Below, piece after piece: positions 1 to 64,000 of a DNA stretch of 64,000 nt. Every line of letters starts with the position of its first letter. The first letter of the stretch is position 1. Below the pieces are notes generated by a model. It saw only the letters and a program-made list of their open reading frames with translations. It was not told where the DNA came from and ran no database searches. Made by a program: the position numbers and the translations under genes. The DNA comes from Tenacibaculum sp. MAR_2009_124. GTDB lineage: Bacteria; Bacteroidota; Bacteroidia; Flavobacteriales; Flavobacteriaceae. The stretch lies in assembly GCF_900105455.1 (NCBI RefSeq), contig NZ_FNSF01000005.1:868001-932000 (forward strand). Direction: 5' to 3'.

Positions 1-2
1 AA

Positions 3-806
3 ATAACCACCCATCATAAACATGAAATTGAATTAGTACATATAGCTGTAAAACAAGGGTACACACATTTTGTTTCGGTTGGAGGTGACGGTACACTTCA
101 TTATATTGTTAATGGAATTATGACGCAAAACATCATTTCTTCCCATAAAATTGTAGTAGGTGTCATTCCTTTAGGTACTGGAAACGACTGGGTTAAAACT
201 TATAATATTAGTAAAAATATACAAAAAGCAGTAGAACTCCTAAAAAAATTGAATACTACCCACCAGGATATAGGATATCTAGAACTAAAAAACACGTCAC
301 GTTATTTTAATAACGTTGCTGGAATTGGTTACGACGGTTATGTTGTTAATAAACTTAACAGATTAAAACTTTTAGGATCTATAGCATATTTACTTAGTGG
401 TATATCGGGCATGTTGTGTTATAAGAAAAACAATTATGACATCGTCATTAACAATGAAACCCTAAAAGAAAAGTGTTTAATGGTTTTATTTGGTATTTGT
501 CAATATTCTGGTGGTGGAATGAAATTAACGAATTACACGGCTACATCAAAAGGATTATTGGATATTACCATTGCTAAGAACCTGAATTTATACGACTTAA
601 TTAAAAATATAAAAAAACTATACAACGGCTCTATAATACATCATGTAAAGGTAAAAACCTATAAAACTACTGCATTGTTAATAACTCCGAAATCTACTGA
701 AATAAATAGCTATATAGAAGCCGATGGTGAAATTGTTGGTACAGGAGAAGTTAAAGTTTCAATTCACAAAAACGCTATTCAATTTGTAATTAACGAATCT
801 TCTTAA
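3..806 (+). CDS. YegS/DAGK-type lipid kinase, 5' partial
   Basis: The gene runs in from before the window; the frame is open from base 3, and the ATG at 120 is internal. The fragment begins just ahead of the hallmark GGDGT motif (in VSVGGDGTLHYIVNGI, about bases 78 to 119) and then has IPLGTGNDW, the counterpart of the second diacylglycerol-kinase motif. This is the catalytic domain of the diacylglycerol kinase / YegS / BmrU family, ATP-dependent cytosolic enzymes that phosphorylate diacylglycerol, sphingosine-like or phosphatidylglycerol substrates at the membrane. The C-terminal beta domain ends in YIEADGEIVGTGEVKVSIHKNAIQFVI, typical of the family. Only the first few dozen residues are missing. 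Substrate cannot be told from the sequence; bacterial homologues often recycle diacylglycerol. Confidence 0.85.
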   Translation: MTTHHKHEIELVHIAVKQGYTHFVSVGGDGTLHYIVNGIMTQNIISSHKIVVGVIPLGTGNDWVKTYNISKNIQKAVELLKKLNTTHQDIGYLELKNTSRYFNNVAGIGYDGYVVNKLNRLKLLGSIAYLLSGISGMLCYKKNNYDIVINNETLKEKCLMVLFGICQYSGGGMKLTNYTATSKGLLDITIAKNLNLYDLIKNIKKLYNGSIIHHVKVKTYKTTALLITPKSTEINSYIEADGEIVGTGEVKVSIHKNAIQFVINESS

Positions 807-885
807 AAATCAATACGTTAAAAAAATCTTAATAAAAATGTAACGTTTCTTAAAATATATCGTCTTTATTATATAACCCACTACA

Positions 886-1044
886 ATGAAAAACTTACGA
901 AAAATAATAGCATTATTCCTACTTATCTTTATAACAGGTATTGTTGTGACTATCGTTAGTATCAATGTTACACTAAAAAAAACGGTTACACAGAAACATA
1001 TACAGCATAAAGACAGCGTTCACCTAACAAAGAAAAGTTTCTAG
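886..1044 (+). CDS. small single-pass membrane protein (52 aa)
   Basis: A short reading frame from ATG 886 encodes a basic N-terminus (MKNLRKI), one hydrophobic helix of about 20 residues (ALFLLIFITGIVVTIVSINV) and a basic hydrophilic tail ending KDSVHLTKKSF. The topology is a plausible N-in membrane anchor or uncleaved signal. It lies 80 bases after the lipid kinase, on the same strand, and could be the last gene of that unit. I do not recognise a family. Support is the composition only. Confidence 0.4.
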   Translation: MKNLRKIIALFLLIFITGIVVTIVSINVTLKKTVTQKHIQHKDSVHLTKKSF

Positions 1045-1070
1045 TACTTTATTTAATTTAACTAATCAAT

Positions 1071-1140
1071 AGAACCGATACTTACTCGTTTGAAATAATA
1101 TCAATCTCAAACATCAAGAGCTATGAAGTAAATCGGTTCT
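1071..1140. other. nested inverted repeat in an AT-rich gap
   Basis: AGAACCGAT (1071-1079) pairs perfectly with ATCGGTTCT (1132-1140) and encloses a second stem, GTTTGA (1088-1093) with TCAAAC (1107-1112). The 3' arm is followed by TTTTC, so this may be the terminator of the preceding genes or a structured RNA. The rest of 1141-1730 is very AT-rich and holds no gene that I can support; four 9-mers close to a DnaA box occur in it (1269, 1451, 1536, 1731). Confidence 0.35.
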
Positions 1141-1732
1141 TTTCACGCTTACAACAGATTTCAACACACACTTTATAAATATTAATACTTTGTAAAAGGT
1201 ATTTTACTTGTTTAACAAATAAGCAGCGTAAATTTACAATGAAGACATTAGTATTCCAAAATTCAATGTTATTAACACTTAATATTATTATACTAAAGAA
1301 TTTTTAAAATTTAAAAAAAGAAATAATGGTTATAATAGTATGTGAATATGTAGAGTAAAAAAGTGAATGTATAATTGTTTTTCTCATTTATTAAAAACGA
1401 TTAACAAGTTGTTAGTTATTAAATGGTTTAAAATTAAGAGTATATTAGAGTTATTAACAATACTTATAAACAGAAGTTCACTCTGTTTTATGGAATAAAA
1501 ATTGAAAATACGTTGTAAATAAATTGTAAATTATTTGTTGATAAATGTTCATTAAAAACTTAAAAAAAAAGTTGCTCAATTCAATATAGATCTTGTATTG
1601 TAAAAAAAAAGGAGAATAACAAAATTACTTTTTAAATTATACTACTAGTTCTTAACATTTACGTAATATAGGATAAACACTTTAAAACAAGAGGATTATT
1701 AAGAGTTGAAAAAAAAGCATTGTTAATTACTG

Positions 1733-1760
1733 TTGATAACCGTTAATAACCCTATTTTTG
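1733..1760 (+). promoter_or_regulatory. promoter of rpiB-elaA
   Basis: TTG at 1733-1735 is followed after 17 bases by TATTTTTG (1753-1760), an exact match to the Bacteroidetes -7 element TAnnTTTG. Transcription would start near 1767, about 25 bases ahead of the rpiB ATG. Confidence 0.55.
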
Positions 1761-1791
1761 TACCTCACAACTGAATTAAAATCAATAAATT

Positions 1792-2226
1792 ATGACAATA
1801 GCAATTGGTAATGACCATGCAGGTACCGATTATAAGTTTGAAATCGTAAAATATTTGGAAGAGCAAGGCCATAAAGTTATCAATTTTGGTACCAATGATA
1901 GCAATAGTATGGATTATCCTGATGCTATTCATCCAACTGCAGAAGCTGTTGAAACTGGACAAGCAGAAATGGGAATAATATTATGTGGAAGTGGAAATGG
2001 AGCTCAAATGACTGCGAATAAGCATCAAGGAGTTAGAGCTGCTTTATGTTGGAATAATGAATTGGTTGAATTAACCCGTCAACATAATAATGCGAACATT
2101 TTAACGATTCCAGCACGTTTTGTATCATTACAGCAAGCACTAGGCTTTGTAAAGGTATTTTTGACAACTGAATTTGAAGGTGGTCGTCATGAAAATAGAG
2201 TAAATAAAATAGCTTGTAGTCTTTAA
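1792..2226 (+). CDS. rpiB: ribose-5-phosphate isomerase B
   Basis: This 144-residue protein is a RpiB/LacAB sugar-phosphate isomerase interconverting ribose 5-phosphate and ribulose 5-phosphate in the non-oxidative pentose phosphate pathway (cytosol). The start GNDHAG carries the conserved Asp8 and His9, and LCGSGNG carries the catalytic Cys65 and the phosphate-binding loop; the C-terminus GRHENRVNKI is also conserved. Length is normal for the family. A good promoter lies just upstream. The stop codon shares its last A with the ATG of the next gene, so the two are translationally coupled. RpiB is one of the more easily recognised short enzymes and I see no credible alternative. Confidence 0.95.
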   Translation: MTIAIGNDHAGTDYKFEIVKYLEEQGHKVINFGTNDSNSMDYPDAIHPTAEAVETGQAEMGIILCGSGNGAQMTANKHQGVRAALCWNNELVELTRQHNNANILTIPARFVSLQQALGFVKVFLTTEFEGGRHENRVNKIACSL

Positions 2227-2666
2227 TGAATTTTGTAGTCAAAACATTTTCTCAATTAACAACATCTGAATTATACGGAATACTACAACTTCGTTCAGAG
2301 GTTTTTGTAGTAGAGCAAGATTGTGTATATCAGGATATTGATGGGAAAGATCAAAAAGCGTTGCATGTAATTGGAACTAAAGAAGGTAAAATTCTTGCTT
2401 ATACACGCTTATTTGATAGTAAACAGTATTTTGATACACCAAGTATAGGTAGAGTTGTTGTTTCTGAATCACAGAGAAAATATGGATATGGACATGATTT
2501 AATTAAAGCTTCTATTGAAGCTGTTCATAACTATTATAAAACTAAAGAAATTACAATATCAGCACAAACTTATTTGTTGAAATTTTATACTTCTCATGGT
2601 TTTGTTGCTTTTGGTGAAGAATACTTAGAGGATGGTATACCGCATGTTCGAATGCAAAAAAAATAA
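2226..2666 (+). CDS. ElaA-family GNAT N-acetyltransferase
   Basis: A 146-residue GCN5-related acetyltransferase. The ElaA subfamily signature is clear: RSEVFVVEQDCVYQDIDGKD near residues 23-42, then the acetyl-CoA loop around SIGRVVVSESQRKYGYGHDL and the final FYTSHGFVAFGEEYLEDGIPHVRM. The physiological substrate of ElaA proteins is not established. The start codon overlaps the rpiB stop by one base, so expression follows rpiB. A strong bidirectional terminator follows. Confidence 0.9.
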   Translation: MNFVVKTFSQLTTSELYGILQLRSEVFVVEQDCVYQDIDGKDQKALHVIGTKEGKILAYTRLFDSKQYFDTPSIGRVVVSESQRKYGYGHDLIKASIEAVHNYYKTKEITISAQTYLLKFYTSHGFVAFGEEYLEDGIPHVRMQKK

Positions 2667-2697
2667 AAAAAGCTTCCTAATTTTAGGAAGCTTTTTT
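2667..2697. terminator. bidirectional terminator
   Basis: A near-perfect stem, AAGCTTCCTAA against TTAGGAAGCTT with a short TT loop, is flanked by A- and T-runs on the two sides. It sits between the convergent elaA and sugar-kinase genes and would serve both. Confidence 0.85.
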
Positions 2698-2700
2698 CGT

Positions 2701-3558
2701 TTAAGAAACTAGTATTTCTTTATGATATTCTATTAAATTGTCAATTGGTTTTGCTATAATTCCGGTAATTTGAACGTCATTTTTTTCTGCTTCTTCTCTC
2801 AATAAATCACCAAAATAATAAGCTATAGACCCTATAAAATATATAGGAGTGTCTTTACTTTTGTTATAGTTTAATACATGAAATAGGAAAAACTTTTTAA
2901 AACCATTCATCACTAACTTTCTGATATATGCATTTTCCTGGTGATTAAACATGAATTTAGCAAAGGAAGCTAAATACTTATTTGGATTATCTACTTTATA
3001 TAAATTAAATTTAATAACATCAGGAGTTAAATCAAACTCATCATTAAAAACAGTAGCGATATCGTCTGGCATTTTTTTGTAAAAATAATCTCTTACCAAA
3101 CGTTTACCAAAGTAATTACCACTAGCTTCATCCATAATAATATATCCTAGTGAAGGCGCTATACATTCAACAGTTTCACCATCATAATAGCAACTGTTGG
3201 CACCTGTTCCCAAAATACAAACAATAGCTTTTTCATTTTTTGCAGAGGCATATACAGCTCCTAAAATATCTTCTTCAACAGTAATTTTTTTCGTGTTTTT
3301 AAAAAAACTCTCGAAAATTTCCGTTAAAATTTTTATTGGAGAAGAGGTTCCAAGTCCAGCACCATAAAAGTAAATTTCTGAAATTGAATCTTTATATTGT
3401 TTTAATTCAGAAGAGCTTTCTAATCGAGATTGTAATTCTAAAGAAGAAACAACATTAGGATTTAGTCCTAAAGTACTCGTTCTGAATATTTCATTTTTAT
3501 CGTTATCTATGGCTACCCAATCAACTTTAGTTGAGCCTCCATCTGCTACTAAAATCAT
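2701..3558 (-). CDS. BadF/BadG-type ATPase, N-acetylglucosamine kinase-like
   Basis: A 285-residue member of the ASKHA fold. The phosphate-1 motif is DGGSTKVDWV at the N-terminus, the phosphate-2 motif ILGTGANSCYYDG near residues 115-127, and the adenosine region SLGYIIMDEASGNYFGKRL follows. Flavobacterial proteins of this shape are usually called N-acetylglucosamine kinases and phosphorylate amino sugars from peptidoglycan or chitin in the cytosol. That substrate is inferred from the family, not visible here. The gene stands alone, convergent with elaA and divergent from recA, with 454 bases upstream. Confidence 0.8.
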   Translation of the reverse strand: MILVADGGSTKVDWVAIDNDKNEIFRTSTLGLNPNVVSSLELQSRLESSSELKQYKDSISEIYFYGAGLGTSSPIKILTEIFESFFKNTKKITVEEDILGAVYASAKNEKAIVCILGTGANSCYYDGETVECIAPSLGYIIMDEASGNYFGKRLVRDYFYKKMPDDIATVFNDEFDLTPDVIKFNLYKVDNPNKYLASFAKFMFNHQENAYIRKLVMNGFKKFFLFHVLNYNKSKDTPIYFIGSIAYYFGDLLREEAEKNDVQITGIIAKPIDNLIEYHKEILVS

Positions 3559-4012
3559 TATTTACAGTTTAATAGGTTTTAAATAATTGAAATTAATTTC
3601 TAATAATTTGTTAATTATTTTGAAATCTCTTTATATGATTTACATAAAAAGCATACAAAGATTTCAAATATAAAAATATGTTTACAAATAACTTAGTTTT
3701 TAGTAAGTATAACCGATAATCAACTTACGAAAACGTTTTTTATTTCATTTTTTATTGAAATGGAGGGGGAGTTTTAGTTAGGAAACCGAATTTATTCGTG
3801 TGAATAGTATCAATAATGTTAATTTTAGAAAATAAATGAGGTGATTTTTTACCAAGTAGACTTCTGGTAACTTTTAAAATTAATATATTTTAAGAAGTGT
3901 ATTTGTATTTTTTTTAAAAGTGAAAAACTACCAAAATATTTTGAACAAATAATAGTAAGTTTTTTATAACTTAGCATCTCTTATTTTTATTTAAAAGTTT
4001 TTAGCAGATTTT
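3559..4012. other. divergent intergenic region
   Basis: AT-rich spacer between the sugar-kinase gene and recA. It must hold both promoters, but I see no clean TTG-TAnnTTTG pair; TAACTTAG at 3967-3974 is the closest -7 candidate for recA. I see no small gene and no obvious LexA-type palindrome. Confidence 0.4.
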
Positions 4013-5020
4013 ATGGCAGCAGATAAAGAAAAAGAAGCGAAATTAAAAGCGCTTCAACTTACCCTAGATAAGTTAGATAAAACCTATGGGAAAGGTACAG
4101 TAATGAAATTAGGTGATAGTCAAATTGAAGATATAGATGCAATTTCATCAGGATCATTAGGATTAGATTTGGCTTTAGGTGTTGGTGGATATCCAAGAGG
4201 AAGGATTATTGAAATTTACGGTCCAGAATCTTCGGGTAAAACTACCTTAACAATACATGCAATTGCTGAGGCTCAAAAGAGTGGAGGTATTGCTGCTTTT
4301 ATTGATGCTGAACATGCTTTTGATCGTTTTTATGCGGAGAATTTAGGTGTTGATGTTGATAATTTGATTATTTCACAACCAGATCATGGAGAGCAAGCTC
4401 TTGAAATTGCAGATAACTTAATTCGTTCTGGGGCTATTGATATTGTTGTTATTGATTCAGTAGCGGCATTAACTCCAAAATCGGAGATTGAAGGTGAAAT
4501 GGGAGATTCTAAAATGGGTCTTCATGCACGTTTAATGTCTCAAGCATTACGTAAATTAACAGCAACAATTAGTAAAACAAATTGTACTGTTATGTTTATT
4601 AATCAGTTACGTGAAAAAATTGGAGTAATGTTTGGGAATCCAGAAACAACCACTGGAGGTAACGCTTTAAAATTTTACGCATCTGTTCGTTTAGATATTA
4701 GAAGACGTACACAAATTAAAGATGGTGATAGAGTAGTTGGTAACAGTACCAAAGTTAAAGTTGTGAAAAATAAAGTAGCACCACCGTTCCAACAAGCAGA
4801 ATTTGACATTATGTATGGTGTAGGAATTTCGAAAGTCGGTGAAGTATTAGACATTGGTGTAGACTACGGAATTATTAAGAAAAGCGGTTCTTGGTTTAGT
4901 TATGGTGATACTAAATTAGGTCAGGGTAGAGATGCTGTAAAGGGTATTATTAAAGATAATCCTGAATTAATGGAGGAACTTGAGAATAAAATTATAGAAG
5001 CAATTGAAAATCAGGAATAA
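4013..5020 (+). CDS. recA: recombinase RecA
   Basis: A 335-residue RecA, the strand-exchange ATPase of homologous recombination and DNA repair. Visible landmarks are Walker [10 protein letters not shown] (residues 70-78), the Walker B region [24 protein letters not shown], the DNA-binding loop L2 around [22 protein letters not shown], and the C-terminal lobe [25 protein letters not shown]. The C-terminal tail is short and acidic, as in other flavobacteria. It is a single-gene unit with its own terminator. Confidence 0.98.
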
Positions 5021-5134
5021 CAACTTATATCAATCGAATTTTTGAAATAATGTATTACTTAATATTAATTCATATATATTATTTTAATGTTTAATTGGTA
5101 TTATATTTAAATTAAAAGTTTCAACTATTACTAC

Positions 5135-5167
5135 AAAAAGCAGCTTATAAACATAAGCTGCTTTTTT
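5135..5167 (+). terminator. terminator downstream of recA
   Basis: The stem AAAAAGCAGCTTAT pairs perfectly with ATAAGCTGCTTTTT around the loop AAAC, with a T-run on the 3' side. Confidence 0.85.
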
Positions 5168-5178
5168 CGTATTTTAAA

Positions 5179-5225
5179 TTGTCAATTTATGACAAAAACC
5201 TAAATAATAAGTCGAATTACATTTG
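5179..5225 (+). promoter_or_regulatory. operator and -7 element of the AraC/GyrI gene
   Basis: TTGTCA and TGACAA form an inverted repeat around ATTTA (5179-5195). It matches the operators at 25079 and 33408 as TTGTnnATTTAnGACA. TACATTTG (5218-5225) is an exact -7 element 22 bases downstream. The coding ATG is only five bases further on, so the message may be leaderless. The placement suggests autoregulation by the AraC protein. Confidence 0.5.
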
Positions 5226-5229
5226 TATC

Positions 5230-6087
5230 ATGGAAACAAAAGAGTTTTATAAATACCGGTTGCAACAAGTAGTTTCCTATTTAAGAACCAGCTACAATTT
5301 AAAAATTTCAATACAAGAGTTGGAAAATTTGTCGAACTTTTCATATAGAAATTTACAGAGAGTATTTAAGGGATATTATGGTGAAACCATAGGTGCTTAT
5401 GTAACACGAATTAAATTGGAAAATGGAGCAAAAAAATTACTGTTTACTTCGGAAGAAATTAAAATTATAGCTGAAGAAATTGGTTATGCCGATGTTCAAA
5501 CCTTCAGTAAATCGTTTAAAAAGCATTTTGGTATTTCACCTGCTGTTTATCGAAGTAAAAAAGAAAATTTATTTCGAAATAATAAGATAATTGAAAAACA
5601 AACAATGCCTTTTTTTGAGGAAAAAATTACTGTTTTACCTAAAATGGAATTAGTGTACACCACCTTTAAAGGTGATTATTACAGCATAAAAATTGATACT
5701 CTTTGGAACGATTTTTTAAACGAAGTTGAAGCTTTAGCAATTGATACAAACAACGTTGAATATTTTGGAATAATTTGGGATGAACCTATAATTTCAGAAG
5801 CAATTCATTATAACTATGATGCATGTATTCGGTTTCATTCTATAAATATTTCAAATCAAAAGTTTAGAGTAAAAACACTTAAAGAGCAAAAGTATGCTGT
5901 TTTTACCCATGTTGGTCCTTACCAAAGAATTGATAAAACCTATGATAAAATATTTAGTCGATGGTTATTCACAACAGATAAAGAAGTATCCGAGGCTCCT
6001 TTTATTGAAAAGTACATTAAGCATGAAGGAAACACAGATGATGTCAGTTTATATGAAACAGAAATTTATATACCTTTAAAAGGCTGA
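5230..6087 (+). CDS. AraC-family regulator with GyrI-like effector domain
   Basis: About 286 residues. The N-terminal 105 residues are an AraC DNA-binding domain: the second helix-turn-helix appears as IAEEIGYADVQTFSKSFKKHFGISPAVYR. The C-terminal 160 or so residues resemble GyrI/SbmC (Rob-like) small-molecule sensing domains, with FGIIWDEPIISEA and the closing VSLYETEIYIPL. The start chosen is ATG 5230 (METKEFYKYR); the frame extends upstream only through a TTG that lies inside the operator palindrome. It heads an operon with an amidohydrolase and an acetyltransferase. A paralogue of the same architecture lies at 32473-33342. Ligands of this class are usually lipophilic or cationic drugs; the one here is unknown. 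Confidence 0.88.
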   Translation: METKEFYKYRLQQVVSYLRTSYNLKISIQELENLSNFSYRNLQRVFKGYYGETIGAYVTRIKLENGAKKLLFTSEEIKIIAEEIGYADVQTFSKSFKKHFGISPAVYRSKKENLFRNNKIIEKQTMPFFEEKITVLPKMELVYTTFKGDYYSIKIDTLWNDFLNEVEALAIDTNNVEYFGIIWDEPIISEAIHYNYDACIRFHSINISNQKFRVKTLKEQKYAVFTHVGPYQRIDKTYDKIFSRWLFTTDKEVSEAPFIEKYIKHEGNTDDVSLYETEIYIPLKG

Positions 6088-6104
6088 TTAACAATCAGTA
6101 TAAA

Positions 6105-7793
6105 ATGAAAAAAATGAAGTTTATTATTATCATATTAAGTATTGTACTAACCTCTAAATCTTGTGATAAAAAGGAAGATGAATTATTGAGTGAATCGATT
6201 AAGGAAAAGGAAATACTTTATTTTAATGGTAAAATATATACAGTAAATTCTCAAATGCCTTGGGCAGAAGCTATAATTGTAAAAGGAAACGAAATTGCAT
6301 TTGTAGGTTCTTCTCAAGAAGCAGAAGGTAAAATTGGTAAAAGTGTAGAAAGGGTTGATTTGAAAGGAAAACTGGTTTTACCTGGATTTCATGATGTTCA
6401 TATGCATCCGATGGAAGTAGGTTCGAATACAACAGTTTTTACTTTAAATGAAGATGAAGCTAATGCTGAGAATTACATTTCTGAAATAAAAAAAGCAAGC
6501 CGAAGAAATCCCGATATAGATTGGTTGATAGGTTTTGGTCATTCTATCAATACATTGTTAGAATCGGAAAGAAATCCATTACAGATTATAGACGATGCTG
6601 TTTCCGATAGACCAGTAATTATTATGGAGCAAACATCACATTCAATGTGGGTAAACTCAAAGGCTTTGGAATTGGCAGGAATTACAAATACTACTGCAAA
6701 CCCACAAGGAGGAATTATTATGAAAGATGATGGTGATTTGAATGGGATATTGATAGACAATGCTGGAGATATCGTATTTCAACAAGCTTTAAGTGAACTA
6801 AATGATACTTATGGAGAATATGATGGAATGGTATCGTATGTATTGCCAGAATTGGCAAAAAATGGAATTACCTCAGTATGTGATGCGAGAACTTATTGGA
6901 AAAGAAATCAACATAAAACATGGATTAATTTAGCAAACGATAAAAAGTTAACAGCCCGCTTTAATTTGGGATTGTGGGCATATCCCGATGAAAATGATGA
7001 GAATCAATTACGAAGATTAAAGGAGCTTTATAATGTTAATAATGATTTATTAAAAATTAATCAAATAAAACTATATGCTGATGGTATTACACATAATACT
7101 ACGGCTGCTTTACATAGCGATTATAAAGTGAACTTTTTTGGATTAAACTCAAACAATGGTATTAATTATTTTACCTCAAATAGAATTAAAAAATACATAA
7201 AAGAATTAGAAAATATAGGATTTGATTTTCATATACATGCCATTGGAAATAGAGGAATTACCGAAGCTTTGAATGCTATTGAACAAGGAGGAACGAGTAA
7301 TGGTAGGCATCGATTGACACATGTTGAAATGATTGATGAAAGCGATATTAACAGATTTAAAAGCTTAAATGTTACCGCTGATGCCCAAGTAGCAGGTGAT
7401 TTTACAAAACCAAATTATTGGCATGAAAATGAGCATTTGGTAGGAAGTACTTTAGCAAATGATTTAATTCCTATTAAAGCATTAAAAGAAGCAGGAGCAA
7501 GAATAACATTGAGTAGCGATTGGAATGTTAGTAGTCTAAATCCTTTTATAGGCATTCAAAATGCTGTGATGAGAAGCTTTCAAGATATATCCTTAGAAGA
7601 AGCTATTAAGGCTTATACAATTAATGGAGCTTATACCATGCGGCAAGAGGAAAAAGTTGGATCTATTGAAAAAGGAAAATTGGCTGATTTTATCGTATTG
7701 GATAAAGATATTTTTTCGATTCCTGTCAATAAAATAAGTACCACAAAAGTTTTAATCACTATTTTTAACGGAAAATTGATTTACAAGAAATAA
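6105..7793 (+). CDS. YtcJ-type amidohydrolase, predicted lipoprotein
   Basis: A 562-residue metal-dependent hydrolase of the amidohydrolase superfamily, YtcJ/NfdA subgroup. The N-terminus is a lipoprotein signal (FIIIILSIVLTSKSC, lipid-anchored Cys20), so the enzyme is probably outside the cytoplasm. Metal ligands are expected in GFHDVHMHP (His99, His101), in FHIHAIGNRGITEAL, in RLTHVEM and in TLSSDWN; the C-terminal beta sandwich ends GSIEKGKLADFIVLDKDIF. Substrates in this group are amides, N-formyl or cyclic amides; none can be assigned here. It is 17 bases downstream of the AraC gene and 3 bases ahead of the acetyltransferase, so the three form an operon. Confidence 0.85.
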   Translation: MKKMKFIIIILSIVLTSKSCDKKEDELLSESIKEKEILYFNGKIYTVNSQMPWAEAIIVKGNEIAFVGSSQEAEGKIGKSVERVDLKGKLVLPGFHDVHMHPMEVGSNTTVFTLNEDEANAENYISEIKKASRRNPDIDWLIGFGHSINTLLESERNPLQIIDDAVSDRPVIIMEQTSHSMWVNSKALELAGITNTTANPQGGIIMKDDGDLNGILIDNAGDIVFQQALSELNDTYGEYDGMVSYVLPELAKNGITSVCDARTYWKRNQHKTWINLANDKKLTARFNLGLWAYPDENDENQLRRLKELYNVNNDLLKINQIKLYADGITHNTTAALHSDYKVNFFGLNSNNGINYFTSNRIKKYIKELENIGFDFHIHAIGNRGITEALNAIEQGGTSNGRHRLTHVEMIDESDINRFKSLNVTADAQVAGDFTKPNYWHENEHLVGSTLANDLIPIKALKEAGARITLSSDWNVSSLNPFIGIQNAVMRSFQDISLEEAIKAYTINGAYTMRQEEKVGSIEKGKLADFIVLDKDIFSIPVNKISTTKVLITIFNGKLIYKK

Positions 7794-7796
7794 TCG

Positions 7797-8333
7797 ATGA
7801 TCCAAATATCAGATACTATTCAATTAGAAGAAATTTCTAATGATAATTTCAATGCGCTTTATTCTTTAATGAAAGAAGTTTATCCAGCTGCTTATAGTCA
7901 TTTTTGGAAAGACGGAGGTAATTGGTATGTTAATAGTCAATATTCGAAAGAGAACATTTTAAAGGAACTCTCCGAGAAGAATGCAGACTATTATTATGTA
8001 CTTTTCAATGGTGAAAAAGTGGGAAATTTTCGTATTCTTTGGAATAAAGAATTAGAAGGTTTTAGTGAAAAGAGAATAGTTAAGCTTCATAGAATATACT
8101 TACATAAAAATGTACAAGGAAAAGGTGTTGGAAAATTAGTGTTGAACTGGTTAGAAGAACAAGCCATGAAAAAGCAATATGAATATATATGGTTAGATGC
8201 TATGGATGAACAATCTCAGGCATTCAATTTTTATAAAAGAATGGGGTATCAATACCATTCACATTGCTTTTTAGACTTTGAATTGTTATATGATGAAGTT
8301 CGAAAAATGAGTCAAGTTTATAAAAAACTATAA
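7797..8333 (+). CDS. GNAT-family N-acetyltransferase
   Basis: A 178-residue GCN5-related acetyltransferase. The acetyl-CoA binding motif A is visible as LHRIYLHKNVQGKGVGKLVLNWLEEQA (Q/RxxGxG/A form QGKGVG near residues 113-118), followed by IWLDAMDEQSQAFNFYKRMGY. It follows the amidohydrolase by three bases and closes the AraC-controlled operon. Its substrate is unknown; the neighbours hint at detoxification or antibiotic modification, which is inference only. Confidence 0.85.
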   Translation: MIQISDTIQLEEISNDNFNALYSLMKEVYPAAYSHFWKDGGNWYVNSQYSKENILKELSEKNADYYYVLFNGEKVGNFRILWNKELEGFSEKRIVKLHRIYLHKNVQGKGVGKLVLNWLEEQAMKKQYEYIWLDAMDEQSQAFNFYKRMGYQYHSHCFLDFELLYDEVRKMSQVYKKL

Positions 8334-8348
8334 GTTTGGTTTCGTTTT

Positions 8349-8792
8349 TTACTCCATTATTTGTTTTAGGTGATGTTCTAAATGATCCACATAATCGTTC
8401 ATTAAAAATCGCAAATCAGAAATTTTTCCTTGATCCAATTCAATCTCGAAGTTTAAATTAGTTTCCGATTGTTGTATCATTAGAGTTTTAATACGATTAT
8501 TTAAAGAAACCCATAACTGAACAAATTCGTTATGATCAGAGTTTTGATAATCATTAGCTTTAACCAGTGCATCTTGATTGTATTTTCTGATCTTATATGG
8601 CTTATCTTCGAATTGAATTTCTGTAAACCGTTGAAGATTATTAATTCCAGAGTCAATTAAATGACCGATATTCTCCTTTTTCGACCAAGTTTTATCATTT
8701 AATTTCTTAGACAATTCCTGTTCAGAAGATTTCGAAATATAATCGAATCCTACTTTTATTAAGTTCTCTAATTTAGCAACCGTTTCTTTCAA
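8349..8792 (-). CDS. DinB-like four-helix-bundle protein
   Basis: A 147-residue protein with the DinB/YfiT-like pattern: an early NIGHLIDSG with His44 and a C-terminal DYVDHLEHHLKQI with His137 and His141, the three expected metal ligands. The family is damage-inducible in some bacteria and includes bacillithiol or mycothiol transferases, but this member has no assigned substrate. It converges on the acetyltransferase gene with only 15 bases between them. Confidence 0.8.
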   Translation of the reverse strand: MKETVAKLENLIKVGFDYISKSSEQELSKKLNDKTWSKKENIGHLIDSGINNLQRFTEIQFEDKPYKIRKYNQDALVKANDYQNSDHNEFVQLWVSLNNRIKTLMIQQSETNLNFEIELDQGKISDLRFLMNDYVDHLEHHLKQIME

Positions 8793-8839
8793 AAGTATTT
8801 CTTTTTAATAGATTTTAAATATGATTTACTAGTACATAT

Positions 8840-9271
8840 TTAAACACCTGTACTCCCAAATCCACCAGCGCCACGCTCAGTTTCATCTAAAGTAGTTACT
8901 TGTTCCCATGTAACACGTTCATGTTTAGCAATCACTAATTGTGCTATACGCTCACCGTCATTAATAGTAAAGTTTTCATTTGATAAGTTCACTAAAATCA
9001 CACCAATCTCTCCGCGATAATCGGCATCTACTGTTCCTGGAGCATTTAATACAGTAATTCCCTTTTTTGCGGCTAAACCACTTCTTGGACGTACTTGAGC
9101 TTCAAAACCAATAGGAAGTGCAATAAATAACCCTGTTTTTACTATAGTACGTTCCAGAGGTTTTAAGGTTATAGCTTCCTCAATATTTGCACGTAAATCC
9201 ATTCCAGCAGATCCTTCAGTTTCATAAGTTGGAATTTCATGTTTAGATTTGTTTATAATTTGTACGTTCAT
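8840..9271 (-). CDS. dut: dUTP diphosphatase
   Basis: A 143-residue trimeric dUTPase that hydrolyses dUTP to dUMP and pyrophosphate. All five family motifs are present in order: AGMDLRA, RPRSGLA, the uracil-binding [26 protein letters not shown] and the C-terminal [11 protein letters not shown]. Length is typical. It reads toward the DinB gene and may be co-transcribed with it (47 bases apart). Confidence 0.97.
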
Positions 9272-9418
9272 TGCTAAAAATTAAATTATCGATGTCAAAA
9301 ATACAGGATTTTTTTCATTTGAAATTAGCCTTAGCTTTTCTTAATACCTACCAAGATAATTGTTAGCAAATGAGATATTACCTATTAAAAATTATAAAAA
9401 TACAGAGATAAATTAATA

Positions 9419-9559
9419 ATGAATTCGAGTAGTAGACCTATTGTAAACAACACGTTTATGTCTGTTGAACGAATTCAATATTTAAGATTTGTTGCAATTG
9501 GAATTTTATTTATCAGTATTGTTTCTAATGCAGCTTGTTTAAACGAGTTCATTGTATAA
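9419..9559 (+). CDS. possible small membrane protein (46 aa)
   Basis: ATG 9419 opens a frame of 46 residues with one hydrophobic segment (LRFVAIGILFISIVSNAAC) near the middle. It is the only gene-like feature in the 410-base gap between dut and the secreted S41-type gene. No family recognised and no clear promoter; it could be fortuitous. Confidence 0.3.
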   Translation: MNSSSRPIVNNTFMSVERIQYLRFVAIGILFISIVSNAACLNEFIV

Positions 9560-9682
9560 GGTTGATAAACATGCAATTATTACAATTGGGTAGGGAAAAA
9601 TTACATTTCAGTATATTGAATGATTTTTTTTGAGTGTCGTATGTTAATTTAGTAACATAACTATTAACTTAAAAAAAACATC

Positions 9683-11278
9683 ATGAGAAAAATACTTTTT
9701 ATACTCTGTATATTCTTTTTTTTTAATGTTTCAGCACAGGAACAAAAAAGGATTAGTGCGTTACAATGGCGGGAAGATTTAAGGTTTTTACAGAAAACGG
9801 TTAATAACGATTTTTCTTTTTTATTCAAAAAAACAACAGCCAAGGAGTTTAATACTGCGGTTGAAAAATTACACAATGAAATTCCTGATTTACAAGAGCA
9901 TGAGATTATTGTAGGGTTTTCTCGAATAGTTTCTCTATTTAAATATGGACACACTTATGTTTCCTACAATCAAAAGTCTTTTAAGTTTTCTCAATTTCCA
10001 TTCAACTTATATGAATTTAATGACGGGATTTATATTCAAGGAACTCATAAAAATTATTCAAAAGCAGTTGGAGCAAAAGTTATTGAAGTAGAGGGAATGC
10101 CTATTTCAGAAGTTCTAGATATAATTGAACCTACTGTTGCAGTAGAGAACTCTCAATTTTTTAAGGCTTATGGAATAAATGATATGCGTTATCCTGAAGT
10201 ATTGCATGCACAAAAAATTACAAAAAAGCTTCAAAACTCAATAACACTTACTTTAGAAAAGAACGGAGATACTTTTCAACAAAAGTTTACAGTATTATCT
10301 AATAAAAAACGTGTACCTACAACCTATGGATATGTGCAGCATAAAAATGATTGGTTAAGTGCTAGAAATCAAGATAGAACGCCATTGTATCTTAAGGATT
10401 TAGATAAAATGTATTTTTACGAATACCTATCAAAACAAAAAACAGTTTATGTTAGGCATAGTAGAGTTAGAAATGATGAATCGGAATCGATTGAAGCATT
10501 TTACAAACGAGTTTTTGACTTTATAGAAGAGAATGATGTTGAAAAATTAATACTTGATGTTCGTTTAAATGGCGGAGGAAATAATTACTTGGTAAAACCA
10601 ATTATCACTGGTATTATTGAGAATAAAAAAATCAACCAAAAAGAAAAACTATTCATCATAATTGGTAGAGATACATTTTCAGCTTGTCAAAACCTAGTGA
10701 ATCGATTAGATACCTATACCAATGCAATATTTGTTGGAGAGGCTACGAGTGAAAACGTTAATTTTTACGGAGATGCAAGCCCTGTTTATTTACCAAACAG
10801 TAAAATGAAAGTATTGTTATCATTTGCTTGGTGGCAAGATAAAGCTCCTTGGTCAAATGACGCTTGGTTAACACCTCAATTATCAGTAGACATGAGTTTT
10901 GATGAATATAAAAACAACGAAGACCCAGTTTTGAGAGCGGTTCATACATTTAACTCAGAAGGTTTTATATTAAGACCTATGGAGCATATAAGAACATTGT
11001 TTAGTAAAGGTGATATGGAAACCTTACAAAAAGACATTGCCAAGATGATGCAAGATTCTAGATATAAATATTTCGATTTTGAAAGAAAATTTATTGATGC
11101 TGGAAAACTATTATTAAACCAAGGTCAATATCAACAGGCAATCGGAGTTCTTTATTCAGTAACACAAATGTTTCCAAATTCAGCGAAGGCATGGAAATAT
11201 TTAGGAGATTGTTATTCTAGAATAGGTAAAATAACTGAAGCTCAAGAATTTTATAAGAAAGCTGAGTCCATAAAATAA
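9683..11278 (+). CDS. secreted S41-type peptidase with TPR tail
   Basis: 531 residues. A cleavable signal peptide (MRKILFILCIFFFFNVSAQ, cleavage near residue 19) is followed by a helical domain and a PDZ-like stretch (GAKVIEVEGMPISEVLDII). Next comes an S41-type catalytic domain: LILDVRLNGGGNN, then GRDTFSACQ with the probable nucleophile Ser. The final 80 residues (SAKAWKYLGDCYSRIGKITEAQEFYKKA) are a tetratricopeptide repeat. The family cleaves C-terminal tails of proteins in the periplasm. The general-base Lys is not obvious, so activity is uncertain. It stands alone and is followed by a hairpin. Confidence 0.75.
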   Translation: MRKILFILCIFFFFNVSAQEQKRISALQWREDLRFLQKTVNNDFSFLFKKTTAKEFNTAVEKLHNEIPDLQEHEIIVGFSRIVSLFKYGHTYVSYNQKSFKFSQFPFNLYEFNDGIYIQGTHKNYSKAVGAKVIEVEGMPISEVLDIIEPTVAVENSQFFKAYGINDMRYPEVLHAQKITKKLQNSITLTLEKNGDTFQQKFTVLSNKKRVPTTYGYVQHKNDWLSARNQDRTPLYLKDLDKMYFYEYLSKQKTVYVRHSRVRNDESESIEAFYKRVFDFIEENDVEKLILDVRLNGGGNNYLVKPIITGIIENKKINQKEKLFIIIGRDTFSACQNLVNRLDTYTNAIFVGEATSENVNFYGDASPVYLPNSKMKVLLSFAWWQDKAPWSNDAWLTPQLSVDMSFDEYKNNEDPVLRAVHTFNSEGFILRPMEHIRTLFSKGDMETLQKDIAKMMQDSRYKYFDFERKFIDAGKLLLNQGQYQQAIGVLYSVTQMFPNSAKAWKYLGDCYSRIGKITEAQEFYKKAESIK

Positions 11279-11328
11279 AGAAAAACGTATAGTTAATATA
11301 AATTTCGATAGAGGATAAACATAAATAA

Positions 11329-11349
11329 GGCAATAGATTTTCTATTGCC
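11329..11349 (+). terminator. hairpin after the S41-type gene
   Basis: GGCAATAGA and TCTATTGCC form a perfect 9-bp stem around TTT. The T-run after it is poor, so termination strength is uncertain. Confidence 0.5.
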
Positions 11350-11450
11350 TAGTTTGTGTTTAAAGTTTTAATGGATAAAATATAATAACCTTAAGTTTTA
11401 GATTGTAGTTGTCAGATTTATTAATTTCGCATAACAAAACAAACGACTGA

Positions 11451-12446
11451 ATGAAAGACAATAAAAAAATAGCCGTACTCGGAGGCGGAAGCTGGGCAAC
11501 AGCTATTGTTAAAATGCTTTCTGAAAATCTTGATACCATTGGATGGTATATGAGAAGCGCATATGCTATTGAGCATATAAAAAGAAATAAGCATAACCCA
11601 AGTTACCTAAGTTCTGCAGAGTTACACCCCGAACAATTAGATCTATCAGATGATATTGATTCAATAGTTCAAAATTATGATGTACTTATCTTTGCTATTC
11701 CTTCGGCCTTTTTAAAATCAGAGTTAGATAAACTTACAGTTTCACTACAAAACAAAATAATTTTTTCAGCAATCAAAGGAATTATTCCAGAAACGGGATT
11801 AATTGTTGGAGAGCATTTTCATGATATTCATCAAATACCTTACGAAAATATTGGAGTAATTACAGGACCGTGTCATGCTGAAGAAGTAGCTATGGAACGA
11901 TTATCTTATTTAACACTTGCTTGTCAAGATGAACAAAAAGCAAAAGATTTAAGCAAGTTTATTGCTGGACGTTATATAAAAACAAAAATTTCAGATGATA
12001 TTATCGGAACTGAATATGCTGCAATGCTTAAGAATATTTATGCGATAGCAGCTGGTATTGCTCATGGTTTAGGCTATGGTGATAATTTCCAATCGGTTTT
12101 AATGAGTAATGCCATTAGAGAAATGAAACGTTTTATTAAGAAAGTTCATAAAATGAAGCGTAATATTAATAATTCGGCATACTTAGGAGATTTGTTAGTA
12201 ACAGGGTATTCTGTGTTTAGTAGAAACAGAATGTTTGGAAATATGATTGGTAAAGGATATACAGTTAAATCGGCAATGTTCGAAATGAGTATGGTAGCAG
12301 AAGGATATTATGCTGCAAATAGTGCCTATAAAATTAAAAAAGAAAACGAAGCCAAAACTCCAATTATTGACGCCGTTTATAATATTTTATATGATAAAAA
12401 AGAAGCGAAAGATGAGTTTAAAAAGTTAACAAATAGATTAGATTAA
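11451..12446 (+). CDS. gpsA: glycerol-3-phosphate dehydrogenase [NAD(P)+]
   Basis: A 331-residue GpsA, reducing dihydroxyacetone phosphate to sn-glycerol 3-phosphate for phospholipid synthesis. The Rossmann motif is IAVLGGGSWATA at residues 7-18. The substrate and catalytic regions show IFSAIKGI, GPCHAEEVAMERLSY and the C-terminal-domain helix EYAAMLKNIYAIAAGIAHGLGYGDN. The length is normal. TAATTTCG at 11422-11429 is a good -7 element with the ATG 22 bases downstream. Confidence 0.95.
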   Translation: MKDNKKIAVLGGGSWATAIVKMLSENLDTIGWYMRSAYAIEHIKRNKHNPSYLSSAELHPEQLDLSDDIDSIVQNYDVLIFAIPSAFLKSELDKLTVSLQNKIIFSAIKGIIPETGLIVGEHFHDIHQIPYENIGVITGPCHAEEVAMERLSYLTLACQDEQKAKDLSKFIAGRYIKTKISDDIIGTEYAAMLKNIYAIAAGIAHGLGYGDNFQSVLMSNAIREMKRFIKKVHKMKRNINNSAYLGDLLVTGYSVFSRNRMFGNMIGKGYTVKSAMFEMSMVAEGYYAANSAYKIKKENEAKTPIIDAVYNILYDKKEAKDEFKKLTNRLD

Positions 12447-12760
12447 GTTGTTTGCATTTGTACAAAAAACTCTCCTTATGAAATAAGAAGTCCTCATCAA
12501 TCGCTTCAATATATTATATGTTTTTTAGTATCGTATTGTGAAAATTTCGACAAAATTAGCCTAAAAATCTAAAATACAAATTTTTTTATAAAATATCTTG
12601 ATTTAAAAATAAAAGTATATTTTTACATTAATGTAATTATTTATTACTTTTAGTTTAAAATTTAACAAATAAAACAAATGTATAATAATGACCTTTTATA
12701 GGTATAGCTTGATTTTTAAGCAGTTATGTTTTAATTGTTAAAACTCAATTTAAAGAACCC
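12447..12760. other. intergenic spacer
   Basis: 314 AT-rich bases between gpsA and the ACT-domain gene. I see no small gene, no clear terminator and no confident promoter in it. Confidence 0.4.
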
Positions 12761-13420
12761 ATGAAAACAATTCAAGAAGCTGTCGAAATAACTATTCGAA
12801 AAACACCTTTTATTGAAGAAGCACTCAATGAAAAACTGATTAATGTATCATCACTAGCTCGAGAAATTTTACCTGAAGTTTCAAAACTTTTAAAGAAAGA
12901 TGTAAAAGTAGGAGCTGTAATGATGGCAATTAACAGGTTATCACCGGTCAATGAATTGCGAATAAGAAAAAATATAAAAAAGTTAGCACTTGATTTAGGA
13001 GATGTTATTGTACGATCTGATTTGTGTGACTTTACTTTTAAAAACACACCATCTTTACTTAAAGAAATAGCAAAAATTTTAAGCAAGTCTGCAGATAGTA
13101 ATGATTACTTTTTAACCGTTTCTCAAGGAATTTTTGAAACGAATATTGTAACAAGTAAAAACTTACAGCCTTATGTAGAAGACATTTTTAAGAGTGAGAT
13201 ATTAATTAATAGTGTAAACGATCTTGCTTCTATTACAATAAAGCTGCCAAAAGAAAACTTAGAACAATCAGGAGTTTATTATTTTATATTAAAACAATTT
13301 GCTTGGGCAAATATTGCTGTTCAAGAAGTTATATCTACTACCCATGAAATGACCATTGTTGTTAAGGAACAAGATGTGAATGAAACTTTTGCCATTTTAA
13401 TGGACTTAAAATTAAACTAA
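12761..13420 (+). CDS. ACT-domain protein of unknown function
   Basis: 219 residues. The N-terminal part (about 1-80) is a helical region with an arginine-rich RIRKNIKKLALDLG. The C-terminal half resembles a pair of ACT folds as in the regulatory part of aspartate kinases: LASITIKLPKENLEQSGVYYFILKQF and the closing VISTTHEMTIVVKEQDVNETFAILM. Such proteins are often annotated as aspartate kinase, but there is no kinase domain here. The MFS gene starts three bases after its stop, so the two are one unit and the ACT protein may sense a small ligand for it. Confidence 0.6.
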   Translation: MKTIQEAVEITIRKTPFIEEALNEKLINVSSLAREILPEVSKLLKKDVKVGAVMMAINRLSPVNELRIRKNIKKLALDLGDVIVRSDLCDFTFKNTPSLLKEIAKILSKSADSNDYFLTVSQGIFETNIVTSKNLQPYVEDIFKSEILINSVNDLASITIKLPKENLEQSGVYYFILKQFAWANIAVQEVISTTHEMTIVVKEQDVNETFAILMDLKLN

Positions 13421-13423
13421 TAC

Positions 13424-14692
13424 ATGGAAAAAAAAGACCCCATTGCCTCTCTTAGAATAAAAGAGTTTAATATATTTTTATTGGTAAGATTTGCATTGGT
13501 GTTCGCTTGGTCCATGCAATTTATACTTGTTGAGTGGCAGGTGTATTCTTTAACAAAAGATCCATGGAGTTTAGGATTAATTGGTGCGTTTGAATTTGTA
13601 CCAGCGTTTTCAATGGCGCTCTTTGCAGGTCATATTGTAGATCAAAAAGAAAAACGAAATTTATTGGCATGGTGTATTGCTTTTTTTTCATTAATCAGTT
13701 TTGGACTTTTCTTTTTAACAAACTCTGATTATGTAGAAGGTTGGAATTCAAAAAATGTGTTATATTCGATTTATGCACTTGTTTTTTTTGGTGGATTTTT
13801 GCGTTCGTTTTTCGGACCTACCATTTTCTCTTTAGTGGCATTAATAGTTCCAAAACGCTTGTATCCAAATGCAGCTACTTGGAGTAGTACTACATGGCAA
13901 GTTGCAGGAGTATTAGGTCCTGCTTTTGCAGGATATTCTATTTCTTTAATTGGGGTAAGTAAATCGCTAAGTATTGTTTTCGGATTGGTTTTATTTTCAC
14001 TTTTTATGGTGTTTTTCATTAAGAAAAAACCAATTTTAAATCATAAAAAAGGAGAATCTATAAAAAAGAGTCTTAAAGAAGGTGTTTCCTTTGTTTTTAA
14101 AACAAAAGCCATTCTTGGAGCTATTACTTTAGACATGATTTCTGTGCTTTTTGGTGGCGCTGTTGCTTTATTACCAATCTTTGCTCAAGATATATTGGAA
14201 GTAGGAGCCACAGGGTTTGGTGCACTTAGAGCGGCACCTGCTGTTGGAGCTTTTTTAACAATGTTAGTTACAGCATTTATACCTATTAGTAAAAATGCAG
14301 GAATGAAACTGTTAACTGCTATTTTCGGCTTTGGAGTTTGCGTGATTATTTTTGGAGCTTCCAAAATATTTTTGGTTTCTTTAATGGCATTATTCTTTTA
14401 CGGCGTAACCGATGGTGTTTCTATGGTAATCAGACAAACCATTTTACAATTGAAAACACCTGACCATATGCGTGGTAGAGTGGCCTCTGTAAACTCTATG
14501 TTTGTTGGATCTTCAAATGAATTAGGAGCTCTTGAAAGTGGCTTAACCGCGAAATTAATGGGAACAGTAACGGCAGTTATTTTCGGTGGAACCATGACCT
14601 TAATTACGGTGGTTGCTACAGGGGTATTTAATCCTACACTAAGAAAACTAGATTTATCTAAAGATCTAGAAGAACATGAAAAGTCTGAATAG
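13424..14692 (+). CDS. MFS transporter (EntS-like)
   Basis: A 422-residue major facilitator with about 12 hydrophobic helices. It resembles the MFS_3/enterobactin-exporter group: the loop after helix 2 is GHIVDQKEKRNLL, and the second half has the repeat-like TPDHMRGRVASVNSMFVGSSNELGALESG typical of that group. It is probably an inner-membrane, proton-driven exporter; the substrate cannot be deduced. Coupled to the ACT-domain gene upstream. Confidence 0.85.
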   Translation: MEKKDPIASLRIKEFNIFLLVRFALVFAWSMQFILVEWQVYSLTKDPWSLGLIGAFEFVPAFSMALFAGHIVDQKEKRNLLAWCIAFFSLISFGLFFLTNSDYVEGWNSKNVLYSIYALVFFGGFLRSFFGPTIFSLVALIVPKRLYPNAATWSSTTWQVAGVLGPAFAGYSISLIGVSKSLSIVFGLVLFSLFMVFFIKKKPILNHKKGESIKKSLKEGVSFVFKTKAILGAITLDMISVLFGGAVALLPIFAQDILEVGATGFGALRAAPAVGAFLTMLVTAFIPISKNAGMKLLTAIFGFGVCVIIFGASKIFLVSLMALFFYGVTDGVSMVIRQTILQLKTPDHMRGRVASVNSMFVGSSNELGALESGLTAKLMGTVTAVIFGGTMTLITVVATGVFNPTLRKLDLSKDLEEHEKSE

Positions 14693-14859
14693 ACAATATT
14701 TTTGAAGTTTACTTATTGGCGTTAAACGGATAGTAGCTGTTTTCTAACAAATAATAAATTGATTTTTGTTTTGAATTATTATGATTCATCTTTATGAATG
14801 ATAATAGTTTCCTAAGTGAGTTTTTCTCATATAGGAATATCATTTGAAAAACTTGAATC

Positions 14860-15966
14860 ATGACAAAAAGCATTTACTTTTTTACCTCATTTACAGAGTC
14901 AGAAAAACTATTAGAAACACTTTCTAGTTTTAATCCAACGGTCTTGGAATCTGAAATTAGCATTCCTAATTTAAATGTTAAAATTAGTGATGGCGACGAT
15001 TACTTTCTTGCACAACGTGAAGGCATGTTAAACTTTTATTCAGGACTTATAAATCCTGATTATATGGAGGTTCATTCCAAGTTTTTAATGCATTTAGCAT
15101 CTTGTGTAAAAGGGTATAAAGTTGAGTTTAATTCTGAAGAGGAAATTACACCGCTTATTAATGTTTTGGTTGATGAAATGTATGGACTTATTTTTTCTCC
15201 ATCAATGGCATTTTATACAAAAAATTGGCAATTGATTATCGATGCTAGTGGCGGTTGTGAATTAAGCGAATATGATGTTAAAATGTCTGCTCAAACCTTT
15301 GATGCAGGTGTTCAGTCGGATTCTGAAGGTGAAAGAAGGAAAAAAGCTACGATTGAGTTATTACAACAAAGAGGAATTCCTACTTTAGAAAGTCTACCAG
15401 TAATACCGTCATCAAGTCAAATCAAATATCGAACGGAAGAAGAAGTTGCTACTCGAATAATTACCTTGGCCGCAATAGCAGCAAAAGGTGAGTTAAAGAA
15501 GCCGGATGTATCCTTTCAAGTTTTAGAAAAATATGCCATTCATCCAGATAATGTATCTCCATGGGAGCTTCACTTTTTAAAGAACACTGAGCTAGAGGAA
15601 CAAGATTATATAAATGCAATTTGGCGATATGAGTCTCTCAATGTTTTAATGTGGGCAGCTGGATATGCCAATGAACTACATTTTCCAACTCAAATGGTAG
15701 ATGTAGCCTCACTCATTGAGCCAATCAGAGAGTTTCGTGATTTTGAAGAGTTTTTATTGAATTACAATTTAAGAGACATTAATGAAATATTAAATGAATT
15801 TGATTTTACCTATCGATTGCACTGGGCTTGTGTGAATGCACGAGTTAAAAACGAACCAGCGCCTTCTCATGTAAATTCGAGTGTGGTGTATGAAAGACAT
15901 TATGCGTTAAATTGGTTAATTGATCGCTATGGAGAAGATTGGGATAATGTGTCGACAAGCACTTAA
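14860..15966 (+). CDS. DUF4272 protein
   Basis: 368 residues. The C-terminal 220 residues fit DUF4272: RRKKATIELLQQRGIP at its start, the WRYESLNVLMWAAGY helix, and the closing YERHYALNWLIDRYGEDWDNVSTST. The N-terminal 130 residues are a separate alpha/beta region with no name that I recognise. DUF4272 proteins have no established function and often neighbour other uncharacterised single-copy genes, as here. The following DUF695/RraB gene starts 15 bases after the stop and is probably in the same unit. Confidence 0.75.
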   Translation: MTKSIYFFTSFTESEKLLETLSSFNPTVLESEISIPNLNVKISDGDDYFLAQREGMLNFYSGLINPDYMEVHSKFLMHLASCVKGYKVEFNSEEEITPLINVLVDEMYGLIFSPSMAFYTKNWQLIIDASGGCELSEYDVKMSAQTFDAGVQSDSEGERRKKATIELLQQRGIPTLESLPVIPSSSQIKYRTEEEVATRIITLAAIAAKGELKKPDVSFQVLEKYAIHPDNVSPWELHFLKNTELEEQDYINAIWRYESLNVLMWAAGYANELHFPTQMVDVASLIEPIREFRDFEEFLLNYNLRDINEILNEFDFTYRLHWACVNARVKNEPAPSHVNSSVVYERHYALNWLIDRYGEDWDNVSTST

Positions 15967-15980
15967 AAATTTAAGAACGT

Positions 15981-16775
15981 ATGTTTAAAAAACTTTTTGG
16001 AAAGAATAAACCGGAAAAGATAGAGGTGAATCAAGATTGGGCTTCTTTTTTCTGTAGAATTGAAGATAAACCAGCTTCGATACGATTGAATTTAGCACAT
16101 CATGAAGTAGCTCCCATTAACGGTTATCGTCAACAAATATGGTTTTCAGTGAAACTATTACATCCTGACGAAAATGGTTTTACGACAAGAGAAGAATTCG
16201 AAACTATTAATGCTATCGAAGACACTATTTTTGATAATATCAGTACGAAACATGATGCTATTTTAGCTGGCGCCATAAAAACAGATGGTCGTTTAGATTT
16301 GTATATGTATGCAACTGCCACTGATGGTATTGAGAAAATTGTTATAGACACAATGCTACAACAATTTAAGGAGTATCGATATGCGGTAGATTTTAAGGAG
16401 GATAAGGAATGGAACGATTATTATAATTTCCTATATCCGAATCCATATGAGTTTCAAACGATTCAAAATGGTAAAGTAATCATGCAATTAAGAGAACATG
16501 GTGATAACCCTGAAATGAAACGAAAAGTTGATCATTGGATATATTTTAAAAACGATGATGAAGCCAACGTTTTTATTGAAGCTGTGATTGATTTAGGTTA
16601 TGAAATTCTAAGTAAAGAAAAGAATGAGGAACATGAATTTCAATACAACGTAAATATTGGGAGGGAAGATGTTATAATACCACATGAAGTAAATGATTAT
16701 GTTTGGGAGTTAATGGAATTGGCGAATAAAAGTAATGGAATGTATGACGGTTGGGGATGCCCAATAGCAAATTAA
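15981..16775 (+). CDS. DUF695 plus RraB-like domain protein
   Basis: 264 residues in two parts. The first 135 residues look like DUF695 (DWASFFCRIEDKPASIRLNL at the start). The rest resembles the ribonuclease E inhibitor RraB fold, ending in the characteristic YDGWGCPI. RraB in enterobacteria binds RNase E; flavobacteria use related RNases, so the role here is open. No signal peptide, so cytosolic. It sits between the DUF4272 gene and the lipoprotein gene, with short gaps. Confidence 0.75.
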   Translation: MFKKLFGKNKPEKIEVNQDWASFFCRIEDKPASIRLNLAHHEVAPINGYRQQIWFSVKLLHPDENGFTTREEFETINAIEDTIFDNISTKHDAILAGAIKTDGRLDLYMYATATDGIEKIVIDTMLQQFKEYRYAVDFKEDKEWNDYYNFLYPNPYEFQTIQNGKVIMQLREHGDNPEMKRKVDHWIYFKNDDEANVFIEAVIDLGYEILSKEKNEEHEFQYNVNIGREDVIIPHEVNDYVWELMELANKSNGMYDGWGCPIAN

Positions 16776-16781
16776 TTATCT

Positions 16782-17891
16782 ATGCTTTATAAAAAGATAG
16801 TTTTAGGATTACTCATAACAATTTTTTTTTGGGAATGCACCCAAAAAAAACGAGAAATAAAACCAAATGTTTTTGCAGGGGATTTGGTTATAAAAAATGG
16901 TGAAGATTACAAAAAAGCGGTAAAGCAACATTATACGGAAGTAACAGGAAATCTAATCATAGACTCTGTTGATATTATTGACAATTTAAAAGGGTTAGAG
17001 ACAATAAGAAAAATAGGCAAAACTTTTAAAGTTTCCGAAAATGAAAACCTTACATCTTTTGAAGGAATAAATAACTTGGAAAGTGTTGGTAAAGATGTAA
17101 TTATTTTTAGTAACCCTAAATTAAAAGACCTTTCAGGTTTAGATGTATTATCAACTATTAATAGGAGTTTATTGGTTTGGCATAATAGTGAGTTAATTGA
17201 TTTAACTGGACTTAAACAACTATCAACTGTTAATTTTAGAATATTTATAGCCGAAAATTATACTTTAAAAAGTTTAAAAGGACTGGAAAAAATAGAAAAT
17301 AAAGTCAAGAAAATATCTCTGATAAGCAATGATTCATTAGTAAACTTACAAGGATTAAATGGTTTAATACATTTAGAAGGAAGCATCCTTGAAATAGCTA
17401 GTAATAAATCATTGATAAACTTAGAAGGAATAGAAAAATTACAAACTATTGGAAGTCTTGAAATTTCAAGGAATAATGCACTTAAAAACTTAAAAGGCTT
17501 GGATAATTTACAGTCCATAAATGGTGATTTAATCCTAAAGGAAAATCAGCGCTTAGAAAATCTAGGCGGACTTAACAGGCTAATGAATGTAAATGGTGAA
17601 ATTAGTATTAATTATAGTTTATTAAATAGTATTGATAACTTGAATAATTTAGAATATGTTGGTGGTGATATTTATATAGCTAGTACTTACTTAACCAGTT
17701 TAAAAGGCTTGGAAAACTTGAGCCTTGTTGGTGGAAACCTATATATTAGATATAATGAATTACTTTCTGATTTTTGTGCGCTAAAAAAGCTATTAACAGA
17801 TAGAGATATGATTAATGTATTATTCTTTGCGAGTAATGCTAAAGAATTGTCTGTAAAAGAGGTTATAGAAGGAAATTGTAGCCCTAATTAA
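16782..17891 (+). CDS. receptor-L-domain-like repeat lipoprotein
   Basis: 369 residues. The N-terminus has a lipoprotein signal (IVLGLLITIFFWEC, anchored Cys near residue 19). The body is made of about ten repeats of 22 to 24 residues of the form NLKGLExLxxIxGxLxIxxNxxLxxL, as in receptor-L / leucine-rich solenoids. Bacterial proteins of this kind are surface-exposed and may bind carbohydrate or protein; no ligand can be assigned. The last repeat ends near a Cys pair (DFCALKKLL and EGNCSPN). Confidence 0.75.
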   Translation: MLYKKIVLGLLITIFFWECTQKKREIKPNVFAGDLVIKNGEDYKKAVKQHYTEVTGNLIIDSVDIIDNLKGLETIRKIGKTFKVSENENLTSFEGINNLESVGKDVIIFSNPKLKDLSGLDVLSTINRSLLVWHNSELIDLTGLKQLSTVNFRIFIAENYTLKSLKGLEKIENKVKKISLISNDSLVNLQGLNGLIHLEGSILEIASNKSLINLEGIEKLQTIGSLEISRNNALKNLKGLDNLQSINGDLILKENQRLENLGGLNRLMNVNGEISINYSLLNSIDNLNNLEYVGGDIYIASTYLTSLKGLENLSLVGGNLYIRYNELLSDFCALKKLLTDRDMINVLFFASNAKELSVKEVIEGNCSPN

Positions 17892-18419
17892 TTATTTCAA
17901 CTTAGTAAACAAATCCCATAAAACAACACCGCAGCTTACTGATATGTTTAATGAGTGTTTGGTTCCAAGCTGAGGTATTTCAATACAAACATCAGAATTA
18001 GAAACAACTTCTTGCTGAACTCCCTTTACCTCATTACCAAAAACAACTGCAATTTTTTTCGAGTTATCAGGAGTAAAAGTATCTAAGATAGTGCTATTCT
18101 CGGCTTGTTCAATACTAGCAACCACAACACCATCATTTTTAAGTTGGTTTACTAACTCTACAGAACTTTCAACATATTCCCAAGTAACCGATTCTGTTGC
18201 GCCTAAAGCGGTTTTATGAATTTCTTTATTTGGAGGAGTTGCAGTAATACCACACAAATAAATCTTTTCAATTAAAAAAGCATCAGCCGTTCTAAATACA
18301 GAACCAATATTGTTTAAGCTTCTAATATTATCTAAAACTACAATTATAGGAGTTTTAGAAGCTTCTTTAAAAGCGGAAACACTAATTCTTCCTAACTCAC
18401 TGTTTTTTAGTTTTCTCAT
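17892..18419 (-). CDS. TrmH/SpoU-family RNA 2'-O-methyltransferase
   Basis: About 175 residues from ATG 18419 (MRKLKNSELG); the frame is open further upstream, but those residues do not fit the family. This is a SPOUT-fold methyltransferase: LDNIRSLNNIGSVFRTAD is motif 1, VVFGNEVKGV motif 2, and CIEIPQLGTKHSLNISVSCGVVLWDL motif 3 with the knot and SAM site. Members methylate the 2'-hydroxyl of tRNA or rRNA. It lacks the N-terminal substrate-binding domain of RlmB and is nearer to TrmH/TrmL. It is convergent with the lipoprotein gene and divergent from mutS. Confidence 0.88.
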   Translation of the reverse strand: MRKLKNSELGRISVSAFKEASKTPIIVVLDNIRSLNNIGSVFRTADAFLIEKIYLCGITATPPNKEIHKTALGATESVTWEYVESSVELVNQLKNDGVVVASIEQAENSTILDTFTPDNSKKIAVVFGNEVKGVQQEVVSNSDVCIEIPQLGTKHSLNISVSCGVVLWDLFTKLK

Positions 18420-18535
18420 AAATACTTTGAATTTAAAATAATAGCTATTCGGTTGACTATAAAACTGGCTCTTAAAAACCAACAACTAATCACTTTTTTC
18501 TATCTTCGCAAAACTAACAGAAAAAATCCATAAAC

Positions 18536-21145
18536 TTGGCAAAAGCAAAGGCAAAAAAGGTAACCCCACTAATGCAACAATATAACGGGATAAAGGGAAA
18601 ATATCCAGATGCAATGTTATTATTTAGGGTGGGTGATTTTTATGAAACCTTTGGTGATGATGCTATCAAGGCATCAGAAGTATTAGGTATTATTTTAACC
18701 AAAAGAGGAGCGGGAAGTGAAAGTGAAACAGCGCTAGCTGGTTTTCCTCACCATTCCTTAAATACGTATTTGCCAAAGTTAGTAAAGTCCGGACTTCGTG
18801 TGGCTATTTGTGATCAGTTGGAAGATCCTAAAATGACCAAGAAAATTGTAAAACGTGGTGTTACTGAGTTAGTGACTCCAGGTGTTGCATTAAACGACGA
18901 CATTTTACAATCAAAATCAAATAATTTCTTAGCTGCGGTTCATTTTGGAAAGAAACTAATTGGAGTTTCTTTTTTAGACGTTTCTACAGGAGAGTATTTA
19001 ATTGCTCAAGGAAATGAGGAGTATGTTGATAAACTCTTACAGAATTTTTCACCAAGTGAAGTATTGGTTCAAAAACAATTTAAACAAAAGTTTTTAGAGC
19101 TTTTTACGAATCGATTTCATACGTTTTATTTGGAAGATTGGGTGTTTCAAAAAGATTATGGATTTGAAACACTAATTAATCATTTTAAAGTAAAAAACTT
19201 AAAAGGATTTGGTGTTGATGAATTAGAACATGGAATTGTAGCGGGTGGCGCAGTGATGTATTATCTTTCTGAAACACAACACAACAAACTAGAGCATATT
19301 CAATCTATTGGCAGAATAGCTGAAGATAATTATGTTTGGATGGATCGTTTTACGATTAAAAATTTAGAGCTATACGGAGGTAATTCAGTCAATTCGGTTT
19401 CGTTATTAAATATTATTGATAAAACCATTTCTCCAATGGGAGGAAGGTTATTAAAGCGATGGTTGGCACTTCCTTTAAAAGATTTAGATGCTATTAAACA
19501 GCGTCATGAATTAGTAAAGTTTTTAATTGATAACGATGCTTTCTTAGAAACAGTAACCTACCAGTTAAAGCAAATTTCAGATATTGAACGTTTGATTTCA
19601 AAGGTAGCAACAGGAAAAGTTTCACCAAGAGAAACTGTATTGTTGAAAAACTCGTTAAAAGCAATTATTCCTATAAAAAAAGCAGCTGAAAAAAGTAAAA
19701 ATGCTTCGGTAAAATTAATAGGTGGTCAATTAGACGATTGTAAAGAGTTAATCGAAAAAATAAGTATAACAGTTTTCGATGATGCTCCTGTAAATATTAA
19801 TAAAGGAAACGCTATTGCTAATGGAGTTTCGGAGGAATTAGATGAGCTTCGAAGCATTGCGAACTCTGGAAAAGAATATCTCGATGGAATGTTGGCGAGA
19901 GAAACAGAAATAACAGGTATTCCTAGTTTAAAAATTGCCTTTAATAATGTTTTCGGATACTATATTGAAGTTAGAAATACACATAGAGATAAGGTTCCTG
20001 AAGAATGGATTCGTAAACAAACCTTGGTAAATGCTGAACGCTATATTACTGAGGAATTAAAAGAATACGAAGGAAAAATTTTAGGTGCTGAAGAGAAGAT
20101 TCAGCAATTAGAAACAGAAATATTTAGTGAATTAATCAAATATATTATTGGATTCGTGCAACCAGTGCAGCACAACGCGCAATTAATAGCTCAAATTGAT
20201 TGTTTATTGTCCTTCGCTACTTTGGCTGTTGAGAATAATTATGTACGTCCGATCATTGATAAAAGTACGGATATTGAAATAAAAAACGGACGTCATCCTG
20301 TTATTGAAAAGCAATTACCTATTAGTGAAGAGTATATTGCTAATGATGTAGTGTTGAATAGAAACCAACAACAGGTTATTATGATTACAGGACCTAACAT
20401 GTCGGGTAAATCTGCTATTTTACGTCAAACAGCATTAATTGTGTTACTAGCTCAAATGGGAAGTTATGTACCAGCGCAAAACGCACGTATAGGATTAGTA
20501 GATAAAATTTTTACAAGAGTAGGTGCCAGCGATAATATTTCGATGGGAGAATCTACGTTTATGGTGGAAATGAATGAGACTGCTTCTATTTTGAACAATA
20601 TATCGGAAAGAAGTTTGGTGTTACTTGATGAAATTGGAAGAGGAACTTCTACCTATGACGGGATTTCTATTGCTTGGGCTATTGCAGAATATTTACATGA
20701 ACACCCTACAAAAGCAAAAACATTATTCGCTACGCATTATCATGAGTTAAATGAAATGACCACTACTTTTGAGCGCATTAAAAACTTTAATGTTTCTGTA
20801 AAAGAGTTAAAGGATAGTATTATTTTCTTAAGAAAGTTGGTGTCAGGAGGAAGTAATCATAGTTTCGGAATTCATGTAGCTAAACTTGCAGGAATGCCTT
20901 CTATGGTGATTCGAAGAGCTAACAAAATACTAAAACAGTTAGAAGAAAACCACGCACATAAAGAGGTAAAAGACACTTTAAAAGATGTGAATAATGAAGA
21001 AATGCAATTAAGCTTTTTTCAGTTAGATGATCCATTATTAGAAGATTTAAGAGAAGAAATACTTACTACGAATATTGATACCCTTACGCCAATAGAAGCC
21101 TTAATGAAGCTTAATGAAATTAAGCGTATGTTGGTGAAGAAGTAA
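18536..21145 (+). CDS. mutS: DNA mismatch repair ATPase MutS
   Basis: 869 residues. The mismatch-reading motif [11 protein letters not shown] is near residue 33, the connector and lever regions follow, and the ATPase has Walker [10 protein letters not shown] (about 618) and Walker [17 protein letters not shown] with the family signature. The start appears to be TTG 18536, giving [15 protein letters not shown]; the next ATG would remove the start of the mismatch domain. TATCTTCG at 18501-18508 is a reasonable -7 element. Confidence 0.96.
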
Positions 21146-21200
21146 GCTCTAGTATTTCTTTTACGTCTACAAGCCGTCATCAGAAATCAAATCTAAGATT

Positions 21201-21330
21201 ACACCGCAAGAAACGAAAAATATGAAAAGCTGTTTGAGTGAAACGAGTTCTTTTCATATTAGTTTCGAGGATGATAATTTTAGAGAGAAGATTTATGCAG
21301 ACTAGATTTTTTTGATTCTTTTTTCACCGC
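21201..21330. repeat. intergenic hairpin repeat element
   Basis: ATATGAAAAG (21220-21229) pairs perfectly with CTTTTCATAT (21250-21259), flanked by GAAAC (21210) and GTTTC (21262). The surrounding 130 bases run into a T-rich tail. It resembles the dispersed, palindromic, non-coding elements found between genes in marine flavobacteria; only this copy is in the window. It fills most of the gap between mutS and the MATE gene. Confidence 0.45.
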
Positions 21331-21493
21331 GCTGTCGCACGAATCCTTTCGTGTGATTTAGGTAAGTAAGAATTAAAAATAAAAGAATAAAATGAGTAGA
21401 AACTATAAATTTGCTAGTTGAATCTACTTATAACAATTCCTTATACTCAAAAGTATTAAAACAATATTTATTGTCCTATTTTTGATCTCTATT

Positions 21494-22837
21494 ATGACCC
21501 ACGATATTAGCTTTAAACGAATTAATAAATTGGCCATTCCAGCTTTAATTGCTGGTGTTGCTGAACCCTTATTGTCTACAACTGATTTAGCTATTGTAGG
21601 GAACATTCAAAGCAACGCTACTGAGAGTATTGCCGCTATCGGAATTGTAGGGGCTTTTTTATCTATGTTGATATGGGTGTTTGGTCAAACCAGAAGCGCT
21701 ATTTCTTCCATAGTATCGCAATATTTAGGAGCCAATAAGTTAAATGAAATTAAAGAATTACCTGCGCAAGCGCTAGTTCTTGTGGTTACTACGAGTTTGG
21801 TCATTTTAGCACTCAGCTATCCGTTTGCTCAACAAATATTTGAATTTTACAATGCTAAAGGAATCATTTTAGATTTTTCTGTTGAATATTATAAAATACG
21901 TGCTTTTGGCTTTCCTTTTACTCTATTTGTGATTGCTGTTTTCGGAATTTTCAGAGGATTACAAAACACCTACTATCCAATGTTAATAGCCATCGTTGGA
22001 ACCATAATTAATATTATTTTAGATATTCTATTGGTGTATGGGGTTGAAAACTATATACCTGCTATGAATATTCGAGGGGCAGCATATGCAAGTGTTATTG
22101 CTCAGTTTATAATGGCCATGTTGTCTATGTACTTATTACTCTCTAAAACATCTATTCGATTACGATTTTCGTTACCTTTTAATAAAGAAATATCGAGGTT
22201 TATCAGTATAATTACTAATTTATTTGTGCGTACAATAGCCTTAAACCTGGCGTTGTATTTCGGAACTTCCTACGCAACAGAATATGGAAAAGAATATATT
22301 GCAGCTTATACAATTGGATTTAACCTTTGGTTAATGGGTGCCTTTATGATTGATGGATATTCAAGTGCTGGAAATATTCTGTCGGGAAAATTATTAGGAG
22401 CAAAGGCATATAAAACCTTACTACAACTAGGAAGGAAACTCATTATTTACGGGTTGTTATTTGGAAGTACTTTGGCACTAATTGGATTTATATTTTATTC
22501 TTTTATAGGGAAAACTTTTACTAAGGAAGCCTTAGTTTTAGAGCAGTTCTATAATAGTTTCTGGATTATTTTACTCATGCAACCTATTTGTTCTGTAGCC
22601 TTTATTTATGATGGTATGTTTAAAGGTATGGGAGAGGCCAAGTATTTGAGAAACATATTACTTTTAGCAACTACTTTTGTATTTATTCCTGTGTTAATGA
22701 TTTTTGATCAATTCGATTATAAATTGCATGCCATTTGGATTGCCTTTTATTGTTGGATTATAGCACGTAGCATTCCTTTGATTTTTATTTTTAGAAATAA
22801 GTTTTTACCGCTGGCGAAACAAGAAAAAACTGAATAG
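21494..22837 (+). CDS. MATE-family efflux transporter
   Basis: About 447 residues from ATG 21494 (MTHDISFKRINKLAIPALI). Twelve hydrophobic helices and MATE landmarks are present: the first helix region PALIAGVAEPLLSTTDLAIVGNI and VFGQTRSAISSIVSQYLGA in the first half, with GYSSAGNILSGKLLGAKAYK in the second. DinF/NorM-type members export cationic drugs in exchange for Na+ or H+. An exact -7 element, TATTTTTG (21477-21484), is only nine bases ahead of the ATG, so the leader is very short. Confidence 0.92.
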   Translation: MTHDISFKRINKLAIPALIAGVAEPLLSTTDLAIVGNIQSNATESIAAIGIVGAFLSMLIWVFGQTRSAISSIVSQYLGANKLNEIKELPAQALVLVVTTSLVILALSYPFAQQIFEFYNAKGIILDFSVEYYKIRAFGFPFTLFVIAVFGIFRGLQNTYYPMLIAIVGTIINIILDILLVYGVENYIPAMNIRGAAYASVIAQFIMAMLSMYLLLSKTSIRLRFSLPFNKEISRFISIITNLFVRTIALNLALYFGTSYATEYGKEYIAAYTIGFNLWLMGAFMIDGYSSAGNILSGKLLGAKAYKTLLQLGRKLIIYGLLFGSTLALIGFIFYSFIGKTFTKEALVLEQFYNSFWIILLMQPICSVAFIYDGMFKGMGEAKYLRNILLLATTFVFIPVLMIFDQFDYKLHAIWIAFYCWIIARSIPLIFIFRNKFLPLAKQEKTE

Positions 22838-22851
22838 AAGCCATCATTGAA

Positions 22852-22944
22852 GTCATTTCGACTGCAAGGAGAAATCTATCACAGTTTTTGAATTTTATTT
22901 AAAGTTTTCAGATTTCTCAGTCATTATCATTCCTTCGAAATGAC
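22852..22944. repeat. 93-bp intergenic repeat, copy 1
   Basis: Begins GTCATTTCGA and ends TTCGAAATGAC, so the ends are inverted repeats and the unit can fold into a long hairpin. The interior has GGAGAAATCTATCACA near the start and ATCATTCCTTC near the end. A second copy follows 43 bases later. This type is a common dispersed repeat in Bacteroidetes. Confidence 0.65.
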
Positions 22945-22987
22945 GCATACTATGACTAATATATATACCGGCAAAACCATCATCATG

Positions 22988-23080
22988 GTCATTTCGACCG
23001 TAGGGAGAAATCTATCACAATTTTAGAATATTATTCAATGTTTTCAGATTTTTCATTCATAATCATTCCTTCGAAAGGAC
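22988..23080. repeat. 93-bp intergenic repeat, copy 2
   Basis: The same length and layout as copy 1: GTCATTTCGACCG at the start, GGAGAAATCTATCACA inside and CCTTCGAAAGGAC at the end. One arm has drifted (AAAGGAC instead of AAATGAC), so the terminal palindrome is imperfect. The two copies lie in tandem between the MATE gene and the enoyl-CoA hydratase gene. Confidence 0.65.
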
Positions 23081-23141
23081 GTTATTGTTTATAGAGTTTT
23101 TCTACTTTAAAAATTCTTATTTTTGAATAAATCTTACAAAA

Positions 23142-23909
23142 ATGACAACAACTCGACCTAACGGAAGTTTATATACCAAAATAGAAAATAAAATAGCTAT
23201 TATTGAATTTGGTCATCCAGCCAGTAATTCTTTTCCAAGTGAATTGTTAGAGCGTTTGGCAAATGAATTTGATTCATTGTCTACCAATAAAGAGGTGGCT
23301 ATTATTGTGTTAAAATCTGAAGGAAATAGAGCGTTTTGTGCTGGAGCTTCATTCGATGAATTGGTTTCAATAACTAATTTAGAAGACGGTAAAAAGTTCT
23401 TTTCAGGTTTTGCCAATGTGATCAATGCAATGCGTAAATGTTCGAAGTTAATTATAGGACGAGTACAGGGTAAAACTGTTGGTGGAGGAGTAGGATTAGC
23501 TGCTGCTTGTGATTATGTTTTAGCAACAGAGCACGCCTCAATTAAACTTTCTGAATTTACGATAGGAATTGGTCCTTTTGTTATTGCTCCTGCCGTAAAA
23601 CGTAAGATTGGCGTTAGTGGTTTATCTGAATTAACCTTAGATGCTACTAACTGGAAAAACGCTTATTGGGCAAAGGAAAAAGGACTATATGCAAGAGTGT
23701 TTGAAAATATAGGAGAACTAGATAAGGAAGTTGATCTATTTTCTGAAAAGTTAGCGTCTTATAATCCCGAAGCCTTAGATGAAATGAAAAAAGCACTTTG
23801 GATAGGTACTGAAAACTGGAATAGCTTATTAATTGATAGAGCCGAAACTTCAGGGAAATTAGTGTTGTCCGATTTTACAAAAAAGGCATTAGAAAAATTT
23901 AAGAAATAA
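23142..23909 (+). CDS. enoyl-CoA hydratase/isomerase family protein
   Basis: A 255-residue crotonase-fold protein. The CoA-binding and oxyanion-hole regions are FCAGASFDEL (residues 66-75) and VQGKTVGGGVGLAAACDYVLA (around 108-128), followed by FTIGIGPFVIAPAVKRKIG. In the second catalytic position the usual Glu is replaced by Gly/Ile-like residues (IGIGPF), so hydratase chemistry is not certain. The role may be in fatty-acid or branched amino-acid breakdown. TATTTTTG at 23118-23125 is a good -7 element. Confidence 0.85.
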   Translation: MTTTRPNGSLYTKIENKIAIIEFGHPASNSFPSELLERLANEFDSLSTNKEVAIIVLKSEGNRAFCAGASFDELVSITNLEDGKKFFSGFANVINAMRKCSKLIIGRVQGKTVGGGVGLAAACDYVLATEHASIKLSEFTIGIGPFVIAPAVKRKIGVSGLSELTLDATNWKNAYWAKEKGLYARVFENIGELDKEVDLFSEKLASYNPEALDEMKKALWIGTENWNSLLIDRAETSGKLVLSDFTKKALEKFKK

Positions 23910-23911
23910 AA

Positions 23912-23948
23912 AATTACTCTTATGGATGTTGAATCCATGAGAGTAATT
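23912..23948. terminator. terminator after the enoyl-CoA hydratase gene
   Basis: A 16-bp stem with one mismatch, AATTACTCTTATGGAT against ATCCATGAGAGTAATT. It lies between convergent genes. Confidence 0.7.
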
Positions 23949-23970
23949 AACAAAAATAAAGGCGAAACAT

Positions 23971-24849
23971 TTAATTTTTATCGCTAGTGTTAAAATACTT
24001 TGGCTTCCAAACAAGGTTTCCAAAAATCATTTTGAGTTTGTGTTTTAAGGTTCTGCACTTTTTTACATCCTTGTAAATATTAGCATATTCAATAAAGTTT
24101 ATAGTGATCGGATTGTTTGTTTTAATGTTTTTAGTTAACCCGTAAATTACCTTTTCTTCTTCCCTTCGAAAAGTTCCAAATAACTTATCCCAGAGAATCA
24201 ATATTCCTCCATAGTTTTTATCTAAATATTTGTTATTCGAACCATGATGTACTCTGTGCGTTGAAGGCGTATTAAAAATTTCATCAAGCCATCCTAATTT
24301 GCCAATACGCTCTGTATGAATCCAGGTTTGATATTGAGCAACTAATACTAAACCTACAATAGCTTGAAAAGGGCTAAAGCCAATAATAATCATTGGAATT
24401 AAGAAAATCCATTCAAACAAACCTTCTACGATACTTAAGCGCATTGCGATAGTTAAGTTATAATCTTCGGAAGAATGATGTACACTATGACTAGCCCACA
24501 AAATTCGATGTTCATGTTCAATTCTATGCATCCAATAATAGGTGAAATCCGCAATGAAAATAGCAAGTACCCATGTCCAAAAATTCAATGGAATTTCGAA
24601 CAGTGAAAAATATTGTAAAGGAACTAGAGCGATGATTCCAATACTTCCAACAATTGTTTTATCTAACAATTGATTCATGAAGAATATGATGATATTCGCT
24701 CCGGAATCTTTCCACCTTCTTTTTTTAGTTGAAAAAAAATCTAGTAAAAATTCAATACTAATTAGTAGTAGGTTAAAGATAAAAAAGAAGGCAACATATT
24801 TTACGATGGGCGCTTGCTCAAACAAAAAAGTAAGTTGTTTAAAATTCAT
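23971..24849 (-). CDS. sterol desaturase / fatty acid hydroxylase family protein
   Basis: A 292-residue integral membrane di-iron enzyme. Four or more hydrophobic helices surround the histidine clusters YYWMHRIEHEH, SHSVHHSSEDYN and THRVHHGSNNKY, which are the conserved metal ligands of the family. Substrates in this group include sterols, carotenoids and fatty acids; which applies is unknown. The start overlaps the stop of the small gene upstream by four bases (ATGA), and an operator shared with the AraC/GyrI loci lies 59 bases ahead of that small gene. Confidence 0.88.
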   Translation of the reverse strand: MNFKQLTFLFEQAPIVKYVAFFFIFNLLLISIEFLLDFFSTKKRRWKDSGANIIIFFMNQLLDKTIVGSIGIIALVPLQYFSLFEIPLNFWTWVLAIFIADFTYYWMHRIEHEHRILWASHSVHHSSEDYNLTIAMRLSIVEGLFEWIFLIPMIIIGFSPFQAIVGLVLVAQYQTWIHTERIGKLGWLDEIFNTPSTHRVHHGSNNKYLDKNYGGILILWDKLFGTFRREEEKVIYGLTKNIKTNNPITINFIEYANIYKDVKKCRTLKHKLKMIFGNLVWKPKYFNTSDKN

Positions 24850-25019
24850 TGTTTTTTAGTAGGTATAAAGTAAGAAAACCACAAAAACCACAGTAGGTTT
24901 AAGAAAACCAAAAAAGAGCCGTTAGCTGTGAAAAAACTGACTATTTCAGTGAGTTTATAAAGACCAACAAAACCTAAAAATCCTGAATACCAGTGTTTAT
25001 CTAATTTGTAGTTTTTCAT
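24846..25019 (-). CDS. small membrane protein coupled to the desaturase
   Basis: 57 residues from the ATG at 25019 down: MKNYKLDKHWYSGFLGFVGL at the start, then hydrophobic helices around SFFTANGSFLVFLNLLWFLW and SYFIP, ending TKKQ. Two membrane segments are likely. The stop codon TGA overlaps the desaturase ATG, and the reading frame is well composed, so I regard it as a real gene. It is the first gene after the operator at 25078. Function unknown; perhaps a partner of the desaturase. Confidence 0.65.
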   Translation of the reverse strand: MKNYKLDKHWYSGFLGFVGLYKLTEIVSFFTANGSFLVFLNLLWFLWFSYFIPTKKQ

Positions 25020-25077
25020 CCGTTAATTTCATGTTTAATTAAGATGAGGTAAAAGTAGAACATGTATAAAGCGACGG

Positions 25078-25094
25078 TTTGTTTATTTAGGACA
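25078..25094 (-). promoter_or_regulatory. operator of the desaturase operon
   Basis: Read toward the gene, the site is TGTCCTAAATAAACAAA, followed after exactly 20 bases by TACTTTTA as -7 element. The locus at 33443 has TGTCCTAAATGAACAAA, 20 bases, then TAGTTTTG. Both sites are 58 to 59 bases from the start codon they serve. Confidence 0.6.
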
Positions 25095-25272
25095 AAGCGA
25101 GAAAAAGAGGTAAAAATTGTTTTTTTTATTCAGAAAATAAGAGTTAAGTAACTAAATTATAAACAAAGAAAGCATATTCAAGTTAAAGTCTTTTTGATTA
25201 TCTGTGTACCCCCTATAATTACTTACAGTTTGAAAATAAAATGTCCTTACCTTTTCCCAATGCCAATAAAAT

Positions 25273-25407
25273 TTACGATTTTGAGATTCTCCTTCTTGGA
25301 TACATTATTTGTTGCTCTTTGAACTGACTAATTTCTTCTCTAAGCGCTTGATTAATATTTTGAATCAAATCATTTTGAACTTTCAAAATGATCAATAAAT
25401 CGTGCAT
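25273..25407 (-). CDS. possible small helical protein (44 aa)
   Basis: From ATG 25407 the minus strand reads MHDLLIILKVQNDLIQNINQ, then a basic tail ending PRRRISKS. The frame is open a further 25 or so codons upstream and there too reads like protein (RYTKIDLEEIVYKQLEKLNT), but lacks an ATG. It could be a divergent small gene of the methyltransferase island, or the remnant of a longer one. No family recognised. Confidence 0.35.
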   Translation of the reverse strand: MHDLLIILKVQNDLIQNINQALREEISQFKEQQIMYPRRRISKS

Positions 25408-25484
25408 TGTATTTAATTTTTCTAATTGTTTGTAAACAATCTCTTCTAAATCAATTTTGGTATATCTTTTGTTTATATTAATAT

Positions 25485-25547
25485 ATTACAATACAAATAC
25501 ATGTTGTTTTATCATATTTTACAAAATATTTTTATATTGTAATTTCG
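25485..25547 (+). promoter_or_regulatory. controller operator and promoter of the methyltransferase operon
   Basis: ATTACAATA (25485-25493) and TATTGTAAT (25535-25543) form a perfect inverted repeat. The right arm overlaps TAATTTCG (25540-25547), a flavobacterial -7 element. A related TGTATTAC lies at 25587. Binding by the Cro/C1-type product of the next gene is the obvious inference. Confidence 0.4.
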
Positions 25548-25636
25548 TGTAATAATATAAAGCACTTTAAATACAGTACTAATTTGTATTACCTCACTGT
25601 ATAAAAAAGCTTTACAATGACTTATAAATGGTCGAA

Positions 25637-25834
25637 ATGAATCGAATAAAGGAAGTATTAAAAGAACAAGGAAGGACTCAAACCTGGCTCTCTGAAAAGG
25701 TTGAAAAAAGTTATGTAATAGTAACAAACTATTGCAATAATAATGCACAACCAAGTATTGAAGTTCTCCGAAAGATTGCAAATATATTGGATGTTGATGT
25801 TAGAATATTATTGCACTCTACAAAAGATAATTGA
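25637..25834 (+). CDS. Cro/C1-type controller protein
   Basis: 65 residues (MNRIKEVLKEQ at the start; an alternative ATG lies three codons earlier). A single helix-turn-helix fills it: QTWLSEKVEKSYVIVTNYC for helices 2-3, then QPSIEVLRKIANILDVDVRIL. Small proteins of this type head many restriction-modification operons in Bacteroidetes and set the timing of methyltransferase and effector expression. The methyltransferase ATG follows its stop by five bases. It is the first gene of a four-gene operon that ends at 30550. Confidence 0.85.
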   Translation: MNRIKEVLKEQGRTQTWLSEKVEKSYVIVTNYCNNNAQPSIEVLRKIANILDVDVRILLHSTKDN

Positions 25835-25839
25835 TAAAT

Positions 25840-27048
25840 ATGGAGAACCAAAAGACATACATTGATTTGTTCTCTGGTTGCGGAGGACTTTCACTTGGAT
25901 TACATAATGCAGGTTGGAAAGGAATTTTTGCTATTGAAAAGAGTGAAGATGCTTTTAAAACATTAGAGCATAATTTAATTAAAAAGAAAAAGCATTTTGA
26001 ATGGCCTAATTGGTTAGGAAAACCAAAACATCACGATATTAATGAAATAATAGAGCATCATTCTAAAAATTTAAAATCTTTAAGAGGCAAAATTGATTTA
26101 GTTGCAGGAGGACCTCCTTGTCAAGGTTTTTCAATGGCAGGCAGAAGGATTGAAAATGATTCAAGAAATGATTTAATCAATTCATACGTGAAATTTATTG
26201 ACTTAGTAAAACCTAAATTAATTTTTTTTGAAAATGTAAAAGGATTTACTCAAGGTTTTAAAAAAAACAACACAAAAGGTGAAGCCTATTCTATTTATGT
26301 CAGAAAAGAACTTGAAAAAGTTGGATACTCTGTAAAAGGTCAATTAATAAACTTTGCAGACTATGGAGTTCCTCAAAAAAGAACAAGATTTATTTTAGTT
26401 GGTATTCAAAATAGCTTTGTTGAAAATACTCCAAACCTTAATGAAGAGACTTTTTTTAAAGAAATTAAAAATAACAAAGAAGCTTTTTTAGTAAATAAAA
26501 AACTTACAATTAATCCTACCTTAGAAAATGCAATTTCAGATTTACTACAATCTAATGGAGTAATTGAGTCTGAAACTCCAAATTTCAAAGCTGGAATTTA
26601 TGGAGAAATAAAATCAGATTATCAAAAATATCTTAGGAAATACAAAAGGCAAGAAAGCAAAGTTGATAGCCATAGATTTGCAAAACATACAGATGTTGTA
26701 AAAAACAGGTTTCAAATAGCTTTGAATGAAAACTTGACAAGTGCAACATATAAAGAACGATTTAACCTAAAAAAGAGTAGCACAAAAATTCTAGACGCAA
26801 ATAAGCCTACTCCTACAATAACAACTTTACCTGATGATTATATACATTATTGCGAACCTAGAATTATGACTGTTCGCGAATATGCTCGTATTCAGTCATT
26901 TCCAGATACTTACCAATTTAAAGGTAAATATACAACTGGTGGTAAAAGAAGAACACAAGAAGTTCCAAGATATTCACAAATTGGAAATGCTATTCCTCCT
27001 CTATTTGGAGAGCAAGCAGGTTTGGTTTTAAAACAACTAATTCAATAA
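25840..27048 (+). CDS. DNA (cytosine-5) methyltransferase
   Basis: A 402-residue C5 methyltransferase with all core motifs. Motif I is DLFSGCGGLSLGLHNAG, motif IV GPPCQGFS with catalytic Cys94, motif VI ENVKG (131-135), motif VIII GVPQKRTRFILVG, and motif X QIGNAIPPLFGEQAG. The insert between VIII and X is the target-recognition region; its site cannot be predicted by eye. No restriction endonuclease gene is next to it. Instead the stop overlaps by one base the start of the dual-GHKL protein. It is unrelated to the shorter phage methyltransferase at 53614 beyond the common fold. Start ATG 25840 is preferred over a TTG at 25831 overlapping the controller stop. Confidence 0.93.
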   Translation: MENQKTYIDLFSGCGGLSLGLHNAGWKGIFAIEKSEDAFKTLEHNLIKKKKHFEWPNWLGKPKHHDINEIIEHHSKNLKSLRGKIDLVAGGPPCQGFSMAGRRIENDSRNDLINSYVKFIDLVKPKLIFFENVKGFTQGFKKNNTKGEAYSIYVRKELEKVGYSVKGQLINFADYGVPQKRTRFILVGIQNSFVENTPNLNEETFFKEIKNNKEAFLVNKKLTINPTLENAISDLLQSNGVIESETPNFKAGIYGEIKSDYQKYLRKYKRQESKVDSHRFAKHTDVVKNRFQIALNENLTSATYKERFNLKKSSTKILDANKPTPTITTLPDDYIHYCEPRIMTVREYARIQSFPDTYQFKGKYTTGGKRRTQEVPRYSQIGNAIPPLFGEQAGLVLKQLIQ

Positions 27049-29639
27049 TGGGAAATGAATTAGAATTTAAAATAAGTACTGGTTTAAAAGATATCATTGG
27101 TAAGGATTTAATTACTGATGAATTTATTGCCGTTTTTGAATTAGTTAAAAATTCTTACGATGCATTTGCTAAAAATGTAATCATTACAATTGAGGATGAT
27201 AAATTAATTATTTCGGATGATGGAAAAGGAATGTCCTTAGATGATTTAAAAAACAAATGGTTATTTGTCGCTTATTCAGCAAAAAAAGATAATTCTGAAG
27301 ACAATAATGATTCTGGCAAAAATGAATCGTATCGTGATATAATTCAAGAAAGAAAACATTATGCTGGTGCAAAAGGTATTGGTAGGTTCTCCAGTGATAG
27401 ATTAGGAAAAGTACTTACCATAAAAACAAAAAAAATTGATTCTTCAAAATTAGAAGAATTAGAAATTGATTGGTCTAAATTTGAAACCAATCAAAAAAAT
27501 ACATTTGAAACTGTAAAAGTTAATCACAATACACTTGATAAAACTGTAAAATTTCCTAAAAATTCTAATTCTGGAACTATCTTAGAAATTTCTAACTTAT
27601 ACAATGTATGGGATAGAACGAGAATATTAGCTTTAAAACACTCTCTTGAAAAACTAATAAACCCTTTTTCTGAAAAAAATGACTTCAATATTGAAATTAT
27701 TTGTAAAAAGGAATTAAGCGAAGACAAAAATGGGGTTTACACAACTGGGAGTAAAGAAATTAAGGGAAAAAAATACTTCAACAGAGATAAAGTAAATGGT
27801 TCTATAAAAAATGCTATCCTTGATATTTTAGAATTAAAGACTTCTCAGATTACATTCAAAATTTCAAAAGGAAAAATAGAAACTAAAATAATCGATAGAG
27901 GAGAGTTAATTTATCACACAAAAGAACCTGCAAAAGAGTTTAAAATCATTAAAAACTTACAAATTGATTTATATTTTTTAAATCGTTCTGCTAAACTCAA
28001 CTTCTCGTTAAAAATGGGAATTCAACCATTACATTTTGGTTCTATATTTCTATTCAAAAATGGTTTTAGAGTACAACCTTTTGGAGAAAAAGGAGACGAT
28101 AGTTGGGGTATAGATTTTAGAGCTCAACAAGGTTATAATAGATTTTTAGGAACTAGAAACTTATTTGGAAGAGTTTCAATTTCTACAAACGACACAGAAC
28201 AATTCAAAGAAGTTTCTAGTAGAGATGGAGGTTTAATAGAAACTCCTGGTTATTATGAATTAATGAATGCTTTTAAATTAGCTCACAGAAGACTGGAAAG
28301 ATATGTTGTTGGAGTACTTTGGGGTGAAGGATTTAAAAGACAAAAATATTTTGGAAACAATACTGATAAAGCAGAACAATATAAGCTACAATTATCAACA
28401 GATAAAGACTCTGAAAACATAGATGTTGCAAAATCTAATTTAGGTAGTAAAATAGATTTTATTCAAATCATTAAAAGCTTAAGCAATAATAAAGATGTTG
28501 AAATTATTGATTTCAATAAGGACTTTATTGATTTAGTAAATGAAAAAATTGATGAATCCCAAATTAAATTCATTTCTGATTTAAAAGACATTGCTAATAA
28601 AACTGATGATTCTAAACTTCAAAATAAAGTTTACGATATTGAGCAAGCTTTCGAAAAGCTAAAACAAGAAAAAGAAAAAGCCGAAAGAAGAGTTACAGAA
28701 GAAGAAAAGAGAAGAAAACAAGCTGAAAAAAAAGCTAATGAGCAAGAGAAAGCAAGGAAAGATGCTGAAAGAAAAGCTTTAAAAGAAGAAGAAAAAAGAA
28801 GAAAAGCAGAACTTAAAGCAGAAACAAAAGAAAAAGAAAGAGCTCAAGCGGAATTAGCTAAAGTAAAAGCTCAGTTGAAAGCTAAGGAAGAAGAGGAAAA
28901 AAGGAAAAAAGAGGAAGTAGCAAGAAAAGAAGCTGAAAAGAGAGAACAAAAAAGGAAGGAACAAATTAGCTTAATAAAATCAGCTGAAACAATAGAATAT
29001 AAAGATTTACGTGACTCCAATCATATAATCGGTGTATACTCTGAAACTATTTCATCAAAAATTTTAAGTCTTAAAAGAAAGCTTGACAAAAATAAGATCC
29101 CAACGAAAACACAGCTAATTGACTTCATAAGTGCAATTAACTTAGCAAATGAAAAAATAGGAACAATTACAAGATTTACTACTAAAGCGAATTATTTAAA
29201 AGCTTCATTACAAACAAAGGAAAATATTGTTTCATTTATAAAAAACTATGTAGAGAAAACTTATACAGTCTTACATAAAATTAATGTGGAATTTATTGAT
29301 TCTGATATTGAATTCATTAAAGAATTTAAACCAATAGAACTAACAGTTGTAATTGATAATATCCTTAATAATTCAAGAAAGAAAAATGCGAAAAAAGCTA
29401 TTTTCTCTTTTTCAATATCAAATAATAATTTGACTGTTTCTATTAAAGATATTGGAGAGCCTTTAAATAAAGATTTAAATAGCAGTATTATTTTTGAAGA
29501 AGGTATAACAACAACAAGAGGTTCTGGTCTTGGCTTAAGTCACGTTAAAAGAATAGTTGAAGAAGAACTAAACGGTAAAATAATTCATAATCCAGAATAT
29601 ACGAATGGATTTGAACTAAAAATCACATTGAATAAATGA
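27048..29639 (+). CDS. dual-GHKL protein: MORC/Hsp90-like ATPase plus histidine-kinase-like module
   Basis: 863 residues with an unusual order of parts. Residues 1-130 are a GHKL ATPase of the MORC/MutL/Hsp90 kind: N-box FELVKNSYDAFA (30-41), ATP-lid start SDDGKGMS (56-63), and GAKGIGRFSSDRLG (107-120). Residues 150-430 hold a transducer-like region (GIDFRAQQGYNRFLGTRN). About 535-640 is a highly charged coiled coil. Residues 650-863 resemble a sensor-kinase core: a helical pair with a candidate phospho-His at 659 (LRDSNHIIGVYSE), N-box VVIDNILNNSRKKN (768-780), KDIGEP, a short F-box IFEEGIT, and RGSGLGLSHVKRIVEE (824-839). Both ATP sites look intact. There is no membrane segment, so it would act in the cytosol. 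It overlaps the receiver gene by ATGA. I read it as sensor and kinase of the operon. Confidence 0.8.
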   Translation: MGNELEFKISTGLKDIIGKDLITDEFIAVFELVKNSYDAFAKNVIITIEDDKLIISDDGKGMSLDDLKNKWLFVAYSAKKDNSEDNNDSGKNESYRDIIQERKHYAGAKGIGRFSSDRLGKVLTIKTKKIDSSKLEELEIDWSKFETNQKNTFETVKVNHNTLDKTVKFPKNSNSGTILEISNLYNVWDRTRILALKHSLEKLINPFSEKNDFNIEIICKKELSEDKNGVYTTGSKEIKGKKYFNRDKVNGSIKNAILDILELKTSQITFKISKGKIETKIIDRGELIYHTKEPAKEFKIIKNLQIDLYFLNRSAKLNFSLKMGIQPLHFGSIFLFKNGFRVQPFGEKGDDSWGIDFRAQQGYNRFLGTRNLFGRVSISTNDTEQFKEVSSRDGGLIETPGYYELMNAFKLAHRRLERYVVGVLWGEGFKRQKYFGNNTDKAEQYKLQLSTDKDSENIDVAKSNLGSKIDFIQIIKSLSNNKDVEIIDFNKDFIDLVNEKIDESQIKFISDLKDIANKTDDSKLQNKVYDIEQAFEKLKQEKEKAERRVTEEEKRRKQAEKKANEQEKARKDAERKALKEEEKRRKAELKAETKEKERAQAELAKVKAQLKAKEEEEKRKKEEVARKEAEKREQKRKEQISLIKSAETIEYKDLRDSNHIIGVYSETISSKILSLKRKLDKNKIPTKTQLIDFISAINLANEKIGTITRFTTKANYLKASLQTKENIVSFIKNYVEKTYTVLHKINVEFIDSDIEFIKEFKPIELTVVIDNILNNSRKKNAKKAIFSFSISNNNLTVSIKDIGEPLNKDLNSSIIFEEGITTTRGSGLGLSHVKRIVEEELNGKIIHNPEYTNGFELKITLNK

Positions 29640-30550
29640 GAATAAGTTATAATATATTATGGGTTGAGGATGACAAGCAATATTATGAAGCAAATCTTGA
29701 ACTAATCGATGATTTTCTAGATGATAATGGTTTTGAAGTAAAATCTAAATTATGTAGAAATTTTGGGGAAGTAGAAGCAGAATATCAGAATAATCATCTA
29801 AAAGAATATGATATAATGTTCATTGATTTCAATTTAGATGATAAAGTTTATGGAAGCGAAATTATTGAGTTTATAAGAAGTCAAGACGACAATTCTATAT
29901 TAACCGATGTAATATTTTATTCTTCAGATATTGAATCTGTTAGAGACAAATTAAAAGAAAATGGGTTTGAAGGAGTATATACAAGTCCAAGAACTGAATT
30001 TATTGGAAAAGCTGAAAAAGTTATTTTAAGTACTATAAAAAAGGTACAAGAAGTAAACCCTATAAGAGGTTTAATAATGGCTGAGACAAGTGACTTAGAC
30101 AATTTAATGCTTGAAATTATAAATAAGATGCTATTAACTGAACATAAAGAAACTTATGAGGATTATATTAAATCGGAAGTTGAAAGCACTATAAAAAAAA
30201 ACACAAAATTAGCCAATGATGAGAACAATAACATTAATGACAAAATAAGTGATTCTAGAATTTTTACTACTTTTCATAAGGCCAAATGTATTAACAAACT
30301 TTACAAACAAACAAAAGCCTCTGAAAACCCGATTGGCAAAGAAAAATTTTTTTCTCGATATGATGAGAGTGTAATTTCTGTTAGAAATAATTTTGCACAC
30401 GTAAAAGAGGAAATTAGAGATGGAGAAAAAGTTTTGATTAGTTATTCTACTGGTAAAGAAATCGTATTTAACGAATCTGAATGTATAAAAATAAGGAAAT
30501 CATTAATTGAATTCAGAAAAGAATTAGAAGAAATCAATAGTAAATTATAG
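29636..30550 (+). CDS. response-regulator receiver fused to a HEPN-like domain
   Basis: 304 residues. The first 125 form a receiver domain: acidic pocket ILWVEDD (8-13), phospho-acceptor Asp64 in DIMFIDFNLDD, and the switch Ser in VIFYSSD (96-97). The usual Lys before Pro is replaced by Ser117 (YTSP). The remaining 180 residues are all-helical and contain VRNNFAHVKEE; R250-N-x3-H255 is the R-x4-6-H motif of HEPN ribonucleases. No DNA-binding output domain is seen. The inference is that phosphorylation by the preceding kinase-like protein switches an RNase or other toxic activity. Last gene of the operon, translationally coupled to the kinase-like gene. Confidence 0.72.
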   Translation: MRISYNILWVEDDKQYYEANLELIDDFLDDNGFEVKSKLCRNFGEVEAEYQNNHLKEYDIMFIDFNLDDKVYGSEIIEFIRSQDDNSILTDVIFYSSDIESVRDKLKENGFEGVYTSPRTEFIGKAEKVILSTIKKVQEVNPIRGLIMAETSDLDNLMLEIINKMLLTEHKETYEDYIKSEVESTIKKNTKLANDENNNINDKISDSRIFTTFHKAKCINKLYKQTKASENPIGKEKFFSRYDESVISVRNNFAHVKEEIRDGEKVLISYSTGKEIVFNESECIKIRKSLIEFRKELEEINSKL

Positions 30551-30610
30551 CCAACATACAAGTTTAAGCACATTTAAAGTTTCTTCGTGGCTCACAAATT
30601 TAAAAGAGTT

Positions 30611-30835
30611 TTACTCTAAATTTAGCAAGCAGTGTCGTTCGTAGATAACATTGCAAAAACTAATAAATATTGAGTAATAATTTTCAAGTTCATTTAGAAC
30701 GGTGGTTAGTATCTTTTTTGGAGGTTTTTTTTGATTAACAAGTAATACCGGCTGATATTCGAGATTAGACAAAATAGACTTATCAATATAACCAGTATTA
30801 AGGCTCTGCGTAAAATCGTGTATTAGATTATTCAT
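30611..30835 (-). pseudogene. truncated DUF3427-type helicase, N-terminal remnant
   Basis: 74 codons start eight bases inside the end of the NUDIX gene. Residues 1-58 (MNNLIHDFTQSLNTGYIDKS through TTVLNELENYYSIFISF) look like the beginning of the PLD-nuclease/DEAD helicase/DUF3427 proteins that often follow a NUDIX gene. After ISF the expected SVAFVT stretch is lost and the frame ends within 15 codons. The remaining thousand or so residues are absent; the methyltransferase operon begins (from the other side) 60 bases beyond. A deletion or insertion seems to have removed the rest. Confidence 0.6.
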
Positions 30836-31223
30836 TTGCCACTAATTTATCTACGATAGGAATATCTGCAGCTGCCCAATCAAGTGGACGAAGCTCGTTT
30901 ATATGTAACCATTTTTGATCAATATGCTCATTAAGTGTTAGTTTTTTTGAGTCGACATGACATAGAAAACTGTGCATTGTTAGTTCGAAATCTGGGTATT
31001 TATGCACAACAGTGAGAAAAAAAGATTTTATTTTTACAGAGATACTCAGTTCTTCTTTTAGTTCACGATTTAAAGCTTCTTTTCTGGTTTCACCTTGTTC
31101 TATTTTTCCTCCAGGAAATTCAAATTTTTCTGAAATATAAAGGAGTTTATTTTTTGGTCTTTGGACGCATAGAACTTGGTCTTCATAAAAGATAATACCT
31201 GCAACTACTTCGACTTTTTTCAT
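30828..31223 (-). CDS. NUDIX hydrolase, MutT-like
   Basis: A 131-residue NUDIX enzyme. The Nudix box is FPGGKIEQGETRKEALNRELKEEL (about residues 36-59), matching GX5EX7REUXEE except that the final GU is SI. Members of this subgroup remove pyrophosphate from 8-oxo-dGTP or other nucleoside triphosphates to keep the pool clean. Its stop overlaps the start of a truncated helicase, as in the NUDIX-helicase pairs of other bacteria. The remaining pair member is broken here. Confidence 0.9.
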   Translation of the reverse strand: MKKVEVVAGIIFYEDQVLCVQRPKNKLLYISEKFEFPGGKIEQGETRKEALNRELKEELSISVKIKSFFLTVVHKYPDFELTMHSFLCHVDSKKLTLNEHIDQKWLHINELRPLDWAAADIPIVDKLVANE

Positions 31224-31418
31224 TTAATTTAGTTTCTTTTACTTATTTGGGAGATTGTATTAATTGATTGGGTTGTATCCAACGTAAATGCTAAAATATA
31301 GAAAGTTTTTTTATTGTAGAGGTAGATTACATACTCAATGAATATGTACTTCAATTAATGGACCCAGTACTATACATTATTTGAATTTAACCGAACTTTA
31401 AGATGTTGTTTAAAAGAT

Positions 31419-32321
31419 CTATTTATTCTTAAAATAATCCCAAGCTAGTTTACCTATTTCAGCTATAATTTTCTGATTTGTTGTATCAGGCTCTGTTGAA
31501 TTACTGACTAAAACACTTAAATAAAAATGAGAACCATTCGGTAAAAACACAATTCCAATATCATTAACCGCGCCTGTTAAACCTTCTTTATTTTTTCCAG
31601 AATGTCCCGTTTTATGAGCTACAATTGTGTCTTTTGGTAAAAAACCTCGAATACTTTTTTTACCCGTTTGAGTACCTTTTAAAACATCCAGTAAAAAATT
31701 GTAGCTTTTCTTACTTAGAAGATTGTTAGCATTTTTATAGAACAGTTTTAAAGTTTTATTTGCGGCTTTTGCAGTAGTCCAATTTTCAAATTGACGATCC
31801 CATTGTGCTTGCATATTAATTTCGTTGTGAACAATAGCAATATCTTTAATGCCTATTTTATGTAAATAGTTTTCTACTGCTTTTAGCCCTCCAACAAGCT
31901 CGAAAAGTAAATCACAACCTATATTATCACTCCAGGCAACGGTATATTTAATTATTTCGGCTAGTGTTACTTTGGCACCATTGGGATATTTTTTTCGCAA
32001 AGGGCTCCATAAATGATTGTACTTCGCAATAGTTTTTTTGTCAATAGAAATTGATTCGTTTAAATCAAATTTTCCTAAATCAACTTGATGAAGTACTGCT
32101 AAAGCTAAATGGTATTTAAAGACACTTTGCATAGGTAAATGATCATCACCATTAATAGAAACAATATCCTTTGGATGTACTCCTTCAATTGCAACTCCAA
32201 CATGCGCCTTTTTGTTTTTGAGAACTTTATGTATTTGTTGTTTCAAAAGATCAATTGATTGTGCATTGATAGAGTTGAATGTCAATAAGTATAACCATAG
32301 AATAAGAGTTGATTTTCTCAT
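31419..32321 (-). CDS. class A beta-lactamase, subclass A2-like
   Basis: About 300 residues from ATG 32321 (MRKSTLILWLYLLTFNSINA), with a signal peptide cleaved near AQ-S at residue 21, so periplasmic. Active-site motifs are complete: S66-V-F-K69, S131-D-N133 and K237-T-G239; the omega-loop glutamate is probably in FENWTTAKAAN (E179). The pattern resembles the A2 group of Bacteroidetes enzymes (CfxA, CepA, PER, CGA). Homologues hydrolyse penicillins and often cephalosporins; the spectrum here is unknown. The frame is open upstream of 32321, but those residues do not look coding. No mobile element adjoins, so it is probably a resident gene. Confidence 0.9.
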   Translation of the reverse strand: MRKSTLILWLYLLTFNSINAQSIDLLKQQIHKVLKNKKAHVGVAIEGVHPKDIVSINGDDHLPMQSVFKYHLALAVLHQVDLGKFDLNESISIDKKTIAKYNHLWSPLRKKYPNGAKVTLAEIIKYTVAWSDNIGCDLLFELVGGLKAVENYLHKIGIKDIAIVHNEINMQAQWDRQFENWTTAKAANKTLKLFYKNANNLLSKKSYNFLLDVLKGTQTGKKSIRGFLPKDTIVAHKTGHSGKNKEGLTGAVNDIGIVFLPNGSHFYLSVLVSNSTEPDTTNQKIIAEIGKLAWDYFKNK

Positions 32322-32472
32322 TTTAGTAGTGGTAGTATGAATCATACAGTAATTTAGGTGATTATTAATACTGCTAAAATTAAGCAAAAAACGCGAGGTT
32401 CAGAGGTTAATGATTTATATGAAATAAAAAAGTAAATCTAAGGTTGTAGTTATTTTAATGGAATAGAAAGGG

Positions 32473-33342
32473 TTAAACCACAGGAATGTATATTTCAGTT
32501 ATTAAATCCTTTTCAGGGGTAGTATCATCATCATTGATATAAAACTCTAATATAGGGCTGTCTTCAAATTCTAATTGTACATCAAATATCCAACGTGCAT
32601 ATATTTGATTGTACGATTCAAAACAAGCTTCATGACTTCCTTTGTGAATAAACTTCGCATATTTTTGAGAAGAAATTTCCTTTACCCCAAACAATCCTTT
32701 TGGTTTAAAATCACAATTTTCAGGCAAGATAATTCCTGCGTTGTATCTGCAATAAATAGATTCTGTGATCTCATCATCATCTAAAATTTCACCTAAAAAA
32801 ATGGTGTTTTCATGTAATAATTTGTTGTCATAAGCATACTTTATTAACTGTTTCCAAGTTTTTTTTATGCCTTTAGTATTTTCATAAGACCCTTGATATT
32901 GGAGAAATAAGGTTGTAAATGCAGGAAGTGTTTTAATTTCAAAAAGTAATGGATCTATTTCTTTTTGTTCTTTAGCTTTTATAAGATCGTTGGTGATTTT
33001 TTGTTGTAGATCAAACGATTTTCTAAATCGTGAAGGTGTGCATCGAAAATGCTTTTTAAAAGCTTTGCTAAAAGCAGCAACATCTCCATAGCCAATATCA
33101 AGGGCGATGTCAGAAATTTCGGTATCAGAAAATTTTATGTACTCAGCTGCTTTTTCGAGTTTCCTTCTTTTGATATATTGTCCAATAGTTTCATGTTGCA
33201 GTGCTAAAAAAATTCTATTAATGTTTCGATAGGAATAAAAAGAAATGGCTTCAATATCTTCCGATTCAATACTCGATTTAAATTTCTCTTCAAGAAACTT
33301 CAGTAACCTTTGATACCTTTCTAATTGAGTTGAGTTTTTCAC
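32473..33342 (-). CDS. AraC-family regulator with GyrI-like domain, paralogue
   Basis: 289 residues with the same architecture as the protein at 5230: AraC DNA-binding domain first (IALDIGYGDVAAFSKAFKKHFRCTPSRFR), then a GyrI-like ligand domain ending TPEKDLITEIYIPV. The divergent intergenic region to the lipocalin-like gene carries two inverted copies of the operator TTTGTTCATTTARGACA, one next to each gene, which suggests that this protein controls itself and the divergent gene. The same site precedes the desaturase operon. The ligand is unknown. Confidence 0.88.
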   Translation of the reverse strand: MKNSTQLERYQRLLKFLEEKFKSSIESEDIEAISFYSYRNINRIFLALQHETIGQYIKRRKLEKAAEYIKFSDTEISDIALDIGYGDVAAFSKAFKKHFRCTPSRFRKSFDLQQKITNDLIKAKEQKEIDPLLFEIKTLPAFTTLFLQYQGSYENTKGIKKTWKQLIKYAYDNKLLHENTIFLGEILDDDEITESIYCRYNAGIILPENCDFKPKGLFGVKEISSQKYAKFIHKGSHEACFESYNQIYARWIFDVQLEFEDSPILEFYINDDDTTPEKDLITEIYIPVV

Positions 33343-33406
33343 AATAACAAATTTAACTCACAAAGTGTGATTTCGAAACAAAATTAAGGAGCTTATATAT
33401 TAAAAG

Positions 33407-33487
33407 TTTGTTCATTTAAGACAGAAAAAACGAAAAATAAATTGTCCTAAATGAACAAATGCAACGCTTAAAACGATCATAGTTTTG
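33407..33487. promoter_or_regulatory. paired operators and promoter between AraC/GyrI gene and lipocalin-like gene
   Basis: TTTGTTCATTTAAGACA (33407-33423) and TGTCCTAAATGAACAAA (33443-33459) are inverted copies with one difference and 19 bases between. TAGTTTTG (33480-33487), an exact -7 element, follows the right copy after 20 bases and serves the plus-strand gene. The left copy faces the AraC/GyrI gene. Confidence 0.65.
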
Positions 33488-33516
33488 CACTTGAAAAATA
33501 TATAAACTATAAAATT

Positions 33517-33891
33517 ATGTTTCGAGCTACACTACTAATGTTACTATTAATTACTTGTAGATATGCATATTCACAAGAAAATGCTAAAGACCAGTTGTTT
33601 GGAAAATGGGAGCTAAATGAATATGAAGTACAAGGAGAGTTTCATCAACCAACAAGTGAAGACAATGGAGATTATTTACTTCTAGAAAAAAATATGTCAT
33701 TTGAATCGAAATCTGAAGGAAAGATTGATTTTGGAACATGGAAGTTTTTGAAAAATAAAAATACAATTATACTTACTGATGAAAATAAGGATTCACTCAA
33801 AGTAGTCGTTGTTAAAAAGGAAAATAACTCGTTGATACTTTGGTATGATGTAAAAGATTTAAAAGAAATATTATTTCACTACAAAAAATAA
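33517..33891 (+). CDS. secreted lipocalin-like protein
   Basis: 124 residues with a signal peptide (MFRATLLMLLLITCRYAYSQ) and a single small beta-barrel-like domain: LFGKWELNEYEV at the start and SEGKIDFGTWKFLKNKNTIILTD in the middle. This pattern fits lipocalin-like or DUF4923-like domains of Bacteroidetes. Ligand and role are unknown. The operator and -7 element directly upstream tie it to the divergent AraC/GyrI regulator. The next gene begins two bases after its stop. Confidence 0.65.
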   Translation: MFRATLLMLLLITCRYAYSQENAKDQLFGKWELNEYEVQGEFHQPTSEDNGDYLLLEKNMSFESKSEGKIDFGTWKFLKNKNTIILTDENKDSLKVVVVKKENNSLILWYDVKDLKEILFHYKK

Positions 33892-33893
33892 AA

Positions 33894-34442
33894 ATGCGCT
33901 ATTTATTATTAATATTATTGATGGGAGTTCTTCCTTTGAATGCTCAAACAGAGAACATTCCTCCGAAACCGAGTGAAAGAAAAATTCATGTCGTTGCTGT
34001 ACAAAGGATTTTTAGCAAGAATTACGAAGGTTATAAATTCAAGTACTCCGAATTTGTTGATTCCTCAGATGATTTTATCATCCCAGCAGGATTTTCTTAT
34101 AGTAACTATAGGCTAAAAGAAGGAACGCTCAAAAAAAGAGGTTTTAAATCGTCAGATAGGTTTGTACTGGGAGCTGGTTTGGATGGATATATAAAAATCC
34201 ATGAAGGAATATATGCAGGTGTTGGACTTAATATTCCTTTTGGATATGAAAAAACAAGAAATCTTCAAGATAAAACCAGAGGTAAGTTTTTAATTGGTTT
34301 TGAGGCTAACCAAGGAGTACGTTTTATACCATGGAAAGAACTTGGATTTGTTTTTGGAATTAACTTTAATCAACATTTTATAAATTCCGATGTTATATCA
34401 AAAGAATTTGGATATGAATTAGAACTTGGAATAAACTTTTAA
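33894..34442 (+). CDS. secreted beta-barrel-like protein of unknown function
   Basis: 182 residues: signal peptide MRYLLLILLMGVLPLNAQ, then a region rich in alternating hydrophobic and polar residues (KFLIGFEANQGVRFIPWKEL, LGFVFGINFNQHF) and a C-terminal ELGINF ending in Phe, as in outer-membrane barrels. Two bases after the lipocalin-like gene, so co-transcribed. It may be a small outer-membrane protein; I recognise no family. Confidence 0.55.
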   Translation: MRYLLLILLMGVLPLNAQTENIPPKPSERKIHVVAVQRIFSKNYEGYKFKYSEFVDSSDDFIIPAGFSYSNYRLKEGTLKKRGFKSSDRFVLGAGLDGYIKIHEGIYAGVGLNIPFGYEKTRNLQDKTRGKFLIGFEANQGVRFIPWKELGFVFGINFNQHFINSDVISKEFGYELELGINF

Positions 34443-34530
34443 AACATCGAAAAAGCTTTATAAAGCGTTAAAAGCCCAGCAAATTGAAATCAAATTTGTA
34501 CTTTCGAACCTGAAAATAAAATACTAAAAA

Positions 34531-34626
34531 ATGGATAATTTTTTATTTGCGGGGTTAGCATTTTTAGTTGCTATCGTATATTTTTATAATAAATACAGGA
34601 GTAACAAAAAGTTTAGAAGAAAGTGA
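34531..34626 (+). CDS. 31-residue membrane protein coupled to queD
   Basis: The frame encodes one transmembrane helix (FLFAGLAFLVAIVYFYN) and a basic tail ending KKFRRK. The stop TGA overlaps the GTG start of the following gene by four bases (GTGA), which supports translation. No family recognised. Confidence 0.5.
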   Translation: MDNFLFAGLAFLVAIVYFYNKYRSNKKFRRK

Positions 34627-35072
34627 ACAATATTAGAATAACAAAGCAATTTAGCTTTGAAACAGGGCATGCACTTTATGGATATGATGGAAAGTGTAAA
34701 AATGTTCATGGACACAGTTACAAATTATCTGTAACGGTTATAGGGAAACCTATTGGTGATTCTACGAATGTGAAGTTTGGAATGGTCATTGACTTTGGCG
34801 ATCTTAAAAAGATTGTTAAAGAGGAAATAGTTGATGTGTTTGATCATGCTACAGTGTTTAATAAAAACACACCGCATGTTGAATTAGCAAAAGAACTTAG
34901 CGATAGAGGGCATCATGTTATTTTAGTTGATTATCAGCCTACAAGTGAAATGATGATTATTGATTTTTCAAAAAAAATTAAAAAACGACTTCCTGATAAC
35001 ATAAAATTACATTCATTAAAGCTACAAGAAACAGAAACTAGTTTTGCTGAATGGTATGAAGAGGACAATTAA
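34623..35072 (+). CDS. queD: 6-carboxytetrahydropterin / 6-pyruvoyltetrahydropterin synthase-like protein
   Basis: 149 residues. The zinc ligands are in FETGHALYGYDGKCKNVHGHSYK (His in TGHAL, HGHSY), the catalytic Cys in CKNVHGH, and the dimer-interface acid in VFDHATVFN. Such enzymes make 6-carboxytetrahydropterin in queuosine synthesis or pyruvoyl-tetrahydropterin; the preQ route is the usual one in flavobacteria. GTG 34623 is the only start that gives the full N-terminal strand and overlaps the small membrane gene. Confidence 0.88.
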   Translation: MNNIRITKQFSFETGHALYGYDGKCKNVHGHSYKLSVTVIGKPIGDSTNVKFGMVIDFGDLKKIVKEEIVDVFDHATVFNKNTPHVELAKELSDRGHHVILVDYQPTSEMMIIDFSKKIKKRLPDNIKLHSLKLQETETSFAEWYEEDN

Positions 35073-35201
35073 AATGATGATTTCGTGTAATACTTTACTG
35101 ATTTTGGTTACCTATTAAATAAAACCGAGAGTATGTTAGTTAAATTATTATGCCAATTTTATCAATATGAAGTAAGAACCTTCAAAAGAATTTTAGGAAT
35201 A

Positions 35202-35241
35202 AAATAAAGAAGAGCGAGAAATTTCTCGCTCTTCTTTATTT
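35202..35241. terminator. bidirectional terminator
   Basis: A perfect 40-base palindrome, with 20 bases per arm (AAATAAAGAAGAGCGAGAAA and its complement), centred between the convergent queD-like gene and pth. A- and T-rich at both outer ends. Confidence 0.9.
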
Positions 35242-35258
35242 ATAATATTGACGGAAGT

Positions 35259-35891
35259 TTACTTACCGTTAAACTCGTTCATTGTATTTGCTAGGCCAGC
35301 TGTTATAAATGAAGTTACAGCATTTACACTAAATGGAATACGTTCAATCATAACGCTTTCTTCCTCCTTACTCCATGTACCTAATACAAAGTCAACCTGA
35401 TTTCCTTTTCTGTATTGCGATCCTACACCAAATCGAAAACGTGGGTAAGCTCCTGTATTAAACTTATCTTGAATGTCTTTTAAGCCATTGTGTCCACCAG
35501 AACTTCCTTTTCCTTTAATGCGAATTTTAGCGAAATCGATGTTTAAATCATCCGTGATAACGAGTAAATTTTCTACCTGGATGTTTTCTTTTTTCATCCA
35601 ATAAACCACTGCCTTACCACTTAAATTCATATAAGTGTTGGGTTTTAAAACAGTAACTGTTTTTCCCTTAACCTTAACGGTAGCTATATCACCTAACTTT
35701 TCCGTTTCAAAACTACCACTATGTTCTTTTACAAAGGCATCAACAATTTTAAACCCAATATTATGGCGAGTGTTGTCGTATTTTTCACCAATATTACCAA
35801 GACCTACAATTAAAAATTTTTTCATTTGAATTTCTTTATCAAGTGTTTCCGGACGATTAAATAAATTTTTGAAGTATTTGAAAATAGCCAT
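35259..35891 (-). CDS. pth: peptidyl-tRNA hydrolase
   Basis: 210 residues. The catalytic region starts KKFLIVGLGNIGEKYDNTRHNIG with the active His in TRHN, followed by KPNTYMNLSG, LLVITDDLN and KGKGSSGGHNGLKDI. Pth releases peptides from prematurely dropped peptidyl-tRNA. The first 22 residues (MAIFKYFKNLFNR at the beginning) are an extension seen in other flavobacteria; the alternative start is the internal Met at 35825. Lies downstream of rplY in the same direction, but with a terminator between. Confidence 0.94.
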   Translation of the reverse strand: MAIFKYFKNLFNRPETLDKEIQMKKFLIVGLGNIGEKYDNTRHNIGFKIVDAFVKEHSGSFETEKLGDIATVKVKGKTVTVLKPNTYMNLSGKAVVYWMKKENIQVENLLVITDDLNIDFAKIRIKGKGSSGGHNGLKDIQDKFNTGAYPRFRFGVGSQYRKGNQVDFVLGTWSKEEESVMIERIPFSVNAVTSFITAGLANTMNEFNGK

Positions 35892-35902
35892 GCGTTAAAA
35901 TT

Positions 35903-35936
35903 AAAAAAGCGCTACACAAGTGTAACGCTTTTTTTT
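35903..35936 (-). terminator. terminator after rplY
   Basis: A 12-bp interrupted stem, AAAAAAGCGCTACAC with GTGTAACGCTTTTTT, and a two-base loop. It separates rplY from pth on the minus strand. Confidence 0.75.
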
Positions 35937-35958
35937 CTTACTTATGATAAGATATTTT

Positions 35959-36534
35959 TTAAGCTTCAGCTTCGTCAGTTGCTTTTGCAGCATTACGAGA
36001 CATACGTACTTGTGCAACAACAGTATTGTCTGGGTGCAAAATAGTAAATTTGTCGTTTGCTAATTCAGTAACATATAATTTGTTACCAATTTCTAATTCA
36101 GTGATATCCGCTTCAATAAAATCAGGCAAATTAGCTGGTAACGCTTTTACTTTTAATTTACGTAAATTATGACGTAAAGCACCACCGATCATAACTCCTT
36201 TAGACGTTCCTGTTAAATGAACAGGGATTTCCATAGAAATTGCCTTATCTTCAAATATTTGATAAAAATCAACGTGTAAAATGTTATCAGATACTGGGTG
36301 AAACTGAATGTCTTGTAAAACAGCTGTGTATGATTGTCCGTCAAGTTCAATCGTCGCAGTATAAACGTTTGGAGTATAAACTAATGATTTAAATGCTTTT
36401 TCTTCAGCTGAAAAATGTACAGGTTTGTCTCCTCCGTATAATACGCAAGGAACCTTTCCAGCATTACGTAGGGCTTTAGTAGCTACTTTACCTACGCTTT
36501 CTCTTTGAGATCCTTTGATTGTAATTGATTGCAT
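35959..36534 (-). CDS. rplY: 50S ribosomal protein L25/general stress protein Ctc
   Basis: A 191-residue L25 of the long Ctc type. The N-terminal domain binds 5S rRNA ([30 protein letters not shown]) and the C-terminal TL5 domain carries [23 protein letters not shown] and [16 protein letters not shown]. Transcribed after prs, 21 bases apart, as in many flavobacteria. Confidence 0.96.
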
Positions 36535-36555
36535 TACTTTTTTATTTAAATTAAA

Positions 36556-37497
36556 TTACATTAAAAATTCATCGCTAATTGATGTGTTGTCTTGCACTTT
36601 GTGCATTACATCTGCGAATAAAGTGGCGCAAGATACTACTTTTATTTTAGATATTTGCTTTTTTAAAGGGATTGTATCTGAAACAATTAGCTCTGTTAGT
36701 TTTGATTTTTCAATTTTTTCGTAAGCATCGCCTGAAAGAATTGGGTGCGTTATAATTGCACGTACACTTAAAGCTCCTCTTTCTATCATTAAATCAGCCG
36801 CTTTAGTTAATGTACCACCAGTATCAATCATGTCATCGACAAGAATTACATTCTTACCAGTAACATCACCAATAAGTTCCATATGACCAATAACATTTGC
36901 TTTTTTACGCTGTTTGTAACAAATTACTACATCGCTTGTTAAAAACTTAGAATAGGCATATGCTCTTTTTGACCCTCCCATGTCTGGAGAAGCTACCGTT
37001 AAATTATCTAACTTTAAGCTCTCAACATATGGTAAGAAAATTGAAGAAGCGAATAAATGATCTACTGGTTTTTCAAAGAACCCCTGAATTTGATCAGCAT
37101 GTAAATCCATGGTCATAATTCGTGTAGCTCCAGCTTCTTCCAAAAGTTTTGCTATTAATTTTGCTCCGATAGCAACTCTCGGTTTGTCTTTTCTATCCTG
37201 ACGAGCCCAACCAAAATAAGGCATAACAGCTGTTATATGTCTTGCAGATGCACGTTTAGCGGCATCTAACATTAATAACATTTCCATTAAATTGTCGGCA
37301 TTAGGAAAGGTAGAGCCAATAATAAATATTCTTCGCCCTCTTACCGATTCTTCAAAAGCAGGCTGAAATTCGCCATCACTAAAGCGCAATATGTTAACAT
37401 TACCTAGTTCAATTCCAAATTTCTTTGCAATTTCTTCTGCTAATTCTGTACTTTGAGAACAAGCAAAAATTTTCGGACTTAATTGATTTGCAAGCAT
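36556..37497 (-). CDS. prs: ribose-phosphate pyrophosphokinase
   Basis: A 313-residue PRPP synthetase making 5-phosphoribosyl 1-diphosphate from ribose 5-phosphate and ATP for nucleotide and amino-acid synthesis. Landmarks: FSDGEFQPAFEESVRGRRIFIIGST, the ATP loop PYFGWARQDRKDKPR, MDLHADQIQGFF and the PRPP loop VILVDDMIDTGGTLTKA. First gene of the prs-rplY operon. Confidence 0.97.
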   Translation of the reverse strand: MLANQLSPKIFACSQSTELAEEIAKKFGIELGNVNILRFSDGEFQPAFEESVRGRRIFIIGSTFPNADNLMEMLLMLDAAKRASARHITAVMPYFGWARQDRKDKPRVAIGAKLIAKLLEEAGATRIMTMDLHADQIQGFFEKPVDHLFASSIFLPYVESLKLDNLTVASPDMGGSKRAYAYSKFLTSDVVICYKQRKKANVIGHMELIGDVTGKNVILVDDMIDTGGTLTKAADLMIERGALSVRAIITHPILSGDAYEKIEKSKLTELIVSDTIPLKKQISKIKVVSCATLFADVMHKVQDNTSISDEFLM

Positions 37498-37621
37498 TTA
37501 CTGAATGTGTTTTTTTGTATGTGTTGTTATATGCTGGCAAAAATAAAACTATTTTAAGAGATTGAAAGTAATTTATTGAATTAACTAAAATATTTTATAG
37601 ATTTGCAATCTCAATTAAAAC

Positions 37622-37705
37622 GCCAAAGTGGTGGAATTGGTAGACACGTTGGATTCAAAATCCAATGTTCGCAAGGACGTGTGGGTTCGAGTCCCACCTT
37701 TGGTA
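37622..37705 (+). tRNA. tRNA-Leu(CAA)
   Basis: Cloverleaf with acceptor GCCAAAG/CTTTGGT (G-U at the first pair), anticodon stem TTGGA/TCCAA with loop TTCAAAA (anticodon CAA), a long class II variable arm around TGTTCGCAAGGACGT, and T arm GTGGG TTCGAGT CCCAC. CCA is not encoded. Reads leucine codon UUG. Confidence 0.95.
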
Positions 37706-37713
37706 CTGAAATT

Positions 37714-37741
37714 AAAAATCCGAGTTTTTACTCGGATTTTT
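37714..37741 (+). terminator. terminator after tRNA-Leu
   Basis: Perfect 11-bp stem AAAAATCCGAG / CTCGGATTTTT with a six-base loop and a following T-run. Confidence 0.85.
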
Positions 37742-37866
37742 TCTTTTTTAGAAATAACTTTTAATAAAAGTTCTACTTGCTAATTTAGTTATCTAAAACT
37801 ATTGTTTTTTAAGTCTATCGTGTAATTGATTGTTTTATAACTTTTTATTGATTTTGTGTATTTTAA

Positions 37867-40223
<2,357 letters not shown>

Positions 40224-40287
40224 GTAACACGTAGATCGTTTCTGATATAGGTCAGATTAGAAATGGAATGAAGGGTATGGCTAATAG

Positions 40288-40320
40288 GAAGCGAGATAAA
40301 TTTATCTCGCTTCATTTTTT
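40288..40320 (+). terminator. terminator after katG
   Basis: Perfect 13-bp stem GAAGCGAGATAAA / TTTATCTCGCTTC with no unpaired loop bases beyond the hinge, followed by ATTTTTT. Confidence 0.85.
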
Positions 40321-40403
40321 TTATTTGTAAGAAAGAATTGTATTTTTACTCACGTAAGTTAGCTTACAAATATATTGAGAGATAAATTATCTCAATGAAA
40401 AAT

Positions 40404-40477
40404 GGGGATGTAGCTCAGTTGGCTAGAGTGTTTGACTGGCAGTCAAAAGGTCGCGGGTTCGAGCCCCGCCTTCTCCA
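40404..40477 (+). tRNA. tRNA-Ala(GGC), prophage attachment gene
   Basis: Acceptor GGGGATG/CTTCTCC with the alanine identity pair G3-U70, one T-T mismatch at 6-67, anticodon stem TTTGA/TCAAA with loop CTGGCAG (anticodon GGC), T arm GCGGG TTCGAGC CCCGC, discriminator A. CCA is not encoded. An integrase gene begins 120 bases downstream and reads away, so the 3' half of this gene is the likely attachment site. Confidence 0.95.
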
Positions 40478-40483
40478 CACCTC

Positions 40484-40510
40484 AAACCCCCAGTAATACT
40501 GGGGGTTTTT
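40484..40510 (+). terminator. terminator after tRNA-Ala
   Basis: AAACCCCCAGTA and ACTGGGGGTTT form a stem around AT, followed by TTTTT. It may belong to the host (tRNA) or come with the prophage end. Confidence 0.85.
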
Positions 40511-40597
40511 AGTTTTATAAGTTTTGTTATCTTTGTACAAATAAGGCTGATTTTGGCTATTTTTGACCAAAAAAGGAGAAAAAAAGGAGAAATTTTT

Positions 40598-41812
40598 ATG
40601 AAGGGTAGGTTAGTACTTGATACAAAGAAAGGTCAGCTTAGGAAAGACGGATTTCCTGTTGTTGTAAAGTTATCGCATAAAGGTGATAAAAAACCCTTTT
40701 CACTTGGAATTAATTTTTTTGAAGATGAATGGGATTTCAAAAAAGAAGAACCCCTAAACAACAAAAGAGATATTCTCTACATAAAAAAGAAAAAATTATT
40801 ACTTGAAGAGCTGCTTTTTATGGCTCTTGATGATCCAAGTATTAATTTTGAATATATTAAGCTTAAATTAAAAGGAGAAGAAGAAACTGTAACTACGCAG
40901 TGTTTTTATGAGTTTTCTGAGTTTTATATTGGTGAATTAAAAAAGAAACTTGATGACAAAGGATTAGAAAAAATTGGAAATGCAAATAGTTATGCTGCAG
41001 CTATTGCACAAATGAAGGTTTTTAGAAAAAAGTTGATGTTTAGTGAGATTGATTATACGTTACTTTCTAATTTTAAAAACTGGCAGTTTAGTAAAGGGAA
41101 TAAAAAAAACACCATTGCTGCTTATATGAAATCGTATCGTGCTTTATATAATGAAGCTGCAAGAAGAGGTTTGATTGAAAATAAAAAGCCTTTTGAAGGT
41201 GTTTTTAAGGGAATAACGGTAAAAAGTAACCGAACACAGAAGAAGCATATAAGTAAAGAAACTCTGAAGATTTTAGAGGATATTGAAGGGTTACCTTTTG
41301 GTAGACAAAGATGTTTGGATTTATGGTTACTCCAGTTTTATTTGGGTGGTGTAGATTTTAAAGATTTATACTTTTTAGAAAACTTCCAAATAGCAAAAGG
41401 AAGAGTGTTTTTTACTCGTGGTAAACTAGACGAAAACGGATACCAGTTTGATTTAAAAATATTCCCAAAAGCAGCAAAGATTATAGATAAGTATAGGATG
41501 AAAAACGATCGCTTTGTTTTTCCCTGGAGGAAAGATTATACAGGGTATAAAACTTTCTATTCAAGAGTTCTTACTAATTTATTGAGAATTCAGAAAGATT
41601 ATGAAATTAACGTTGAACCAATGGGTGCAAATTTCGGAACCAAGGTTTCAAGGCATACGTTTGCGACTATAGGATCAAGGTTGTTTATTGAACCAGATAT
41701 ATTAAGAACCTTAATGGGGCACGAGCGTGATGATATTGATATGGTGTATAAAGATGTGTATCCTCAAAAAGTAAGAGATAAAAACCATTTGAAAATAATA
41801 TCTACGGAATAA
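40598..41812 (+). CDS. int: tyrosine recombinase, phage integrase
   Basis: 404 residues from ATG 40598, with AGGAG about nine bases upstream (rare in this genome); an upstream TTG at 40553 is open too. The N-terminal arm-binding part (KGRLVLDTKKGQLRKDG) and SAM-like core-binding domain (AAAIAQMKVFRKKLMFSEI) precede the catalytic domain. This shows VSRHTFATIGSRL (Arg-His), LMGHERDD and the nucleophile Tyr in MVYKDVY. The first catalytic Arg normally found near LQFYLGGVDFKDL is not obvious. Position next to tRNA-Ala and orientation away from it fit integration into the tRNA 3' end. A terminator follows. Confidence 0.92.
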   Translation: MKGRLVLDTKKGQLRKDGFPVVVKLSHKGDKKPFSLGINFFEDEWDFKKEEPLNNKRDILYIKKKKLLLEELLFMALDDPSINFEYIKLKLKGEEETVTTQCFYEFSEFYIGELKKKLDDKGLEKIGNANSYAAAIAQMKVFRKKLMFSEIDYTLLSNFKNWQFSKGNKKNTIAAYMKSYRALYNEAARRGLIENKKPFEGVFKGITVKSNRTQKKHISKETLKILEDIEGLPFGRQRCLDLWLLQFYLGGVDFKDLYFLENFQIAKGRVFFTRGKLDENGYQFDLKIFPKAAKIIDKYRMKNDRFVFPWRKDYTGYKTFYSRVLTNLLRIQKDYEINVEPMGANFGTKVSRHTFATIGSRLFIEPDILRTLMGHERDDIDMVYKDVYPQKVRDKNHLKIISTE

Positions 41813-41864
41813 TAGAAATTTTTATCTAAATTTCACCCAAGCTAAAAGTCTAAAGACGTTGAAT

Positions 41865-41897
41865 AAAAAAGACACTTGTTTTCAAGTGTCTTTTTCT
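41865..41897 (+). terminator. terminator after int
   Basis: Perfect 14-bp stem AAAAAAGACACTTG / CAAGTGTCTTTTTC-type with a TTTT loop and flanking T-run. Confidence 0.85.
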
Positions 41898-41977
41898 TTG
41901 CAAAAGTTATTAGTTTGGTTAGTCAAAACTTTCGAGCTGATGCAAAACTAAAACTATGTTCGTTTTGTTCAAACACC

Positions 41978-42037
41978 TAAAAACCTTTATTAACAACTAG
42001 TAATAACCCTAGGTGTTAATAAGGGTTTTTACTAGTT
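41978..42037. promoter_or_regulatory. two mutually exclusive hairpins downstream of int
   Basis: Hairpin A pairs TAAAAACCTTTATTAACA (41978-41995) with TGTTAATAAGGGTTTTTA (42014-42031), 17 of 18. Hairpin B pairs AACTAGTAATAACCCT (41995-42010) with AGGGTTTTTACTAGTT (42022-42037), 15 of 16. They share the arm 42022-42031, so only one can form. Candidates are an attenuator ahead of the 42142 gene, or clustered binding sites for integrase or excisionase. Confidence 0.5.
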
Positions 42038-42141
42038 TTTATTTAACATTTCAAAACCTAGCTTTGTAACTTAGTTAAAAGGATTTTGCTTTAAAATATT
42101 TAGAAATTATTTGCTAGTTTTACGGATGCCCGTAAGGAACT

Positions 42142-42381
42142 ATGAAAAAGATTACTTTACTTAGCGAATCTTTTAAAAGATTAAGAAAAAAAATGTATAA
42201 AAACACCCTGCTAATACTACTACTATTTGGGGCTTTTACTGTTTTTGGAGCTACTTCTGTTGTCCGAAAAATTACCCCCAACACTAATATTTCCATTAAT
42301 TATTTTGAAAATAGTGAAGGAATTCAGCTCAATGAAGTTGAAGGACCCATGGAGCATTATACCAATAGTGAAGAAGGATAA
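42142..42381 (+). CDS. small membrane/secreted protein, unknown
   Basis: 79 residues. A basic start (KKITLLSESFKRLRKKMYKN) leads into one hydrophobic helix (TLLILLLFGAFTVFGATS) and an acidic tail ending MEHYTNSEEG. It may be a long, N-terminally extended signal peptide or a type II membrane protein. First gene after the double hairpin; the next gene is 38 bases away on the same strand. No family recognised. Confidence 0.6.
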   Translation: MKKITLLSESFKRLRKKMYKNTLLILLLFGAFTVFGATSVVRKITPNTNISINYFENSEGIQLNEVEGPMEHYTNSEEG

Positions 42382-42419
42382 TTTACGAAAAACTAACTAA
42401 CCAAACAGAATATAATAAA

Positions 42420-43643
42420 ATGAAAAAAGTAGTATTGCTCTTTTTGTTAATCACGACTTTAAATGTTAATTCACAAAACTGGAAATATAAATCTGGAAAA
42501 TCTGAATTTGACGGTAGTTATAAAACTTCTTATATAACAGGAAAAGGTTCAGAATTTCCCTATAATGATCCTCAGTTAGTAATAAATAAATTTGGAGACT
42601 CTGAAGATTTTAATTTATATATTTCAGGGGCGGGATATTTTCAGGATAAAAATAAAACAGAAATTAAATTTGTTGTTGATAGCGAGCCAGGTATAATTTA
42701 TTCTACAGATTCATTTAGTCTATCTTCAGGTGGGAAAAACGTCTTTTTGAATAAATTCACCAAAGCTAATTCTAAGTATAAAATAAGTAAATACGAATTT
42801 GTTGAAAAACTCAAGGTTGCTTCAAAAATTTCTATAAGAATTTCGAATAATTATGGAAGTAATGATTTGACTTTTACATTAAGAGGAAGTACAAAGGCTA
42901 TTAATTTTGTATTGCCCATAAAAGAATTTAATGCTAAGATTGAGGCAATTAAAAAAAATAGAGAAGAAGAGGAAGAACTAGACAATTTAATTGAAGTTAA
43001 AGTTTCTGAGATAATTGGACCCGCTCAGAAATATAAGATGAAAGAGTCTAGTCTGTCTAGTTTGAAATCAGAACTCAAAAAAGAAATTATAGAAGGAAAT
43101 TTTTATAAATCTATTTGTGTTAAGCCTGACAAGGATTTTTTTGAAAAATTAGGCTATGTCGAGGTTTTCGGAATTATTGAAGATGGAAATATGAAAAAGA
43201 TTTCAGGATCATTTAAAGTAGAAAAAGACTCTCCGTTATTCCAAGAGGTAGAAGAAAAAGAAAAAGAGAAAAAAGAAAGAGAAAAGGAAGAAGCTATAAG
43301 AAATAAGGAGAAAAAAGAAAGAGAAAAGCGAAAACTTAAAGGAGAAAAGGACAGAATTTACGCTCTGTTAGAAAAATTTAAAATTAGTGATTTAAAAGAC
43401 TTTATATATGAGGTCGTAGATGAAGCTGAAAAGTTTAGCTATTCTCCTTCATGGAAACTCAATCAGGTAAAAAAGGTTAGTGCAATTTTTCCTACCTACA
43501 AATTGAGAGGTACAAAGAAAGCAAAAGTACTTATTCATTTAGACAGCGGAGAAATTGTAACTAGAGAGAAGTATACTTATGGATTAAAAGTTGGTAAAAA
43601 ACAATTGAAAACTATTGGAGTTAAACTAAACCAAATATTTTAG
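42420..43643 (+). CDS. secreted protein with coiled coil, unknown
   Basis: 407 residues with a signal peptide (MKKVVLLFLLITTLNVNSQ). Residues 20-170 look like a beta-rich domain (DFNLYISGAGYFQDKNKTEI). About 280-320 is a dense Lys/Glu coiled coil, and the C-terminal 90 residues form another small domain. It carries no enzyme motif that I recognise. Its place between int and the repressor, transcribed apart from the lytic genes, suggests expression in the lysogen, as for lysogenic-conversion genes. Confidence 0.7.
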   Translation: MKKVVLLFLLITTLNVNSQNWKYKSGKSEFDGSYKTSYITGKGSEFPYNDPQLVINKFGDSEDFNLYISGAGYFQDKNKTEIKFVVDSEPGIIYSTDSFSLSSGGKNVFLNKFTKANSKYKISKYEFVEKLKVASKISIRISNNYGSNDLTFTLRGSTKAINFVLPIKEFNAKIEAIKKNREEEEELDNLIEVKVSEIIGPAQKYKMKESSLSSLKSELKKEIIEGNFYKSICVKPDKDFFEKLGYVEVFGIIEDGNMKKISGSFKVEKDSPLFQEVEEKEKEKKEREKEEAIRNKEKKEREKRKLKGEKDRIYALLEKFKISDLKDFIYEVVDEAEKFSYSPSWKLNQVKKVSAIFPTYKLRGTKKAKVLIHLDSGEIVTREKYTYGLKVGKKQLKTIGVKLNQIF

Positions 43644-43717
43644 TATAATTAAACGAAATACTTAATTAGCTATTACTTTTACTCTTAAATAATTATTAAT
43701 TTAAAAAGAGTAACAGA

Positions 43718-43900
43718 ATGAAAAAATTAGCATTAGTTTTCGTATTAGTAGCAGGTTTAGTAACATTAAATAGTTGTACAGATAATAGCTTAGAAGAATT
43801 AGAAATTAGAAATGAAGAACAAAGCCAATTACAACTTGTCGACCCAACAGAAGACCCAAACGTCGACACAGATCCTGACGACGAAACAGGTAATGAGTAA
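43718..43900 (+). CDS. small lipoprotein
   Basis: 60 residues: MKKLALVFVLVAGLVTLNSC is a clean lipoprotein signal (Cys20), followed by a 40-residue acidic tail rich in Asp, Glu and Pro. Such miniature lipoproteins are common in flavobacteria. The last eight bases overlap the start of the next gene (ATG 43893), so the two are coupled. Confidence 0.75.
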   Translation: MKKLALVFVLVAGLVTLNSCTDNSLEELEIRNEEQSQLQLVDPTEDPNVDTDPDDETGNE

Positions 43901-44693
43901 TAAAATAAAAGGAGTAATATTGGGCATTGTATCATTTTTAATTGTTACAATGTCTTTACTTCATATCTTCTTTCCTCCTAAATCCAATGATGCTATTGAC
44001 CATAAAAAGACATATAAAAAAATAATACAAAAGAGAGACAATGGAAATATAAAACTAATTGAAGGTTTTAATGAAGAAATTAAAACCATTCAGAATAGAG
44101 ACTCCATTGTTAAGCTAGCGATGAAACTCTCAGTGGATTATAAAAATCATTATGAAAATTCAAGAACTGAATTAAGACAATACACAAAGAAAAAAGCACA
44201 AATTAATATAGATCATTCTTTTAGAGGAAGGAGTAGTTTTAGATTATGGGTGTTTATGTTTGGTATTGTAATTTTAGGGTTGTTTTTTGCTTGTAAATCT
44301 TTATATCACGACATAACTATTGGTAGTACGTTTAGGATGCATTTTATTTCTTTTTCAGGAATTTTTGTGAGTTTGTTTTGGCTAATTCACTTGATCTTTT
44401 TAACACATAAAGACTTTGATAGGAGTAATTATTTCATGTTAATTTTAATCTGTGCTTTGCTATCAGCAATTTTCACTTATTTTTTTGTAAAGTATTATTC
44501 ATACAAAGATGCAATAATCAAAAACTTACTTAAATTCATTTTGAGAGTAAAAACGATACATGTTCATGAGTTGGGGGTTAAATCATTATTTGCGGAAAGA
44601 GTTGGTGTCAAAATCAGCGATGAGGAAAAGAAGGTAGATGATTTATTGGATGAATTCGACTCAGATTTAAAAGAAACTATTAAAGATTTGTAG
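43893..44693 (+). CDS. multi-pass membrane protein, unknown
   Basis: About 266 residues from ATG 43893 (MSNKIKGVILGIVSFLIVTM); the frame is open earlier inside the lipoprotein gene, but those residues are not credible. One N-terminal helix is followed by a soluble helical region of 90 residues and then three membrane helices (FRLWVFMFGIVILGLFFACK, ISFSGIFVSLFWLIHLIFL, MLILICALLSAIFTYFF) with a cytosolic acidic tail. Together with the coupled lipoprotein it could act at the envelope, for example in superinfection exclusion; this is only inference from position. Confidence 0.65.
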   Translation: MSNKIKGVILGIVSFLIVTMSLLHIFFPPKSNDAIDHKKTYKKIIQKRDNGNIKLIEGFNEEIKTIQNRDSIVKLAMKLSVDYKNHYENSRTELRQYTKKKAQINIDHSFRGRSSFRLWVFMFGIVILGLFFACKSLYHDITIGSTFRMHFISFSGIFVSLFWLIHLIFLTHKDFDRSNYFMLILICALLSAIFTYFFVKYYSYKDAIIKNLLKFILRVKTIHVHELGVKSLFAERVGVKISDEEKKVDDLLDEFDSDLKETIKDL

Positions 44694-44695
44694 GT

Positions 44696-44956
44696 ATGGA
44701 AAAATTAAGAAAGTTTGTTAAGGAGATTTTTCGTACTAAATTTATAGAAAAAGACAAAAAAGAAGAGTACCAGGAGGAATCGAAGGCAATTATTAAGGAG
44801 GATGTAATTAAAAAGCTAGATAACAGGTTGAGTTCAATCAAGGAAAGTAGGAGCAATTATCGCAAATATAGAATAAGATTGGAGGTATTGAACGAAATTC
44901 TAGAAGAAGATCCGAGCTATTACAGCGAAGAAGAAATAAAGAGTATTATTAATTAA
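44696..44956 (+). CDS. small charged protein, unknown
   Basis: 86 residues, mainly Lys, Glu and Arg in helical patterns (KEEYQEESKAIIKEDVIKKL, RSNYRKYRIRLEVLNEIL). It starts two bases after the membrane-protein gene and is the end of the 42-45 kb unit. Its stop overlaps the end of the convergent repressor gene by four bases. No family recognised. Confidence 0.6.
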   Translation: MEKLRKFVKEIFRTKFIEKDKKEEYQEESKAIIKEDVIKKLDNRLSSIKESRSNYRKYRIRLEVLNEILEEDPSYYSEEEIKSIIN

Positions 44957-45378
44957 TTTTTATTTTTAAGTTTTTTATAGGTTCTAAGTTTCTCTATGGC
45001 TTCTTTTGCTTTTTCTTTTTCTTCGTCAAAAAGAAGTAATTCCATATTCATCTGAAAGTACTTTCTGAAATTAACATCTTGGATAAGCTCTTCATTATTA
45101 TCTATTAAGAAATTCAGAAGTTCTATTTTATCCATTTCATCAAATAAGCTTGAGGATTTAGATAAAATCATACTGCCTTCTCCAGTTAACAACCATTTTG
45201 TGTCAATATTTGGATAAGTTTCACATATTTTTTTTAAAACTTCGTACGAAGGGTTTCTTCCTTCATTGACTATTCTTCCTATTGTCACGTTATTGGTTAA
45301 ACCAATTTTCTTGCTAAAGGTGCTTTTGTTCTCACCCAAATAATCTATAATAAGTTTTATTCTTTCAGATATAACCAT
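44953..45378 (-). CDS. phage repressor-like XRE protein
   Basis: About 141 residues from ATG 45378 (MVISERIKLIIDYLGENKST). The N-terminal helix-turn-helix is TFSKKIGLTNNVTIGRIVNEGRNPSYEVLKKI, followed by NIDTKWLLTGEGSMI, which is common in Bacteroidetes phage regulators. The C-terminal 70 residues are helical and lack the Ser-Lys peptidase of LexA-type repressors. Divergent from the early genes across a region with operator-like repeats; it is the probable lysogeny repressor, not inactivated by self-cleavage. Confidence 0.82.
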   Translation of the reverse strand: MVISERIKLIIDYLGENKSTFSKKIGLTNNVTIGRIVNEGRNPSYEVLKKICETYPNIDTKWLLTGEGSMILSKSSSLFDEMDKIELLNFLIDNNEELIQDVNFRKYFQMNMELLLFDEEKEKAKEAIEKLRTYKKLKNKN

Positions 45379-45408
45379 GTGTTGTATTGCAATAGGCAAA
45401 ACAAAATA

Positions 45409-45452
45409 AAACTAACTTTAGTTTGTTTTACTAACTTTATGTTGTATATTTG
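45409..45452 (+). promoter_or_regulatory. rightward early promoter with repressor operators
   Basis: TTTG ending at 45425, 19 bases, then TATATTTG (45445-45452) is an exact Bacteroidetes promoter reading away from the repressor gene. The direct repeat ACTAACTTTA occurs at 45411 and 45430, and AAACTA/TAGTTT (45409-45424) is palindromic. The repeats cover the -33 region and spacer, so bound repressor would block the promoter. Confidence 0.6.
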
Positions 45453-45550
45453 ACCTGTACCAAACAAATATAGTTAAAAAACTTAAGTACAGTGTTAAAT
45501 AAGATCAACATACAAAAATATACAAATCCTTTAAATACGGAGGGTAACAG

Positions 45551-45600
45551 AAAGCAATTTCACGGCTCACAATTGATCTTTGGCCGTGAGTTGCTTTTTT
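45551..45600 (+). terminator. terminator-like hairpin in the early leader
   Basis: AAAGCAA-TTTCACGGC pairs with GCCGTGAGTTGCTTT with one bulge, followed by TTTTTC. It lies about 90 bases after the early promoter and ahead of the first early gene, so the promoter would make a short RNA unless termination is prevented. Downstream, ATCCCT (45656) and AGGGAT (45685) form a further short leader stem. Confidence 0.6.
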
Positions 45601-45719
45601 CTTTATACAAAATAATTTCCCTAAGTAAGTTTTGGTTAAGGTTTAGTTAGAAGGCATCCCTGATATTAAGCGGGGGCTCGTTGAAGGGATTCTTTCTGCT
45701 AAATAAATGAAAAATAAAA

Positions 45720-46037
45720 ATGAATCATTCAATATCCATAGAAGAAACACAAAAGTTTGTAAACTACCTTAATGAGGCTGGTTTAATGGTTGTTGAAAAA
45801 AAGGCACTAAACGATATGTTTAGAAAAATTAGTCTAGAATCTCAGGTCGATAAAAGGCATAAGTTGCTTACAAGGAAGCAATTGAAGGAGAAACACGGTG
45901 TTTCTAGACGTTGGCTCGATAAACAACTTAATGATCCTAATACTTTAATAAAGTATGATCCAGGTACTAGTAGAACAAGTACCCAAAAGTTTAACGAGCA
46001 ATCAATATTAGATGAACGAGCAAGGTTAATGATTTAA
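45720..46037 (+). CDS. early HTH protein, Cro/excisionase-like
   Basis: 105 residues. The C-terminal half is a MerR/excisionase-type winged helix: LTRKQLKEKHGVSRRWLDKQL followed by the wing LIKYDPGTSRTSTQKFNEQSIL. The N-terminal half is helical. It is the first gene after the rightward promoter, so Cro-like control or prophage excision are the natural roles. It is bracketed by two terminator-like hairpins that share GAGTTGCTTTT. Confidence 0.65.
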   Translation: MNHSISIEETQKFVNYLNEAGLMVVEKKALNDMFRKISLESQVDKRHKLLTRKQLKEKHGVSRRWLDKQLNDPNTLIKYDPGTSRTSTQKFNEQSILDERARLMI

Positions 46038-46077
46038 CCTTTAAAAATACCAATGGGAAGAATAATTAATTCTTCAA

Positions 46078-46118
46078 AAAAGCAACTCCGATAGAGGCTT
46101 TTATTGCGAGTTGCTTTT
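46078..46118 (+). terminator. hairpin sharing its arm with the upstream terminator
   Basis: AAAAGCAACTC (46078-46088) pairs perfectly with GAGTTGCTTTT (46108-46118). The same GAGTTGCTTTT ends the hairpin at 45588-45598. Confidence 0.6.
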
Positions 46119-46175
46119 AACAACATTTTTGACATAGTTTAGAGTAGTTAGTTTTTACCTTGATTTTTGGTTAGG

Positions 46176-46203
46176 AGGGGCTACTATTAATGTAGCCTCT
46201 TTA
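46176..46203 (+). terminator. terminator-like hairpin
   Basis: AGGGGCTAC and GTAGCCTCT pair (one G-T) around TATTAAT, with TTTA following. Second hairpin in the 235-base gap between the HTH gene and 46273; nothing else seen in that gap. Confidence 0.5.
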
Positions 46204-46272
46204 CTTTAAACTATTTAAAAATGCAATAAGTAATAAAAAAGCAATTATAGTATGAAGTAATACCCTTTTATC

Positions 46273-46578
46273 ATGATAGAAGAACATCCTTATTTTTCGA
46301 GATTTCAACTGGTAAAACAAACTAATTTATCAAAACATTTTAAGTTTAAAAATTTGTTGGTTAAACTTTTCGAAGAACCAAAAAAACATGTAAAATCGGT
46401 TAGTGTACATCAAGAAAATGGTACCGTTTTAATAAAAGATATGTTTTATTCAAATACGGAGGAATTAATTTTTATTCTGAATCGAGTTCCTGAAGTCCTT
46501 TATTCATGCCCGAAAGATATTTCTTCACAATCTATAGTAGCCTTTTTTGGACAGAATTGTAAGCCTAAAAACACATAA
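46273..46578 (+). CDS. hypothetical early protein
   Basis: 101 residues, mixed alpha/beta by eye (KHVKSVSVHQENGTVLIKDM). It has no signal peptide or membrane segment. Five bases separate it from the next gene. Not recognised; the location among early phage genes suggests a host-takeover or DNA-metabolism role, which is inference. Confidence 0.6.
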   Translation: MIEEHPYFSRFQLVKQTNLSKHFKFKNLLVKLFEEPKKHVKSVSVHQENGTVLIKDMFYSNTEELIFILNRVPEVLYSCPKDISSQSIVAFFGQNCKPKNT

Positions 46579-46583
46579 ATAAT

Positions 46584-46835
46584 ATGAAAACAAAAGTATT
46601 TTCATTTCCAAAAGAAAAGGATTTTATTATTCCAGGAGAGTTAATAAAAATTGAAGTTTATCATAATTCATTTGGTGTTTTTTATCAATTTGAAGGGACT
46701 GAAAAGTTCGAACACCAACTAATTATTCGAACATCAATTTATCCGATAAATACATTAGTTACTTTTTTTCAGGTAAATGGTAAAGCGGATAAAAATTATT
46801 TTGTTCAACGCCCCAAGGAGTTGCTAAGTCCTTAG
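46584..46835 (+). CDS. hypothetical early protein
   Basis: 83 residues, beta-rich (VFSFPKEKDFIIPGELIKIE, HQLIIRTSIYPINTLVTFFQ). It could be a small OB- or SH3-like barrel. Co-transcribed with the gene before it; its stop overlaps the end of a convergent small gene by four bases. Not recognised. Confidence 0.55.
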   Translation: MKTKVFSFPKEKDFIIPGELIKIEVYHNSFGVFYQFEGTEKFEHQLIIRTSIYPINTLVTFFQVNGKADKNYFVQRPKELLSP

Positions 46836-47065
46836 TTTTTATTAGGCCATAGTTTTTGTCGGATTCTCATGTCAAAAGTTGAACAACAAGAATGTATTTC
46901 TGCTTTAACATACTTTAAATCAGACTCAACAAATCTAACAATAGTATCAGAAGAACATGAGTTACACCTCATACCTTTTAATTCGGGTTTATAGGCTAAA
47001 TCTCTCTGGTTTCTGGCTTTTTCATTAAGAAAGGCACTACCAGTTTTAATTTCGTATTTAATCAT
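46832..47065 (-). CDS. small Cys-rich protein on the opposite strand
   Basis: 77 residues from ATG 47065 (MIKYEIKTGSAFLNEKARNQ); the frame is open upstream, but those residues are hydrophobic antisense noise. The second half has MRCNSCSSDT and HSCCSTF, four cysteines that could bind zinc. It is one of very few minus-strand genes in the lytic region and may be expressed in the lysogen. Not recognised. Confidence 0.5.
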   Translation of the reverse strand: MIKYEIKTGSAFLNEKARNQRDLAYKPELKGMRCNSCSSDTIVRFVESDLKYVKAEIHSCCSTFDMRIRQKLWPNKN

Positions 47066-47107
47066 AAGTACAGTAAAATATAAGTAAACTAAAAATACAT
47101 AAATAAT

Positions 47108-47224
47108 ATGAAAACAAAACCAAAGAATGTCAACGAAATAGAAGTAGTTGATTGTGTAGAAATTACAACAAAAAAAAGTGGCCCGAATTGCAGCTCCGAC
47201 CACTTTTACGAATCAGATAATTAG
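47108..47224 (+). CDS. possible small protein (38 aa)
   Basis: The frame reads KTKPKNVNEIEVVDCVEITT, then GPNCSSDHFYESDN. AAAAGTGG (47174) and CCACTTTT (47200) inside it can pair, so the stretch may be a terminator of the neighbouring unit instead. Gene status uncertain. Confidence 0.35.
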   Translation: MKTKPKNVNEIEVVDCVEITTKKSGPNCSSDHFYESDN

Positions 47225-47246
47225 ATAAATAAATGACCTAAATATC

Positions 47247-49142
47247 ATGACCAAAGCTACTAAAAATACTTCAGAAAACACTACCGTTTTCTCGAAAATT
47301 GGCACCTACAATATAAGGGTGCACGAATTTCTCAAACAGACATCCATTTCTCCTGTTGTTCAAGCTGCAATTAAGCATTTTAAAGACAACGCCCAGTTAC
47401 GAAAACTTACAAACAATCAGTATAATAAAGAGGTTGAGGAATTTAATAATGCTCATGGTTTTTATATTACTAAAAAGGGAACTGAATTTGAAAGCCCCCA
47501 GAAGTATTATTCCTACATAAACTATCCGTTTTTAGATAGAGAAGCTCTAAAAACTACCATGGATAACTACCGAAAGTTTGTTTATGAATACAATAAAAAG
47601 GCAGAAACTGATAATGTTGATATCAGGGAATACAATAAAAAAACAGTCCTTAAAAACAGCGAGCTTTCCGATATACAAAAGAAGGTTAAAAAGGACTTCT
47701 ACAAAGAAAATAAGTGTCTCTTTGTGAAGGATTACAATGATCTGGCAGAAAGTGAGAATGAAAGAGAACCTATCATTCCTAAAAGGCTTGTACAAAAAAT
47801 TAAGTATCAAAGTGAGTTAATATTTCATGTTTTAATAGGTTTTTATGTAGGGCAATTAAAAAGGCGTAATGCGTATTTAATGAACATAAACAAGCCTACA
47901 AGTGTATTTAAAAACGATTTACCTAAGTTAGAAATAGATCATAGGAAATTAGCCACTCATAAAATAGCAAGCATACCAAGGCTTGATATTTGTAAAAAAA
48001 CCGCTCAAAACCATGTTAAAAGACTTCGAGAAGCTGGTGTCTTAATAAACTATATAAAAGTTAACCAAAAGAAACCTATTAAGGTAAATTTTAATTCGAA
48101 AATTTTGGTAATTCTGGACGGGAAGTCGCCAAATTCTCAAACGCCTGAAAATAAACAGCTTTTAGGTGGTTTTAAGAAAAACTTACCTGATAATAAAGAG
48201 TCTTTTTCTTTTTGTAAAAAAGGAAAAGAAATAAAAGACTATGCAAAGAGCATAGTTGAGAACAAATGCGGTTCGATGCTGGAGGGAAACGTGAGCAGCC
48301 CTGTTTTTTACAAGAGCACCAAAGAGAAGAATAATAAAAACACACTTGGCGCGGAAAAAATTAAAAACTTAGTCCCCGATTTTTTGAAAAAAGAGGTTTC
48401 GGAAGCCAAGAAATACAGTGAAAAACAAAAAAACCAAGCTCGAAATTTCATTTATAAAATTGAAGACGATCAAATACTTGCTGAAAAACTGTTTGCTGGC
48501 CATTACGATGATTACAAGGGTTTAAGATATGAGCAATTAAAAAAAATCGAAAACAACCCGATGGTTGATCGCGAAGAATTTAGAGCAGTATTGCTTCAGG
48601 ACTTCGTAAAACAATGGGCGAAAATTTGGAAGAATAGAGGTGTGTTTGTTGGTGAATGGAAGAAAACCATTAACAGACTCAACGAAAGCTCTTTATTCGC
48701 ACAAAAAAGTTCAGAAAATTCTATTGTGGTCCTTCACAAGGCTACTCAAATAGAACATGTAAAGAAGTATAGATGGTTGTTAAAGTGGGCAAATGATTGG
48801 TTTAGAAAAAGTGAAGTTTCTCCTTTATTTCCTTACAAGTATTTCGATGCAACTAGAAAAAAATCTAATGAAATTGGGTTTTATGGACTCCATTCTGTTT
48901 GGAAATCTCATTTGAAATACCAGGAGAAACGAAAAACCGAAAAGCAAACTCAGGTACTGTCAGCAAATAAGCGAAACAACCGCTTAAATAATCAAAAGAA
49001 GTTGGCTAAGGCACTAAAAAAATACGAAATGGGGAGTTATTCGGATATGGAGCTCTATAACTACGTAAAGGATAATTTACCTCATGACTATTTATTGCAG
49101 CTATCAAGCCTAATTAATAACAATAACCAAAATTTCGCATAA
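47247..49142 (+). CDS. putative phage replication protein with winged helix
   Basis: 631 residues, the largest early gene. A winged-helix segment is visible near residues 235-275 (HKIASIPRLDICKKTAQNHV then KRLREAGVLINY), preceded by helical Tyr/Asn-rich sequence and followed by a long basic region. There is no Walker motif or polymerase signature. Large basic wHTH proteins in this position of Bacteroidetes prophages are usually annotated as replication proteins or left unnamed. Followed by two small genes and a membrane protein. Confidence 0.5.
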   Translation: MTKATKNTSENTTVFSKIGTYNIRVHEFLKQTSISPVVQAAIKHFKDNAQLRKLTNNQYNKEVEEFNNAHGFYITKKGTEFESPQKYYSYINYPFLDREALKTTMDNYRKFVYEYNKKAETDNVDIREYNKKTVLKNSELSDIQKKVKKDFYKENKCLFVKDYNDLAESENEREPIIPKRLVQKIKYQSELIFHVLIGFYVGQLKRRNAYLMNINKPTSVFKNDLPKLEIDHRKLATHKIASIPRLDICKKTAQNHVKRLREAGVLINYIKVNQKKPIKVNFNSKILVILDGKSPNSQTPENKQLLGGFKKNLPDNKESFSFCKKGKEIKDYAKSIVENKCGSMLEGNVSSPVFYKSTKEKNNKNTLGAEKIKNLVPDFLKKEVSEAKKYSEKQKNQARNFIYKIEDDQILAEKLFAGHYDDYKGLRYEQLKKIENNPMVDREEFRAVLLQDFVKQWAKIWKNRGVFVGEWKKTINRLNESSLFAQKSSENSIVVLHKATQIEHVKKYRWLLKWANDWFRKSEVSPLFPYKYFDATRKKSNEIGFYGLHSVWKSHLKYQEKRKTEKQTQVLSANKRNNRLNNQKKLAKALKKYEMGSYSDMELYNYVKDNLPHDYLLQLSSLINNNNQNFA

Positions 49143-49166
49143 AATAACTACTAACCTAATTAACCT

Positions 49167-49478
49167 ATGGTCAACAAAAAAACTACCTCTAAAAAATGCA
49201 AATGTGGCAAAAGTTCTACATGTAGTAATTGCTCAAAAGTTAAAATGGTAATTCTGCTAAAAACAGGTTACGAGCATTTGAAAAAGGACTACGGAAATGA
49301 AAAAAAATACAATCCAGTTTGGTACAACCATTTAAAATATAATAAGAAACCTATAAATGTACTTATTGACGAGATGTTTAGGCGTTTCGAAAAAAAAGGG
49401 AAATACTCAGGAGCCGCTAACAAAGTTAATTTTTACGACAATGATACTGGAAAATTAATAGAAAGTAAAACTCCTTAA
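49167..49478 (+). CDS. small Cys-motif protein
   Basis: 103 residues. The N-terminus has KKCKCGKSSTCSNCSK, four cysteines in a CxC-x6-CxxC arrangement that may bind zinc. The rest is basic, mixed structure. Two bases before the next gene. Not recognised. Confidence 0.6.
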   Translation: MVNKKTTSKKCKCGKSSTCSNCSKVKMVILLKTGYEHLKKDYGNEKKYNPVWYNHLKYNKKPINVLIDEMFRRFEKKGKYSGAANKVNFYDNDTGKLIESKTP

Positions 49479-49480
49479 AA

Positions 49481-49828
49481 ATGAAGGTAAAAATTAAATT
49501 TTCAGTTGAGCAGATAGTTGCCATAAACAAACTGCTAAATGAGCTTTATACCTTATCCTTTAATAATTATAACACCATGCAAAAGGTTCAAATTTCAATA
49601 GGAGTAAAGCTGTCGGACACTTTTGAAAAGAAGAAAAGAGGCTTGTATAAGAAACTTGACCTTTTAAATGCTAATGAAAAAAAGTCAATGGAGTTTCTGT
49701 ATCATGAAGCTTGGGCATTAAAGGAACTACTTATTAATGAAATTGGAATTTTAGATAATGCATTCCATAAGATTCAAGCTCAAAATGCTATCGACTTGTT
49801 AGACGAAAAAATTCCTAGTTATGAATAG
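49481..49828 (+). CDS. helical hypothetical protein
   Basis: 115 residues, almost entirely helical by pattern (QIVAINKLLNELYTLSFNNY, EAWALKELLINEIGILDNAF). Its last eight bases overlap the next gene, so translation is coupled. Not recognised. Confidence 0.6.
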   Translation: MKVKIKFSVEQIVAINKLLNELYTLSFNNYNTMQKVQISIGVKLSDTFEKKKRGLYKKLDLLNANEKKSMEFLYHEAWALKELLINEIGILDNAFHKIQAQNAIDLLDEKIPSYE

Positions 49829-50459
49829 AAAGATTCCATTATATGAGCGTTTAACATCAATGGATTCGCTATCGTATTCAGTAATTAGTTATGGTGTTTT
49901 TTACGGTATAAAACACGCCGCCTTTCTATTTGTGTTGTTTACTTTTTTAATAGCCAATGACTATATAAGAATTGTATCCTCATTGTTTTACGGTTATTTC
50001 ATTGCAAAAGCAATGCTTGATACTTCCGTGAATATATCAGAAAAAAAGGAATGGGTAATCAAATCCATATCCGTATTTGATTTTTTAGTACTCTGTGTAA
50101 TTACCGATATTTTAAATAGAACTAGCATTGTTGATATTATCAACTTGTTAATATTTAATGCCTTTGTTACCTATTTGGGTTTTTGGTTGAATACTGTTTT
50201 TGTTGAAAGAGTAAAGGCAAAGCAGCGAGAAGCACTCGGTAAGCAGGAAAAAGCAGATGTAGAGCAAAATATAGCAGAGTTAAAGAAAGAGTTAGCAGAC
50301 TACGAGCAACAAAAAGCAGCTACGGAGCATGAGTTAGAAAATATTAAGCAAGAAATAGCTGATTTAACATGTCCGCATTGCCAAAGGAAGCTTGAGAGCA
50401 AAAAGGCAAGAGATGCTCACAAAGGAAGATGTAAAGACAATCCAAAAAATCAAGAATAG
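49821..50459 (+). CDS. membrane protein with coiled coil and zinc-finger-like tail
   Basis: 212 residues. The first 130 hold about four membrane helices (HAAFLFVLFTFLIANDYIRI, FVTYLGFWLNTVFVE). A Glu/Lys/Gln coiled coil follows (about 135-185), then LTCPHCQRKLESKKARDAHK and GRC, giving Cys-x2-Cys ... His ... Cys as in a zinc finger. It may tether a DNA or protein complex to the membrane. Not recognised as a family. Confidence 0.6.
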   Translation: MNRKIPLYERLTSMDSLSYSVISYGVFYGIKHAAFLFVLFTFLIANDYIRIVSSLFYGYFIAKAMLDTSVNISEKKEWVIKSISVFDFLVLCVITDILNRTSIVDIINLLIFNAFVTYLGFWLNTVFVERVKAKQREALGKQEKADVEQNIAELKKELADYEQQKAATEHELENIKQEIADLTCPHCQRKLESKKARDAHKGRCKDNPKNQE

Positions 50460-50548
50460 AAAACAAAATCTAATAAAAAGTATCAAATAACTAAATATGT
50501 AAAGTATGTTTTTTTGATACGTATTAACCACTTTAAAACCTTAAGAAA

Positions 50549-51601
50549 ATGATCAAAAGAACAAGAGCAGAATTAAACAAATGTATTGTGCACAAAGTAG
50601 CTAATAAGTACAACACAGGTAAGAATTCTTTTTCAGAACATTTAATACGTTTTGATGAAGAAAGTTACGAGCTGTTACTTCCTTTCTTATTAAAACCTTT
50701 TAGCTCAGTTACTCAGAGTTATAGATTTTTTCATCACTCTGACCTCCAGTTAAACAAAATGAGTGAGTTTTCTAACATCATTTTTGATGATGAAAACAGT
50801 TTCATAGAGCAGTCGAAAAATATTGTAAACCATTTATATGAGCAATCGAACTCAGCTAATATTAAAACGGGAGACGTGCTAGTCACTTATTTCGAAGGTA
50901 TTGAATATAAGGATGTATTAGTAGAAGCTGTTGGTGTTTTTAAAATTGAAAGTAAAGTAGATTTTTTTCAAACATATAGTGATGAAGAAGGTAGTTATGA
51001 TGTTGTTGTTCAAAAAGGAATCTCTCCTAGAAAGTTAGATAAAGGATGTTTAATTCTTAATACTACGGACGTTGAAGGAACCGTTGTTCTATCTGTTGAT
51101 AACAATAACTACGATGCTCAATATTGGATTAATAACTTTTTAAGCATAAAGTATGCCGATGATAGGAATTTGCATACTCAAAATTACTTGGAGTTATGTA
51201 AGGAGTTTTCTGAAGAGGTGATTAAATCAGAATTTGGTAAGCAAAAACAGAGTTCTTTTTTAGCGAATACCGTCGATTATTTTAAAGAACATGAAAGTAT
51301 TGACTACAGTGCTTTTAAAGAAGATGTTTTTGAAGATGATAAGTCCAAAAGCATGTTTGAAGATTATAAAAAGCATTTTGAAAAGCTGAATGATATCGTT
51401 ATTCGAAACAATTTTGATGTTTCGGATCCAGTATTAAAGAAGGAAAAAAGCAAGTTTAAAACTGAAATAAAGCTCGATACGAATATCCAAATTAAAATAG
51501 ATGTTGATGCTCCAGATGCACCTTCAGAATATTTGGAACGAGGATATGATGAAGAAAAGAAAATGAAGTTTTATAAAGTGTTTTTTAATTCGGAGAAATA
51601 A
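50549..51601 (+). CDS. phage-encoded nucleoid-associated protein, NdpA-like
   Basis: 350 residues of the 37-kDa nucleoid-associated protein (YejK/NdpA) family: LNKCIVHKVANKYNTGKNSF at the start, LLLPFLLKPFSS, then LVTYFEGIEYKDVLVEAVGV and WINNFLSIKYADDRNLHTQN further on. The bacterial YejK protein associates with the nucleoid and interacts with topoisomerases. Here the gene lies among early phage genes, next to a second XRE regulator gene with operator repeats. A role in handling of host DNA or phage replication is likely but inferred. An inverted repeat GTATCAAA/TTTGATAC (50480, 50513) lies upstream. Confidence 0.8.
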   Translation: MIKRTRAELNKCIVHKVANKYNTGKNSFSEHLIRFDEESYELLLPFLLKPFSSVTQSYRFFHHSDLQLNKMSEFSNIIFDDENSFIEQSKNIVNHLYEQSNSANIKTGDVLVTYFEGIEYKDVLVEAVGVFKIESKVDFFQTYSDEEGSYDVVVQKGISPRKLDKGCLILNTTDVEGTVVLSVDNNNYDAQYWINNFLSIKYADDRNLHTQNYLELCKEFSEEVIKSEFGKQKQSSFLANTVDYFKEHESIDYSAFKEDVFEDDKSKSMFEDYKKHFEKLNDIVIRNNFDVSDPVLKKEKSKFKTEIKLDTNIQIKIDVDAPDAPSEYLERGYDEEKKMKFYKVFFNSEK

Positions 51602-51606
51602 GAAAC

Positions 51607-51858
51607 TTATTCTTTTCTAATACCCCACCATTCTCCTGTAGAGTTGTAAAAATGTGCAAAATTTGGTGAGGATGGTTCAATAAGTTCTAGAATATCACAA
51701 TTAAGAAATTCTGCGATTTTTTGAAGTTTATCTAGCGGTATTAGACTGGTCCCTGAATTATAATATGAGACCTGGGTAGGGGTAACTTCTAAGTGATTTG
51801 CGATTTCACTCATTGATGCTTTTTTCTTTTTGGCTACCTCTTTAATCCTAAGTTTCAT
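51607..51858 (-). CDS. second XRE-family regulator
   Basis: 83 residues. Helix-turn-helix: KASMSEIANHLEVTPTQVSY followed by SLIPLDKLQKIAEFLNCDIL. Convergent with the NdpA gene (five bases) and divergent from the gene at 51983. Its upstream region holds three copies of a 19-bp repeat, so autoregulation and control of the divergent early/middle genes are likely. Shorter than the 44953 repressor and without its C-terminal part. Confidence 0.8.
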   Translation of the reverse strand: MKLRIKEVAKKKKASMSEIANHLEVTPTQVSYYNSGTSLIPLDKLQKIAEFLNCDILELIEPSSPNFAHFYNSTGEWWGIRKE

Positions 51859-51866
51859 ATGGTAAA

Positions 51867-51980
51867 ATTAAAATAAAACTTTAAAAAATGCAATGTTTTT
51901 AAAAATAAATTTAAGTTATTTTTTGACAATATTAAAATAAAACTTTAAATTTAAACTCTTAATTAAAATAAAACTTTAAA
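51867..51980. repeat. three 19-bp direct repeats, operator candidates
   Basis: ATTAAAATAAAACTTTAAA occurs identically at 51867-51885, 51931-51949 and 51962-51980. Copies 1 and 3 are both followed by AAAATG. Copy 3 runs to the start codon at 51983; copy 1 abuts the start of the XRE gene on the other strand. TTTG before 51926, 20 bases, then TAAATTTA (51946-51953) is a near-consensus promoter overlapped by copy 2. Confidence 0.7.
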
Positions 51981-51982
51981 AA

Positions 51983-52333
51983 ATGAACACAATAAAATTA
52001 AATATAAAACAAAGAAGTGTAAATAAATTTTTTCTCGATCATAGTGTTCTTCCGGAGAGACTTCCTAGCGGGAAACACATTGAGGATGTTAGTCCGTATC
52101 ATCTATTGAGAGATGAGATATATTTTAAGATTGATTGTGACATAAAGGAAGGGGATTCTATTTTAATTGAGCTAAAAGATAAATCAAGAAATAGCGAAAA
52201 AGAGTTAGTAAATCTCTATACATATACCGCTGAAAAATATGATGATGTTTCTATTAAAATGGTTTTGGATGATTTCAAAGTTAAGGTCGTAGAGAGTGAT
52301 GATGAGAATGAAAAATCTAAAGTTCAAGGATAA
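51983..52333 (+). CDS. hypothetical protein
   Basis: 116 residues, mixed structure (HLLRDEIYFKIDCDIKEGDS, SILIELKDKSRNSEKELVNL), acidic C-terminus. First gene under the repeat-bearing promoter. Not recognised. Confidence 0.6.
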   Translation: MNTIKLNIKQRSVNKFFLDHSVLPERLPSGKHIEDVSPYHLLRDEIYFKIDCDIKEGDSILIELKDKSRNSEKELVNLYTYTAEKYDDVSIKMVLDDFKVKVVESDDENEKSKVQG

Positions 52334-52368
52334 GTTAGATAAACCTATAAACAAAAAAATAGATAACC

Positions 52369-52590
52369 ATGTTAGAAGCAATAGAAACAATATCAAAAGG
52401 GTTAGACCTATACCCTGATACAACTGGTCTTGAAATTACCGATATAAACGCAGTAACACTGCATTTTACAGATCCAGTTAGTGAAAAGCCATGCAGCCAA
52501 AGATTTGAAACAAATGAACATGGTGTTCTTGCTGGAGTCCAGTTGATAAATTGGATGGAAGAATCATTACCAATGAAAAAGCTCAATTAA
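52369..52590 (+). CDS. hypothetical protein
   Basis: 73 residues (SKGLDLYPDTTGLEITDINA, a short alpha/beta pattern). Its stop shares a base with the start of the next gene (TAATG). Not recognised. Confidence 0.55.
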   Translation: MLEAIETISKGLDLYPDTTGLEITDINAVTLHFTDPVSEKPCSQRFETNEHGVLAGVQLINWMEESLPMKKLN

Positions 52591-52736
52591 TGGAACAAAT
52601 CGAAACACTTGTATTGAATCAAATTGAGGCTCAAAAACGGATATATAAGGAAGCGAAGGAATTAAACAATAAAGGGCTAAAGCGTCATGTTAGTAAAAAA
52701 CTAAATAAGCTAGACAAAATATTAAAGATTCTGTAG
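52590..52736 (+). CDS. small helical protein
   Basis: 48 residues from ATG 52590 (MEQIETLVLNQIEAQKRIYK), all helical and basic. The frame is also open 13 codons further upstream, within the previous gene; the overlapping TAATG start is preferred. Not recognised. Confidence 0.5.
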   Translation: MEQIETLVLNQIEAQKRIYKEAKELNNKGLKRHVSKKLNKLDKILKIL

Positions 52737-52783
52737 CATTTCCGCTACGAATAAACATAAAAATTAACGCATAAACTTAAAAC

Positions 52784-53467
52784 ATGGATATAGTAAAATT
52801 AATTTCAAATAAAGTTAAAGAAATAGCTGACGATGGTAAACTGTCAGAAATAGTAGAAAAACATACAATAGACTGCATAGACAGTATTATAAAAGATGTT
52901 TTTAGATGGAATGGAGAAGGGAAAAAAGCAATTGAAGAAGCCGTAAAATCAAAACTAGATTTACCTCTTGAAGAAATAAATGTTTCAAGATACAACAAAG
53001 CAATTTCTAACATCATTGAGCACAACCTTAATAATTCCGCTCTAGAAATAGCTAAAAATGATATTAAAGAAGCAATAGATAAAGTTACTGGAGTTCTAGA
53101 TAAAAAAGAGTTTACTCTTAGTGAAATAATAGAAAAATACATTGATTCTATTGATAAATCTTACGATGGAGATATGGAAGATGAATATGGAGAACTCTCT
53201 TTTCATGTTGAATCTAGTGGGAGCTTTACTCGTATTTATTTTGATCAAAAATCAGATAAGAACTTTTGGGAATGTGAAAATTCAATAGGATTACATAATA
53301 GTAAAATTTTTACCGCAAAAAGTAATGGAGTTGATTTTTCTCCTTTTACAATTTCACCTTTCAATGGTTTTGAATCTTACTTATTCCAATTATACGCAAA
53401 TAATGTAACTGTTATAATTGATGAATCGAAAGTTGAAACGGAGTATTACAGAGAAGATTGTAATTAA
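52784..53467 (+). CDS. hypothetical protein
   Basis: 227 residues. The first 130 are helical (SNKVKEIADDGKLSEIVEKH); the last 100 look beta-rich with aromatic residues (ELSFHVESSGSFTRIYFDQK). No motif recognised. The stop is followed by the recurring TGTAGTTACC element directly ahead of the next start. Confidence 0.6.
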   Translation: MDIVKLISNKVKEIADDGKLSEIVEKHTIDCIDSIIKDVFRWNGEGKKAIEEAVKSKLDLPLEEINVSRYNKAISNIIEHNLNNSALEIAKNDIKEAIDKVTGVLDKKEFTLSEIIEKYIDSIDKSYDGDMEDEYGELSFHVESSGSFTRIYFDQKSDKNFWECENSIGLHNSKIFTAKSNGVDFSPFTISPFNGFESYLFQLYANNVTVIIDESKVETEYYREDCN

Positions 53468-53480
53468 AACTGTAGTTACC

Positions 53481-53600
53481 ATGAAAACAGAAACTAAATT
53501 AAAAAGGTTGTATTGTCGTCTTGAAGTAGTAAAGGATTCTTCTACTAGGGAAAAGATTGAAAGCCAAATAAAGAACATAGAAAGTAGCCAAAAACAGTAA
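53481..53600 (+). CDS. small helical protein
   Basis: 39 residues from ATG 53481 (MKTETKLKRLYCRLEVVKDS). The frame extends upstream through an ATG at 53418, but that part lies in the preceding gene. Helical and charged. Not recognised. Confidence 0.5.
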   Translation: MKTETKLKRLYCRLEVVKDSSTREKIESQIKNIESSQKQ

Positions 53601-53613
53601 TTAAACCGATAAT

Positions 53614-54624
53614 GTGGATTGTACCAAAAAACATAGAAACGAACAAAGAGTATTATCTTTTTGCTACGGATACGGAGGTCTTGAAAGAGGAGTTTCTAGA
53701 GTTATCCCAATTAAACCAGTCGCTTATGTGGAGATCGAAGCTTTTCAAAACTTCAACCTGGTGGCAGCGATGGAATCGGGTTTGGTGGATAAAGCACCTA
53801 TTTGGACGAATCTTAAAACCTTCAAAGGAAAACCTTTTCATAACAAAGTACACGGAATCATTGGAGGTTATCCGTGCCAAGGAGAAAGCCTTGCTGGTAA
53901 AAGAAAACTATGGAATGACGAACGATTCCTTTGGCCGTATATTGAAAGGGCAATCCATGACGTTAGACCTCTTTGGTGCTTCTTTGAAAACGTCGCCGGA
54001 CACCTCACAGGATCTTTCCCCTACATTCTTGAAAGCTTACGAAATATGGGTTACTCAGTTGAGACAGGAATCTACTCAGCGTCAGAAGTTGGCGCGCCAC
54101 ATAAAAGAGAAAGGGTTTTCATTCTCGCGTTGGATTACTCCTACATCCATGAGTTGCAAAAGAAAAGAAAAGCAAGACTGGGAATGGATGGGGACTTATT
54201 ACAAGACAGCAGAAGGCAAGAAAATTCAATCAGATTTACAGAAGCAAGTACTGAAGTGGTCGACACCAACTACAAGAGACGGAACGGGAACAGATTGTCC
54301 AGCAGACAGGAAAAGGAACTCCCCAGGGCTTCCATGTCAAGTGAATTTATATCCAACTCCACAGGCAAGCGAAACAGAAAAAGCAGCAAAGAATACAAAA
54401 CAGGATTCATTGAGCAAAAGAGCAATCAATGGCCAGCTGGACCAGGAGAAAGGCAATTTGAATGGGAAGAATACAGAACGATTGAACCCGGCATGGGTTG
54501 CACAGTTAATGGGTACAACTTTAGGACAGAGCTTCTACGCCAATATGGTAACGGAGTTGTAGCTCAAACAGCAGAAAAGGCATTCTCAATGCTATTAGAT
54601 AAGCATATTAAAAACATCAAATAA
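53614..54624 (+). CDS. phage C5-cytosine DNA methyltransferase
   Basis: 336 residues from GTG 53614. Motif I is SFCYGYGGLERGV (15-27), motif IV GGYPCQGES with catalytic Cys88, motif VI FFENVAGH (124-130), motif VIII SEVGAPHKRERVFILA, and motif X RQYGNGVVAQTAEKAF. The stretch EWEEYRTIEPGMGCTVNGYN before motif X is typical of phage methyltransferases. It probably protects phage DNA from host restriction. An ATG two bases upstream (53612) opens another frame that stays open for 316 codons over the same DNA; see the overlapping entry. Downstream come very small genes. Confidence 0.88.
   Translation: MDCTKKHRNEQRVLSFCYGYGGLERGVSRVIPIKPVAYVEIEAFQNFNLVAAMESGLVDKAPIWTNLKTFKGKPFHNKVHGIIGGYPCQGESLAGKRKLWNDERFLWPYIERAIHDVRPLWCFFENVAGHLTGSFPYILESLRNMGYSVETGIYSASEVGAPHKRERVFILALDYSYIHELQKKRKARLGMDGDLLQDSRRQENSIRFTEASTEVVDTNYKRRNGNRLSSRQEKELPRASMSSEFISNSTGKRNRKSSKEYKTGFIEQKSNQWPAGPGERQFEWEEYRTIEPGMGCTVNGYNFRTELLRQYGNGVVAQTAEKAFSMLLDKHIKNIK
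53957..54562 (+). CDS. overprinted reading frame inside the methyltransferase gene
   Basis: In the frame two bases ahead of the methyltransferase, codons are open from 53612 to 54562. From ATG 53957 the product reads MTLDLFGASLKTSPDTSQ and then LARHIKEKGFSFSRWITPTS, with repeated TPT motifs (KWSTPTTRDGTG, LYPTPQASETE) and the end ERLNPAWVAQLMGTTLGQSF. From memory, proteins with SLKTS, repeated (W/Y)PTPxxxD and LNPxWVExLMG accompany phage cytosine methyltransferases. If so, about 600 bases encode two conserved proteins. The start could equally be 53612 or 53915. Function unknown. Confidence 0.5.
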   Translation: MTLDLFGASLKTSPDTSQDLSPTFLKAYEIWVTQLRQESTQRQKLARHIKEKGFSFSRWITPTSMSCKRKEKQDWEWMGTYYKTAEGKKIQSDLQKQVLKWSTPTTRDGTGTDCPADRKRNSPGLPCQVNLYPTPQASETEKAAKNTKQDSLSKRAINGQLDQEKGNLNGKNTERLNPAWVAQLMGTTLGQSFYANMVTEL

Positions 54625-54632
54625 ACAGTAGT

Positions 54633-54731
54633 ATGAAAAATATAAAAGATTGTGCTAGTTGTGGAGAGAATAACAATTCTGAGCATTTATGTTCAGAATG
54701 TACACAATGGCTTAATAGTGAAATAATTTAA
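54633..54731 (+). CDS. 32-residue zinc-ribbon-like protein
   Basis: KDCASCGENNNSEHLCSECT has two CxxC pairs 10 residues apart, a minimal zinc ribbon. The preceding AAACAGTAGT element overlaps its start. No family recognised. Confidence 0.5.
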   Translation: MKNIKDCASCGENNNSEHLCSECTQWLNSEII

Positions 54732-54742
54732 CAGCAGAAATT

Positions 54743-55009
54743 ATGACAAAAGAAGAATTAGAAAAAAAGTTAATCGTTGGAGCTAAAATAAAAATCGGCA
54801 AAAAGTATAATAATTCAGTCTATGGAAGATTTAAAAAAGATGAAGTAATAACTCTTATGAATGGATATTTCGAATGTGAAAACGGATTGTATAGTACAAT
54901 AGAAGAAGCGCCTTCTATTCCAGATGTAGATGGAGATGACTTTGATAGTATTTATCATTTGTTTGGTAATGACTTTGAAAACTTTTTGGATAATCAAATA
55001 TTAAATTAA
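54743..55009 (+). CDS. hypothetical protein
   Basis: 88 residues: basic, beta-like first half (KIGKKYNNSVYGRFKKDEVI) and acidic second half (IPDVDGDDFDSIYHLFGND). Not recognised. Confidence 0.55.
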   Translation: MTKEELEKKLIVGAKIKIGKKYNNSVYGRFKKDEVITLMNGYFECENGLYSTIEEAPSIPDVDGDDFDSIYHLFGNDFENFLDNQILN

Positions 55010-55022
55010 TTGTAGATAAACG

Positions 55023-55292
55023 ATGAGAGTTATAGCAATAGAAAGTTTTAAAAATGGTGTTCTAAGAACATACGGCGAAGGAGAGCTGATAAAAGATCAA
55101 GTTCCAGATATGAATCCCTTTAAAGATTTAAACATCACGAATCCATGCATCAAATTAGATTCAGGAAAATATGTATGGGGGTGCGAGTGCTGGTGGGGAG
55201 AAACTGAAAAGTTTGAAAAAAAATACGGTTCCGATATAAAAGAGAGAATAATCGTAGAACCGAGCAATGTACAACCATTAAAAAAAGTGTAG
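55023..55292 (+). CDS. hypothetical protein
   Basis: 89 residues, starting MRVIAIESFKNGVLRTYGEG. It contains YVWGCECWWGE in the middle. Possibly a small beta barrel. Not recognised. Confidence 0.55.
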   Translation: MRVIAIESFKNGVLRTYGEGELIKDQVPDMNPFKDLNITNPCIKLDSGKYVWGCECWWGETEKFEKKYGSDIKERIIVEPSNVQPLKKV

Positions 55293-55297
55293 GAACA

Positions 55298-55570
55298 ATG
55301 ATACAAGGAGAAACCATAAACACATTAGAGCAATTTGAATCTTTGAAAGAAGGAGATTTAGTTGTTTGTGAATTTCATAGAGACACTTATAAAGGAAACA
55401 ATCGTACTCGTTTTGCTGCTTATGAAATACATGAGAATAAGGCGAGTTGTAACGAGATTATTCTTCAGAAAAAGAATAATGTTTACTTCAATTATTTTAT
55501 GTTTTTAGCCCCAGAAAAACATGGGTCTAGTAACTTAAAATCATTAACCAGAATTACACAAAAAGAGTAG
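55298..55570 (+). CDS. hypothetical protein
   Basis: 90 residues, beginning MIQGETINTLEQFESLKEGD with a following DLVVCEFHRDTYKG strand pattern. Followed without gap by the AGTAGTTATG junction and the next small gene. Not recognised. Confidence 0.55.
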   Translation: MIQGETINTLEQFESLKEGDLVVCEFHRDTYKGNNRTRFAAYEIHENKASCNEIILQKKNNVYFNYFMFLAPEKHGSSNLKSLTRITQKE

Positions 55571-55572
55571 TT

Positions 55573-55701
55573 ATGGCAAGTCGAGAAGAATTAATCGCAA
55601 ATAACATCATTTTGGAAATGCAAGAGTTTGGATTAACACATGAAGAAATGTTAAACGTCATTCAACTGGCGAAAGAAAAATATAAATCATTAATACAGTA
55701 G
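55573..55701 (+). CDS. small helical protein (42 aa)
   Basis: MASREELIANNIILEMQEFG, then HEEMLNVIQLAKEKYKSLIQ: two amphipathic helices. The stop is part of TACAGTAGTTACA, and the next ATG follows five bases later. Not recognised. Confidence 0.5.
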   Translation: MASREELIANNIILEMQEFGLTHEEMLNVIQLAKEKYKSLIQ

Positions 55702-55706
55702 TTACA

Positions 55707-55823
55707 ATGACTTTAGATCAAGAATTAAAATACTTCATAGAGCATTTAAAAGAAAACAAATTATTAGAAGAGTCTCTAAATCCAAATGATTTGGTAGATG
55801 AATACTTTAAAGTAAAAGAGTAA
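55707..55823 (+). CDS. small acidic helical protein (38 aa)
   Basis: MTLDQELKYFIEHLKENKLL, then NPNDLVDEYFKVKE. Acidic. Follows the recurrent junction sequence. Not recognised. Confidence 0.5.
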   Translation: MTLDQELKYFIEHLKENKLLEESLNPNDLVDEYFKVKE

Positions 55824-55836
55824 TTAAACGAGTACC

Positions 55837-55980
55837 ATGAAAACAAAAGAGATACTTAAGAAAATCGAAGAGATGAAACAAGCTATTAGTATGCAGTCAT
55901 CCGTAGGAATTATTCCAAGACCAAATGCTAATTCTTTAAAAGGAGCTTTAAATGAAATTGAAGAACTAATTAAACAGTAG
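55837..55980 (+). CDS. small helical protein (47 aa)
   Basis: MKTKEILKKIEEMKQAISMQ, a proline-containing turn (GIIPRPNANS), then a second helix ending ELIKQ. Could form a helical hairpin. Its stop is within AACAGTAGTTACT. Not recognised. Confidence 0.5.
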   Translation: MKTKEILKKIEEMKQAISMQSSVGIIPRPNANSLKGALNEIEELIKQ

Positions 55981-56009
55981 TTACTCAACTAACCAAAAAC
56001 TCAAACAAA

Positions 56010-56195
56010 ATGAAAACACATTCAACAATAGTAATAGGATTCAACAAAGAACAAGAGGTCGCATTTTTTAAAACTTTTGATATTGATTCTCAAAGGGATG
56101 AAGCACTCAAAACGTATAACTGGTGTAGAACAGAATTTTCTGGAACGGTAATTACAGAAAAAGAAAATTTACAGAATTTGTTTGAAAACCTGTAG
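56010..56195 (+). CDS. hypothetical protein
   Basis: 61 residues (MKTHSTIVIGFNKEQEVAFF at the start), a short alpha/beta pattern with DEALKTYNWCRTEF. Two bases before the next gene. Not recognised. Confidence 0.55.
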   Translation: MKTHSTIVIGFNKEQEVAFFKTFDIDSQRDEALKTYNWCRTEFSGTVITEKENLQNLFENL

Positions 56196-56197
56196 AT

Positions 56198-56419
56198 ATG
56201 GGATTTTGGAGAGAATATTACATACTGGGTACATTATTTGGATATAGGGTGCAACTGATTAATAATTGGCACGAATTCAAAACGGATGAATGGCATTTTT
56301 TATCGGTATTCAGAAGATATTACAATAGAGCTTACTCATACTTCTTTTGTTTTTTGGGTTTTCAAATTAGAATATTTCAGACAAGAGAATTAAGGTATAA
56401 ACGTTCAAAAAACCAGTAG
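56198..56419 (+). CDS. hypothetical aromatic-rich protein
   Basis: 73 residues with many Trp, Tyr and Phe (DEWHFLSVFRRYYNRAYSYF and FCFLGFQIRIF). It might be membrane-associated. Convergent with the small minus-strand gene after it. Not recognised. Confidence 0.5.
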   Translation: MGFWREYYILGTLFGYRVQLINNWHEFKTDEWHFLSVFRRYYNRAYSYFFCFLGFQIRIFQTRELRYKRSKNQ

Positions 56420-56629
56420 TTAAAAGCAAAAGCAGTTACCCACCAAAATGCATGAACCTGGCGGTAATGAATAACCTATGCAAAAGCACTGTTTGAGTTC
56501 AGGTAAAATTTGTGAAAGTGGAACACTTATAAAAATAAAAATAAGTAGGATCGAAACTAATTTAGTAAAAACAGAAACTTTTCTTGGTTCTACAAATTCG
56601 ATATTAAGTTGTTCATAGCTGTGTTCCAT
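56420..56629 (-). CDS. possible small membrane protein on the opposite strand
   Basis: 69 residues from ATG 56629: MEHSYEQLNIEFVEPRKVSV, a membrane helix (LVSILLIFIFISVPLSQIL) and a Cys-rich end (QCFCIGYSLPPGSC). It fills a 255-base gap between plus-strand genes exactly. The frame runs on upstream, but that part is antisense to the 56675 gene. Uncertain, but more protein-like than the plus strand. Confidence 0.4.
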   Translation of the reverse strand: MEHSYEQLNIEFVEPRKVSVFTKLVSILLIFIFISVPLSQILPELKQCFCIGYSLPPGSCILVGNCFCF

Positions 56630-56674
56630 AAAGTAAAAATAGTAAAAACAAAATAAAGTAAAAGAGTAGAAATT

Positions 56675-57067
56675 ATGAAAACAAGAGAAGAAAGAATTGA
56701 GATAGTAAATAAAATTATAAATGCAATTTCCTTGATCGGAAGAAATTTCTTCAGAGGAGAAAGTGGGACTGCTTACATTTTTCAAAAAGGGAATAAGCTG
56801 TATATGAAAAATAGTTACACAGGTATTGATATGTGTATCATAACTAAATATGGTTATCCACCTAAAGGCTGGACGAATGGCGGTACACTTTGGGGGCTGG
56901 TTAAAGATTTCAAAGAATTTATTCAGAAAGGAGGTGACACCAATCATAATAACGGTTATGGTGGATTGTATTGCACTCATTGGGGGTATTCAGAGGAAGA
57001 AATGTATTCTATTCAAAATCTAGCTTTTGAATTAGGTTACTTGAAGCAAGAACCTAAAAAACAGTAG
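56675..57067 (+). CDS. hypothetical protein
   Basis: 130 residues. Glycine- and aromatic-rich centre (GYPPKGWTNGGTLWGLVKDF, HNNGYGGLYCTHWGYSEEEM) between helical ends. It has the look of a compact globular phage protein; no family recognised. Its stop lies in AACAGTAGTTAAA. Confidence 0.55.
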   Translation: MKTREERIEIVNKIINAISLIGRNFFRGESGTAYIFQKGNKLYMKNSYTGIDMCIITKYGYPPKGWTNGGTLWGLVKDFKEFIQKGGDTNHNNGYGGLYCTHWGYSEEEMYSIQNLAFELGYLKQEPKKQ

Positions 57068-57072
57068 TTAAA

Positions 57073-57135
57073 CTGCGCATTAACACGTTTCACAGGGGGG
57101 CGTGATGGTAGTTAGAGAGTTTGGTTAATACGCAG
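57073..57135 (+). ncRNA. candidate structured RNA element
   Basis: CTGCGCATTAAC (57073-57084) pairs with GTTAATACGCAG (57124-57135), 11 of 12. Inside, CACG (57084) and CGTG (57101) can close a hairpin with a loop containing a run of six G. Neither strand has a reading frame here. The rest of 57136-57280 holds no gene that I can support. Confidence 0.4.
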
Positions 57136-57280
57136 CAAACACTAAAAGCTTTTACTTCTCAACATAGTCTCATATTAGGAAGTTAAATATCAAGTAAATA
57201 TAAATAGAAAATCACATGAGCTATATAGGTAAATCCCCTAAAAACGAGATCAGTATAAACCATTAAAATAGTAGTTAAGA

Positions 57281-57391
57281 ATGAGTGGCAAAAAGAAACC
57301 CACTCAAAGATTGAGTGGGAAAATTGCTATGAAAAAGAACTTAAGACGTCTCTTAAGTGATAACGAAGTTAGCGATAATAAAATTGATTGA
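57281..57391 (+). CDS. possible small basic protein (36 aa)
   Basis: MSGKKKPTQRLSGKIAMKKN, then LRRLLSDNEVSDNKID. CCCACTC and GAGTGGG within it form a perfect stem, so the DNA may have another role. Preceded by the junction sequence ATAGTAGTTAAGA five bases or less from the ATG. Confidence 0.35.
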   Translation: MSGKKKPTQRLSGKIAMKKNLRRLLSDNEVSDNKID

Positions 57392-57413
57392 ATTATAAAA
57401 TTAGATAAATAAA

Positions 57414-57449
57414 AAAGTAGCTAACTGCCTTCACTCAGTTAACTACTTT
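57414..57449 (+). terminator. terminator of the small-gene region
   Basis: AAAGTAGCTAACTG pairs with CAGTTAACTACTTT, one mismatch in 14, loop of eight bases, T's within the 3' arm. Confidence 0.65.
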
Positions 57450-57562
57450 AAACCTCTAAATATCAAATCCGTGATAAATTTAATATTTAAGACAAAGATA
57501 ATTTAAAAGTGAATAATAATAAAATACTGTAGAATAATGAATATTAATATAAGAAATCAATT

Positions 57563-57703
57563 ATGAAAGGAGCATTAGGATTTTTATGTATAGCAGCAGT
57601 TATCTATGTCTTTTGGGTAACACTGGAATATTTTTCTAGAAAAGACAAACAAAATAATATTAACACTAATAATAATAAAGAAAATAATGAAAAACATCAG
57701 TAA
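57563..57703 (+). CDS. small membrane protein coupled to the SPFH gene
   Basis: 46 residues: one helix (ALGFLCIAAVIYVFWVTLEY) and an Asn/Lys-rich tail ending NNEKHQ. It overlaps the next gene by 17 bases, which suggests linked synthesis. Not recognised; may be a partner of the SPFH lipoprotein. Confidence 0.5.
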   Translation: MKGALGFLCIAAVIYVFWVTLEYFSRKDKQNNINTNNNKENNEKHQ

Positions 57704-58505
57704 ATTTTTAACAGGAGGAGTTTTAGCAATTCTATTAATCATTGCAAGTTTCAATTCTTGTGAAGGAGTAAAATCTGGGCATAAAGGCGTAGAAGTATCT
57801 TTTGGTGGTAAAACCAATATATCAAAGGTTTATGATGAAGGGTTAAATATTGGAGTACATTGGATTTACGATCATATGATTGAATACGATGTAAGAGAAA
57901 AAACTATGGTACATGTATTTGAGTTTAATGATAAAAACAATATGCAAACTAGAGTTGAATTATCGTTGGACTATAATTTAAACCCTAGTAAAGTTAATAT
58001 TCTTCATACCGAAATAACAGATGTCGAAACTAAAATTATCAAAACCTTGAAATCGGCTGGAAAAGAAGTAGTACCACAGTACTCTGCTGTCGAACTTAAT
58101 ATTAATAAAAGAACTGAAGCGGAGCAGAAACTTTCTAAAATAATGCAAACTGAACTTCCTGAGTTCTATGTAGAGTTTGCCCGTGTACAAATGACAGATG
58201 TAGATATTCCTTCTCAGGTAGCGAAATTAGCTGAAGAAACCGCTGTTCAATTAGGAAGAAATGAGTTAGCTAAGAAAAAAGAAGCAGAACAGGTAGCATT
58301 AGCTAAAGCTAAAGTAGCCACCGCTCAAGGTAATTATGATGCAGGTCTTTTAGATGCTAAAACGAAAAAATTATTATCTCAGCCGGCAATTTTAGAATTA
58401 AAGAGGTTAGAAGTTGAAATGGAATGGGCTAAGAAAGGTGTTTCTAAATACGGTAATAATAATGTGTTTGGTTCTGATGTGGGAATATTAAAAGGACTAA
58501 AATAA
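57687..58505 (+). CDS. prophage SPFH/prohibitin-like lipoprotein
   Basis: 272 residues. The N-terminus is a lipoprotein-type signal ending IASFNSC (Cys25). The SPFH domain follows (GHKGVEVSFGGKTNISKVYD, GLNIGVHWIYDHMIEYDVRE, MQTRVELSLDYNLNPSKVNI), then a long helical region with Ala/Lys/Glu repeats (LAEETAVQLGRNELAKKKEA). Prohibitin-like proteins form membrane rings and scaffold proteases and other membrane proteins. A phage copy could stabilise the envelope, control lysis or exclude other phages; this is inference. A terminator follows. Confidence 0.82.
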   Translation: MKNISKFLTGGVLAILLIIASFNSCEGVKSGHKGVEVSFGGKTNISKVYDEGLNIGVHWIYDHMIEYDVREKTMVHVFEFNDKNNMQTRVELSLDYNLNPSKVNILHTEITDVETKIIKTLKSAGKEVVPQYSAVELNINKRTEAEQKLSKIMQTELPEFYVEFARVQMTDVDIPSQVAKLAEETAVQLGRNELAKKKEAEQVALAKAKVATAQGNYDAGLLDAKTKKLLSQPAILELKRLEVEMEWAKKGVSKYGNNNVFGSDVGILKGLK

Positions 58506-58515
58506 TAAGAACTAG

Positions 58516-58542
58516 AACCGCCTGCTTTGGCAGGTGGTTTTT
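58516..58542 (+). terminator. terminator after the SPFH gene
   Basis: AACCGCCTGC / GCAGGTGGTT with one G-T pair, followed by TTTTT. Confidence 0.8.
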
Positions 58543-58564
58543 AAAAAGTAGTAAAAACAAGCAC

Positions 58565-58768
58565 ATGAACAAATTAGAATTAAGAATACTAGAGCTCCTT
58601 TCTACTGGATTAAAACAAATAGAAATACCCCCTAAACTTAGAAAAGAAGGGTTTGAGATAAATAGTTTAGCTACTGTAGAGAAAACATTAAAAAAGGTTA
58701 AATCTGATTATGGGGCGAAGTCTAATTTTCATCTAGCGGTAATACTTACTAAGAAAGGAATAATATAA
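58565..58768 (+). CDS. LuxR/GerE-type HTH protein
   Basis: 67 residues forming one four-helix GerE-like domain: LELRILELLSTGLKQIEIPP, then NSLATVEKTLKKVKSDYGAK. This is the DNA-binding half of response regulators, standing alone. It lies directly before the late genes, separated from the early ones by a terminator, so it is a candidate activator of late transcription. Confidence 0.65.
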   Translation: MNKLELRILELLSTGLKQIEIPPKLRKEGFEINSLATVEKTLKKVKSDYGAKSNFHLAVILTKKGII

Positions 58769-58781
58769 ACAGAATAAAAAA

Positions 58782-59204
58782 ATGAGTAGCAGCATAGAAA
58801 AATTTAAAGAAATAGAAGAAAAAAGTAAAATCAAATACAAATCTCAAGGATTTGGAACAAAAAAATGTGGTCAAACGGTTTTGTCCATGATTACTGGGTT
58901 CTCTGTTGAAGACATTTGTGAGCGGTTAGGAAAAAGTAAAACTACTTACCTTTTGAGCGATATAAAACCGTTTTTGGAAAAAAATGGTTTTGTTACGGAC
59001 TATAAAAAAGTAAGGAAATTTGAAGATGTTCCTAATTACTCAATTCTTTTGCTAGAATATCCCGATGAAAGTAATACAGGTCATTTTACATTGAAAATTG
59101 ACAATGAGTTTTTCGATCCATTGGTAGGAACTGTGAGTCAGTATAATGAGGAAACGCGACTACCTCACTCATACTTGAGTTTCAAACAGAAGGTAAAAGA
59201 CTAA
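58782..59204 (+). CDS. papain-like (C39-type) cysteine peptidase
   Basis: 140 residues. KKCGQTVLSMITGFSVEDI carries the presumed nucleophile Cys29, and TGHFTLKIDNEFFDP carries His101 and Asp112. This is the pattern of C39-like and related papain-fold domains. No signal peptide and no ABC transporter next to it, so bacteriocin processing is unlikely; cleavage of a phage or host protein, or a deamidase/transferase use of the fold, are alternatives. Starts 13 bases after the HTH gene. Confidence 0.65.
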   Translation: MSSSIEKFKEIEEKSKIKYKSQGFGTKKCGQTVLSMITGFSVEDICERLGKSKTTYLLSDIKPFLEKNGFVTDYKKVRKFEDVPNYSILLLEYPDESNTGHFTLKIDNEFFDPLVGTVSQYNEETRLPHSYLSFKQKVKD

Positions 59205-59284
59205 ATTTTGAGTACTGTTTTTTTCGTCCTTTTCATTGAAATATGTTAGCTTCATATTTGATCATAATTCAATTGATTAGAAAA

Positions 59285-59500
59285 ATGATTGTAATAAAAA
59301 TTAGACAAGCGAAGAAAACAAGTAAAAGATCTCAATTTATTTGGAAAGAAAAAAAACCAGAAAAAGGAAAGTCAACAGAAAGTTTAATACTAGACTTAAA
59401 AAAGGAAAAAAAGTGTTTTAAAGTAATTTCAGATAATTATGAAAGGCACTACCAATACAACGGAAACAATTATATAATCTCAGAGTCCCCTAAGAAGTAA
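59285..59500 (+). CDS. hypothetical basic protein
   Basis: 71 residues from ATG 59285 (MIVIKIRQAKKTSKRSQFIW); an ATG at 59243 in frame is an alternative. Basic first half and a beta-like end (HYQYNGNNYIISESP). TGTTTTTTTCGTCC lies 55 bases upstream. Not recognised. Confidence 0.5.
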   Translation: MIVIKIRQAKKTSKRSQFIWKEKKPEKGKSTESLILDLKKEKKCFKVISDNYERHYQYNGNNYIISESPKK

Positions 59501-59510
59501 TATTTTTTAG

Positions 59511-60050
59511 ATGACGAAAGTTCTTATAGACAACAAGCAACCCAACCTTATTAAAATTCCCATGAAATCGTATTTGGTTAAGTACTTGACCAAAAAGTAT
59601 GGTAAAAAGTATCGTGTTTCTTATTGTGATTGGTTAGGGCTATGTTTCACGAATTATTTAACACCTATTTATCAAAAACCTGCACCTATCTGGAAATCTG
59701 CCTATTTTGAAATAGTAGTTCCTGAAAATATTTGTCGCAGGAAAGGTCATTTTGTTGAGAGAAATGATTTAAAAAGGTTAGAAAGTACAATAGATAATTT
59801 TTTTAAAAGTTCGATGTATGATTTCGTACGTATTAACTTGAATATTGATAGGAATAGTTCAAAAAAAATAATTAAAAAGACATTAGCTAGTTTTTTGGAT
59901 TCGTACGGAATTAATGAGGATGATTTTAGTTTAGATACCGCTTGTAGAATTTACCATAGAATGGTCAAAAAAAAGCTTGAGAGTGACAAAAAAAACAAGA
60001 GCAAAAAAAAAGGCGCTACAAGCCTTGTAAACATTGATGTTGTTGAGTGA
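59511..60050 (+). CDS. hypothetical protein at the start of the late genes
   Basis: 179 residues: KIPMKSYLVKYLTKKYGKKY and ESTIDNFFKSSMYDFVRINL, basic C-terminus (KKLESDKKNKSKKKG). The pattern recalls small DNA-binding or packaging-related proteins of Bacteroidetes phages, but I cannot assign it. GAGTGACAA (60045) and TTGTCACTC (60072) form a stem across its stop codon. Confidence 0.5.
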   Translation: MTKVLIDNKQPNLIKIPMKSYLVKYLTKKYGKKYRVSYCDWLGLCFTNYLTPIYQKPAPIWKSAYFEIVVPENICRRKGHFVERNDLKRLESTIDNFFKSSMYDFVRINLNIDRNSSKKIIKKTLASFLDSYGINEDDFSLDTACRIYHRMVKKKLESDKKNKSKKKGATSLVNIDVVE

Positions 60051-60105
60051 CAATTTACGCAAATGTTTTTTTTGTCACTCTTCTAATAATTAAAAAATAA
60101 AATTG

Positions 60106-60561
60106 ATGGAACATTTAGGAGGTTTTCACTCTTTTGAAATCATTAAAATTGCTGATATAATTTCAATACCAGAAATTATAACTAATTCAAATATTAATCA
60201 GTTTTCCTATTCAATTACAGGTAACAATAATACCATTATTGAACCTGTAGGTGAAACTCTTTTAGTTAGTTCTAAACCGAAAAGAACCACACAAGGCTTA
60301 CGTTATCATATTAGCGCAAGCCTTGAAATTAAAGCACCCTCAAGCGAAACGGACACTTTATTTGATGATTACAGAAAAGAAGAAATTTTATTAAAAGCCA
60401 ATTTGTATGATGGCCAATCTATATTATATGGATCTAAAGTTCATCCGTTAGAACTTACTTACCATGATAAACATTCGAAACTTCAGGAAAATCCTTTTAA
60501 AACGATCATTTCTATAAAAGGGAAAATACCACAAAAACCAATATACTTTAGAAGTCGTTAG
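60106..60561 (+). CDS. putative phage structural protein
   Basis: 151 residues, beta-rich (QFSYSITGNNNTIIEPVGET, TQGLRYHISASLEIKAPSSE). No enzyme motif. Located immediately before the head protease, so a head or connector component is plausible. Start at ATG 60106. Not recognised. Confidence 0.5.
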   Translation: MEHLGGFHSFEIIKIADIISIPEIITNSNINQFSYSITGNNNTIIEPVGETLLVSSKPKRTTQGLRYHISASLEIKAPSSETDTLFDDYRKEEILLKANLYDGQSILYGSKVHPLELTYHDKHSKLQENPFKTIISIKGKIPQKPIYFRSR

Positions 60562-60632
60562 GTAGTGTTTTTTTTGTCCTACTCTATGCTGTAGGGTAAA
60601 ATTATGTTTGTAATGTGCAAAAAGCATATTAC

Positions 60633-61916
60633 ATGGATTCAAAATTACATTCTCTATTTCAAGGTGCATTCTATATTGATTATCAATATGGAATTTCTTG
60701 TTTACCGACCATATATCAAGATTTAACAAATAAATCATCAATTCAAGTTACCAAAGAAGAACTAATTGCTGGTGTTCAAAGTAATGTTAAATCAGACTCT
60801 TCAAGTTTAGAAGGGGAAGTTTTAGTAATTGATTTCAAACAGCCAGTAGTTAAGTTTGATTACGGAAGTTGGTTGGGGACTCAAACGTATATCAAAATTT
60901 TAGAGACTTATAAAAACAATCCTAATATTATAGGTGTTGTTTTCGATATTGATTCTGGAGGAGGTCAGGTCTATGGAACGGGTGAGTTTTATGATTATAT
61001 CAAATCTTATCCAAAACCTATAGTAACATACACTAATGGTTATATGTGTTCAGGAGCCTATTATTTTGCTGCTGCTACCAAATATATTGTTGCTCATTCC
61101 AGAGCAGATGCTATTGGTTCTATTGGGGCATATTCAACTATTATTGATAGCAATGGTATATGGGAACATTTTGGCGGCAAGGTTCATGTGATGTACGCTT
61201 CAAAATCAAAAGGGAAAAATTCTAATTACCGAGAGGTCATAGAGAACTCAAATTATGAGCCTTATATCAAAAATGAATTAGATCCTATTGTAGAGGATTT
61301 CCATGATGATATGAAAGCTGTAAGGGGTGAGTTAGACGAAGCTGTCTTTGATGGTTCTACCTGGACTGGAAAAAACTCTTTACCTCTTGGTTTAATAGAT
61401 GAAATAGGTTCTTTGAACACAGCTATTAACAAAGTCTATGAACTAGCCAAAGAAAACACTTCAAGTAGTAATTCCAATACAAATTCAAATATGAGTAAAC
61501 AACAAATAGAAGTACCTGCAATACAAAAAGTATTGGGGTTCCATGGTCCTATTGGGACAAATGAAAAAGGATCTTATTTACAAGAAGATCAATTGAACAC
61601 TTTAAATGGTGCCATTGAGCAAAGAGATAGTTCAATTACTTCATTACAAACAACCTTAAATAGAGCTCAAGAAGCAACTAGTAAGGCAGAAACTGCAATT
61701 AATGCAGCTTTAGACAATGCGGAAATTGAGTATAATGCAGAGGATACGTTGTCTCAAAAAATCACTATGCTTAACGATCAGCGTAATGAATTCGCGAAGA
61801 ATCCATCTACAGGAAAAACGCAAACTGGGACAACCGCTGATCCTTCTTTGGATAGTGATGAACCAGTAGTTGAGTATGAGCACAACAAAGTAGCAAACGA
61901 AATTTTAAATAGATAA
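60633..61916 (+). CDS. S49 head-maturation protease with C-terminal scaffold
   Basis: About 427 residues from ATG 60633 (GTG 60615 is possible). Residues 60-280 are an SppA/S49-type protease: GVVFDIDSGGGQVYGTGEFY, then VTYTNGYMCSGAYYFAAATK with nucleophile Ser140 and AIGSIGAYSTIIDS. Such enzymes process capsid and scaffold during head assembly. After an Asn/Ser linker comes a helical, Gln/Glu-rich region of 140 residues like a scaffold. ATG 61491 within the linker is in frame and could give the scaffold alone, as in the lambda C/Nu3 pair. The capsid gene starts four bases after the stop. Confidence 0.85.
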   Translation: MDSKLHSLFQGAFYIDYQYGISCLPTIYQDLTNKSSIQVTKEELIAGVQSNVKSDSSSLEGEVLVIDFKQPVVKFDYGSWLGTQTYIKILETYKNNPNIIGVVFDIDSGGGQVYGTGEFYDYIKSYPKPIVTYTNGYMCSGAYYFAAATKYIVAHSRADAIGSIGAYSTIIDSNGIWEHFGGKVHVMYASKSKGKNSNYREVIENSNYEPYIKNELDPIVEDFHDDMKAVRGELDEAVFDGSTWTGKNSLPLGLIDEIGSLNTAINKVYELAKENTSSSNSNTNSNMSKQQIEVPAIQKVLGFHGPIGTNEKGSYLQEDQLNTLNGAIEQRDSSITSLQTTLNRAQEATSKAETAINAALDNAEIEYNAEDTLSQKITMLNDQRNEFAKNPSTGKTQTGTTADPSLDSDEPVVEYEHNKVANEILNR

Positions 61917-61920
61917 GAAA

Positions 61921-62931
61921 ATGTCAAATACAGTAAATGTACAAGAAATAAAGGCAGAATTAGACGAGCATATCCATAAGAATACTTCAGTAATTGCTAC
62001 AGGAGTGTATAATAGCAAGGTGCAATTGGATCAGTACTGTAGAACCATTTCTAAGATCAACGGAAAGTATCCGCAGTTTCATAAAATAATGACTCATGTG
62101 GTACAGGGTTTTAAAGCAGAATGGCAAGCTATGGGAGCAATGCAGTTCAACGCTAAAATACATCAAGACTTTAGGCAAAAAGTAAACTTACCTATTATTG
62201 TAGATAATATTTACAATACCTGGTTAAGCTATTTAGCAGTTGAAGGTAAAAAGCCAGCAGAACAACCTCTTACTAAAATGATCATTAAGGAGCTTTTAGA
62301 AAAAGTAATTGATGATTTAAGTGAGCTCTCTGTTACTGGATATTTTGACCCTGCCAAAGCAGCGGGAGAGTTTGGTTATTCATTAGATGGTATTGCTTCA
62401 GTTATTACCAAAAATTTAACCAATGAAAAGTATCCGTTTTTTAAAATTCCTATAGATGTTATTACGGATGCTAACATTTTAGACCAGTTTAAAGCCTATG
62501 AAAGGTCAATTCCATCCAAGGTAAGAAAGCGTATAGAGTATGTTTTCATGTCGCCAGATATGAAAGTTCGTTATGGTGATGCTTTTGTAGAAAAGTATGG
62601 AACGCACACCAATTTTGATGATGCTAGAAAATCAAAAACAGAAACTTTCGGATTTGAAATTGTAGGTTTAGAGGGATTACCTGACGGGATTATTTTTTCT
62701 ACAGTAAAAGATAACATGTTAAAGCTAGTGGATGTTATTGATGGAAAACCAAAAATTACCGATACACAAATTCAAGATTATGTATTAAAGATTTTCTTAG
62801 AGTTTCATTTGGGCTATGATTTCGCGATCAATCAATTAGTATTTGTTGCTGATTTTTCAGGTACAGCCTTTAAAGGGTTAGGAAACGCTAAAATGAACGA
62901 GTTGTATTATTCATCAGAAAAATTAAACTAA
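61921..62931 (+). CDS. putative major capsid protein
   Basis: 336 residues, directly after the protease-scaffold gene, which is the standard place for the capsid gene. It begins with a helical segment (VNVQEIKAELDEHIHKN) and has alternating alpha/beta structure with SIPSKVRKRIEYVFMSPDMK and DFAINQLVFVADFSGTAFKG late in the chain, in keeping with an HK97-like fold. No name assigned from sequence alone; identification is by order, size and lack of other motifs. Confidence 0.65.
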   Translation: MSNTVNVQEIKAELDEHIHKNTSVIATGVYNSKVQLDQYCRTISKINGKYPQFHKIMTHVVQGFKAEWQAMGAMQFNAKIHQDFRQKVNLPIIVDNIYNTWLSYLAVEGKKPAEQPLTKMIIKELLEKVIDDLSELSVTGYFDPAKAAGEFGYSLDGIASVITKNLTNEKYPFFKIPIDVITDANILDQFKAYERSIPSKVRKRIEYVFMSPDMKVRYGDAFVEKYGTHTNFDDARKSKTETFGFEIVGLEGLPDGIIFSTVKDNMLKLVDVIDGKPKITDTQIQDYVLKIFLEFHLGYDFAINQLVFVADFSGTAFKGLGNAKMNELYYSSEKLN

Positions 62932-62932
62932 A

Positions 62933-63406
62933 ATGGCAAAAAAAGAAGAAAATAAAGAGGCAAATAGCGATGTGAGCATAGAAGCTTTACAAGGAAAAAT
63001 AACTGCATTGGAAAGCACTAATAAGCAGTTGACAAGCGAAAATACAAAGCTAAAAACAGATTCATTAGCAAAGATTAATGAGTTAACTGTTCAAAATGAA
63101 GCTTTGGAATTAGAAAAGGAGACGCTAGAGGCTCTCAATTCAGATCTTACTAGTGAAAAATCAAAGTTAAATGAAGAATTAGTAAGTCTTAAAAAACCAG
63201 CGAAGCCGGCATTGACTAAAGAGGAGTATTTAAAAACTCGCTCAACCATTATCGTTAACGAACAACGATATGCGTTTAGTTTTGATGCTCCGAAAACATT
63301 AAGTATTAAAGGAGTGCCAAAAAAAACCAGCGAGTTAATAAAAGATAAAAAAGCTATGGAAGAGCTAATTGTCGGTAGAGCTCCATTTGTTGAATCAGTA
63401 AAATAA
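62933..63406 (+). CDS. coiled-coil head protein
   Basis: 157 residues. About 20-95 is a continuous coiled coil (IEALQGKITALESTNKQLTS, EALELEKETLEALNSDLTSE), followed by a small basic domain (TIIVNEQRYAFSFDAPKTL). One base after the capsid gene. It could be a connector or decoration protein. Not recognised. Confidence 0.55.
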   Translation: MAKKEENKEANSDVSIEALQGKITALESTNKQLTSENTKLKTDSLAKINELTVQNEALELEKETLEALNSDLTSEKSKLNEELVSLKKPAKPALTKEEYLKTRSTIIVNEQRYAFSFDAPKTLSIKGVPKKTSELIKDKKAMEELIVGRAPFVESVK

Positions 63407-63412
63407 ATTAGT

Positions 63413-63976
63413 ATGATTAACTTAGAAAACATAGGAGGGACTGACATTGAACCAACAGGAGGATTGGTACATAATGAAATTTATGTAGCAAAAATGGAAG
63501 ATTTTGAATCTATTGCTGAGACCAAAAAAATGGATGATTCAGATCCGACGAGAGTGGCTGCTACAATTGAAGAGTTAGCAACTATTGAAGGAAATCATGT
63601 ATTAAAAACTGGCAAGGCGTTTATTAAACTAAATGCCATTCAAGATAAAAACGGTATTGAAAGTTCTCTTATTGGTGATGCCAAACAAGTGTTTGAAAAT
63701 AAGCTTACTGTAGTTGTTCAAGGAAGTGATCCAAAGCTTTTAGGATCATTAAGACTTTTAAAGGGAATGAAGCCTTTGATAGTTTTAGCAAGAGAATCTG
63801 GTTCAGGTCGTTTACGTCAACTGGGCAGTAAAAACTACGGTGCAATACTTTCTGAAGTAACACCTAAAGTAGCTGCGGAAAAAGAAGGAGAAAACAATGT
63901 AACATTAGTCTTTTCAGACAAAAGTGTTGTAGCTGGTCCAATTTATAAAGGAGAAGTAACCACAACATTACCATAG
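63413..63976 (+). CDS. putative structural protein
   Basis: 187 residues, acidic and beta-rich (HNEIYVAKMEDFESIAETKK; FENKLTVVVQGSDPKLLGSL; VTLVFSDKSVVAGPIYKGEV). It is six bases after the coiled-coil gene and likely a head-completion or tail-tube-like component. Not recognised. The remaining 24 bases of the window show no gene. Confidence 0.5.
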   Translation: MINLENIGGTDIEPTGGLVHNEIYVAKMEDFESIAETKKMDDSDPTRVAATIEELATIEGNHVLKTGKAFIKLNAIQDKNGIESSLIGDAKQVFENKLTVVVQGSDPKLLGSLRLLKGMKPLIVLARESGSGRLRQLGSKNYGAILSEVTPKVAAEKEGENNVTLVFSDKSVVAGPIYKGEVTTTLP

Positions 63977-64000
63977 ACTATCGTTTTTTGATTGTAATTA

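What the first reader, a model, noticed from the sequence alone, without database searches (positions are those of the whole stretch)
29636..30550. Receiver domain fused to a HEPN-type R-x4-H motif
VRNNFAH at residues 249-255 is the R-N-x3-H pattern of HEPN RNases, in a helical output domain with no DNA-binding motif. A phospho-controlled RNase would be a new way of switching an abortive effector. The receiver lacks the usual Lys (Ser117), so its signalling may be modified.
Basis: partly seen in the sequence, partly recalled or inferred. Interest (0 to 1): 0.8.

Follow-up and report, generated by a model that had tools for sequence, protein, structure and literature searches.

The report
Phosphorelay-controlled RNase beside a DNA methylase
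A bacterial three-gene unit appears to wire a DNA-marking (restriction-modification) enzyme to a predicted RNA-cutting protein through a kinase and phosphate relay, and relatives swap the RNA cutter for a caspase-like protease, which suggests a modular immune alarm.

Summary
In detail: window 29636-30550 (+) encodes a 304-aa protein with an atypical receiver domain (AlphaFold2 pLDDT 90.7; receiver fold Z 16.5) and a helical C-terminal domain with R250-N-N-F-A-H255. In 53 aligned sequences (window plus 52 relatives) R250, H255 and phosphoacceptor Asp64 are invariant; the usual receiver Lys is absent in all. The only Pfam families matched by more than two of the 53 C-terminal domains are HEPN families, each weakly, so HEPN is well supported but not proved by structure. 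The gene ends an operon: C5 methylase, double-GHKL histidine kinase, REC-HEPN. Of 80 related kinase loci, 79 have a receiver gene at most 15 nt downstream (the other contig ends) and 79 a C5-methylase match within 6 kb. Receivers: 52 REC-HEPN (one more is cut), 24 of another type beside a caspase/CHAT-fold gene, 2 stand-alone. The kinase's sensor half has changed effector type repeatedly (13 changes on its tree), its catalytic half once. A related kinase-receiver pair with R-M was described in 2021; I did not find the HEPN output, the CHAT alternative or the cassette swapping in print. Best reading: an R-M-linked phosphorelay that triggers an RNase. No experiment has been done.

The parts
29636..30550 (+). 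REC-HEPN gene, 304 aa (P0001): atypical response regulator with predicted RNase output
   Evidence: ORF and translation; aligned with 52 full-length relatives; AlphaFold2 pLDDT 90.7, pTM 0.85
29645..30046 (+). receiver domain, residues 4-137
   Evidence: predicted fold; PDB match 4mld Z 16.5, 127 aligned; Response_reg at E up to 1 in 39 of 53 members, best 3.6e-11, not in the window protein itself
29825..29827 (+). phosphoacceptor Asp64 codon
   Evidence: D in 53 of 53
30053..30544 (+). HEPN-like helical output domain, residues 140-303
   Evidence: helices 140-165, 171-188, 200-205, 212-226, 238-253, 280-303; HEPN Pfam families are the only ones matched by more than two of 53 members
30383..30400 (+). 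R250-N-N-F-A-H255 motif, predicted half of an RNase active site
   Evidence: R 53/53, N 52/53, H 53/53
27048..29639 (+). 863-aa sensor histidine kinase with two GHKL ATPase domains; overlaps the REC-HEPN gene by 4 nt
   Evidence: HATPase_c_3 4.4e-17 (27-159), HATPase_c 3.4e-14 (762-861)
27126..27524 (+). N-terminal MutL/BbrUII-like GHKL ATPase (residues 27-159), proposed sensor
   Evidence: BbrUII 8.8e-20, mutL 1.3e-6, both under their curated cut-offs; E31, N35, D57, G59, G61 each 80 of 80
29022..29024 (+). predicted phosphorylated His659 of the kinase
   Evidence: H in 80 of 80
29331..29630 (+). C-terminal kinase ATPase domain (residues 762-861)
   Evidence: N775, G825, G827, G829 each 80 of 80
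28871..28871 (.). end of 92% DNA identity with Tenacibaculum sp. M341 (L022), inside the coiled coil (about residue 608): proposed recombination junction between sensor half and kinase-receiver-effector cassette
25831..27048 (+). C5 cytosine DNA methyltransferase, 405 aa
   Evidence: PF00145 3e-58; a match to its profile within 6 kb in 79 of 80 kinase loci
25637..25834 (+). 65-aa ORF just upstream, resembles a small helix-turn-helix controller (label recalled, not searched)
   Evidence: translation

Best explanation
The three genes form a restriction-modification-linked phosphorelay. The methyltransferase marks self DNA (shown: family only). The N-terminal MutL/paraMORC-like ATPase of the kinase senses a DNA state, such as unmethylated or invading DNA (inferred from family and from methylase linkage). 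The kinase dimer then autophosphorylates His659 and passes the phosphate to Asp64 of the adjacent receiver (inferred from conserved residues, gene overlap and co-inheritance of kinase core with receiver type). Phosphorylation rearranges or dimerises the protein so that two HEPN domains form a composite R-x4-H RNase site, and RNA cleavage stops growth or phage production (inferred). In sister systems a similar sensor half drives a second receiver type that sits beside a caspase/CHAT-fold protein, so the effector arm is an exchangeable cassette (shown by gene order and trees).
For: R250, H255 and D64 invariant in 53 of 53. The four most frequent Pfam matches of the 53 isolated C-terminal domains are HEPN: RiboL-PSP 7, MAE_28990 5, Swt1 5, Abi_2 4 members (Abi_2 called HEPN after the Abi2/SWT1 passage); of the other 80 families three are hit by two members and the rest by one (25 of 84 shown, sorted by members). 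PADLOC gives CARF-HEPN 3, Csx1 2 and Csm6 1. hhalign places RNNFAH on RNICAH of Abi_2, E 0.0037, against 0.46 for ferritin and 0.24 for the class-2 receivers. Kinase His659 80/80. Receiver gene within 15 nt in 79 of 80 kinase loci, 30 with a 4-nt overlap. CHAT-profile match in 24 of 24 class-2 loci and 0 of 53 HEPN-class loci; the L022 model matches SAVED-CHAT 8tl0 Z 12.8, MALT1 10.5, gingipain 10.4, separase 10.3; His and Cys conserved in the 19 aligned. The HEPN/CHAT label needs 13 changes on the tree of kinase residues 1-500 (shuffled mean about 21) and 1 on residues 640-863. Window against L022: methylase 97%, kinase residues 1-500 92-100% by 50-residue block, residues 601-863 16-40%, receiver 22%.
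Against: No experiment. The window protein alone matches no HEPN or receiver profile. Profile matches in other members are weak (best HEPN E 2.8e-4 in Pfam; LRRFIP, unrelated, reaches 4.2e-5 in one member; PADLOC also gives unrelated hits such as PDC-M01B 2.4e-4). hhalign probabilities are low (14% and 9%), and the RiboL-PSP match covers only the first helix. No HEPN structure is among the 50 rows shown in each fold search, which the receiver part dominates; PorX ranks first in Foldseek but superposes poorly (TM 0.31, rmsd 17.6). The receiver lacks the conserved Lys. No endonuclease was found in the window with my HNH and Vsr profiles. Whether phosphate turns the output on or off is unknown.
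Confidence: 0.62

Rival explanations
1. Same parts, opposite sign: the kinase keeps the receiver phosphorylated and the HEPN RNase off; losing the signal (for example loss or inhibition of the methylase-kinase complex) releases the RNase, like a toxin-antitoxin module that guards the R-M locus.
For: HEPN toxins are commonly held off by a neighbour (recalled; the abstract of PMC3710099, links HEPN to TA and R-M systems). Tight kinase-effector linkage fits an antitoxin-like partner.
Against: Inducible phosphorelay is the usual logic of such pairs (recalled); the CHAT-linked sister systems fit an activated cascade. Nothing here decides it.
Confidence: 0.2
2. The protein is a regulator of the R-M genes and not an RNase: the helical domain binds RNA, DNA or protein, and the R-x4-H motif is structural.
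For: Bellieny-Rabelo et al. 2021 (PMC8011034, parts 1-5 of 7 read) speculate that related kinase/receiver pairs control R-M systems. Some HEPN domains are non-catalytic RNA binders (abstract).
Against: Both catalytic-type residues kept in 53 of 53 divergent sequences; in sister loci the arm is replaced by a receiver beside a protease-fold protein; no known DNA-binding domain among the Pfam matches shown (lists capped at 25 families).
Confidence: 0.12
3. The C-terminal domain belongs to another helical family, such as the helical domain of PorX-type regulators, and the RNxxAH likeness to HEPN is convergence.
For: PorX is the best Foldseek match (E 3.6e-5); no HEPN structure among the rows shown.
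Against: The PorX match does not superpose as a whole (rmsd 17.6); receiver residues carry the matches. HEPN families lead the profile matches.
Confidence: 0.06

Closest known systems
Response_reg_2 / HEF_HK two-component-like pairs with R-M (Bellieny-Rabelo et al. 2021, PMC8011034; parts 1-5 of 7 read)
   Same: Double-GHKL soluble kinase plus adjacent receiver protein, next to C5 methylase, HNH_2 and Vsr genes; paraMORC relationship.
   Different: HEF_HK matches 0 of 7 kinases scanned here at E up to 1; Response_reg_2 matches 5 of 53 members weakly (best 1.7e-4) and not the window protein. Four ORFs at Response_reg_2 hits are 528-575 aa, with no RNxxAH seen by eye. HEPN, RNase, caspase and abortive have no occurrence in that paper's main text.
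Detocs (recalled only; primary paper not held)
   Same: Phosphorelay defence with a histidine kinase and a receiver-effector fusion.
   Different: As recalled, a separate phosphate-buffering receiver, a different sensor and a nucleosidase effector; no methylase link. Not compared by sequence.
MORC/paraMORC ATPases in R-M operons (Iyer et al. 2008, PMC2292703) and paraMORC-HEPN (Ymh) fusions (Anantharaman et al. 2013, PMC3710099)
   Same: MutL-like GHKL ATPase with cytosine methylases and Vsr nucleases; HEPN fused to paraMORC within R-M loci (abstracts and passages).
   Different: There the HEPN is fused directly to the ATPase. In the 2008 paper 'receiver', 'CheY' and 'two-component' do not occur and 'histidine kinase' only spells out GHKL. 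In the 2013 paper 'receiver' occurs once, for a membrane domain fused to a receiver in place of a HEPN.
BREX-related DUF499 systems with HEPN (PMC12839542) and CoCoNuTs with REC domains or two-component genes (PMC11090510)
   Same: R-M-like operons with a backup HEPN, or with two-component genes (passages).
   Different: Different ATPases and architecture; no REC-HEPN fusion in the passages seen.

Membership tests
HEPN superfamily | R-x4-6-H motif with a polar residue after R | tested here: met
   window RNNFAH; R 53/53, N 52/53, H 53/53
HEPN superfamily | sequence match to known HEPN profiles | tested here: inconclusive
   no match for the window protein; HEPN families lead among members (7, 5, 5, 4 of 53), best E 2.8e-4; hhalign E 0.0019 and 0.0037 with low probability
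HEPN superfamily | four-helix bundle superposing on known HEPN structures | tested here: inconclusive
   helical, mostly good pLDDT; fold searches filled by the receiver part
HEPN superfamily | dimeric composite active site and metal-independent RNase activity | not testable with these tools
   no complex modelling or assay
Receiver domain | (beta-alpha)5 receiver fold | tested here: met
   4mld Z 16.5, rmsd 1.9, 127 aligned
Receiver domain | phosphoacceptor Asp, acidic pair, Ser/Thr switch | tested here: met
   window E11, D12, D64, S96; in 53: D64 53, position 11 E/D 53, position 12 D 38 and N 15, position 96 S/T 53
Receiver domain | conserved Lys at the end of strand 5 (usual, recalled) | tested here: not met
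   0 of 53; hence called atypical; Arg119 in 43 of 53
Histidine kinase | phosphorylated His, N box, G1 and G2 boxes | tested here: met
   H659 80/80, N775 80/80, D801 78/80, G803 79/80, G825/G827/G829 80/80
Response_reg_2 / HEF_HK pair (PF19192/PF19191) | match to the two published profiles | tested here: not met
   no match at E up to 1 for window receiver and kinase
Type II restriction-modification | C5 methylase | tested here: met
   PF00145 3e-58
Type II restriction-modification | cognate endonuclease in the locus | tested here: inconclusive
   my HNH and Vsr profiles find none in the window; other nuclease types not searched; HNH near 9 and Vsr near 12 of 80 related loci
Detocs | DtcA/DtcB/DtcC set with nucleosidase effector (recalled) | not tested
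   paper not held
Clan CD / CHAT peptidase (the sister-locus protein, L022:11262-11924) | caspase-like fold with His-Cys dyad | tested here: met
   8tl0 SAVED-CHAT Z 12.8, 167 aligned, rmsd 3.5, then MALT1, gingipain, separase, caspases; H62 and C101 in 19 of 19 aligned and by eye in 4 of the 5 others, the fifth being cut by its contig end. Against: Foldseek E not significant, Pfam matches weak

The most novel reading that the evidence does not exclude
A modular immune phosphorelay in bacteria and archaea: paraMORC-type DNA-sensing histidine kinases, tied to a self-marking cytosine methylase, fire interchangeable death cassettes (phospho-switched HEPN RNase, or receiver plus caspase/CHAT protease), with recombination joining different sensor halves to a matched kinase core-receiver-effector block.
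Probability: 0.55. Interest if true: 0.87.

Novelty: new variant of a known kind. Interest (0 to 1): 0.76.

Why it matters
If true, two-component signalling, usually thought of as gene regulation, is a widespread control layer between DNA self-marking and abortive effectors, with a sensor that is rewired by recombination. It gives a direct assay for what paraMORC-type ATPases sense, because the read-out (phosphate on Asp64, RNA or protein cleavage) is biochemically simple. The RNase and caspase-like versions on similar sensors also allow clean effector-swap tests.

Tried and rejected
Single-protein scans of the window protein (Pfam, PADLOC, NCBIfam, PHROGs, PDB phmmer) gave nothing significant. 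Fold searches of the full-length model (PDB Foldseek, PDB VIA, viral; 50 rows shown each) are dominated by the receiver; no HEPN entry is among the rows shown, which says nothing either way. A PDB profile search with the C-terminal alignment found nothing (best E 0.32). The PDB profile search with the CHAT-like alignment returned cytochrome P450s at E 0.0025, which I reject as spurious in view of the caspase-fold model. The class-2 receivers were checked late: Response_reg matches 7 of 20 at E up to 1 (best 4.7e-5), and 13 of 20 do not match it; two Asp are invariant in the 20. PF18737 gave 2 of 148 genomes and was not aligned. Plasmids and phages: tblastn of the window protein, no match; of the Acinetobacter and Vibrio relatives in plasmids, no match; the window kinase matched 3 plasmid records over its N-terminal half only. 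One relative's kinase DNA found no match in E. coli genomes. Among 97 close relatives of the window genome, only the window's own genome matched the protein; among 395 genomes of the phylum 11 did, own included. Three weak hits (L009-L011), over the receiver only, were dropped. L051 (contig ends in the kinase) is left out of the kinase alignment and trees; L091 (receiver cut before the HEPN part, counted in the HEPN class by receiver type) is left out of the trees. Five of 24 CHAT-like genes and four of 24 class-2 receivers were not put into the alignments A5 and A6. Three of the 80 kinase loci (L042, L088, L100) are the same loci as seeds of the query. Profiles for methylase, HNH, Vsr and CHAT were built here from few sequences and iterated on the same loci, so counts with them are not independent annotations. 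Trees are FastTree only, without bootstrap; L027 has a long branch in the C-terminal tree.
Full report
WHAT IS THERE. It overlaps by 4 nt the gene before it (27048-29639), an 863-aa protein with an N-terminal MutL/BbrUII-like GHKL domain and a C-terminal histidine-kinase ATPase domain. That gene in turn starts at the last base of a C5 cytosine methyltransferase ORF (25831-27048). My HNH, Vsr and CHAT profiles find nothing else of the system in the 64 kb.

IS THE MOTIF MORE THAN CHANCE. A bare R-x4-H occurs in 14.8% of shuffles of this protein, so the pattern alone is weak; RNxxAH occurs in 0.03%. Conservation decides it. I aligned the protein with 52 full-length relatives taken from kinase loci. 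R250 and H255 are in 53 of 53, N251 in 52 (Ile in one), A254 in 49 with Gly in 4; Asp64 53 of 53; the receiver Lys 0 of 53, with Arg119 in 43. Mean column identity is only 27%.

FOLD. AlphaFold2 with that alignment gives pLDDT 90.7 and pTM 0.85: receiver at 4-137 and helices 140-165, 171-188, 200-205, 212-226, 238-253 and 280-303. R250 sits in the last turn of helix 238-253 and H255 just after it. PDB comparison confirms the receiver (4mld Z 16.5, 127 aligned, rmsd 1.9) but says little about the C-terminal domain. PorX leads Foldseek (E 3.6e-5) with poor whole-length superposition (TM 0.31, rmsd 17.6).

HEPN EVIDENCE. Scanning the 53 isolated C-terminal domains against Pfam, the four families matched by more than two members are HEPN: RiboL-PSP 7, MAE_28990 5, Swt1 5, and Abi_2 4 (Abi2/SWT1 counted as HEPN in a passage of PMC3710099). 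Single members also hit DUF4145 (HEPN-like by recall), LA2681 and Apea. The call reports 84 families sorted by members and shows 25; three others are hit by two members. The best HEPN E is 2.8e-4; one unrelated family (LRRFIP) scores 4.2e-5 in one member, and the window domain itself matches no HEPN family. PADLOC gives CARF-HEPN 3 (1.5e-4), Csx1 2 and Csm6 1, alongside unrelated hits such as PDC-M01B (2.4e-4) and Cas9. Profile-profile comparison aligns RNNFAH with RNICAH of Abi_2 (E 0.0037, probability 9%) and the first helix with RiboL-PSP (E 0.0019, 14%); controls are ferritin 0.46 and class-2 receivers 0.24. I take HEPN as likely (about 0.9), not proved.

THE KINASE LOCI. One scan of the species genomes with a kinase alignment kept 80 loci, the best of 276 confirmed. 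The seven seed kinases had been found beside REC-HEPN relatives, and three of the 80 loci (L042, L088, L100) are seed loci again, so the sample leans to kinases like the window's; but the search patterns lie in the N-terminal ATPase, and the receiver gene played no part in the search. Record titles name Bacteroidota and many others (Proteobacteria, Sulfurimonas, Akkermansiaceae, Planctomycetota, a Villigracilaceae, an Eremiobacteraeota bacterium) and two archaea (Methanimicrococcus, L033 and L034). In 79 of 80 a receiver gene starts between 50 nt before and 15 nt after the kinase stop, 30 with the 4-nt overlap; in the 80th (L051) the contig ends inside the kinase. A methylase-profile match lies within 6 kb in 79 of 80, directly upstream on the same strand in 64, and on the opposite strand in 9 HEPN-class loci; HNH genes lie near 9 and Vsr near 12 of 80. 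In 80 aligned kinases (79 loci plus the window) His659, N35, N775 and G825/G827/G829 are invariant; D801 is 78/80 and G803 79/80. Of 80 viral-contig loci, the 16 best matched (L153-L168) were examined: 13 have a REC-HEPN-class receiver, 12 of them with RN..[AG]H, 2 the CHAT type, 1 no receiver match. One of them (L155) has the same length and match place as the bacterial contig L069, so these may be prophages or misclassified bacterial contigs.

TWO EFFECTOR ARMS. By receiver type, 53 of 80 loci are HEPN class (52 full length; L091 cut before the HEPN part), 24 carry a shorter receiver (225-245 aa), 2 a stand-alone receiver (L085, L101), and 1 is unknown. The shorter class is receiver-like by Response_reg in 7 of 20 scanned (best 4.7e-5) and by two invariant Asp. 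All 24 short-receiver loci and 0 of 53 HEPN-class loci have a neighbouring match to the CHAT-like profile; a GHG-like His and a Cys are conserved in the 19 aligned and seen by eye in 4 of the other 5, the fifth (L063) being cut. The L022 model (pLDDT 93.5) matches SAVED-CHAT 8tl0 at Z 12.8 over 167 residues, then MALT1, gingipain, separase, legumain and caspases at about 9-10.5; Foldseek alone was not significant, and Pfam gave only weak Peptidase_C50 and C25 hits.

CASSETTE SWAPPING. The window and Tenacibaculum sp. M341 (L022) share 97% of the methylase and 92-100% by 50-residue block over kinase residues 1-500, then 80% and 56% in the next two blocks, 16-40% over residues 601-863, and 22% of the receiver. 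DNA identity of 92.3% runs from 25771 to 28871 and stops in the coiled coil. Against Flavivirga (L052, HEPN type) there is no such break (78% over the kinase, 56% over the receiver). Trees of 79 kinases: with residues 1-500 the HEPN/CHAT label needs 13 changes (at least 9 forced by supported branches for the CHAT group; shuffled mean 20.8, so the label is still clustered); with residues 640-863 it needs 1, supported at 100; whole length 4 for the CHAT group. So kinase core, receiver and effector move as one block while the sensor half has been exchanged repeatedly. That is what specific phosphotransfer between kinase and receiver would demand, and it is the strongest evidence that the pair signals.

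MECHANISM. Shown: parts, order, conserved catalytic residues, co-inheritance. Inferred: DNA-state sensing by the N-terminal ATPase, phosphotransfer, RNase activation by dimerisation, dormancy or abortive outcome. The opposite sign (phosphate keeps the RNase off) is a real rival.

PRIOR WORK. Bellieny-Rabelo et al. 2021 (PMC8011034; parts 1-5 of 7 read) described a related kinase/receiver pair beside C5 methylases, HNH_2 and Vsr, and suggested that it controls R-M. HEPN, RNase, caspase and abortive do not occur in its main text. Their profiles do not detect the window pair, and four ORFs at hits of their receiver profile are 528-575 aa without RNxxAH. Anantharaman 2013 (abstract and passages) reports paraMORC-HEPN fusions in R-M loci; its one use of 'receiver' concerns another architecture. 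Iyer 2008 (abstract and passages) does not use 'receiver'. DefensePredictor 2026 (PMC13092281; passages and figure legends) lists HATPase and REC among abbreviations for predicted systems in Fig. 6F; the figure was not seen, so a prediction of something similar cannot be excluded. Ten searches of an open-access library showed no paper on receiver-HEPN or receiver plus CHAT with a methylase in the listings and passages I saw; one search listed 15 of 236 papers, and subscription journals are mostly not held.

VERDICT. Observation confirmed; interpretation partly supported and strengthened by context. New variant of a known kind: R-M-linked two-component modules are known, phospho-switched effectors are known (Detocs, recalled), but the HEPN and CHAT output arms and the recombining cassette design appear undescribed as far as I could search.

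Noticed in passing
L022 6793-11927 (Tenacibaculum sp. M341): Near-identical methylase and sensor half to the window but a different kinase core, receiver and a CHAT-fold gene: a natural cassette swap within what is probably one genus.
   Followed up: yes
L012 4347-7169; L085 7665-10316: The kinase carries an extra N-terminal region like the N-terminal (DNA-binding type) part of the HNH enzymes of sister loci, as if the sensor had taken over the endonuclease's DNA-binding part (similarity seen by eye).
   Followed up: no
L152 (Deinococcus gobiensis plasmid P2) 3544-8511: A related kinase lies between an Eco57I-type methylase and a 648-nt hypothetical gene plus an HNH gene, so the sensor may also pair with adenine-type methylases.
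   Followed up: no
L085 10325-10729, L101 10261-10635: Stand-alone receivers of 134 and 124 aa after the kinase, with no fused effector; a separate effector was not identified.
   Followed up: no
window 30828-31223 (-): NUDIX/MutT-like gene next to the operon matches the PADLOC candidate PDC-S07 (1.4e-46); probably a housekeeping MutT.
   Followed up: no
window 53605-54621 (+): Second, weaker match to the C5 methylase profile (2.7e-20).
   Followed up: no
window 31419-32387 (-): Protein that looks like a class A beta-lactamase (recalled look of the sequence, not searched).
   Followed up: no
BFVD A0A8S5LY51 (Myoviridae sp. ctrnx29): 298-aa viral response regulator is the top viral fold match, 314 alignment columns (E 6.4e-4, but TM 0.31, rmsd 18.3); may be a phage-borne relative.
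   Followed up: no
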